Source of the DNA: Ignavibacteriota bacterium
GTDB taxonomy: Bacteria > Bacteroidota > Ignavibacteria > UBA10030
Direction of reading: 5' to 3'
DNA length: 37,261 bases
NCBI GenBank assembly: GCA_003142475.1
Contig: PLMK01000069.1
Coordinates: forward strand, 1-37,261
The notes below the pieces were generated by a model. That model was given only the letters and a program-made list of their open reading frames with translations, made no database searches and had not been told where the DNA came from. Shown piece by piece: positions 1 to 37,261 of the stretch. Position numbers and translations under genes: made by a program. How positions within the stretch are numbered: position 1 is the stretch's first letter; every line of letters begins with the position of its first letter.

Positions 1-225
1 CGAGACGTTTCCCGGGCGGTCAAGCCCTGATCCAACCCGACATGGAGACGCACGCAATCCGGGGCTAGTCTGAAGGTTGTTCCGACCCGATGGCGAAACA
101 AACAGGAAATAAGGGCAGGTTAGGTTGTTCTGCAGCTGACCGGTCACGAAAATCAAGCAGAAATAAGCATGTAGAAAGCATATGATTTCCATGTTTGGAC
201 CGGGGTTCGACTCCCCGCACCTCCA
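1..225 (+). ncRNA. ssrA: tmRNA (ssrA), 3' part
   Basis: The 3' end reads as a tRNA-like T arm and acceptor: a GGGG/CCCC stem around the TTCGACT loop at about 203-217, then CACCTCC and the discriminator A at 225. This is the usual tmRNA 3' half. The upstream G+C-rich stretch would hold the pseudoknots. The 5' half with the tag reading frame lies left of the window, so the tag peptide cannot be read. The terminal CCA is not encoded (A225 is followed by CAA), so a CCA-adding enzyme is needed. tmRNA with SmpB rescues stalled ribosomes. No clear intrinsic terminator follows; a 7-bp inverted repeat at 305-311/327-333 has no T tract. Confidence 0.85.
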
Positions 226-420
226 CAATTAGTATATACGTACCTTCCTAAAGTATTTAAAATTCAAACAATACAAGTGTACAACATATCGTTATAGAAA
301 TTGAATATGCCAATTACAAATATTCCGGCATATGCAACATCTATAATTGTTAATTTATATGAAGCAATTAATTATATTAGATTATTATAACTTGCTATTG
401 TTTCATTTAAGGAAATTTGA

Positions 421-1353
421 ATGTTTGACTTACCAAAACTAGGGATCATTCTGAATCCAATTGCCGGCAGAGGACGTGCCACATATATCGAAAAACCTTT
501 AGTTGAATATTTACTCCAACGAAAAATTAATTTTCGACTTGAAAAAACTAAAGGACCACGGCATGCTACAGAGCTTTCAACTCGAATGTGTAAAGAACTA
601 GATATTATTGTCGCCGTTGGAGGCGACGGAACAGTCAACGAAGTAGCTGAAGGAATGCTCGAAAGTACAGCATCACTTGCGATTCTGCCAATTGGATCCG
701 GAAACGATTTCAATAAGATAGTTGGAATTCCCAAAAAATTAAATCTTGCGATTGAAACAATAATTTCTGGAAAGAAGAAGTCGATCGATCTTGGCAAAGT
801 AATAATTAAAAATTATTCTGGTACAACTCAGATCAAGCATTTCATAAATACATTAGGCATTGGCATTGATGCTCAAATTGCTAAAGAGACACAACGAATT
901 AAATATTTACGGGGATTACCTTTATACATTATTGCAGCTATTAAAGCATTAAGCATATATTCACCAAATGAATATACAATTATTGATAATGATACGACAA
1001 GAAAAGAAAAAGCTTATTTTATATGTGCTGGAAATGGAGTCTACGAGGGTGGTGGATTTAAAATGCTGCCAGATGCTAATCCAAGTGATTCAATATTGAA
1101 TATATGTCTAATCAGAAAAATGTCAATTTGGAATGCCTTTCATTTGGTACCAAAAATTATTACTGGAATACACGGCAACCATAAAATGATATCAATGTGG
1201 AATTCAAAAACATTGAATATCACAAGTGAAAAGCCATTTATACTTCACGGAGATGGTGAAATATTCGAAGAGAAAGCAATTAACGTAGAAATTGATCTCA
1301 TTCCAAAAGCGATCACTTTGATTGTCCACAGCAATCATAGCTTTGCGCTATAA
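421..1353 (+). CDS. Diacylglycerol/lipid kinase, DagK-YegS family
   Basis: This 310-residue protein has the fold signature of the DagK_cat family: GGDGTVNE at residues 67-74 binds the ATP phosphates and LPIGSGNDF at about 89-97 is the second conserved loop. The length is normal for soluble bacterial diacylglycerol or undecaprenol-type lipid kinases, which phosphorylate diacylglycerol released during envelope synthesis. ATG 421 is supported by an AAGGAAA Shine-Dalgarno about 7 nt upstream. It is a single gene between the tmRNA and the convergent purL. The exact lipid substrate cannot be read from sequence. Confidence 0.88.
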   Translation: MFDLPKLGIILNPIAGRGRATYIEKPLVEYLLQRKINFRLEKTKGPRHATELSTRMCKELDIIVAVGGDGTVNEVAEGMLESTASLAILPIGSGNDFNKIVGIPKKLNLAIETIISGKKKSIDLGKVIIKNYSGTTQIKHFINTLGIGIDAQIAKETQRIKYLRGLPLYIIAAIKALSIYSPNEYTIIDNDTTRKEKAYFICAGNGVYEGGGFKMLPDANPSDSILNICLIRKMSIWNAFHLVPKIITGIHGNHKMISMWNSKTLNITSEKPFILHGDGEIFEEKAINVEIDLIPKAITLIVHSNHSFAL

Positions 1354-1370
1354 TATATATTATGCAGAAT

Positions 1371-1394
1371 AGACAATTCCCTTTTCTATTGTCT
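1371..1394. terminator. Hairpin between convergent dagK-like gene and purL
   Basis: A perfect 7-bp inverted repeat (AGACAAT/ATTGTCT, loop 10) lies in the 60-bp gap between two converging genes, the usual place for a shared terminator. It lacks a good T tract on either strand, so it is a weak candidate. Confidence 0.3.
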
Positions 1395-1413
1395 CTCTAC
1401 ATCTATATCAATT

Positions 1414-3681
1414 CTATTCTATTGGCATTCTTTTTTCAATAGAATTGTTGTAGCTATTAATTGCTTCAAGCGCATCAATATCAATACAAGAATTTATCTT
1501 CAATCGTCTATCATCAGTTATTATTCCTATCTGAGTAGCATCTATTTTATTTTGACCAGCTATTGATAGTACTTGTGCTAATTTATTTGAATTACATGAT
1601 ATAATCACTCTTGATTGAGATTCTCCAAAGCATAGAAAATCTTTTCTAAATTCAACTTTTTCATTCAGTTTTATATGACAACCCAACTCCTTGAATCCAT
1701 TCAAACTTTCAACAAGATTAATAGCTAATCCACCATCTGAAATATCATGCATAGAACTGATAATGTGTTTCGCTGCTAACTCTTGACAAATGTTGTGAAG
1801 TCGTGCTTCATAATCCAAATCTATATTGGGCGCATCACCAAGAATTTCATTCAAAATCATCGATTGATATTCTGATCCACTAATCTCTCCACGATTTACA
1901 CCTAATTCAATGATAATATCACCAACCTTATTGAAATGTGAGCCTATAACACAATCCACATCGTTTAATAAGCCCAGCATACCTATTACCGGAGTCGGAA
2001 TAATAGCGCCACTCGGACCTTCGTTATAAAAACTTACATTTCCACCAGTAACTGGGGTTGCAAATGCTATGCAGGCTTCTCTCATGCCAGCGATTGCCTC
2101 AGAAAATTGCCAATAGATTTCTGGATCATATGGATTGCCAAAATTCAGACAATTTGTAATCGCAATTGGTTTTGCTCCTACACATGCGACATTTCTGGCT
2201 GCTTCTGCTACAGCGATTTGAGTGCCTCGTCTGGGATTCAAATATACAAATTTTGCATTACAATCTGTTTTAAGTGCCAATCCCTTTTTCGAGTCCTTTA
2301 AACGAATTACGGCTGCGTCTCCATCCGATAGTAGAACACTGTTTGTGCGTACCATAGAGTCATATTGATCGTATATCCATCTCTTACTTGCTATTGATGG
2401 ACGTTCAAGCAAGTTAAGCAAACACTCATTCAAATCTTTTGGCTCGGGAATTGAAGCTTTCTTAAATTTTCTGCATTGATCTATGTATTTTGGTTTTTGC
2501 ACTTCACGTCTATATACTGGTGCCCCGCTCCCACCTAATACAAGTGGTTCAGCAGGAAGATTTGCTACCACTTCATTATTCAAACGAATAATTATGTTTG
2601 GATTATCTTCAACTACTCCAATAATTTCTGCTTCTATATCCCACTTATTAAAGATGTTAGTAACATTTTCTTCATGTCCTTTTTCTATGACAAACAACAT
2701 TCTTTCTTGTGATTCGGATAGTAGGATTTCATATGGTGTCATTTCTTTTTCACGCAATGGAATTTTTTCAAGATCGATAGTCATTCCCGAATTGCCTCTT
2801 GCACTCATCTCCGATGTTGAGCATGTGATTCCAGCTGCTCCCATATCCTGAACACCAATAACAAAACCGCTTGCAATTACTTCTAACGTAGCTTCAAGTA
2901 ATATTTTCCCTGCAAAGGGATCTCCAACTTGAACAGAAGACTTTTTTGCCTCAGACTTTTCTGAAATCTCTTCTGACGCAAAAGTTGCACCATGAATTCC
3001 ATCTCTGCCAGTCTTCGAACCGACTATCATCACAACATTTCCTTTACCTTTTGCAATTGCTTTCGCAATTTTATTATGTTTCACAATGCCAACAGCCATG
3101 GCATTTAATAATGGATTATCTTGATAGGAATCGTCAAAATAGACTTCTCCCGCTACAGTGGGCACACCAAAACTGTTTCCATAATCAGCTATACCTTTTA
3201 CAACTCTTCTAAATAAATGACTTACTTTTGGATCAGTTAATCGACCAAATCTTAAGGAATTCAATACGGCTATTGGCCGAGCGCCCATTGAAAAAATATC
3301 TCGCAAAATACCACCAACTCCTGTCGCAGCACCCTGATAAGGTTCTACTGCTGAAGGATGATTATGGCTTTCAATTTTAAACGCCACTGCAAGTCCGTCA
3401 CCAATATCAACCAATCCTGCATTTTCTTCGCCAGCTTCTACTAATAAGTGAGGACCTTTACGTGGCAATGTTTTCAACTGTGCAATCGAGTTTTTATAGC
3501 TGCAATGTTCGCTCCACATAACGCTAAAAATACCCAGCTCAGTAAAATTTGGTGCTCGACCTAATATCTTTAAAATGTGATTATATTCTTCTTCTGAAAG
3601 ACCATGTTCTTTTACAAGCTCAAGTGTAATTTTTGGATCATTTCCTTTGACTGGTAGATTTTTTAATTTTTTCATATTCAA
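1414..3681 (-). CDS. purL: Phosphoribosylformylglycinamidine synthase subunit PurL
   Basis: PurL is the ATP-dependent amidotransferase core that turns FGAR into FGAM in de novo purine synthesis. At about 755 residues it is the short PurL that works with separate PurS and PurQ, neither of which is in this window. Visible signatures are the N-terminal [10 protein letters not shown] motif, [21 protein letters not shown] (ATP/substrate site, residues about 104-123) and [14 protein letters not shown]. The TTG at 3681 is 6 nt after AAGG; the ATG at 3675 is in frame but 12 nt away, so the start may be either. It follows mutS2 after 86 bp and may have its own promoter there (TTGGTC-16-TATTAT). It ends with TAG. 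Confidence 0.95.
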
Positions 3682-3767
3682 GAATAACCTTATATAATAT
3701 TTATTAGTTCATTGAGACCAATATAAACCATCTGATATCATCATTTTACAATCTGATATATAATAAA

Positions 3768-6158
3768 TCATTTAAATTCAACAACAGTTACACCTGTTCC
3801 TCCTTCATTCCATTCACCTAAACGAAACGCTTTCACGTGCGGGTACATTTTCACGAACTCGCTAATTCTTTTTCGTAATGCTCCAGTACCTTTTCCGTGT
3901 ATGATATCAACTCGATGTAACCCTGCCGCATAAGCATTGTCGAGAAAAGCCTGAACTTGTGCAATTGCATCATCACCAAAAAGTCCACGCAAATCGATTT
4001 CATTCGCGGCTTCTGAACCTATAATGGCCGGTGACGAAATGACATATTGCTTCTTCTGTTTTTGTTCTTTGTGTAAATCAGTCAATGCTATTCGAAGACG
4101 CGTATTGCCGCAAAGGACAATTGCATGTTTTTCATTAATCTCTTGTACCTCCCCACTTTCATGCCCATCACGAATTCGAACGATGTCCCCTTTTTTAATT
4201 GATTCAGCATTCGGAGGGATTTCTTGTTCTTCCAACGTGAATTTTTCTAAATCTTCGCCAAGTTTTTTGAGTACTTGATGTGAAGAGCGGACAATATCTC
4301 GTTGAGCGCCACTTTCGCGAATTTCTTTTACAGATCGTTCAACTTTAAAGTGAGCTTGTTGAACAATTTCTTTTGCTTCCTCAATCGCCTTTTTTCGTAT
4401 TGTTCCCAATTCACGCTTCAATTGTGTTGTCTTCTGTTCATACGAAAGTACCATTGATTCTAAGTGCTGTTTTTCCTTTGCTGTTTGATGCAATTGACGT
4501 TGATATTCCTGAGCTTGACGCTCAAGTTCCAAAAGAAGCGATTCAAGTTTAGTCTTCTCATCCCCCAATTGAGTACGTGCTCGATCCAAGATAGCATGCG
4601 ATATACCTAAACGTTCTGCAAGTTCGAATGCATAACTGCTTCCCGGAATCCCACTTCTGAATCGATATGTCGGTATTAAAGACTCTTGATCAAATTCCAT
4701 AGAAGCGTTGTCCATACCTGATGTTTCGTGAGCAAACACTTTTAGCATACCATGATGCGTTGTAGCTATAGTTATTGCCTTCCGAAGAGTAAGGTCTTGA
4801 AGCACGATCGCTGCCAATGCACCTCCTTCAGATGGATCTGTTCCGGCGCCTATTTCATCGATTAATACTAACGAGGATACGTCTGCTTCTTCAAGAATTT
4901 TATGTAAAGAATTGAGATGCGAACTGAAAGTGCTTAGATCATTTTCAATAGATTGATCATCACCGATATCAACAAAATATTTTTGAAATGGAAAGATTTC
5001 TGATTCAGAATCCGCAGGAATATGAATACCTGCCTGAGTGCATAAAGTTAAAAGACCGACTGTTTTCATCGTTACAGTTTTACCGCCAGCATTTGGACCG
5101 GTGATGATAAGCGTTTGTATGTTTCGACCAAGTTCTATGGAAAGCGGGACAACTTCTTCTCTCTTTAGATGTTGAAGAAGAATTGGATGCCGAGCATTTG
5201 ATAATTTAATGTATGGTACAGAAGAAATCACAGGTGGATTTCCACAAATCTCAATTGAATATTTTCCACGTGCAAAAATAACATCAAGTTCTGTAAGAGC
5301 AGAATAACTTAATGCAAGTGGTTCACGTATTTCACTAACCTGTTTTGTGAGGTCAGCAAGGATGCGATGAATTTCTCGCTGCTCTCGAAGTTGAAGTTCG
5401 CGCAAGGCATTGTTTAGTTCAAGTGACTCCGCCGGTTCAATAAACACTGTTGCACCGCTTGATGAAGTAGAATGGATGAATCCTGGCACGTTATGCTTGT
5501 ATTCCGATTTTATAGGAATCACAAATCTTCCATCACGGGTAGTAACAATCTCATCTTGGAGAAATTCCTGTTGAGCTACTTTTCTAAGAATAGATTCGAG
5601 TCGCTTCCGCAATGCATCATTCGCTAATACCATCGAATGCCGAATCTCACGCAATTCTCGGCTCGCTGTATCTTTTACAAATCCACTTTCATCCAACGCT
5701 TCATTAATATGATGTTCAACAATTTTATCAGCGAATAACTGTTGATGATAAATGCTGATTGAAGGATATTGTGAAACGCACTTTAATAGAAATGCTTTAA
5801 GTGTACGAGAGACTCGAATTGTAACTGCGATTTCCAATAATTCAACAATTGCAAGAACTTGGTTTTCCACAGCACTCTTCTTCAACGCTGCTAGGATATT
5901 TTTAAATCCATTCAACGGAACTGCATCTTCAGCAAGAAGCATTTCTTTCGCTTCTGAAACCTTACGAAGTTCCAACTCAATTATTGTGCGGTTTATTTGT
6001 GGTGTTAGTCGGAGTACAGCCTGTCTACCAGATTCCGAAAACGCAAGTTTACTTATACGGTCAACTACCTTATCATATTCTAGCTTACGCAGCGCATCAG
6101 CAAAGTTATATGAAAGATTTGAAGACAGCTGAGACACTAGAGATTTTGCTGTATACAA
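3768..6158 (-). CDS. mutS2: MutS2 family ATPase/nuclease with Smr domain
   Basis: The 796-residue protein has the MutS2 order: an N-terminal core/lever region, an ATPase with Walker A GPNAGGKT near residue 352, the STFSSH signature, Walker B LIDEIGAGTDP near 432, a long charged coiled coil at about 530-640, and a C-terminal Smr nuclease domain from about 722 (DLRG and HGKGTGALR). The mismatch-binding domain I of MutS is absent, as in this family. MutS2 acts in suppression of recombination and, in Bacillus, in rescue of collided ribosomes. The start is TTG with no good Shine-Dalgarno; it lies 13 bp after cvpA, so translational coupling is likely. A slightly later start cannot be excluded. Confidence 0.94.
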   Translation of the reverse strand: MYTAKSLVSQLSSNLSYNFADALRKLEYDKVVDRISKLAFSESGRQAVLRLTPQINRTIIELELRKVSEAKEMLLAEDAVPLNGFKNILAALKKSAVENQVLAIVELLEIAVTIRVSRTLKAFLLKCVSQYPSISIYHQQLFADKIVEHHINEALDESGFVKDTASRELREIRHSMVLANDALRKRLESILRKVAQQEFLQDEIVTTRDGRFVIPIKSEYKHNVPGFIHSTSSSGATVFIEPAESLELNNALRELQLREQREIHRILADLTKQVSEIREPLALSYSALTELDVIFARGKYSIEICGNPPVISSVPYIKLSNARHPILLQHLKREEVVPLSIELGRNIQTLIITGPNAGGKTVTMKTVGLLTLCTQAGIHIPADSESEIFPFQKYFVDIGDDQSIENDLSTFSSHLNSLHKILEEADVSSLVLIDEIGAGTDPSEGGALAAIVLQDLTLRKAITIATTHHGMLKVFAHETSGMDNASMEFDQESLIPTYRFRSGIPGSSYAFELAERLGISHAILDRARTQLGDEKTKLESLLLELERQAQEYQRQLHQTAKEKQHLESMVLSYEQKTTQLKRELGTIRKKAIEEAKEIVQQAHFKVERSVKEIRESGAQRDIVRSSHQVLKKLGEDLEKFTLEEQEIPPNAESIKKGDIVRIRDGHESGEVQEINEKHAIVLCGNTRLRIALTDLHKEQKQKKQYVISSPAIIGSEAANEIDLRGLFGDDAIAQVQAFLDNAYAAGLHRVDIIHGKGTGALRKRISEFVKMYPHVKAFRLGEWNEGGTGVTVVEFK

Positions 6159-6171
6159 TTTTTCAATCTAA

Positions 6172-6747
6172 TTATTTTTTCGATTCCGGTGATTTTTCTG
6201 TGGATCGAGGAAGATTTTTCTTCACTTTATCTTTATCAATGGACTCAGGTGTACCTACATCCTTTAACTTATTGAGCACTTCAGGGCCAACAGTCGATGT
6301 CATATCCAAAATTTGAGGAGCTATGTTAACAACTGATTTGTAAAATTGTGAATCACGTTTGTTATTTCTATCAGGAAAATCAGAAGTTGCAAAAATAAAG
6401 AGCAATGTGCTAACAAAAAGGACTCCTTCGATAAACCCCAAAACTATTCCGCCGATTCTATCTGCAAATCCACCGATTTTGTAATTTTTTGCGACAATTC
6501 TATAAAACAATCCTTGCACGATTAGTAAACCAAGAAAAATAACTAAGTAACCATATATTGGTGCATCTTCTGGGTTTGTTCCTCCCCGGCCGACTAATAA
6601 ATCTCCCACATCACGCATATATATCTGCCCTAAGATGAGACCGGCAATAAGTACAACGATCGCAACAAGTTTCCGTACAATACCGTCACGTAGGCCAAAC
6701 AAAATACACATTAAGACTGGAACAAAAATTAAAATGTCGAGTAACAT
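6172..6747 (-). CDS. CvpA family membrane protein
   Basis: A 191-residue integral membrane protein with about four hydrophobic segments in the first 125 residues, followed by a charged soluble tail rich in Lys and Ser. The pattern, including a FGLRDGIVRKL start segment and the G-rich FADRIGGIVLGFIEG stretch, fits the CvpA (colicin V production) family. CvpA proteins are linked to envelope homeostasis. Placing cvpA directly before mutS2 is a common arrangement. The AGGAGA Shine-Dalgarno for ATG 6747 lies inside the last codons of yqeY, which suggests coupled translation. Confidence 0.82.
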   Translation of the reverse strand: MLLDILIFVPVLMCILFGLRDGIVRKLVAIVVLIAGLILGQIYMRDVGDLLVGRGGTNPEDAPIYGYLVIFLGLLIVQGLFYRIVAKNYKIGGFADRIGGIVLGFIEGVLFVSTLLFIFATSDFPDRNNKRDSQFYKSVVNIAPQILDMTSTVGPEVLNKLKDVGTPESIDKDKVKKNLPRSTEKSPESKK

Positions 6748-6751
6748 AGAA

Positions 6752-7201
6752 TTATTCTCCTAGTTGTTGTTTAACGACTTCTTGAACAACCTTCCCGTCA
6801 ATCTTACCTTTTAATTCTTTCATTGCAACAGGCATCACCTTACCAAAATCTTTTGCAGAGACAGCTCCTACTTCATGGATTATTTTCTTTACTATACCCT
6901 CTGCTTCTTCCCTACTCATCTGCTTTGGAAGATATTCATTAATGATTTCTAACTCACGTTGTTCTTGATCTGAAAGATCTGTCCTGCCGGCTTTTTGGTA
7001 CATCTCTATTGCTTCTTTTCGCTTCTTTGCCTCAGACAGCAGAATTGTCAGCTCTTCCTCTTGGGTAATGCTTGAGCCAGTACCACGCTTAGAGAACTCT
7101 ATAATTTTCGTGCGAATAGATCGAATTGTGTTCAACTTAACGCTGTCGCCGGATTTCATTGCGACTTTAAGATCATCGTTAATCTTTTCTGAAAGAGCCA
7201 T
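6752..7201 (-). CDS. yqeY: GatB/YqeY domain-containing protein
   Basis: This 149-residue protein matches the YqeY family throughout: an N-terminal helical part with MALSEKINDDLK and RSIRTKIIEF, and a C-terminal tRNA-binding-like domain resembling the tail of GatB (EYLPKQMSREEAEGIV, KVMPVAMKELKGKIDGK). Members may influence tRNA-dependent amidation, but a precise role is not settled. ATG 7201 has a good AAGGA Shine-Dalgarno. It is the first gene of a minus-strand run yqeY-cvpA-mutS2. No convincing promoter was found in the 154 bp upstream. Confidence 0.88.
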   Translation of the reverse strand: MALSEKINDDLKVAMKSGDSVKLNTIRSIRTKIIEFSKRGTGSSITQEEELTILLSEAKKRKEAIEMYQKAGRTDLSDQEQRELEIINEYLPKQMSREEAEGIVKKIIHEVGAVSAKDFGKVMPVAMKELKGKIDGKVVQEVVKQQLGE

Positions 7202-7355
7202 TTCTCTTTTCCTTCACTAAATAGGCAAATTAATAATCTATCTCGAATACCATACTTTGTGTTCGATTAAGTGTTTGAAAGTGTTGATCGATTCCAATTT
7301 TTAGAAAACTTAAGTCTTGAGAATGTTACTACGTGATATCAACGAACTTAATTCA

Positions 7356-7655
7356 CTACATGACTTCTACAAGTGTCGCATATCGAGCTTTGCCGTCCTT
7401 CAAATAAGTTTCAAGACGATTCACTAGCTCTTCGCCACTCTCCGTCATTCCATCTTCGAGCGCTTCATATTCTTCCACCGAGCTACAAACGAATTCTTCT
7501 ATAAAAAAGTTTTTCTTCCCTTTTTGTTCGAAGATTGTGTAATTCTTCTGTTGTTCGCCGGCAAAGTGATGCTTCAGCTCTATTGCAAGGGCAAGATAGT
7601 CCTCTCGTTTTTCCGGCTTTATTTCATATGAAATTTGCAAAATGACTTTCGACAT
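7356..7655 (-). CDS. Small dimeric alpha-beta barrel protein, uncharacterised
   Basis: A 99-residue protein with alternating strands and helices (VILQISYEIKP, then helix, then NYTIFEQKGKKNFFIEEF, then helix, then YATLVEV). This is the look of the ferredoxin-like dimeric alpha-beta barrel group that includes antibiotic-biosynthesis monooxygenases, EthD and NIPSNAP proteins. No cofactor or catalytic residues can be assigned with confidence. It is the last gene of the 8792-7356 minus-strand unit, 29 bp after the zincin gene. Function unknown. Confidence 0.65.
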   Translation of the reverse strand: MSKVILQISYEIKPEKREDYLALAIELKHHFAGEQQKNYTIFEQKGKKNFFIEEFVCSSVEEYEALEDGMTESGEELVNRLETYLKDGKARYATLVEVM

Positions 7656-7684
7656 AGGGTTCTTTCTTGATATAATGAATTGAA

Positions 7685-8080
7685 TTATTTGAAATTTTTC
7701 ATCGCGTTCCTAATTTCTAATTCGTTCATCCCGAAATAGTGCCCCAGTTCATGAAGCAATACTTCTTTAATACGATCGGACACTTCCTTATCGTTTCGGC
7801 AAACAGCTTCAATGTTCGCTTGATACAAAGAAATCTTATCGGGAGTTGTCGGATTTGTTCCGTACCATGTTCCCCGATGAGTTAAGGGTATTCCTTGATA
7901 TAAACCCAAGAGAGATGTCTTACTGACATGCATGTTGTGCATTACATCTTCAGAAGGATAATCTTCCACAATGATGTGAACATTATCAATTTTATCACCG
8001 AATAATCTTGGCAAGCCCTCAAATACTTCTTCAGCCACATCCTCAAATTTTTCTCGTGTCATTGTGTCATGCAGATTCAT
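7685..8080 (-). CDS. Metallopeptidase family protein (zincin-like)
   Basis: A 131-residue protein with a clear zinc-protease motif LLHELGHYFGM near the C-terminus, i.e. HExxH followed by GM. This matches the short minimal zincin family (PF06262-like) found next to diverse housekeeping genes. The N-terminal part (MTREKFEDVAEEVFEGLP) and the ISLYQ segment also fit that family. No signal peptide or membrane segment is present, so it is probably cytoplasmic. It starts 4 bp after the Yip1-like gene and is likely co-translated. Its substrate is unknown. Confidence 0.84.
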   Translation of the reverse strand: MNLHDTMTREKFEDVAEEVFEGLPRLFGDKIDNVHIIVEDYPSEDVMHNMHVSKTSLLGLYQGIPLTHRGTWYGTNPTTPDKISLYQANIEAVCRNDKEVSDRIKEVLLHELGHYFGMNELEIRNAMKNFK

Positions 8081-8084
8081 TGCT

Positions 8085-8792
8085 CTAAAACATTTTCAGC
8101 GTAAATTCGCCGCCAGCCATTAATCCAAATAATAAAAATCCATACACAAGCGAGCTAATCAATATTGATTTCCATAAAGAAATTTGATTCCCCACCTTTG
8201 TTCCAATAACCAAAAGGACCCATGCCCATATTATCAAAGCAATATCAAGTCCAATAAGCAATATATAGGATATTGGTTTGATTGTTATAGGAGGCGGATT
8301 GAATGTGAAGAAGTACATTCCAAAGGTCAATAATTCGACTGGTAATACAAACAATAACGATATTACGATTGGTGTCAACGAATAACTCGTAATGCCTAAT
8401 GAATTGCGAAAGGATGCTTTATTACCCAGTATTTTTGATAAACCCCAATGGATAGAGGAAGCAATGGGACATAGCGCAATACCCAAGGGTATACCAATCA
8501 GAATTGCTAGAAAAAAGATTAATAGAATATTTTCGACCCGATCTCCAAACTTGAAATGCCAGAATTCTGCGAACATAATGGCAATTCCTGATAAAGTATA
8601 TAGGAACACTGCATAATTTTTATGCTCCGCAAGCATGATCATTCTAAATGCATTTCGTGGATTTTCGATGATCTTCCATAGCACATCAAATAAATCCAAA
8701 TTAGGAACTCGATTTTGTAAAAAACCGCCGCATTTTTTGCAAATCGTCGAATATTGGTCGTTTTCTGTTTGACAAACTGAACAATTGATCAT
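8085..8792 (-). CDS. Zinc-ribbon Yip1-like membrane protein
   Basis: The first 25 residues hold a CxxC...CxxC zinc ribbon (Cys 4, 7, 18, 21). Then come about five hydrophobic segments, with a proline-rich turn after the third, as in bacterial Yip1/DUF1282-type proteins. Length is 235 residues. Homologous eukaryotic Yip1 proteins act in membrane traffic; in bacteria the role is unknown. ATG 8792 has no evident Shine-Dalgarno. A candidate promoter 30-60 bp upstream would make this the first gene of a three-gene operon with the zincin and the small barrel protein. Confidence 0.72.
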   Translation of the reverse strand: MINCSVCQTENDQYSTICKKCGGFLQNRVPNLDLFDVLWKIIENPRNAFRMIMLAEHKNYAVFLYTLSGIAIMFAEFWHFKFGDRVENILLIFFLAILIGIPLGIALCPIASSIHWGLSKILGNKASFRNSLGITSYSLTPIVISLLFVLPVELLTFGMYFFTFNPPPITIKPISYILLIGLDIALIIWAWVLLVIGTKVGNQISLWKSILISSLVYGFLLFGLMAGGEFTLKMF

Positions 8793-8827
8793 AGAGTTTT
8801 ATATTTATTGAATTTTTTATCTAAACG

Positions 8828-8856
8828 AAGTTAGGAAGATTGTGCTACGGAAGCAA
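8828..8856 (-). promoter_or_regulatory. Candidate sigma70-type promoter for Yip1-like operon
   Basis: On the minus strand TTGCTT (8856-8851) and TAACTT (8833-8828) are separated by exactly 17 bp. The -35 hexamer is the same as at three other gene starts in this window. Transcription would begin about 28 nt before ATG 8792. Confidence 0.4.
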
Positions 8857-8887
8857 CGCTTTTTTGAAAAGGATAAAAAAAATCTAA

Positions 8888-10264
8888 TCAAGTTAAAAGC
8901 TCAAATTTTGCAGTAAAGTGCCGAAGTGATGGTGCTTCTTCGACAATTCGGAAGCCTTTTAAATTTTTACGATTCTTAAATACATCTTCTGCCACTTCGA
9001 CCACATAATCCATATGACTTTGTGTATAAACTCACCGTGGAATAGCAAGTCGAACCAATTCCATAGGTGGAGAAATAAGTTCACCTGTACTTGAATCATA
9101 TTTACCAAACATCACGCTTCCAATTTCCACACATCGTATTCCACCTACACGAAAGAACTCGCTCACCACTGCTTGTCCAGGATATTCATGTGGCGGAATA
9201 TGCGGCAAGAGTTGCTTTGCATCAATATAGATTGCGTGTCTGCCCGGCGGCTGAACAATGGGAATTCCAATTGAGGTGAATTTATCGCCAACGTATTCCA
9301 CAGAACGGATTCGATAGCGAAGGTAATCTTCATCGAGAATTTCGTCTAGGCCTTGCGCAATAGCTTCAAGATCCCGTCCAGCCAAGCCGCCGTACGTCGG
9401 GAATCCTTCAGTAACAATCAAAAGGTTTCTCGATTTCACAGCGAGATTATTATCATTCATTGCCAGAAAACCGCCGATGTTTGCGAGTGCATCTTTTTTT
9501 GCGCTCATAGTACAGCCGTCGGCCTAGGAAAACATTTCGCGCGCAATTTCACGAACCGACTTTTTTGAATATCCTTTCTCGCGTAACTTGATGAAGTATG
9601 CGTTTTCTGCAAATCGGCAGGCGTCAATAAATAATGGAATTCCATGTTTCTGAAGTACTTTTTTTGTTTGTCGGATATTTGCCATTGAAACTGGCTGTCC
9701 ACCACCGGAATTATTTGTCACTGTCATCATACACAGTGGTATGTTCGCCGCTCCCTTTTCCTCAATAAAGTTCTTCAACGCTGCAATGTCCATGTTCCCT
9801 TTGAAGTCGGCAATGAGATTCGGATGTTTTCCTGTCTCGTTCAGTATATCCACAGCTTCAGCGCCTGAGTATTCCACATTTGCACGAGTCGTATCAAAGT
9901 GCGTATTATTCGGGATCCATTTGCCTTGAGCGCCGACAATGGAAAAAAGAATCTTTTCCGCAGCGCGTCCTTGATGTGTTGGAATAATATATTTAAATCC
10001 TGTCAGGGCGCGCACAGTTTTCTCAAAGCGATAAAAACTTTTTGAACCCGCATACGACTCATCGCCATCCATCATACCGGACCATTGCTTTGCACTCATA
10101 GCAGAAGTCCCGCTGTCCGTGAGTAAATCGATAAGAACATCTTCTGCGGAAATCAGGAATGGATTATAGTACGCTGTGCGTAAAAAACTTTCTCTTTGAT
10201 GTTCGGTTGTGAATTTGATAGGTTCGATGGATTTGATCTTAAATGGTTCAATTATTGTTTTTAT
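8888..10264 (-). pseudogene. tnaA: Tryptophanase gene interrupted by two in-frame stops
   Basis: Read through, the frame gives 458 residues, the usual TnaA length, colinear with tryptophanase from start to end. It begins KTIIEPFKIKSIEPIKFTT and continues through DLLTDSGTSAMSAKQW, PTHQGRAAEK, FIDACRFAENAYF, the PLP-lysine region TMSAKKDALANIGG and a C-terminal LRHFTAKFELL. Two stops interrupt it without any frameshift. TAG at 9526-9524 (codon 247) stands where the family has Tyr in MFSYADG, and TGA at 9034-9032 (codon 411) sits in IPR_VYTQSHMD, most simply CGA to TGA. The initiation codon also appears lost: an AGAGGA Shine-Dalgarno is followed 7 nt later by ATA where an ATG is expected. The enzyme would split tryptophan into indole, pyruvate and ammonia; tyrosine phenol-lyase is the alternative. 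Confidence 0.85.
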
Positions 10265-10379
10265 TGTAAGATCCTCTGAAACGTTATATCAAAAGTAGTC
10301 AAAATTATAACGCTTGAAATTCCATGTGATTGATTAAGCAGATACTTTTACGAAAGACAAGTGACTGAAAGATGAAGAA

Positions 10380-10904
10380 TTATTCTTTGCCATACTGAAC
10401 AAGTGAATAAATATCGTACTCTTTCAGGTTTTTTCGTCCTTGAAGAAAAGAAAGCTCAATCAGGAAAGATATGCCAACAATATTTGCTTGAAGTTTTTCA
10501 ACAAGTTTTACAGCGGCGCACATCGTGCCGCCGGTTGCCAGTAAATCATCGTGCAATAAAATACGCTCGCCGGGCTGGATTGAGTCCACGTGCATTTCGA
10601 TAACATCGGTACCGTATTCCAATACATATTGCTCTCTCATAACTTCAGCAGGAAGTTTTCCCTTTTTTCGAATTGGAACAAATCCGGCACCCAAACTCAC
10701 TGCTAACGCCGATCCGAGGATAAATCCACGAGATTCAATGCAGACAACCTTATCGATCTTTGAATGCTCATAGTGTTTCTTCAAAAGATCGATAGCAGTA
10801 TGCAATGCCTCTGCATCCTTGAGCAGTGTCGTGATATCACGAAATACTATTCCCTTCTTAGGAAAATCAGGGACATTGCGAATATAATCAGAGAGTTGTT
10901 TCAT
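10380..10904 (-). CDS. apt: Adenine phosphoribosyltransferase
   Basis: Apt converts adenine and PRPP to AMP in purine salvage. The protein (174 residues from ATG 10904) has the family start SDYIRNVPDFPKKGIVFRDIT, ESRGFILGSALA, and the PRPP-binding loop LLHDDLLATGGT at about residues 117-128. A GTG one codon earlier is in frame, but AGGTGAG lies too close to it, so ATG is preferred. The gene starts 19 bp after the enoyl-CoA hydratase gene and probably shares its promoter. The tnaA remnant follows after 115 bp. Confidence 0.95.
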   Translation of the reverse strand: MKQLSDYIRNVPDFPKKGIVFRDITTLLKDAEALHTAIDLLKKHYEHSKIDKVVCIESRGFILGSALAVSLGAGFVPIRKKGKLPAEVMREQYVLEYGTDVIEMHVDSIQPGERILLHDDLLATGGTMCAAVKLVEKLQANIVGISFLIELSFLQGRKNLKEYDIYSLVQYGKE

Positions 10905-10923
10905 CACTCACCTAAATTATGAA

Positions 10924-11706
10924 TTACCACTTTAATGGTTTTAAATTGAGAAAAGCGTCAATCCCACGCTTGCAATCATCAGTCATGCGCGTTAATGCAT
11001 TGAGATGAGAAGCATAGTCCAGCGCATCACCGGTTTCCATTCCATATACACGCGCAAGAAGTTCTTTGATCAATCCCATAGAGGTACCGCTGTTATTTGT
11101 GATTAATTCATGTGCTAGCTGCATGCCTGCCTTTTCTAAGTCGATCGATGGCACAACTTTACTAATAAGTCCAAGTTTAAACGATTCTTCTGCATCTATG
11201 ATATTACCTTGCAACACAAGCTCGCGAGCACGTCCTTCACCAATGCGCCTTACCAAAAATATTAAAACGATTGCTGGAATAAAACCTATTTTCGTTTCAG
11301 TATATCCAAACTTCGCAGTCTCGCGAGCAGCAATGATAAAATCACATATAGTCGCCAATCCGCATCCGCCAGCGATAGCTTCTCCTTGAACGAGAGCAAT
11401 AACTGGTTTTCTCAACGTATAAATCTGTTGAAAGAGTTTCATCAAATTTGTTGAATCTTGCAGGTTTTGATTGAAATCGTATTTCGATATACGTTGAAGA
11501 TAAGAACGTTCCATTCCAGAACAAAAGAAATCGCCTTCCGCACGTAGAATTACAGCTTTTATAGCTGCATCTCTTTGGGTCTGCACAAATGCTTGCGTCA
11601 GTTCAGAAACTACCAGATCATCAAGAGCATTTTGTTTTTCCGGCCAGTTGAGGGAGATAATCCCAATTCGCTTTTCGACAGTATATGTAATTCTATAGAA
11701 CTCCAA
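10924..11706 (-). CDS. Enoyl-CoA hydratase/isomerase family protein, AUH/LiuC-like
   Basis: The 260-residue crotonase-fold protein has both oxyanion-hole regions (FFCSGMERSYL and GEAIAGGCGLATICDF). The run TETKIGFIPAIVLIFLVRRIGEGRARELVL resembles methylglutaconyl-CoA hydratases. Of the two classical hydratase glutamates only the second (TETK) is present; the first, in GGGCE of rat hydratase, is Gly here, as in many AUH/LiuC-type members. The start is TTG, backed by AAGGTGA about 6 nt upstream. The acyl-CoA substrate is unknown. It leads a two-gene unit with apt. Confidence 0.85.
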   Translation of the reverse strand: MEFYRITYTVEKRIGIISLNWPEKQNALDDLVVSELTQAFVQTQRDAAIKAVILRAEGDFFCSGMERSYLQRISKYDFNQNLQDSTNLMKLFQQIYTLRKPVIALVQGEAIAGGCGLATICDFIIAARETAKFGYTETKIGFIPAIVLIFLVRRIGEGRARELVLQGNIIDAEESFKLGLISKVVPSIDLEKAGMQLAHELITNNSGTSMGLIKELLARVYGMETGDALDYASHLNALTRMTDDCKRGIDAFLNLKPLKW

Positions 11707-11728
11707 ACGTCACCTTATGCACGTTGTG

Positions 11729-11757
11729 AAAGTAGCAAGAAGGGAACTGAAAAGCAA
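11729..11757 (-). promoter_or_regulatory. Candidate promoter for enoyl-CoA hydratase-apt
   Basis: Minus-strand TTGCTT (11757-11752), 17 bp, TACTTT (11734-11729). Same spacing and -35 hexamer as other candidate promoters here. The transcript would start roughly 15 nt before the TTG start codon and include its Shine-Dalgarno. Confidence 0.42.
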
Positions 11758-11820
11758 TACTTCAAAATGCGAGGGAAAATAAGTTTTGTACTTTTATTTA
11801 GAATAGTTAGATGTAAATAT

Positions 11821-12282
11821 TTATTTTTGAGCAGCTATTTTTATCTTTGTTGTTTCTTTGGGACTCGAGAGAACAAGATTTGTTGTCGTTTTAGAAACTC
11901 CTTGCCAAGATTGAATCTTCGACAATAATTTTTCTAAACCATCCGTGTTTTCTGTCCGTACTTTCAATAGATGTGTACCGTTCCCTGTTATTGCATGGCA
12001 CTCCTGTATATCATCTGTTCTCATGACATGTTCAATAACAGTTTCATAGTGTTTCGATGAGTCTACTGTAACAATAACAAAAGCAGTAATATCTTTTCCA
12101 AGACGCTTGTGGTTCAGTTTTGTATAATATCCTTGAATAATTCCCTCTTCTTCAAGTTTATGCAATCGTTCACTAACGGCGGGAAGTGATAATCCAACTT
12201 TCTCTGCCAATTCGTTGCGCTTAGTTCTTCCTTTATCTTGAAGAACCTCAAGTAATTCACAATCAATTCTATCCAGCATCAT
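11821..12282 (-). CDS. Lrp/AsnC family transcriptional regulator
   Basis: A 153-residue regulator with an N-terminal winged helix-turn-helix (LLEVLQDKGRTKRNELAEKVGLSLPAVSERLHKLEEEGII split over residues about 9-47) and a C-terminal RAM ligand domain containing ECHAITGNGTHLLKV. These proteins form octamers that sense amino acids. Two adjacent ATGs open the frame; AAGGA lies about 8 nt before the first. It stands alone, so its targets cannot be read. The neighbouring tryptophanase remnant is one possible former target, but that is only a guess. Confidence 0.9.
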   Translation of the reverse strand: MMLDRIDCELLEVLQDKGRTKRNELAEKVGLSLPAVSERLHKLEEEGIIQGYYTKLNHKRLGKDITAFVIVTVDSSKHYETVIEHVMRTDDIQECHAITGNGTHLLKVRTENTDGLEKLLSKIQSWQGVSKTTTNLVLSSPKETTKIKIAAQK

Positions 12283-12360
12283 AATATTTGTCCTTCTTTG
12301 CTAAAGCATTATTCAATCAATACGAGAATATATTAACAATTCTATCTAATCCACTTACAG

Positions 12361-12389
12361 ATGTTAAGATTTCTATGAATAAAATGCAA
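12361..12389 (-). promoter_or_regulatory. Candidate promoter for Lrp/AsnC regulator
   Basis: Minus-strand TTGCAT (12389-12384), 17 bp, TAACAT (12366-12361), giving a leader of about 70 nt before ATG 12282. It lies in the 254-bp gap between rpe and the regulator, which otherwise holds no visible terminator or gene. Confidence 0.33.
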
Positions 12390-12536
12390 GTGAGTATATT
12401 TGAAATATTAGTAATTCACCACAGTCATAAGTCTTGTGTAAGGATTTTCTTCGTGTTAGGATAGATCTAATTGAATCTGATCTTTTGAATATGTTGAAGG
12501 AATTTTTAGAATAAATATATTTAAGTTGATTCGCAG

Positions 12537-13190
12537 TTATTCTTGTGCAGTCCGTATTGATGTTATCGCTTTTTTTATGGATTCTACTTTGAAGATTGAT
12601 GTTCCGGCAACAAGAACATTAGCACCTGCTTCAATAACAGATCGTGCTGTGTTTTGATCTATTCCACCATCAACTTCCAATAATATATCTCTTCTTGAAC
12701 GGTCTATTATTTCTCTCGTTTCACGAATTTTTCTAAGAGTGTTTTTGATAAAGTGTTGACCACCAAATCCAGGCTCGACTGTCATAATAAGTACAAGATC
12801 GATTTCATCGATAATTTCCTGAATCATAGTAACTGGGGTTGATGGATTAAGCGCGACTCCAGCTTTACTGCCGTTTTCTTTTATCGTTTGAATAGTTCGA
12901 TACAAATGGGGACAAGTTTCTTGATGAACTGTGATAATATCTGCACCAACTGAACGAAATGACGTAAGAAACTTTTCCGGCTCTTCGATCATCAAATGGA
13001 CATCTAATGGAAGTTTTGTGCATTTCCGAACAGCACTCACAATAAGTGGACCGAATGTAATATTAGGGACAAAATGTCCATCCATTACATCAAGATGTAT
13101 CCAATCAGCTCCACCCTGTTCAGCTTCAATAACCTGTTTTCCAAGATTACTAAAATCTGCAGCTAGCAATGAAGGCGCAATTTTTATCAT
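12537..13190 (-). CDS. rpe: Ribulose-phosphate 3-epimerase
   Basis: Rpe interconverts ribulose 5-phosphate and xylulose 5-phosphate in the pentose phosphate pathway. The 217-residue TIM barrel shows the standard motifs: KIAPSLLAADFSNLG, WIHLDVMDGHFVPNITFGP, LDVHLMIEEPE, VEPGFGGQHFI and EVDGGID. The metal-binding His/Asp residues of HLDVMDG and DVHLM and the Asp of DGG are intact. It starts 4 bp after the PASTA protein gene and is probably coupled to it. Confidence 0.95.
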   Translation of the reverse strand: MIKIAPSLLAADFSNLGKQVIEAEQGGADWIHLDVMDGHFVPNITFGPLIVSAVRKCTKLPLDVHLMIEEPEKFLTSFRSVGADIITVHQETCPHLYRTIQTIKENGSKAGVALNPSTPVTMIQEIIDEIDLVLIMTVEPGFGGQHFIKNTLRKIRETREIIDRSRRDILLEVDGGIDQNTARSVIEAGANVLVAGTSIFKVESIKKAITSIRTAQE

Positions 13191-13194
13191 CTAA

Positions 13195-13977
13195 TTAATT
13201 CTCAACATTATTCTTTATGTCTGTCTTTTGTGCAATAATTAGGTCTATGGGTTGTCCCAATTGTAAAAGTTCGCCTGCTCGCGGTGATTGTTCAAGAATC
13301 GTGTTAGGAAGAATATCTATATTCGTTTGATAATCTATTTTCCCAATTCGAAATCCACTATCAGTGAATATTTTTTCAGCTTCATTGAGAGTCTTTAACG
13401 AAACATCTGGCACAGGATGTTTATCAGTAGAATGTCCTTGGCTTACGGTGACATTAATGAGATTACCACTTTTTATTTTTGTGTTGGGTGTAACATCTTG
13501 CCGAATAATTGTGTTAGCAAATATCTCTTCTGATGGTTCAAAGGAAATCGACCCAAGTTTGAGATTATATTTTTCGAGGTTGAATATTGCCTCTCGCACA
13601 GACTTACCTCTCAAATTTGGGACATCAACAAGTTCTTCGCCACCACTGATGGTTAAATATATACCTCTTCCTCGTTTTACTTCTGATTCGGCAATTGGAT
13701 TTTGTAACGTGACTGTACCAATTTTATATCGTTTATCATTTTTATATTCTGCTTCTTTGGGATCTAGACCAGCTTCTATAATCTTCTGCTTTGCATCTTC
13801 GAGAGCTAAGCCAATTACATCTGGAACCTTCGTTGTCTTTCCCTTCTGGACGTACAAAGGCATGAGAATATTGTCAAAAAGGAAGAAAAGAATAAGTCCA
13901 ATAAGTATAACTATGCCAAATGGTTTTGCTAATTTTTTTAGCTTATCTGTTTTTATAAATGAATCAATTATATTCAT
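13195..13977 (-). CDS. Membrane-anchored protein with three PASTA domains
   Basis: The 260-residue protein has a short cytoplasmic N-terminus, one transmembrane helix (about residues 19-42) and three PASTA repeats beginning near KVPDVIGLALEDAKQKI, DVPNLRGKSVREAIFNL and PVPDVSLKTLNEAEKIF. PASTA modules bind muropeptides or beta-lactam-like ligands in Ser/Thr kinases and PBPs, but no kinase or transpeptidase domain is attached. The extracytoplasmic location is inferred from the topology. No Shine-Dalgarno precedes ATG 13977. A strong promoter-like -10 ends only 5 nt upstream, so the mRNA may be leaderless. rpe follows directly. Confidence 0.85.
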   Translation of the reverse strand: MNIIDSFIKTDKLKKLAKPFGIVILIGLILFFLFDNILMPLYVQKGKTTKVPDVIGLALEDAKQKIIEAGLDPKEAEYKNDKRYKIGTVTLQNPIAESEVKRGRGIYLTISGGEELVDVPNLRGKSVREAIFNLEKYNLKLGSISFEPSEEIFANTIIRQDVTPNTKIKSGNLINVTVSQGHSTDKHPVPDVSLKTLNEAEKIFTDSGFRIGKIDYQTNIDILPNTILEQSPRAGELLQLGQPIDLIIAQKTDIKNNVEN

Positions 13978-13982
13978 AATTG

Positions 13983-14011
13983 AATATAATTATTAATGAA
14001 TTTAATTACAA
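13983..14011 (-). promoter_or_regulatory. Candidate promoter for PASTA-rpe, possibly leaderless
   Basis: Minus-strand TTGTAA (14011-14006), 17 bp, TATATT (13988-13983). Only CAATT separates the -10 from ATG 13977, so initiation at the usual distance falls on or next to the start codon. Confidence 0.45.
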
Positions 14012-14238
14012 TGTGCTTTTCTTTCTAGATTGAGCATATGTTCGCCATATTAAAGTTGCTATTGAGATGATCATAAAAGGTTCTCATCCTTAAAATGTCT
14101 AAAAATCAGCTAATAAAAGAATGAATCATTTGGTTTGATTTGAAATGTATTGGAAGTCGCAAAAAGATAAAACAATGTTATTTGTCTTACGCTTCACACT
14201 AAACGTACGGGCTGCGTTCACCATACGACCTTCATAAA

Positions 14239-14267
14239 TTGCTTCTCAGTCTAATCTTCTATATATT
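14239..14267 (+). promoter_or_regulatory. Candidate promoter for cdd-tdk-punA-bshC
   Basis: TTGCTT (14239-14244), 17 bp, TATATT (14262-14267). The predicted transcript starts near 14275, about 35 nt before ATG 14310. Both hexamers are identical to those in front of rimP. Confidence 0.5.
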
Positions 14268-14309
14268 TTTTTTACAATTAGAAGCCAACAATCAATTATC
14301 AGATAATAT

Positions 14310-14729
14310 ATGAAACGAGAATTTATAAAACTCGCAAAAGCCGCTCAAAAAGCAAAGCTCAATGCATATTCTCCTTTTTCCAAATTTAGGGTTGGTGCAG
14401 CTCTTCTTACCGAGGATGGAACGATTTATACAGGGTGTAATATCGAAAATAGCTCTTTTGGACTTACAATCTGCGCAGAACGAGTTGCAATCTTTAATGC
14501 AATTTCATCCGGAGCATCCAAATTCACAGCCATTGCAGTTGTGTCCGATAATTATGGTTTTACCCCCCCCTGTGGTGCTTGTCGGCAGGTTCTATCTGAT
14601 TTGGCTGGTAATATTGATTTTGTAATGATGGATTCTAAAGAACGATTCAAAACTCTAAAACTTACAACCCTTCTGCCATTTGCTTTCTCTGGAAAGAACT
14701 TGAAACGATCACTTAAACTGAAGAAATAG
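14310..14729 (+). CDS. cdd: Cytidine deaminase
   Basis: Cdd hydrolyses cytidine and deoxycytidine to uridine forms in pyrimidine salvage. The 139-residue protein is the tetrameric type. Zinc ligands are Cys55 in ICAERVA, with catalytic Glu57, and Cys88 and Cys91 in PPCGACRQ. The substrate loop [11 protein letters not shown] and [10 protein letters not shown] are present. No good Shine-Dalgarno precedes ATG 14310. The Pro-Pro codons contain a run of eight C, unusual in this AT-rich DNA. tdk starts 2 bp after the stop, which fits a salvage operon. Confidence 0.94.
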
Positions 14730-14731
14730 AA

Positions 14732-15307
14732 ATGGATACATCTGCATTACATAATGTTCCACGTAATACCGGCTGGATTGAAGTTGTTTGCGGTTGTATG
14801 TTTAGCGGTAAAACAGAAGAGCTTATACGTCGTCTTCGCCGCGCCCAAATTGCTAAACAAAAGGTCGTGGTCTTCAAACCAAAAATCGATACTAGATACA
14901 GTCCAGAGCACATCGTTTCACATAGTGAACAATTTTTAAACGCAACGGTAATCGAAGATGCTAATGAGATTTTGAAATTGGCTGGTGATGCTCAGGTAGT
15001 TGGGATTGATGAAGGACAATTTTTTAAAGCGAATATCGTCGATGTATGCAATCAATTAGCAGATCACGGAAAGCGAGTTATCGTTGCTGGACTCGATCAA
15101 GACTACAAAGGAAATCCTTTCGAACCAATGCCTCAACTCCTTGCTATCGCAGAATATATCACCAAAACCTTAGCAATTTGCGTAGTATGTGGAAATCCCG
15201 CTGATCGAACACAACGTAAAAGCGATCAACATGAGCGTGTTGTTGTAGGCGCTAAGGATCTTTACGAAGCAAGATGTCGATATTGTCATAAGCCACCGAT
15301 TGAGTAA
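14732..15307 (+). CDS. tdk: Thymidine kinase (type II)
   Basis: Tdk phosphorylates thymidine (and deoxyuridine) with ATP. The 191-residue protein has the P-loop [10 protein letters not shown] at about residues 21-30, the DEGQFF motif with the catalytic Glu near residue 94, the lasso substrate loop, and two Cys pairs of the structural zinc site (CVVCG and CRYCHKP). This is the small bacterial/cytosolic TK1-like class. It follows cdd by 2 bp and precedes punA by 29 bp, consistent with one nucleoside-salvage transcript. Confidence 0.95.
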
Positions 15308-15336
15308 TCGAGACTTCGACCTATTTTTGCAGTTTA

Positions 15337-16182
15337 TTGATCGATACGAAATTGATTAAACAGGAAAAAATCCAAGAAGCATTAAGTTCTATTTGCAGGT
15401 TAACAAACTTCAAACCTAGGCTTGCACTTATTCTAGGATCTGGGTTAGGTGATTTTTCCAAAAATATTAGTGTGGTCTCCTCAATTCTGGCATCTGAAAT
15501 ACGAAATTATCCAGTATCATCTGTACAAGGGCATGCTGGAAAACTTATTTTTGGCTACTTGCAAAAGGATTCTACTCATTCGATGCCGCTTCTTATTTTT
15601 CAAGGGCGCATTCATTTCTATGAATTTGGGTCTTTTGACCGAGTTGTATTCCCAGTAACTATTGCGCATTATTTAGGCGTTAGAAAACTAATTATTACAA
15701 ATGCGGCTGGTGGTTTAAATAGTTGTTTTTCTGCAGGTGATCTTATGCTTATCAAAGATATCTTTAATCTCACTTTTTTACAATCGAACTCAAAGAGCAG
15801 TAAGCAAGATTATTCGACTTATACTCCTACTGAATATTTTGATCACAAGATGCAACAAATTGTTCTTCAGTGTGCAGCACAACTTAAAATACCATTGCAG
15901 CAAGGCACTTATTGTTGGCTAAAAGGTCCATCATATGAAACACCAGCGGAAATTCAAATGCTCAAACGCCTCGGTGTTGATGCTGTTGGTATGTCAACTG
16001 TTCCTGAAATTTACACTTCCTACATTTTAGGAATGAAAACAATCGGCATTTCGCTCATCTCAAACTTGGCCGCCGGTATTTCTCTAAACAAACTTTCGCA
16101 TGCAGAAGTCACAGAAACTGCAAACAATGTGAAGGAGCGATTCTCTGAACTCATGGAGAATCTTATTCTTTCTATTAACTAA
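15337..16182 (+). CDS. punA: Purine-nucleoside phosphorylase, PunA type
   Basis: This enzyme splits inosine/guanosine nucleosides with phosphate to give free base and ribose 1-phosphate. The 281-residue protein fits the trimeric PNP family: LILGSGLGDF (phosphate loop), VQGHAGKLIFG, FQGRIHFYE, ITNAAGGLN, GTYCWLKGPSYETPAEI and VGMSTVPE. The family motif with Asn in the base site appears as SLISNLAAG. The first available start is TTG 15337 with no Shine-Dalgarno; a TTG at 15352 is an alternative. It is third in the salvage operon. Confidence 0.92.
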   Translation: MIDTKLIKQEKIQEALSSICRLTNFKPRLALILGSGLGDFSKNISVVSSILASEIRNYPVSSVQGHAGKLIFGYLQKDSTHSMPLLIFQGRIHFYEFGSFDRVVFPVTIAHYLGVRKLIITNAAGGLNSCFSAGDLMLIKDIFNLTFLQSNSKSSKQDYSTYTPTEYFDHKMQQIVLQCAAQLKIPLQQGTYCWLKGPSYETPAEIQMLKRLGVDAVGMSTVPEIYTSYILGMKTIGISLISNLAAGISLNKLSHAEVTETANNVKERFSELMENLILSIN

Positions 16183-16215
16183 TAAATCATTTATGACATA
16201 CTTCTTTTTCTTAAA

Positions 16216-17865
16216 ATGCCTATGACTTGTATTCCATACAACGAACTCCAATCAGATGAATCAGGATTCTCTCGCCTCTTTGTTGATTATATCGATAATT
16301 ATTCGCTCGTCAAAGATTTTTTTATCGGTGATTTCCGTGATAAGAAACTATGGCATTCACGACTTAATGCTGTCATACATCGAGAGATTGATAGATCTTC
16401 ACTTGCTCAAGTTCTTTTAAACCAGAATCGCGACTATCAATGCGGTATAAAGACCTTGGCAAACATCGATCTTCTTCTGAATGAAAATACAGTTGCGATT
16501 GTTACGGGACAACAAGTTGGTCTTTTCACGGGTCCACTTTATACGCTTTATAAAACATTGACTACTTTAAAGCTTACTGAACAACTCTCTCGTGAATATC
16601 CTGATTTCAACTTCGTCCCAATATTTTGGCTTGAGGGGGAAGATCACGATATCGAAGAGGTCAGCTCATTCTCTTTTCTCAATGCATCGAATGAACTTCA
16701 GCAGCTTCACTATCTTCATAATGATAAAACTGGTGGGAATAATTTTGGTGCAGTTGGTAATGTTAATTTTGATGAATCAATAGGAATGCTCTTCAGTGAT
16801 CTTCATCAAGCATTATTAACGACGGAATATTCACCAAAAGTTTTTGAGCTGTTTGAAACAGCTTACCAAAAAGGAATGACTTTCAGTCGAGCATTTATCC
16901 ATCTATTCAATGTTTTGCTTGAAGATTCTGGATTGATTTTTTTTGACCCACACAATCCTGATACAAAGAAAATCCTAACGCCAATCTTTGAACAAGAATT
17001 AGACAATATCTCACATACATGCCAGCTTGTTATTACGCAAAGTGAACTTCTTGAGAAGAAGTATCATGCGCAAGTGAAACCTAGGGCGGTAAATCTTTTT
17101 TTATTCCACAACGGAGGCCGATATGCTATAGAACCACACGAACATGGATTCTCTTTGAAGGGAACACGTCGAACTTTTAGTAAAGAAGAGATGCTCGGAT
17201 TTTTGAAGACGGACCCAAATCTTTTTAGTCCAAATGTTATTCTGCGGCCAATATGTCAAGATTACCTCTTCCCAACTCTTGCTTATGTTGCAGGGCCGTC
17301 GGAAGTTGCTTACTTTGCGCAGTTCAAGTTGCTTTATGAAGATTTTGGAATTCCCGAGCCCATCATATATCCTCGTTGTAGTGCAACTATTGTAGAAGAG
17401 CGAATTCAAAAAATAATTAATAAATATGGCCTTCATTCGAGGGATTTCTTCACTGATATTGACATTTTGAAAGGACGAATAACTGCATCCATATCAGATT
17501 TCAAAGTCGAAGAATTGTTCTCAAATACTTTTGGTACAGTATCCGAAAGTTTAACAAGTCTGAAAGGTGGCTTAGAATCAATTGATCCAACACTTGTTCC
17601 AGCAATGGAAAACACTCTTCTACGAATGCAGGGGGCACTAAATGGTTTAAAAGAAAAAACTATTGCTGCACAAGTACGTCAACATGAAATATCACTTCGC
17701 CAATTAGACAAAGTGGCAATCAGTCTATTTCCCAATTCTAACTTACAGGAACGAGAAATGAATATTATTTATTTTTTAAATAAATATGGGTTGGAATTTT
17801 TACGTTGGCTGCGCAGTGAACTTGTTCTAGATAATTTTACCCATCAGATTATTAATCTTGAATAA
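16216..17865 (+). CDS. bshC: Bacillithiol biosynthesis cysteine-adding enzyme BshC
   Basis: BshC adds cysteine to GlcN-malate in the last step of bacillithiol synthesis. The 549-residue length is typical. Recognisable blocks are VTGQQVGLFTGPLYTLYKT (about 95-113), FWLEGEDHDIEEVSSF, FLFHNGGRYAIE, LRPICQDYLFPTLAYVAGPSEVAYFAQFK, and a C-terminal coiled coil before the family tail. No glycosyltransferase BshA or deacetylase BshB lies nearby. ATG 16216 has no Shine-Dalgarno, and a second ATG follows two codons later. It ends the + strand unit and converges with aroA; no terminator hairpin is evident in the 48-bp gap. Confidence 0.92.
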   Translation: MPMTCIPYNELQSDESGFSRLFVDYIDNYSLVKDFFIGDFRDKKLWHSRLNAVIHREIDRSSLAQVLLNQNRDYQCGIKTLANIDLLLNENTVAIVTGQQVGLFTGPLYTLYKTLTTLKLTEQLSREYPDFNFVPIFWLEGEDHDIEEVSSFSFLNASNELQQLHYLHNDKTGGNNFGAVGNVNFDESIGMLFSDLHQALLTTEYSPKVFELFETAYQKGMTFSRAFIHLFNVLLEDSGLIFFDPHNPDTKKILTPIFEQELDNISHTCQLVITQSELLEKKYHAQVKPRAVNLFLFHNGGRYAIEPHEHGFSLKGTRRTFSKEEMLGFLKTDPNLFSPNVILRPICQDYLFPTLAYVAGPSEVAYFAQFKLLYEDFGIPEPIIYPRCSATIVEERIQKIINKYGLHSRDFFTDIDILKGRITASISDFKVEELFSNTFGTVSESLTSLKGGLESIDPTLVPAMENTLLRMQGALNGLKEKTIAAQVRQHEISLRQLDKVAISLFPNSNLQEREMNIIYFLNKYGLEFLRWLRSELVLDNFTHQIINLE

Positions 17866-17913
17866 AATAGCGAATCGATTTATTCTCCATTTTGTACTAC
17901 CGATAATTAGTTC

Positions 17914-19197
17914 TTAGTTTTTTGTAGAAGAAATCAACTTTTGCCAAAAACCAGGAAATGAAATATCAGCACATTCAGTATTTTCTATGGTAATATTCGG
18001 TATTTTAAGCCCTGCGATTCCGAATGACATTGCGATTCGATGATCATTATAACTTGGAATTATTGTGCCTAAATATTTTTTCTTCCCTTCAAAAGCAAAT
18101 CCATCGTCATATTCCTCTACTTCACAGTCCAGCAAACGCAGATTATTAACAATAGCAGAGATTCGATCCGTTTCTTTCGCTCTTAGTTCTCGCGCATTAT
18201 GTATACTAAATGTACCTTCTGCAAATAAAGCTGTTACTGCGAGAATCGGAATCTCATCAATAAGATCAACTACTTCCGCACCGCGTAAATCAAGATTACT
18301 CTTCAACTCTGAATAGCTAACAACAAGATCACAAATAGGTTCGCCTTCGATGATTTGTTCATTTTTTATTTGAATGTTACCGCCCATTGATTTGAATATG
18401 TCCAGAATACGTCTACGCGATGGATTAAGTCCTACATTTTGTATTGTAAGATGTGATCCAGGCACAATCAATGCGGCAGAAAGAAAAAAAGCTGCTGCTG
18501 ATATATCGCCAGGCACAAAAAACTTTTTCCCTTCAATCTTCATATCAGAATGGACTTCAACGATATTGCATCCATTTTTTGTTACGGATCGTAAGCCGAG
18601 CATCCGTTCAGTATGATCACGTGTTTTTGAATTTTCAATAATAGTTGTTAGTCTATCGGCAAAAAGACCTGCAAATAATAAAGCGGATTTAACCTGTGCA
18701 CTTGGTACAGGTAGAGTATATTGAATTGAATGAAGTCTCTCTACTGGCTCAATAGACAATGGAGCAGTGTTTTTTTCAGTGCCATGAATATTTGCACCCA
18801 TTTGTTGAAGCGGATCGATGATGCGTTTCATAGGTCGCCGGCAAAGCGAAGAATCACCAAGAAGTACTGAATGAAAATTCTGTCCTACGAGAATGCCTGA
18901 AAGCAAGCGCATTGTTGTACCAGAATTACCTGCATTCAAAGGAGCAGATGGCTCTTGCAGTCCACGACGTCCTTTTCCATGTAATAAAATGCAATTGTCG
19001 TATTCTTCGATTTGAATTCCAAGTTGTTTAATACAAGAAAGCGTGCTGAGAGGGTCTGCTGCGTCCGAGCAGGAACGTATTTCCGACACACCTTCTGCAA
19101 TGGCCCCTATCAAGAGAGCCCTATGCGAAATGGATTTATCACCAGGAACCTGTATAGTTCCTTGAAATCCGTTTATTTGTGGAATAGTAAGATTCAT
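17914..19197 (-). CDS. aroA: 3-phosphoshikimate 1-carboxyvinyltransferase (EPSP synthase)
   Basis: AroA joins shikimate 3-phosphate and PEP, the sixth step of the shikimate pathway. From ATG 19197 the protein has 427 residues with the motifs VPGDKSISHRALLIGA, LNAGNSGTTMRLL (PEP site), SAQVKSALLFAG, RDHTERML, RAKETDRI and YNDHRIAMSFG. ATG 19197 is preferred over an upstream in-frame GTG because TGAGGA lies about 8 nt before it. That Shine-Dalgarno sits in the 3' arm of a 12-bp hairpin, so translation or transcription may be controlled. It follows pnp by 71 bp. Confidence 0.95.
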   Translation of the reverse strand: MNLTIPQINGFQGTIQVPGDKSISHRALLIGAIAEGVSEIRSCSDAADPLSTLSCIKQLGIQIEEYDNCILLHGKGRRGLQEPSAPLNAGNSGTTMRLLSGILVGQNFHSVLLGDSSLCRRPMKRIIDPLQQMGANIHGTEKNTAPLSIEPVERLHSIQYTLPVPSAQVKSALLFAGLFADRLTTIIENSKTRDHTERMLGLRSVTKNGCNIVEVHSDMKIEGKKFFVPGDISAAAFFLSAALIVPGSHLTIQNVGLNPSRRRILDIFKSMGGNIQIKNEQIIEGEPICDLVVSYSELKSNLDLRGAEVVDLIDEIPILAVTALFAEGTFSIHNARELRAKETDRISAIVNNLRLLDCEVEEYDDGFAFEGKKKYLGTIIPSYNDHRIAMSFGIAGLKIPNITIENTECADISFPGFWQKLISSTKN

Positions 19198-19205
19198 AAA
19201 AGAAA

Positions 19206-19242
19206 TCCTCACATCATCAATAAATTATTTATGATGTGAGGA
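19206..19242 (-). terminator. 12-bp hairpin with T-rich tail between pnp and aroA
   Basis: A perfect inverted repeat, TCCTCACATCAT and ATGATGTGAGGA, with a 13-nt loop. On the minus strand it is followed directly by TTTCTTTT and then ATG of aroA. It looks like an intrinsic terminator for pnp. The 3' arm also contains the AGGA Shine-Dalgarno of aroA, so it could instead or also act as a translational block. Confidence 0.65.
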
Positions 19243-19268
19243 TATGTGCTCCATGCAATTTAACATGA

Positions 19269-21440
19269 TTAGCGACGTGAATGCCGGTCGTCTCTACCTC
19301 CGCGATGATCTGTTTTTTTTCGTTCACGGGAGCGCTTCATTTCCTCACCTGCATTTTCTCCACCTGGCAGCAATGCTTTATGGCTGAGGCTCATTTTTCC
19401 GTCTGCATCGATGTGCATTAATTTAACTTCAAGTGTGTCTCCTACTTTCACAAAATTATCTACTTTTTCTACACGCTGCACATCTAGCTGAGAGACGTGT
19501 ACCAATCCTTCTTTTCCTGGAAGTATTTCAACGAACGCACCAAAATCCGTGATTTTTTTAACCGTTGCTTTATACACTTTATCTATTTCCGGTACTTCAG
19601 CAAGACCACGAATATAAAGCATCGCCTTATCCGCGGATTCTTTTTCTACCGCTGCGATTGTCACCGTACCGTCATCTTCCACATTGATTTCTGCACCGCT
19701 ATCCTTTACGAGCTGACGAATATTCTTCCCGCCAGGTCCAATCAATGCTCCAATTGAATCAACTGGAATCTTTATTGTCTGTAAACGTGGTGCATACTGA
19801 GATATGTCTGTTCTTGCCGTTGGAAGACTCTTCGCCATAATATCAAGAATATGCATCCGCCCTGCTTTCGCTTGAGCAAGCGCTTTCTCAAGAATCTCAA
19901 ACGATATACCTTTAATCTTGATATCCATTTGAAATGCTGTAATTCCAACAGTTGTTCCAGCAACTTTGAAATCCATATCACCAAGATGATCTTCATTTCC
20001 AAGAATATCACTAAGAATGGCAACTTGATCAGATTCCTTCACTAAACCCATCGCAATACCAGCAACCGCACGGCTCATCGGAACACCTGCATCAAATAGT
20101 GCAAGCGTACCTGCACAAACAGTTGCCATTGATGATGAACCGTTTGATTCGAGAATATCAGAAACCACACGAACTGTGTATGGGAAATCTGATTCAATCG
20201 GAATCAATCGCTTCAACGAACGCTCTGCAAGATTTCCATGTCCAATTTCACGCCGTCCAGTTGAACCAAGTCTCCCGACCTCACCAACTGAAAATGGCGG
20301 AAAATTATAGTGGAGCATAAAACGTTTTGTTGTTTCGGGTAGCAGCCCTTCGAGAACTTGTTCATCCATTTTTGTACCAAGTGTCGCAGAAGTAAGACTT
20401 TGGGTTTCACCACGCGTAAAGAGTGCAGAACCGTGGGTACGAGGTAGAAGTCCGACTTCACATGTAATTGGTCGAATTTCCGTTAAGCCGCGTCCATCAA
20501 GACGTTTGCCATCGTTGAGAATGGTTGATCGCATTGCATCACGTTCGATATCATGAAGCAATTCGTCTATGAGAAGCTCTTTTTCAGGGTATTTTTCTGC
20601 CAAAGAAGTTTTAACCTCAACGCGCACCTTATTTGTTGCTTCAGATCGTTCCTCTTTCGCCATCACTGTGCGGCTCAATTGTTTCATCTTGGCTTCTGAA
20701 AGATTCTTAACATCTTCCTTCAAACCAGACGGGATTTCCGGAACAACAATATTTCTCTTTGGCTTATTTATTTCTTTAGCAAGTTCAACTTGAAGAGAAC
20801 AAATACTCTTTATTGCTTCATGTCCAACTCGCAGTGCTTCAAGTAAATCACTTTCTGAAGCTTCGATAGATTCACCTTCAACCATAACAATAGAATCATT
20901 TGTCCCGGCTACAGTAATATCTAAATCACTCGACTCTAGTTCCTTGAATGTTGGATTCACAATATATTTTCCACCGATACGGCCTACTCGCACTTCTGCT
21001 ATTGGACCATCGAATGGAATATCGGACACCATTAAAGCAGCAGATGCCGCGCATGCACCAAGAATATCGCCGTCATGTTCCATATCTGAAGAATAAACAG
21101 TAACGAGAACTTGTGTCTCATTTTTGTATATCTTTGGAAACATCGGACGAATCGGACGATCAATCAATCGTGACGATAATATTTCTTTTTCTGTTGGACG
21201 TCCTTCACGCTTGAAAAACCCACCAGGAATTTTTCCTGCTGCAGCTGTTTTTTCACGATACTCAACCTGTAAGGGAAAAAAATCCTGCCCTTCTTTAGCT
21301 TCATAATCGCTCACAACTGTCGCTAGTACCATCGTATCGCCATACCTGACCATTACCGCGCCGTGTGCCTGTTTGGCAAACCTTCCAGTTTCCAGCGTGA
21401 ATGTTTTTCCGTTAAGTTGTATTTCCTTTGTGACCATCAT
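19269..21440 (-). CDS. pnp: Polyribonucleotide nucleotidyltransferase (PNPase)
   Basis: PNPase is a 3'-5' phosphorolytic exoribonuclease of the RNA degradosome. Two RNase PH domains are visible (LETGRFAKQAHGAVMVRYGDT at the start; RTHGSALFTRGETQ and the FPPFSVGEVGR region of the second), followed by a KH domain (GALIGPGGKNIRQL) and an S1 domain (GAFVEILPGKEGLVHVSQL), then a basic Arg-rich tail. ATG 21440 is chosen because AGG lies 6 nt before it. An in-frame ATG at 21491 would add 17 basic residues but has no Shine-Dalgarno. It follows rpsO, the standard pair. Confidence 0.96.
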   Translation of the reverse strand: MMVTKEIQLNGKTFTLETGRFAKQAHGAVMVRYGDTMVLATVVSDYEAKEGQDFFPLQVEYREKTAAAGKIPGGFFKREGRPTEKEILSSRLIDRPIRPMFPKIYKNETQVLVTVYSSDMEHDGDILGACAASAALMVSDIPFDGPIAEVRVGRIGGKYIVNPTFKELESSDLDITVAGTNDSIVMVEGESIEASESDLLEALRVGHEAIKSICSLQVELAKEINKPKRNIVVPEIPSGLKEDVKNLSEAKMKQLSRTVMAKEERSEATNKVRVEVKTSLAEKYPEKELLIDELLHDIERDAMRSTILNDGKRLDGRGLTEIRPITCEVGLLPRTHGSALFTRGETQSLTSATLGTKMDEQVLEGLLPETTKRFMLHYNFPPFSVGEVGRLGSTGRREIGHGNLAERSLKRLIPIESDFPYTVRVVSDILESNGSSSMATVCAGTLALFDAGVPMSRAVAGIAMGLVKESDQVAILSDILGNEDHLGDMDFKVAGTTVGITAFQMDIKIKGISFEILEKALAQAKAGRMHILDIMAKSLPTARTDISQYAPRLQTIKIPVDSIGALIGPGGKNIRQLVKDSGAEINVEDDGTVTIAAVEKESADKAMLYIRGLAEVPEIDKVYKATVKKITDFGAFVEILPGKEGLVHVSQLDVQRVEKVDNFVKVGDTLEVKLMHIDADGKMSLSHKALLPGGENAGEEMKRSRERKKTDHRGGRDDRHSRR

Positions 21441-21506
21441 ACTTGCCTGCTTCTTTCTTCTAAAGAACCTCGTACTAAAAAATGCCATCATTTATAGCGT
21501 AGTTGT

Positions 21507-21776
21507 TTACTTACGAATATCAAGCTCTTGAATAATTTTCCGATATCGTGCAATATCCTTTTTCATTAAATAATCTAAAAGCCGGCGACGTTTGCCGACC
21601 AATTTCAATAAACCTAGCCGGGCATGATGATCTTTTTTGAATTTTTCAAGATGCGGAGACAAACTGTTAAGGTTCGCCGTTATAATGGCAATCTGCACTT
21701 CAGGAGTACCTGTATCTGAAGAATTCTTGCCGTATTTATTAATTAATTCTTTTTTCTGCTCTGTTGTAATTGGCAT
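21507..21776 (-). CDS. rpsO: 30S ribosomal protein S15
   Basis: An 89-residue S15 that matches end to end: the [21 protein letters not shown] block, the [21 protein letters not shown] core that contacts 16S helix h22, and a C-terminal [18 protein letters not shown] lies 6 nt before ATG 21776. It lies between ribF and pnp as in many bacteria. In several species S15 represses its own translation through its leader, but only 41 bp separate it from ribF here and no pseudoknot could be recognised. Confidence 0.97.
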
Positions 21777-21817
21777 TTTAGCTCCTTGTAAATTTAATTG
21801 TACTACAGTCGTTCATT

Positions 21818-22765
21818 CTATTCGATGTTTTTAAATTCATGCTGTAAAATGCTACTTAATTCCTTGTCTTTGTGCATCTGCTGAATAAGTTGTTCAGCAG
21901 AATCAAATTTAAATTCATTGCGCATTTTACGCAAGAAATTGATTTGGATGTCATATCCATAAATATCCTTATCAAAATCAAGAATATTTACTTCAATAGT
22001 GCGTTTGCCCGTCGATTGAAAGGTCGGACGCACTCCAATGCTCGCCATACCAAAATACTTATCTGCTCCGACATCAACCTTCACAAAATAGATACCGTTG
22101 CTTGGGACCAGTTTTTTCTGTGAATCAAGTTCTATATTTGCTGTTGGATAACCAAGAAGACGTCCTCTCCGATCACCTGCAACAACTTTCCCACGCAAAA
22201 CATATGGTCTGCCTAACAGTTTTGCGGCATCTTCTACCATTCCACGGTTTAATTCATTCCGTATTACTGAACTATTTATCGGATTACCGCCATAAGTGAA
22301 TGGTTCAATGTTCACAACATCAAATTCAAATTCTTTTCCTAGCTGCATCAAAGACTCAATCGTTCCCTCGCGATTTCTTCCCCAGTGATGATCATACCCT
22401 TCTACAACCAAATTCATTCCAATACCGCCAATAAGGTATGTCACATAAAAATCACGAAAACTCAGATTCGAAAATGCCTTATCAAATTCAATCACAACAA
22501 ACCAATCTATACCAAGTTGCTCGCATAATTCTTCACGTTCTTGCAGAGTTGTTAGAAGTTGCATCTTCGTACCTGCATTTGCTACAACTTCACGTGGATG
22601 CGGTTCAAACGTAACCACAACACTTCTGCCGTTTCTTTTTCTTGCAAGAACAACGACTTCTTTTATGATTTTTTGATGGGCAAGATGAACACCATCAAAA
22701 GTACCAACCGTTATAGTTGAATTTTTATTAAACGGGATCTCTTTAATTTGCCGAGCTAATTTCAT
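21818..22765 (-). CDS. ribF: Bifunctional riboflavin kinase/FAD synthetase
   Basis: RibF makes FMN and then FAD from riboflavin. The N-terminal adenylyltransferase domain is seen in TVGTFDGVHLAHQ (residues about 20-31), VEGYDHHWGRNREG and NSSVIRNELNRG. The C-terminal kinase domain shows GDRRGRLLGYPTANI, NGIYFVKV, GVRPTF and the VNILDFDKDIYG stretch. The length of 315 residues is standard. The start overlaps the end of truB by 23 bp, so translation is coupled. Confidence 0.95.
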   Translation of the reverse strand: MKLARQIKEIPFNKNSTITVGTFDGVHLAHQKIIKEVVVLARKRNGRSVVVTFEPHPREVVANAGTKMQLLTTLQEREELCEQLGIDWFVVIEFDKAFSNLSFRDFYVTYLIGGIGMNLVVEGYDHHWGRNREGTIESLMQLGKEFEFDVVNIEPFTYGGNPINSSVIRNELNRGMVEDAAKLLGRPYVLRGKVVAGDRRGRLLGYPTANIELDSQKKLVPSNGIYFVKVDVGADKYFGMASIGVRPTFQSTGKRTIEVNILDFDKDIYGYDIQINFLRKMRNEFKFDSAEQLIQQMHKDKELSSILQHEFKNIE

Positions 22766-23477
22766 GATAGCTCTGATTCTTTATGGAGATTGAATTCCGC
22801 CAATCAATTAACTGATCTATTGTCATAGCTTTCGCAACACGATAATCACCAATTCGTGTTCGTCTAAGTGCAGTCAAAGTTGCACCGCATCCAAGTCGCA
22901 GTCCAAATTCATCAATCAAAGAACGAATATATGTACCTTTTGAGCAAATTATACAAAAATCTATATACTGTTTGCTAATACTAATAATCTCAAAACATGA
23001 AACATTTATTTCGCGTTCAACGCGCTCCACCGTTCTTCCGACACGCGCGTACTTGTACAATGGTTTCCCACCAAATTTCACTGCCGAATACATCGGCGGC
23101 AGTTGGAGTTGCTTACCGATATAACTTTGCGCTGTCTCTTTTATCTGCTGTTCTGTTACAGCAGAAGAATCTCTCCATTCATGAGCGGCTGTTTCTGTAT
23201 CAAAACTTGGAGTCCGCTCTCCAATTTTACAAGTACCGGTATATTCTTTTTCTAATCCAACAAACTGTTCAATACTTTTCGTTTTCTTACCAGTGCAGAC
23301 AATTAGCAACCCTGTCGCATTTGGATCTAATGTTCCAGCGTGCCCCACTTTCCGCACATCAAAGAGCACACGTACTTTTTTAACAACATCGAACGACGTC
23401 CAATTTAAAGGCTTGTCAAGAAATAGAACTTCACCTTCAATCGAAAAGTCGTGACAAAAAAGATTCTCTTCATTCAT
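22743..23477 (-). CDS. truB: tRNA pseudouridine(55) synthase TruB
   Basis: TruB makes pseudouridine 55 in the T loop of tRNAs. The 244-residue protein shows the catalytic motif GHAGTLDPNATGLL with Asp51 as nucleophile, the start block LDKPLNWTSFDVV, the tRNA-binding YKYAR and GTYIRSL segments, and the C-terminal LRRTRIGDY. No PUA domain follows, so it is the shorter bacterial form. It overlaps rbfA by 4 bp (ATGA) and ribF by 23 bp. Confidence 0.95.
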   Translation of the reverse strand: MNEENLFCHDFSIEGEVLFLDKPLNWTSFDVVKKVRVLFDVRKVGHAGTLDPNATGLLIVCTGKKTKSIEQFVGLEKEYTGTCKIGERTPSFDTETAAHEWRDSSAVTEQQIKETAQSYIGKQLQLPPMYSAVKFGGKPLYKYARVGRTVERVEREINVSCFEIISISKQYIDFCIICSKGTYIRSLIDEFGLRLGCGATLTALRRTRIGDYRVAKAMTIDQLIDWRNSISIKNQSYHEISSAN

Positions 23478-23854
23478 GCATCAGTCGAACTTTTCTCTTC
23501 TTCTTTAGTCGAGTCATTTTTATGAATTTTATGAAAAATATTCTCAAGTTTCATTGCTCTATCCAAAGTTTCATCTAAATAAAAGATAATCTCGGGCGTA
23601 AAACGCAATCGTACTGCATGTCCAAGCATTGAACGAATCGATGGTTTTTGTGCTTCTAGTCTGGCGAAGCTCTTTTTCTTCTGTTCTTTATCGCCAAAAA
23701 TGCTCACATAAACTTTTGCAACCTTGAGATCAGGACTCATCAGCACTTCTGTTACAGTTAAAAATCCGAAATCGGCCATGCTGAAATTGCGTTGAAATAA
23801 CAAGCCCAATTCCTCTTTAATAAGTGATCCAACTTTTTCAGACCTAACAGACAC
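23474..23854 (-). CDS. rbfA: 30S ribosome-binding factor A
   Basis: RbfA is a KH-like cold-shock and 16S-processing factor. The 126-residue protein has the family opening SEKVGSLIKEELG, the strand-helix core LTVTEVLMSPDLKVAKVYVSI and the LRFTPEIIFYLDETLDRA segment, then a short charged tail. The start codon is GTG, supported by AAGGA 7 nt upstream. It sits 10 bp after infB, its usual neighbour. Confidence 0.94.
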   Translation of the reverse strand: MSVRSEKVGSLIKEELGLLFQRNFSMADFGFLTVTEVLMSPDLKVAKVYVSIFGDKEQKKKSFARLEAQKPSIRSMLGHAVRLRFTPEIIFYLDETLDRAMKLENIFHKIHKNDSTKEEEKSSTDA

Positions 23855-23864
23855 GTTTTATCCT

Positions 23865-26561
23865 TTATTCCAATTTACGTTTTGTTTCGACAGTCTTATA
23901 TGCTTCAATAATATCGGCATTCTTGATGTCATTGAAGTTTTCAAGACTAATACCGCATTCAAACCCTTGTTCGACCTCTTTCACATCGTCTTTAAACCGT
24001 TTTAGCGACGCAATAGTTCCATCAAATACTTCAATACCATCACGGATAAGACGTACATGATTGTTCCGCATAATTTTTCCGTCTCTGACGTAGCAACCGG
24101 CTATCGTTCCAATTTTAGATATTTTGAAGACATCACGAACATCTACTGTTGCAGTAACTTCTTCTGTTACTGTCGGCGCTAACAAACCTTCCAGCGCTTT
24201 CTTCACATCATTAATCGCATCATAAATAATATTATAGATTCTGATGTCAACATCTTCGTGCTGTGCCAGTTGACGTGCTTTGAGATTGGGACGAACATGG
24301 AATCCAATAATCACAGCGCTTGATGCCATAGCAAGCAGTACATCTGATTCTGAAATACCACCGACACCTTTATAAATAACTTGCACTTTTACTTCATCTG
24401 TCGATAGTTTCATCAAAGAATCCGAAAGAGCTTCTGCAGAACCATCCACATCCGCTTTTACAATAACCGGCAGATCGCGCACTTGTCCTTCTTTGATTTG
24501 CTGCGAAATGTCATCTAATGTCACGCGTCTGTTCTGACGAAAATCTTGTTCCCGCTTCAATTGTTGACGTGTTAGACTAATTTCACGTGCTTGGTGTTCG
24601 TCTTCAATGCCAATCAGATCATCACCCGCCTGCGGAATGCCGTCGAAACCGACAACCTGTACGGGTTGTGATGGTTTTGCGGCTTCTACCCGCTGACCTC
24701 TCTCATCAAACATGGCTCGTACACGTCCACTCCAAACACCACAAACGAACGAATCACCAATTCGCAGAGTACCTTTTTGCACTAAAATTGTTGCTATAAT
24801 TCCTTTACCTTTATCTAACTCGGCTTCGACAACAGTTCCACGTGCTTCTCTATTTGGATTTGCCCGAAGATTCAACATCTCGGCTTCTAGTAATATCTTT
24901 TCGAGAAGTAAATTGATATTTGTTCCTTTCTTCGCCGAAAGTTCTACTACTTGATGCTTTCCACCATACTCTTCCACTAGAAGCCCGCGATCCGCCAATT
25001 GCTGCTTGATCCGTTCAGGATTAGATTCCAGTTTATCAATTTTATTAATTGCAACAATTATCGGGACGTTTGCAGCTTGTGCATGACTTATAGCTTCCAC
25101 GGTTTGCGGCATCACACTGTCATCGGCGGCAACTACGAGCACAACAATATCTGTCACTTGTGCACCTCTGGCTCGCATCGCTGTGAACGCTTCATGACCA
25201 GGTGTATCCAGAAATGTGATTTGTTTATTATCACCTACAGTGACTTCGTATGCACCGATATGTTGCGTTATTCCTCCCGCTTCACCAGCAACCACATTTG
25301 CATTTCGAATGTGATCAAGCAATGATGTTTTACCGTGGTCAACGTGTCCCATAATCGTGACTACTGGTGCTCGCGAAAGTAGTGTCTCTTCATCATCTTC
25401 GATGTCTGAAAGCGCCTCTGACGAAAACTCTTCCTCAAAATCTACTTGAAATCCAAATTCGTCAGATACCAGTGTAATCGTATCTTTATCCAAGCGTTGA
25501 TTGATGGACACCATAATGCCAAGGCCCATTACTTTTTGAATAACCTCAGCCACAGTAACATGCATTAGATTGGCAAGTTCTCCAACAGTGACATATTCCG
25601 TTACTTTAATGCGCATCTTATCATGTTCAAGCTGGTCAAGTTTCTTCTGTTCTTCTTCTTCGCGTTTTTCCTTTTTCTTCCGGCGTATAGCAGCGCGCGC
25701 ATTTGCTAACTCATCACCTGTATCGGCAAGAGTCTCACGAATTGCTTTCGCTACTTCATCCTCATTGACTTCAGCCCGACGAACTCGTTTGCGCTTTCTT
25801 GATTTTGATTCTTCTTCATCCTCCGACTTGCCTGGTGACGATTTGGTCTTTTTAATCTCGTCCCGAACTTTTTTCTTTTTCTTTTTTCTTTTTTCTTCTA
25901 TATCTGGCTTTTGAGCGTTGTGAGCAGGTGTTAGATCTATCTTTCCCTTGATTGTTAATCCACGCTGTGCGCGTGCAACAGCAGCTTCCAAAGGAGTCTG
26001 CAATTGTCTTTTTGCCCGTCCTGTAGGTTTTTCCTTATTTGTGGTTTCTTCCCTTGGTTTCTCACCTTTTAATTTTACTTCAACAACTGATGGTAGAGGT
26101 TCAATTGGTTTTTTAGGAGTTATAACTTTTTCCACTTCAGGCTGCAAGATTTCCTTAACGGGAATTCCAATAGTCTCTTTTCTAAGCGGCTGTGAAGTTT
26201 CTTTTACAGTTTGAATCAAAGGCTCTACTACTGTTGGTTGTTGTTCTTCCTTTTGTACAGGAGCTTCTTCTTTTTCTGCAGTTTTCTTTTCTACCTTCTC
26301 AGCTATATCTGTCTTTTCTGGCGATTCCTTCTTCCGAGTAGAACGGAATTCTTGAATCTTACGCTGATGTCTCTCTGCAACTTCTTTGTCTTTCTTAAAA
26401 TGGCCCATAATAACAGGCATCATTTCCTCAGTTACAGAGGACATGTGGGACTTCACATCGAAGCCCTTCTTTTTTAGAAATTCAATAATCGTCTCGCTTG
26501 AAAGATTTAACTCTTTCGCAAGGTTGAAGATCTTCATTTTTTTAAAACTTTGTTCAGACAT
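23865..26561 (-). CDS. infB: Translation initiation factor IF-2
   Basis: The GTPase that brings initiator tRNA to the ribosome. At 898 residues it has an N-terminal IF2_N helix bundle ([26 protein letters not shown] split), a long Lys/Glu/Pro-rich linker up to about residue 310, a second IF2_N-like segment ([18 protein letters not shown]), then the G domain with [10 protein letters not shown] near residue 405, DTPGHEAF and NKID, and C-terminal domains containing the initiator-tRNA site. It follows nusA by 27 bp. The repetitive linker contains a run of about ten basic residues ([13 protein letters not shown]). Confidence 0.97.
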
Positions 26562-26588
26562 TCTGATCTTCTTTCGTTACACACGAAA

Positions 26589-28016
26589 TTAGTGTTTTTG
26601 CTCGCCTTTCGGCTTTGTTTCTTCGATCTTTTTTTCTGTTACTTCTTCGTGCGTATTAGCATCTGAAGAGATTTCTTCTTTTTCAGTCTTTTCTTCTTTT
26701 TCAGTCTTCTCTTCTTTTTCTGATCCATCCATCTCTGCAAGCAAAGCATCAGTTTCTTCGTCAACCTCAACTTCTGCTTCTTCAAAACCCTTCTTTAACA
26801 TTGTAAGAATCTCGTCTACTTTTCCCGGCTCAATACCGAGTGTATTAATCAAGTCCTCTTTTGATGTTTTGATAATATCGCGCACCGATTTATAGTTTTC
26901 ATCAAAGAATTTATGGAAGAGCACATCGCCAAGTTCTTCACGGAATTCCGAAAGATCCATGTCATATTCTTCTTCTTCCTCACCGCCTTCTTTCTGCACA
27001 TTTAACTCAAATCCTGTCAACTTGGAAGCTAAACGAACATTCTGTCCGCCTTTGCCAATGGCAAGAGAAACCTGATCGTTGGCAACATTGATTACTGCTT
27101 TTTTATTTTCTTTGTCCATCTGAATATCTTTAAGTTTAGCCGGTGCAAGTGCACGTTGGATAAATACTAAAGGATCTTCAGAATAATTAATTACGTCAAT
27201 ATTCTCATTATTCAATTCCCGAACGATCGCATGAATGCGCACACCCTTCATTCCAACGCATGCCCCAACTGCATCAATACGTTCGTCGTGTGAAAGTACT
27301 GCTACTTTGGCTCTATCTCCCGGTTCACGTGCAATCCTTTTAATTTCAATGATACCATCATAGACTTCGGGAATTTCAATTTCAAATAACCGCATAAGAA
27401 ACGCAGGATCTGTCCGAGATATGACGACTGTTGGATTACCTGCTCCTTTGCGAACTTCTTTTACAATAGCGCGGATTGTATCGCCTTTTTTATACCGTTC
27501 CTTGTAAATTTGTTCATTCCTCGGCAGAAGCAATTCATTCTTATTATGTATGACAAGAATCTCACCTTTGCCTTTGCGAATCTGATAAATCTCACCTACA
27601 ACAATTTCTCCGATTGAATTAGAGTATTCATTAAATATCGCTTCACGTTCGATTTCTTTGATACGCTGATTTAAGTTTTGTTTTGCACTTATCACAAGGC
27701 GACGACCAAAGTCCACTAATGGGACGATTTCAACGAACTCTTCCCCAAGAGCCAAACTATCTCCAGATTTCTTTTGTGCATCCGCAACAGAAATCTGTGT
27801 GGATGGATCTTCGACCACCTCAACAACTTCTTTTTCAAGATAGATTTCGATGTCACCTTTATCCATATTGACGACAACGTCATATTTTACATTAGGTCCA
27901 TACTTTTTCTTCACCATCATCCCAAAAATATCTTCCACTATCCCGATGAGGATATCTTTGTCGATGCCTTTTTCGCGAGCCATCTGTGCGAATGATTCAA
28001 CAATTTCGTGATTCAT
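26589..28016 (-). CDS. nusA: Transcription termination/antitermination protein NusA
   Basis: NusA binds RNA polymerase and controls pausing and intrinsic termination. The order is visible: an N-terminal polymerase-binding domain (1-120), an S1 domain (about 133-200), two KH domains (GMKGVRIHAIVRELN and AIGKGGQNVRLASKL), and a C-terminal helix-hairpin-helix-like segment (LINTLGIEPGKVDEIL). It ends in a Glu/Lys-rich tail with two exact 18-bp coding repeats at 26673-26708 (KEEKTE units). Its Shine-Dalgarno GGAGG before ATG 28016 is the strongest here. The operon leader carries an intrinsic terminator, so NusA may control its own synthesis. Confidence 0.97.
   Translation of the reverse strand: MNHEIVESFAQMAREKGIDKDILIGIVEDIFGMMVKKKYGPNVKYDVVVNMDKGDIEIYLEKEVVEVVEDPSTQISVADAQKKSGDSLALGEEFVEIVPLVDFGRRLVISAKQNLNQRIKEIEREAIFNEYSNSIGEIVVGEIYQIRKGKGEILVIHNKNELLLPRNEQIYKERYKKGDTIRAIVKEVRKGAGNPTVVISRTDPAFLMRLFEIEIPEVYDGIIEIKRIAREPGDRAKVAVLSHDERIDAVGACVGMKGVRIHAIVRELNNENIDVINYSEDPLVFIQRALAPAKLKDIQMDKENKKAVINVANDQVSLAIGKGGQNVRLASKLTGFELNVQKEGGEEEEEYDMDLSEFREELGDVLFHKFFDENYKSVRDIIKTSKEDLINTLGIEPGKVDEILTMLKKGFEEAEVEVDEETDALLAEMDGSEKEEKTEKEEKTEKEEISSDANTHEEVTEKKIEETKPKGEQKH
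26673..26726 (-). repeat. 18-bp tandem repeat in nusA tail
   Basis: Two identical 18-bp units (26673-26690, 26691-26708) and a diverged third (26709-26726) encode KEEKTE-type repeats. They are in frame and low complexity, so length may vary between strains. Confidence 0.7.
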
Positions 28017-28051
28017 CTTACCTCCATACTACAGAGCATTCATTCTGTGTA

Positions 28052-28504
28052 CTACCAGGGAAGCTCTTCAATTGATTCAATAATCTCATTAAATGAAACC
28101 ATACGGGTTTCTTCACTTTTGGTGATAAAAGTTAAAATATCACCTTCTATTCCACTAAGTTTGGCGACGATTTCAATAATTTTATCGTTCTTTCGATAAC
28201 GCACACGAAATTGTCTTCCTATATTTTTTCGATATTGCCTTAATAGTATAAGCGGCTTCGTTAAATCAGGAGAAGACACTTCCAATACATACGAACTCGG
28301 AATAATGTTCTGAAGTTCAAGCGCTTCACCAACATTTCGACTCAGTTCAGTGCATTGACCAATCGTGATACCTAAATCGGTATCTACAAAGAGCTGCACA
28401 GTTTTTTGCTGTTCATCGTGTACAATATGAATATCGACGATGAATGCATCGATTATGCTGAGGAAAGGAGCCGCTATTTCTTCAATCTTTTGTTGTAGAT
28501 CCAT
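28052..28504 (-). CDS. rimP: Ribosome maturation factor RimP
   Basis: RimP assists 30S assembly. The protein of about 150 residues has the N-terminal domain ending in LELQNIIPSSYVLEVSSPDLTKPLILLRQYRKNIG split at the conserved EVSSPDLTKPL, then an Sm-like barrel. The ATG at 28504 is preceded by an in-frame TTG; GGA lies 8-11 nt upstream, so either could serve. It is the first gene of rimP-nusA-infB-rbfA-truB-ribF-rpsO-pnp. Its leader of about 55 nt holds a strong intrinsic terminator. Confidence 0.92.
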   Translation of the reverse strand: MDLQQKIEEIAAPFLSIIDAFIVDIHIVHDEQQKTVQLFVDTDLGITIGQCTELSRNVGEALELQNIIPSSYVLEVSSPDLTKPLILLRQYRKNIGRQFRVRYRKNDKIIEIVAKLSGIEGDILTFITKSEETRMVSFNEIIESIEELPW

Positions 28505-28518
28505 CAACTCAGGATTCC

Positions 28519-28548
28519 AAAAAAAATAGCCCGTCTACCTCGGGCTAT
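28519..28548 (-). terminator. Intrinsic terminator in front of rimP
   Basis: On the minus strand an 8-bp perfect stem (ATAGCCCG/CGGGCTAT, loop 7) is followed by eight T. It is the most convincing terminator of the window. It would end transcripts from the LOG operon. Because the rimP promoter lies upstream of it, it also lies inside the rimP leader. Confidence 0.88.
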
Positions 28549-28565
28549 CTACATCAACTGTATAT

Positions 28566-28594
28566 AATATACACAATGACCTTTGAAGAAGCAA
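28566..28594 (-). promoter_or_regulatory. Candidate promoter for rimP-nusA-infB operon
   Basis: Minus-strand TTGCTT (28594-28589), 17 bp, TATATT (28571-28566). Initiation near 28559 gives a leader of about 55 nt that folds into the terminator at 28548-28519. Both hexamers match the cdd promoter exactly. Confidence 0.55.
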
Positions 28595-28632
28595 GAAAAT
28601 TTGCTATGGTTGCATTTTCTCTTTGATATTAT

Positions 28633-29361
28633 TTAGAAATTTTTAATCATGACATTTTTCTTGTAAAAATTCTCAATAATTACAGCCGCCTCGACCGGAT
28701 CATCGGTCACATGAAACATATCTATATCTCCGGCGGATATCATTTTCTCTTGAACGACAGTCATTTTAATCCAATCAACAAGGCCTTTCCAGTAATCAGA
28801 CCCCATAAGGACAATCGGAAACGCTTGTGTTTTTTGGGTCTGCATCAGTGTCATTGCTTCAAAAAATTCGTCAAGCGTACCAAATCCTCCTGGCATAACG
28901 ATAAATCCATGGGCATACTTAACAAACATCACTTTGCGTACAAAGAAATGTCTAAAAGTTTGTAATCTCCCATGATCAACATATTTATTTATGTTTTCTT
29001 CATGCGGTAATTCGATAGCGACACCAACAGAATCACCTTTTTGTACTTGGGCTCCTTTATTTGCCGCTTCCATGATACCGGGACCACCGCCCGTGAGCAC
29101 ATTAAAGCCATGTTTGACGAGTTCTTTTGCAACCTGCACTGCAAGTTGGTAGTAGCGCGATTGAGGTTTCAGTCGAGCTGAGCCAAATACAGAAACGAGA
29201 TTTTTTTGTTTCGCCATCATGGTGAACCCATCAACAAATTCTGCCATAACTCGAAAGATGCGCCATACATCATCCTGCGCTGCAAGGATTTCCCTGAGAT
29301 GTTGATCTTGCTGCGCATCGTAGTCTGTTCGGGATTGATGGTTTGTTTTTTTGCTTTTCAT
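28633..29361 (-). CDS. TIGR00730/LOG family protein
   Basis: The 242-residue Rossmann-like protein carries the LOG signatures GGGPGIMEAANKGA and PGGFGTLDEFFE. LOG proteins release free base from N6-modified AMP (cytokinin nucleotides in plants) or act as nucleotide 5'-monophosphate hydrolases. The bacterial substrate here is unknown. The longer N-terminal part (about 60 residues before FGSARL) is common in the bacterial subgroup. A strong AAGGAG Shine-Dalgarno precedes ATG 29361. It is the last gene of the acyP-to-LOG run, 11 bp after ltaE, and is followed by the terminator before rimP. Confidence 0.88.
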   Translation of the reverse strand: MKSKKTNHQSRTDYDAQQDQHLREILAAQDDVWRIFRVMAEFVDGFTMMAKQKNLVSVFGSARLKPQSRYYQLAVQVAKELVKHGFNVLTGGGPGIMEAANKGAQVQKGDSVGVAIELPHEENINKYVDHGRLQTFRHFFVRKVMFVKYAHGFIVMPGGFGTLDEFFEAMTLMQTQKTQAFPIVLMGSDYWKGLVDWIKMTVVQEKMISAGDIDMFHVTDDPVEAAVIIENFYKKNVMIKNF

Positions 29362-29372
29362 ACTTTCTCCTT

Positions 29373-30407
29373 TTAATTTCCAAGAAGTGATTTTATCGTT
29401 GCTGAGGCTTTTTGGATTTGTTCCATACTCACATCGAGATGTGTTACGGCACGAAGAGTAGATATACCCATTTCTGAAATAAGAACACCTTTAGCTTTCA
29501 ATTGTGATATAATTTCTTCCGCGCTTTCCGATCTGCCGCTCATGTGAAAGATGATAATATTTGTCTGTACAGAGTTTAAATCAAGATTCATGCCGGGAAG
29601 ATTGCTTAATTCTTTTGCTAACCACTTTGCCTTATCATGATCTTCCTTCAAGCGTTCAATGTTGTGGTCAAGTGCAAATAATGCTCCCGCCGCAAGAATT
29701 CCTACTTGGCGCATTCCGCCGCCAAATATTTTTCGATATTTGCGAGCCGATTCTATTTTTTCACGCGTTCCAGTTAAAGCAGAACCAATCGGAGCACCCA
29801 AACCTTTTGAAAAACAAACTGAGACTGTATCAAAGAATCGTGCATATTCTATGGGAGCAATACCTGTTGCAACAGAGGCATTCCAGAGACGAGCACCATC
29901 AAGATGAAGTGCAAGATTTTTGTTTTGCGCCAAGTCATATATTTTTTGAATTTCTTCAAGCGGATAAATTGTTCCGCCTGCCTTGTTGTGTGTATTTTCG
30001 AGACAGATCAGTGAAGTTTTTGGGTTGTAATATACTTTTGAACGGATAGCTTGAGCTACCTGTTCTGCATTTAGGATTCCATTGTTTCCCTCGACTGGGC
30101 ACAATTGCACATTAGAAAGAAATGCAGCTCCGGCCGTTTCAAAGTTAAAGATGTGCGAATCGCTTTCAACAATGACTTCATCACCTGGCTGGGTTTGCGT
30201 TTTAATTGCAAGTTGATTTGCCATCACCCCGGATGGCACAAACAGCGCTGCTTCTTTGCCGAGAATTTCAGCTACTTTTTCCTGCAAACGATTTACTGTA
30301 GGATCTTCTCCATACACATCATCTCCAACTTCAGCAGTAAACATTGCTTCTCGCATTTCACGAGAAGGCTTTGTAACTGTATCACTTCTTAAATCTATTA
30401 TTTCCAT
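29373..30407 (-). CDS. ltaE: Low-specificity L-threonine aldolase
   Basis: A PLP enzyme that cleaves threonine or allo-threonine to glycine and acetaldehyde. From ATG 30407 it has 344 residues: [18 protein letters not shown] at the start, [23 protein letters not shown] with the PLP-contacting Asp, and the PLP lysine in [17 protein letters not shown] 30407 is chosen because AAAGGA lies 7 nt upstream; a longer frame to 30476 would run into lnt. It follows lnt by 17 bp. Confidence 0.93.
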
Positions 30408-30424
30408 CTCAATTCCTTTTGCAT

Positions 30425-32080
30425 TTATTTTTTCATTATTGCAGCAAGAAGCATTAGTAACGAAGCTACAAGACATATTTGAGCTAGGACATCGCCGTAC
30501 TTCACATAGAATGTCATATCTGACGACAAAGCAATATCTGAAATAAATTTAGTCCTTGTGAATAAATTTGTTGTTAAATGCCTTTTGCCAGTTGGATCAA
30601 CAACCATCGAAATACCGCCATTTGCACACTGAACAACCCAGCGATGCGTTTCCACTGCCCTCAAGGATGCAAACGATGCATGTTGATATGCGCCAGATGT
30701 ATTACCCCACCAGCTATCATTTGTAATGATAACCAAAAATTCTGCTCCTCGTTTTACAAATTCTCTTACATAATTCGGATATACCGATTCATAACAAATC
30801 ATTCCAGAAAATTTTGTTTGCCGATTATCTTTCAAAGACAGCGAATACACAACCGTGTCCTCACCTTTTCCCCAGCTTGAAATTCCTACGTTCCATTTTA
30901 ATGGTTCGATGAGAAAACGAAATGTTTCGGCGTATGGAATTCGTTCTGCAAACGGAACCAGGATTGTTTTCTTATGAATCTGTCCGATAATGCGGTTGGG
31001 TTGAATTAAAACCGCAGAGTTGTATGACTCCACATAGAAACTTGATGCTCTAATTCTTTCAGCAGTTGCGGGTGCGTGCAATGAATCGAAATATTCTGAT
31101 GTCGGAAGCCCAATAAAAATAGGAAGTTTCAGTGAGTCGGCAAGAGAAAGAAGTTCTGAAAGGTAGTGAGAATATCGTGGCAAGAGAATGTGAAATGGAA
31201 TAGCTGTCTCCGGCCAAAAGATAATATCTGGTTTGAATCTGGAAAGTTGTTTTGTTTCATTAAAATAATAATCGAGTTGACTAAAATAGGATTCCCATTT
31301 GTCATCATATCTTCCGCCCCATTTTTCCCATGGATCAAAGTTTGGTTGAATGATACCGACAGAGATTCCCTTTTTTGAATCAGCAGATTCAGTCTTAATG
31401 ACATGCTTACCATAAAGAGCAGACCCAAAATACAGAATAACCAACACTGATAATAAAGACAGTACTTGTTTCGATTGCAGTTTCCATTTGCCGCTAGTTT
31501 GATTCGCTATTAATAAGAAGGCTATGATGTTAAAGACAAAGATCAGAAGCGTTAATCCATATACAGAAGTATACTCAACAATCTGGATTCTATTGAGATC
31601 GTACGCTTGACTATTTCCAAGTGTGAGCCATGGAAACGAATATTCGCCCAGCGAATGAAGATATTCAAACGAAGTCCAGAACAGTGCAAATGCCATGAGT
31701 CCCTGAACAAGTCCAAGTTTTTTTTTGACATAAAATGCAAGCAGAATGATCGGCAAAAATAATATCGGATGAATAACAATGACCGCAGCGCCTGCCGTCA
31801 TCATCCAGATATCTTTTCCGACAACAAATCCTCCCGTCCAATACACTGTGATGAGATGGAATATGAAGAGGAATACGTATGAATAGCGTGCAATTTGATA
31901 GAAAGATTCTATTCGGGCAAAAAGAAAAAACAAGGGAATGAATGCAACATACGCGAGAGAATAAAATGAAGAAGGAGGAAAAGAGAAACCGAGAATAATT
32001 CCGGAAGCAGCTGCAAGACCTGCCCGCAGCCACCATTGTTGTTGAGTTTGATGTAATTCGGAATCCTTCATGAAAGACAT
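30425..32080 (-). CDS. lnt: Apolipoprotein N-acyltransferase
   Basis: Lnt adds the third acyl chain to lipoproteins in the cytoplasmic membrane. The 551-residue protein has six or so N-terminal membrane helices (residues about 18-210), a periplasmic nitrilase-type domain and a C-terminal helix. The catalytic triad is visible as Glu in [11 protein letters not shown] (near 290), Lys in [11 protein letters not shown] (near 366) and Cys in [10 protein letters not shown] (near 427). Its presence points to a diderm envelope. The ATG overlaps the PAP2 gene by 13 bp. Confidence 0.95.
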
Positions 32081-32661
32081 TTTTCTTCCACCCTGTTCAT
32101 CCTAAATCGGTACCATAGTTTTTCTAAAGCAATAAAAATGAGAAGCACGCATCCGGCACAAAGCAATCCGATGACTGCGCCGCCGACTATATCGGATGGA
32201 TAATGAGCACCTACATACACACGTGAAAATGCGACAATTGCAGCAAATCCAAAGAACCACCATTTAGCCCGTGGGAAAAAGAAAGCCAATACAAGGGCGC
32301 CTGCAAAATTATTGACGGCGTGTGAAGATGGAAATGAATGCCCACTTCCGCAGCTGACAAGCAGATGAACATTGTGCAAAACATGACATGGTCTTGGGCG
32401 TTCAAACCAATACTTGATCACCGAACTGCTTAATTGATCACTAAAAACGATAGTAACGATGAGAAGAATAACCGCAATCCTGGCACGACGGTTTCCACGA
32501 ATAAGCATCCAAAGAAGAATAAGTGCAACGAAGACTAACACAAGGCGCTGCTTGTTCAAATCAGTGATGAATGGCATAATAAAATCAAAAATTGAATTAC
32601 GCATAGAACCATTAAAAAATCGGAATAGTGCGATATCAATAGGATTGAGAAAATCGAGCAC
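32068..32661 (-). CDS. PAP2-family membrane phosphatase
   Basis: A 197-residue protein with about five membrane helices and the three acid-phosphatase motifs: KYWFERPRP, PSSHAVN and SRVYVGAHYPSDIVGG, with catalytic His in motifs 2 and 3. Relatives dephosphorylate undecaprenyl diphosphate, phosphatidylglycerophosphate or lipid A. Next to dedA and lnt an envelope-lipid role, perhaps undecaprenyl-phosphate recycling, is likely but not proven. The start codon is GTG with AAGGGA 5 nt upstream. It starts 9 bp after dedA. Confidence 0.88.
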   Translation of the reverse strand: MLDFLNPIDIALFRFFNGSMRNSIFDFIMPFITDLNKQRLVLVFVALILLWMLIRGNRRARIAVILLIVTIVFSDQLSSSVIKYWFERPRPCHVLHNVHLLVSCGSGHSFPSSHAVNNFAGALVLAFFFPRAKWWFFGFAAIVAFSRVYVGAHYPSDIVGGAVIGLLCAGCVLLIFIALEKLWYRFRMNRVEEKCLS

Positions 32662-32670
32662 AAGCTTCCC

Positions 32671-33318
32671 TTAATTGTTTGAAAGTTTTTTAGAAGTTGA
32701 ATTTTTAGAGGATTTCAGTCGATTGCGATTTTTGTAATAATTCCGACCAACAAATATTAAAACAACGAGAACCAGAATAATTGTTACAACCCTGCCATAA
32801 GTTTCAAGATAAAAATATATTACTCTCCAGTTCTGCCCCAATTCTTTTCCGGCAAACAAGAGAATAAAATTCCAAATCAATGAACTAAGAAACGATAGGA
32901 TAGTCGTACGCCACAACGATAATTCAGACATTCCGGTAAAAAAAGAAACAACAGCTCTTGTCCCAGCTAAAAAGCGATTTGCAATGACTATCCAGTATCC
33001 ATACGTCTTGAACCAGGTTTCAACTTTATGGACTTTTTCGATCGGAATGTATTTGAATTTCCCAGCTTCCAAAATACGTAATCCAAACCAATCACCTACT
33101 TTGTACATTGTGAGGAAACCTGCTGTGCTTCCTATTGTCGAAAGAACAAGCAAGAGAGCAAAATCTACCCTTCCAAGTCCGACAAGCGATCCAGCAGAAA
33201 CCAAGATAATATCGCTTGGTGAAGGTGGAAACACATTCTCTATATAGGCAATTGCTCCAGCAATACAATATATCCATAAAGGATTAAGTGCTACAAGGTA
33301 ATTGACAAATTGTTCCAT
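32671..33318 (-). CDS. DedA family membrane protein
   Basis: A 215-residue polytopic protein with the DedA/SNARE-associated features: a re-entrant ENVFPPSPSDIILVSAGSL region with the conserved acidic residue, and GYWIVIANRFLAGTRAVVSFFTGMSELSLWRT containing the membrane Arg residues needed for transport. DedA proteins include undecaprenyl-phosphate flippases (UptA) and phospholipid scramblase-like members. The C-terminal tail is Lys/Ser/Asn rich. It lies 3 bp after ispF. Confidence 0.9.
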   Translation of the reverse strand: MEQFVNYLVALNPLWIYCIAGAIAYIENVFPPSPSDIILVSAGSLVGLGRVDFALLLVLSTIGSTAGFLTMYKVGDWFGLRILEAGKFKYIPIEKVHKVETWFKTYGYWIVIANRFLAGTRAVVSFFTGMSELSLWRTTILSFLSSLIWNFILLFAGKELGQNWRVIYFYLETYGRVVTIILVLVVLIFVGRNYYKNRNRLKSSKNSTSKKLSNN

Positions 33319-33321
33319 AGT

Positions 33322-33852
33322 TCACTTATTTTCTTTTTGCAGTATGGAAGCAATTGCAAATGCGGCACAACCTTCTCCCCTGCCCAAGGATCCGAGTCCT
33401 TCATGTGTAGTAGCTTTGATTGAAATTAATTGATGAGGGATTTTGAGTGCTTTCCCGATGCGTTGACACATTAAATCAACGTACTTTGCAATTTTTGGTT
33501 TTTCGAGAACCAACGTTGAATCGATGTTATTAATGTCGTATCCACTTTTATGAATCATAATTCCAACTTGTTTGAGGAGTTTGAGACTTGAGATATTGCG
33601 ATACGCTCCATTGGTATCTGGAAAATGTTTTCCAATATCACCCAAAGCTGCAGCACCAAGAAGTGCGTCACAGATGGCATGAAGCAAAACATCTGCATCA
33701 GAATGCCCTAGAAGTCCAATTTCCGATGGAATGCGAACGCCACCTAATACGAGCTTTCGTCCCTGCACCAAACGGTGAACATCATATCCCCATCCAAATC
33801 GAATGGATTCTTTAGTTCGCTGTTTAGTTCGTTTAATCTTTTTTGATTTCAT
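33322..33852 (-). CDS. ispF: 2-C-methyl-D-erythritol 2,4-cyclodiphosphate synthase
   Basis: IspF forms the cyclodiphosphate in the MEP isoprenoid pathway. The 176-residue trimeric enzyme shows zinc ligands in GWGYDVHRL (Asp, His) and a third in GHSDADVLLHAICDALLGA, plus FPDTN and KATTHEGLGSLGRGEG. About 17 basic N-terminal residues (MKSKKIKRTKQRTKES) precede the usual start, which is odd, and there is no other ATG. The ATG touches the acyP stop codon directly, so coupling is expected. Confidence 0.94.
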   Translation of the reverse strand: MKSKKIKRTKQRTKESIRFGWGYDVHRLVQGRKLVLGGVRIPSEIGLLGHSDADVLLHAICDALLGAAALGDIGKHFPDTNGAYRNISSLKLLKQVGIMIHKSGYDINNIDSTLVLEKPKIAKYVDLMCQRIGKALKIPHQLISIKATTHEGLGSLGRGEGCAAFAIASILQKENK

Positions 33853-34125
33853 CTATCTTACTTCAAAATGAGAATATGACTCTATATACTTTAGCCATTC
33901 AATTTTGATATCTGTAACATGGGCTGCACGCGGACCAATCTTCACTTCTTTCATAAATTCTTCAATCAACGAACGGTCGCCTTGGACTTCAATTTCCACT
34001 TCGCCTGAATACTGATTTCTTACAAAGCCGGTGAGCCCAAGGGTTACTGCACGGTTAAGAATAAAATAGCGAAGCCCTACTCCTTGCACTAATCCGCTTA
34101 CCACTAAATGTGCTCTCAATTTCAT
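33853..34125 (-). CDS. acyP: Acylphosphatase
   Basis: A 90-residue acylphosphatase from ATG 34125: VVSGLVQGVGLRYFILNRA holds the phosphate loop with the catalytic Arg, and GFVRNQYSGEVEIEVQGD holds the catalytic Asn. It hydrolyses acyl phosphates such as 1,3-bisphosphoglycerate. An in-frame TTG at 34173 would add 16 residues not expected in the family. No Shine-Dalgarno precedes ATG 34125; a candidate -10 ends 10 nt upstream, so the mRNA leader is very short or absent. It leads the run acyP-ispF-dedA-PAP2-lnt-ltaE-LOG. Confidence 0.9.
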   Translation of the reverse strand: MKLRAHLVVSGLVQGVGLRYFILNRAVTLGLTGFVRNQYSGEVEIEVQGDRSLIEEFMKEVKIGPRAAHVTDIKIEWLKYIESYSHFEVR

Positions 34126-34135
34126 AATTGTTGCC

Positions 34136-34164
34136 AAATTACGAGGAATGCGTTTGACATGCAA
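34136..34164 (-). promoter_or_regulatory. Candidate promoter for acyP operon
   Basis: Minus-strand TTGCAT (34164-34159), 17 bp, TAATTT (34141-34136). It sits directly downstream of the tRNA terminator. Initiation at the usual distance leaves only a few nucleotides before ATG 34125. Confidence 0.35.
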
Positions 34165-34175
34165 TAAAATCAAGG

Positions 34176-34208
34176 AAAAAAAAAGGGACAGCTCAATGCC
34201 GTCCCTTT
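34176..34208 (-). terminator. Intrinsic terminator of the tRNA-Lys/tRNA-Leu transcript
   Basis: On the minus strand an 8-bp stem (AAAGGGAC/GTCCCTTT, loop 11) runs into a T tract of nine. It begins 7 nt after the 3' end of tRNA-Leu. Confidence 0.85.
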
Positions 34209-34214
34209 ATTAAG

Positions 34215-34298
34215 TGCCCGGTGCGAGACTTGAACTCGCATGCCCTTACGGACGCCACCCCCTCAAGATGGTGTGTCTGCCAGTTCCACCAACCGGGC
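34215..34298 (-). tRNA. tRNA-Leu (GAG)
   Basis: An 84-nt class II tRNA: acceptor GCCCGGT/ACCGGGC, GGTGGAACTGGCAGAC D region, anticodon stem CCATC/GGTGG with loop TTGAGGG (anticodon GAG), a long variable arm, and GTTCAAGTC in the T loop. The 3' CCA is not encoded. Confidence 0.93.
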
Positions 34299-34307
34299 AA
34301 AGAAATG

Positions 34308-34379
34308 TGAGCGTGGGTGGGCTCGAACCACCGACCCTTTGCTTAAAAGGCAAATGCTCTACCCCTGAGCTACACGCTC
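34308..34379 (-). tRNA. tRNA-Lys (TTT)
   Basis: A 72-nt tRNA: acceptor GAGCGTG/CACGCTC, GTAGCTCAGGGGTAGAGC D arm, anticodon loop CTTTTAA (TTT, lysine) and GGTTCGAGCC T arm. The 3' CCA is not encoded. tRNA-Leu follows 9 nt downstream on the same transcript. Confidence 0.94.
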
Positions 34380-34429
34380 GCATATTTCAAATCTTACTCG
34401 CACAATGCGAGCATGTTCTGTACTGAAGT

Positions 34430-34458
34430 AATATACAGACATTTACAATTAATTTCAA
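34430..34458 (-). promoter_or_regulatory. Candidate promoter of the tRNA pair
   Basis: Minus-strand TTGAAA (34458-34453), 17 bp, TATATT (34435-34430). The transcript would start near 34423, about 44 nt before tRNA-Lys, and its leader contains a 6-bp hairpin (34397-34411). Confidence 0.55.
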
Positions 34459-34661
34459 CAGCGCTACTATCAATATTGCTATTCTGTACCAACCATTTTT
34501 TCAAAGAACTTTGACTAATCAAATATACGACAGTTTTATGACGTAGCAAATGGTCAGCTGAAGTGCCATGATTAATGAACTGTTTTTACACTATTTGTTA
34601 TTATAGCTTTTATACTTCAATATCTTTAAATTGAAATAATCTTTATCAGAGGATCCATTGT

Positions 34662-35634
34662 TTGAATAAACTATTTCATAATATCAAACAGACATATCTT
34701 AAGCATGAAACTTGGATAAAATTTATTACTTTCGCTTATTTTATCATTGACAATTTCACTTTTAAATGGTTAACTCCTTTATGGAATTTGTTCCTTCCTT
34801 TCTTATATCCTCTGTGGCAGAAACCACTTGTTGATTGGTCATTTCAAACATTTCTTATAGCAATATCTATTCAGGTAATCATTATTTGGAGTGCGTCAAA
34901 ATATATTCCAAGAAGAAATAAATCTCCTAATATTGTTTCAGCTGAATAAACCATTCCTTTTACCAGAATTACCGAAAGAATTGCCAATGCGAGTAAAAGC
35001 AACATCAGAGAATAAACGGTTTGAATATCAATCTGAAATATTTATAAAATATTTAGATGTAAAATGGCGTGTAGTAAACGGCGAAATAGAAAAAGCCTAT
35101 TATTGTTTTTTTCACGAAGCATAATTGCTTCCATCAAAAGGAAAGTTTGGTCTTATCATATACGATTGCCCAATGGAGATGTGTGTTTGTCATACTTCTT
35201 TACCTCTTGATAGCGCATACGAAAAAGCGTTATCTGCTATTCCCGCAATAATTAAAAGCGAAACTAAGAAAAAACTAAATGAAATTATTAACTTTACACG
35301 AGATGATAAAAATAAATACATTGAGCACGCGGGTGTTTTGTGGGAATACGATAAGACAACCGGCATACTTAACAAAGAAACTCTTTGTCCAATAGACAGA
35401 ACTCCATTATTAATTTATGAAGATACTAATAAGCTGCTTGATTATTCATCTATAATAACTGGTATGTTAAAGCCAACCAATCCTACCCGTTATTGGCCAA
35501 AGTGTAATAACAAATACTTAATAGAAAAATCTACTATTGACATTGAACGAATGAGAAAAGAAGTAATAGCAATAATCAAAGGTGAAAATAAAAAACAAAC
35601 ATTCTCATCCTTTTTTTCCCCTCCGTATAAATAA
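34662..35634 (+). pseudogene. Decayed gene for a two-helix membrane protein, unknown family
   Basis: Three consecutive + strand frames look like one former gene of about 320 codons. The first part (34662-34949, TTG start after AGAGGA) encodes a protein with two hydrophobic segments. A +1 frame change near 34945 leads into a soluble part (NKPFLLPELPKELPMRVKA and onward). An in-frame TAA at 35122-35124 then interrupts it before the rest, which continues to 35634 and carries several Cys (DCPMEMCVC, LCPID). The family was not recognised. It is more AT-rich than the core genes and stands outside the tRNA-bounded operons. An alternative is three small real genes, which seems less likely. Confidence 0.55.
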
Positions 35635-35689
35635 TAAATACTAAACTTATGATGTACTATAGATAGAATTTACTTACAAAAATCTACCG

Positions 35690-35745
35690 CCCGCCATACC
35701 CCGTCCCAATCCTGCACTCCAATTGGAGTGCCGTGCGACAAAAAA
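35690..35745. repeat. GC-rich patch with perfect 18-bp palindrome
   Basis: A short G+C-rich stretch in otherwise AT-rich DNA. It contains the perfect palindrome GCACTCCAATTGGAGTGC at 35714-35731. It could be a dimeric regulator site or part of a small repeat element. No copy exists elsewhere in the window. Confidence 0.5.
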
Positions 35746-35760
35746 GATGAAAATTAAGAT

Positions 35761-35883
35761 CTAAATTGTTGGAAACATAAACCATCGAAACATCTTAATT
35801 CTTTTAAGATTAGGAGAATGAGCACAATGATATAAGTTAAAACCTATCGCATCGTCTATCGTTGGCTGATATTCAACCGTCAT
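35761..35883 (-). pseudogene. YcxB-like protein, N-terminal fragment
   Basis: ATG 35883 with AGGATA 4-8 nt upstream opens a 40-codon frame: TVEYQPTIDDAIGFNLYHCAHS and a basic stretch leading into FRWFMFPTI. This strongly resembles the first 40 residues of YcxB-like membrane proteins, which run to about 150-170. The frame ends in TAG exactly where a transmembrane helix should continue, and the next codons (ILIFIFFVA) are hydrophobic. A Trp-to-stop change is therefore plausible. Beyond these the frame enters the GC-rich patch and stops. It is the cassette after the attC at 35903-36058. Confidence 0.5.
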
Positions 35884-35902
35884 ATTATCCTCATAATTTG
35901 CT

Positions 35903-36058
35903 GACTAACGGACCGGCGCTAAGCTGCGGCGTTGATAATTTTCAATATACACAAAACGAAACAAGTTCACGCTGGTTCTTTCAATTTTGTACTGACCTAT
36001 ACGCGCAATGTAAAATGTACCGACGCTCATTCCGTCAGCTTGAACGCTTGGTTAGGGC
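35903..36058 (-). other. attC recombination site (complete)
   Basis: On the minus strand: R'' GCCCTAAC (36058-36051), L'' with extra unpaired bases (36047-36032), about 100 nt of variable spacer, L' (35929-35916) and R' GTTAGTC (35909-35903). The arms pair as CTAAC/GTTAG and as CCG(T)CAGCTT(GA..)CGC against GCGCTAAGCTGCGG. The surplus bases fall on the L'' side, which sets the orientation. Confidence 0.7.
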
Positions 36059-36092
36059 GCACGTTTACTGTTTGCAGATGAGTCACAACTCA

Positions 36093-36650
36093 TCAGTAGA
36101 TGGCGTTCTCAAGCAAATCCACTACAACAACAATTGCCTGCTCAGGCTCATACGCTTTTATACCTCGCATCAGAAAAGAAATATTTCTCATGCGACATTC
36201 TTCATTTAGCATTTTAATAAAGACCCCGGAGCCTTGCTCTTCTTGGTTATTGGACCAAGTGGTTTCTACACCACAAGTGGGAGAGCCATTTATTCCGACA
36301 ACACCAACAAGCTGAAACCCGTTCCTCTGGTATTCCTCGACCTGATAAACGAGGTCGCTGACCAACTTGCGACAAAGAGCTTTGGCTTGATCTTCGGCCA
36401 TTCGTCGAGCAACTCTGGAATCTTCTGATTCGACTGTAGTATGTATTCCTGTCTCCACTTGGCGATCTAATCCGAGACAAAGAAGTTCAGGACAAGGCAT
36501 TTGTAGTATGCCGACATCGGCATCTATCAGGATTTGTGTGACTTCCTTGATCGCTCCTGGATAATGGGCACAACAGTCGATTTTAGCATTCTGATTCAAG
36601 ATGCAGTGAGCAATCAGAAGGACTTTCTTACTTCTCCTATCATCAAACAT
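36093..36650 (-). CDS. TudS/DUF523-related putative desulfidase
   Basis: The protein (185 residues from ATG 36650) has conserved Cys blocks: LLIAHCILNQNAK, DCCAHYPGA, MPCPELLCLGLDR and GINGSPTCGVETTWS. The pattern resembles the TudS (2-thiouracil desulfurase, DUF523) superfamily, in particular its distant HCILNQN-type branch. In TudS three cysteines bind an Fe-S cluster that removes sulfur from thiobases. The activity of this branch is inferred only. ATG 36650 is chosen because AGGA lies 7 nt before it; an in-frame ATG at 36671 lacks this. A 7-bp hairpin overlaps the stop codon. It is a whole cassette between two attC-like sites. Confidence 0.75.
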   Translation of the reverse strand: MFDDRRSKKVLLIAHCILNQNAKIDCCAHYPGAIKEVTQILIDADVGILQMPCPELLCLGLDRQVETGIHTTVESEDSRVARRMAEDQAKALCRKLVSDLVYQVEEYQRNGFQLVGVVGINGSPTCGVETTWSNNQEEQGSGVFIKMLNEECRMRNISFLMRGIKAYEPEQAIVVVVDLLENAIY

Positions 36651-36684
36651 CTTCAAATCCTGTAAGCACATTTCCGGTTTGTGC

Positions 36685-36702
36685 GCCCAACGGATAAGTG
36701 CA
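36685..36702 (-). other. attC half-site between GNAT and desulfidase cassettes
   Basis: The minus strand reads GCACTTATCCGTTGGGC, matching the R' core GTTRRRY and the position of an attC right end. The matching R''/L'' arm could not be found in the short space after the GNAT gene, so the site is degenerate or deleted. Confidence 0.5.
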
Positions 36703-36765
36703 AACGAAATAAATATTTTATAGTATCAGTTCCCAATAGCCAACATCTACCCATTCGCCCAATTT

Positions 36766-37209
36766 TTATCCCACTTCTTTAAAATGAGCAATTTTTTCGA
36801 ATCCGTATTTTTCACACAGTGCTATACTTGCCTGATTTGGCAGTGCAACTCCATATATTACACCATGAATTGATTTTTCTTTCAATGCTTTCAACGCTGT
36901 CAATAACTCCCCAATAAGTAATGTACCTATTCCTTTACCGAGATAGTTGGAATCGAGATAAATAGCAATTTCGACTGAATGGCGATACGCTGCTCTTTCC
37001 TTCCATTTACTCGCGTAGGTATAGCCAACTACTCTTCCGTTTTCTTCATAGACCAGCCATGGTAAATTCTGTGCGATATTATTAATACGAGATACCATTT
37101 CATCTGCTTGTAACGGTGTTTCCTCAAAAGTAATTCTTGTCTCTATAATATATTTATTATAGAGACGACATAGAGCATCAGCATCGGAATCTTTCACTTG
37201 TCTTATCAT
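36766..37209 (-). CDS. GNAT N-acetyltransferase, Pat/MddA-like, C-terminus cut by a stop
   Basis: Resembles phosphinothricin/methionine-sulfoximine N-acetyltransferases: start RQVKDSDADALCRLYNKYI, TFEETPL, GYTYASKWKERAAYRHSVEIAIYL, acetyl-CoA loop GKGIGT, and GVALPNQASIALCEKYGFEKIAHFKEVG. The frame ends with TAA at 36768-36766, but the following codons continue the family tail (KLGEWVDVGYWELIL) to a second TAA at 36720-36718. That would give 163 residues, the usual length. TAA replaces the Tyr normally found in FKEVGYK. The last 16 residues are thus lost or read through. ATG 37209 has GAGGAAA upstream. It is a cassette gene. Confidence 0.8.
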   Translation of the reverse strand: MIRQVKDSDADALCRLYNKYIIETRITFEETPLQADEMVSRINNIAQNLPWLVYEENGRVVGYTYASKWKERAAYRHSVEIAIYLDSNYLGKGIGTLLIGELLTALKALKEKSIHGVIYGVALPNQASIALCEKYGFEKIAHFKEVG

Positions 37210-37243
37210 AATTTCCTCGATAACTCATTATACATTAGTTTGC

Positions 37244-37261
37244 GCCCTAACGGACCGGCGC
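37244..37261 (-). other. attC right end at window edge (partial)
   Basis: Minus strand GCGCCGGTCCGTTAGGGC, ending in the core. It shares 15 identical bases with the complete attC at 35903-36058. The rest lies beyond the window and implies another cassette or attI to the right. Confidence 0.6.

Follow-up and report, generated by a model that had tools for sequence, protein, structure and literature searches.

The 5' UTR of rimP-nusA-infB in an Ignavibacteriota bacterium probably encodes a minimal transcription attenuator, close to its promoter, for the gene row rimP-nusA-infB-rbfA-truB-ribF-rpsO-pnp, with feedback by NusA as the most likely form of control. We analyzed a contig of 37,261 nucleotides (hereafter, the window), in which this 5' UTR contains both a hairpin that resembles a Rho-independent terminator and a stretch of U. 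The hairpin and the promoter that precedes it are conserved in related bacteria, and their presence does not depend on which gene lies upstream.

Layout of the rimP leader

The features discussed below are as follows.

28594-28589, minus strand: -35 element TTGCTT, read directly from the sequence
28571-28566, minus strand: -10 element TATATT, after a 17-bp spacer from the -35 element
about 28559-28558, minus strand: predicted transcription start, placed by its spacing to the -10 element
28550-28524, minus strand: terminator-like hairpin, AGATAGCCCG / CGGGCTATTT, with an A-U/G-U base and a loop of 7
28526-28519, minus strand: tract of eight T, read directly; a leader RNA of about 40 nt is predicted to end here
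28504-28052, minus strand: rimP, the operon's first gene (NCBIfam RimP models, best E = 2.4e-20; all 25 of the RimP matches listed score below the curated cutoffs)
28016-26589, minus strand: nusA (TIGR01953, 369 bits, above the cutoff)
26561-23865, minus strand: infB, encoding IF-2 (TIGR00487, 830.8 bits, above the cutoff)
29361-28633, minus strand: LOG-like gene of the TIGR00730 family, upstream of the leader (TIGR00730, 146.9 bits, above the cutoff)

According to NCBIfam, the genes after rimP are nusA, infB, rbfA, truB, ribF, and pnp; from the gene order, we take an 89-amino-acid frame at 21776-21507 to be rpsO. The ATG of rimP, at 28504, is 14 nt past the T tract. One codon before it is an in-frame TTG, which is TTC in a close relative (L025). 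Elsewhere in the window, positions 1-228 and 34215-34379 hold two tRNA genes and, at the edge, the 3' portion of a tmRNA.

The stem of the hairpin (ATAGCCCG/CGGGCTAT) has eight Watson-Crick pairs, five of them G-C, and encloses the loop AGGTAGA. With one extra G-U pair and one extra A-U pair, which use the first three T, the stem reaches 10 pairs. The G-C pairs are confined to the upper half of the stem, and the base is A-U/G-U. The initial annotation had described a promoter, a GC-rich hairpin, eight T, and the start of rimP in close succession; we read the same elements, except that "GC-rich" is true of only the upper half of the stem. The hairpin ranks first among 12 terminator-like sites listed in 10 kb (shuffles: mean 6.9, standard deviation 2.4). 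For the 42-nt leader, the folding energy is -13.9 kcal/mol (z = -3.9), and none of 200 shuffles was as stable. Within these 42 nt, the hairpin is the only structure that folds, and no antiterminator structure was seen; the hairpin still forms in 120 nt comprising the leader and the start of the coding region. We rejected a start-stop reading frame (ATG-TAG) just 5' of the hairpin, which, by eye, is not conserved among relatives.

Conservation of the hairpin

We compared the leader with two sets of relatives. The named set began with 80 loci around NusA, of which 3 were short of upstream DNA and 4 had no rimP frame. The hairpin is present in 71 of the other 73 loci, and the two exceptions (L006 and L053) can be explained, as their contigs begin near or inside rimP. 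For the phylum sample, we searched 247 genomes, found NusA in 246, and took 75 regions among the matches listed; 72 of these have a rimP frame (L155, L156, and L161 do not). The 145 leaders were reduced to 136 distinct ones by removing those that were too short (L006, L011, L012, L039, and L053), contained N (L016), or were duplicates (L112, L113, and L117). The named loci and the phylum sample share species.

A terminator-like hairpin with a score of at least 18 was found in 117 of the 136 leaders: 66 of 67 from named relatives and 51 of 69 from the phylum sample. (These counts include L078, whose frame is probably not rimP.) In comparison, this score was reached by 1.4% of 2,720 shuffled leaders and, among 404 windows placed within genes or upstream of them, by 2.5%. 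The finder demands a T-rich tail, so the presence of the T tract is not separate evidence. Of the 19 leaders with lower scores, we examined some by eye: in six (L076, L143, L153, L163, L169, and L180), there is a hairpin that lies outside the fixed window or has a long loop, and in two (L128 and L135), no hairpin was visible. We also sampled 20 genomes from six further families that are absent from the phylum matches listed. The narrow fixed window gave only 7 of 20, because rimP is longer in these families; a wider window with longer loops gave 18 of 20 at a score of 18 (3.3% of 400 shuffles) and 20 of 20 at a score of 16 (11% of the shuffles). Since a MAFFT alignment of all the stem classes was out of register, our claim of conservation rests on the frequency of hairpins relative to these controls.

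Stem sequence and T tract

Within the window's family, the stem is nearly invariant. More broadly, there are 23 different 5-bp stem cores, with both G-C polarities: in the stems that a script picked from 127 leaders, the 5' arm is C-rich in 72, G-rich in 49, and even in 6 (L061 was mispicked). Other families of the same order have the stem AAGTCCC/GGGACTT (for example, L114-L116), and the added families mostly have GTGGG...CCCAC or GAGGGG...CCCCTC, which resembles the stems at L063-L071 and L080 (KSB1 and Ruminococcaceae loci). So the hairpin and its position are conserved while its sequence and polarity shift between clades. The inverted stem of the window may be a derived form. In some distant families (L217-L223), the leaders contain GAAAGTGGGG..CCCCACTTTTTTTGTTT or similar, which is near the published Firmicutes signature.

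The T tract is interrupted in 72 of 127 leaders and in 2 of 7 ordinary terminators, a control that is too small for comparison. The window's own tract is an uninterrupted T8. Among L026-L186, the tract is often TTTTTGTTTG or TTTTTTATTA, and a break after 4-7 T recurs across classes. In L119-L140, from the window's class, the tract reaches within a few bases of the apparent ATG of rimP (as in L121, ...GGGCGATTTTTGTTTGTATG), which leaves almost no room for a ribosome site between them.

The hairpin is specific to rimP

The pattern TAGCCC-N3-12-GGGCTATTTTT occurs in 29 of 32 genomes of the window's family, at 31 places in total. One of these (G029, L205) lies elsewhere, with no match to rimP or nusA nearby. 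Another (G031 contig 121, L204) is in a second contig copy of the LOG-leader-rimP start, and by eye its rimP is cut off.

We also built a covariance model, R1, from 37 leaders. In a search of 98 genomes of the order, with strict filters and 64 candidates scored per genome, R1 had 49 matches in 48 genomes, all of them at rimP. In the window's family, 29 of the 30 matches lie 481-586 nt before nusA, and the remaining one is the contig copy in G031. In a sister family, 17 of the 19 matches lie before rimP and nusA, and the other two are L112 and L113. The families with the AAGTCCC/GGGACTT stem had no R1 match. Most of the matched leaders, or near copies of them, were in the model, so their recovery is not a test; the absence of other matches is.

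Evidence for the promoter

Of the 12 consensus bases, the promoter has 8. It is absent from the 21 sites that a consensus scan reported, and the scan itself did no better than on shuffles (23.5 sites expected). Taken alone, the sequence backs the hairpin but not the promoter; from the window alone the promoter proves nothing, and it is conservation that makes it credible. In 52 of 66 named relatives, a spacer of exactly 17 bp separates TTG[AC]NN from TAT[AC]TT, and every other spacer length between 10 and 25 occurs in 0-2 of them; this test disregards the distance to the hairpin. The columns of the spacer average 0.20 bits, versus 0.76-1.7 bits at the hexamer positions that the search left free. 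In 61 aligned promoters, the -10 element is TATATT in 44 and TATCTT in 10. If the hairpin is taken into account, the distance from the end of TTG-N16-18-TAnn[AT]T to the outer G-C pair is 3-45 nt (median, 18 nt) in 62 of 66 named loci, versus 6.5% of shuffles. Conservation of the layout of promoter and terminator among relatives was a check that the initial annotation had proposed.

In the phylum sample, 44 of 61 leaders have a sigma70-like pair near the hairpin (8.2% of shuffles), 34 of 61 have TAnnTTTG, which has been named as the Bacteroidota box (PMC9723704) (3.9% of shuffles), and 53 of 61 have one or the other. In the six further families, a promoter-like box was found at most 45 nt from the hairpin in only 8 of 20 leaders (using the narrow fixed window), and by eye, several of these have a longer stretch 5' of the hairpin. 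Thus, the tight layout characterizes the window's class and many other families but does not extend to the phylum as a whole. We also considered a second promoter formed by the Bacteroidota -7 box, TAnnTTTG, within the T tract, since some relatives (such as L032) have TATTTTTG, but by eye this sequence does not occur in the window's family, and we rejected the idea.

A proposed mechanism

From these elements, we infer the following. RNA polymerase would start near 28559, make about 40 nt of RNA, and reach the hairpin and the U tract; it would then either release a short leader RNA or read through into rimP. The controlled quantity would be the efficiency of termination. Because the hairpin starts about 9-10 nt from the predicted 5' end of the RNA, there is hardly room 5' of it for an aptamer, a leader peptide, or an antiterminator, and control would be exerted through factors bound to the polymerase. 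NusA, perhaps with NusG, would be the most likely factor and would close a negative feedback loop. NusA is a plausible controller by analogy: in Bacillus subtilis, nusA is controlled by intrinsic termination in the operon's leader, which NusA itself stimulates (PMC12288461), and the short leader RNA from the rimP-nusA operon of Streptococcus agalactiae was read as NusA feedback (PMC4448216). In Escherichia coli, the transcripts of the operon rise when termination by NusA is reduced (PMC6511841). As far as genome comparison can tell, attenuation in the rimP leader, which the initial annotation had proposed, is well supported: the hairpin and the promoter are conserved, including at 11 of 71 loci where the upstream gene is divergent.

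Alternative explanations

Those 11 loci bear on the simplest alternative, which is that the hairpin simply terminates transcription of the upstream gene, lies between the rimP promoter and rimP by coincidence, and has no regulatory role. Such a terminator needs a gene on the same strand. The window has one (LOG), and across the 71 loci, the nearest matching upstream gene is LOG on the same strand in 18, another same-strand query gene in 32 (some of which are the query's own locus), smpB in divergent orientation in 11, and no match in 10. Among the 32 same-strand genes are presumably a threonine aldolase and thioesterase-like, TrpG-like, and TPR-like proteins, among others. The divergent loci (L045, L047, L048, L049, L051, L052, L054, L056, L057, L058, and L073) keep both the promoter and the hairpin, and the hairpin cannot serve smpB there. 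(The divergent gene of L051 matches SmpB from Pfam. In this sister clade, a single short intergenic region is common to smpB, a gene of trans-translation, and the rimP-nusA operon.) Since the upstream gene varies among relatives while the hairpin stays, the hairpin is not there for the upstream gene's sake. Also, the conserved promoter precedes the hairpin, so that all of its transcripts cross it, as the initial annotation had noted, and the T tract is only 14 nt from the ATG. A plain terminator is therefore quite unlikely. The further claim that the terminator also ends the LOG operon is possible for the window, where LOG ends at 28633 on the same strand, but this is not the reason that the hairpin is conserved. 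It is still less likely that the hairpin is a stem-loop at the 5' end of the mRNA that, with the U-rich stretch, protects the message or aids ribosome binding and does not terminate transcription. In favor of this, the hairpin would start no more than about 10 nt from the predicted 5' end, and the U tract is close to the start codon (in 107 leaders, the outer G-C pair and the first ATG in frame are a median of 24 nt apart). However, a G-C stem with T-rich sequence directly after it is the form of a terminator (although the finder itself asks for T), and the S. agalactiae leader of the same operon ends transcripts at an intrinsic terminator (PMC4448216).

If the leader is an attenuator, it might be set by something other than NusA: by NusG, RimP, a ribosomal protein, temperature, or growth rate. 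An A-U/G-U stem base and interrupted T tracts are features that have been linked to Nus-dependent terminators (PMC8060035, PMC8745188). More specifically, A-U/G-U stem bases and interrupted U tracts have been tied to NusG-dependent termination, and the interrupted tracts resemble those of NusA-dependent terminators (PMC8060035). The window has the A-U/G-U base, which in that study points to NusG rather than NusA, and the T-rich tracts of the TTNTTT type, together with this base, fit NusG-dependent terminators; as for interrupted tracts, the comparison for the 72 of 127 leaders is again with the control of n = 7. NusG is thus a serious alternative to NusA, or a partner. On the other hand, NusA is encoded in the operon and regulates itself by leader termination in B. 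subtilis (PMC12288461), and a large separate sensor would not fit in so short a leader. Overall, we consider control by something other than NusA to be unlikely. Against control by any factor, the uninterrupted T8 and the good stem could make termination largely independent of factors. A doubtful variant of NusA control is that the short distance between promoter and terminator acts as the sensor: after about 40 nt, the polymerase is only just clear of the promoter, and whether NusA has replaced sigma on it by then would decide termination. If so, the leader would report free NusA directly and would need no RNA-binding site; this would account for the retention of the short distance and the hairpin among the window's relatives despite the change of stem and polarity between clades. 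The longer stretch before the hairpin in several distant families (by eye) makes this less likely.

Comparison with known systems

No match to the rimP-leader family (RF01770) was found in the window or, at E ≤ 0.001, anywhere in its genome; a control from E. coli was detected. Matches to other Rfam families were below threshold, and we take them to be due to chance; the best was rteR, at 22.6 bits versus a threshold of 72. Separately, the rimP leader of a KSB1-like genome (L071:2380-2516) had 33.9 bits for L20_leader (gathering cutoff, 58.7), which is probably chance.

The rimP-leader was described by Naville and Gautheret in 2010 (PMC2965389) as a terminator-like hairpin and U tract that lie 4-130 nt from the start codon; its general form was presented without a visible antiterminator, and NusA was proposed as the controller. 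The window's leader is alike in having a terminator-like hairpin in the same 5' UTR, of rimP-nusA-infB, with no antiterminator. However, the published stem signature is GGGc...gCCC, and the window has the inverse, CCCg...cGGG. The upstream hairpin of the tandem rimP-leader in Gammaproteobacteria shares the window's polarity, but that leader has two hairpins and an antiterminator, while the window has one hairpin (PMC2965389). The main text of that study does not contain Bacteroid-, Ignavi-, Cytophag-, or Flavobact-, and Chlorobia appears once, for hisS. Among the openly licensed papers listed, we found no account of this form of leader in Ignavibacteria or across Bacteroidota. Within the phylum, a structured, transcribed region 5' of rimP has been reported in Flavobacterium psychrophilum and other genera of Flavobacteriaceae, described as having no Rfam hit (PMC9723704); like the window's leader, it is from Bacteroidota, is at rimP, and has no match in Rfam.

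Among the Firmicutes, RNA-seq of the S. agalactiae rimP-nusA leader identified short and long RNAs from one start, with termination at 31 nt at a predicted intrinsic terminator (PMC4448216); there, termination was measured, whereas in the window it is predicted. The B. subtilis leader is given as 180 nt (PMC2965389), versus about 40 nt predicted for the window. As these sources describe them, the rimP-leader, the 31-nt terminated leader of S. agalactiae, and NusA autoregulation in B. subtilis make the window's leader one of a known kind. What is new is the Ignavibacteria-like version, with an inverted stem that is C-rich on the 5' side, no match in Rfam, and a promoter directly before the hairpin. 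The inverse stem also shows that the published signature can be dispensed with, and this speaks against recognition of a single fixed sequence in one arm. The attenuator known from Firmicutes and Gammaproteobacteria would thereby extend to families throughout the phylum Bacteroidota, and in the window's lineage, it would be reduced to a promoter, a hairpin, and a start codon within about 90 bp.
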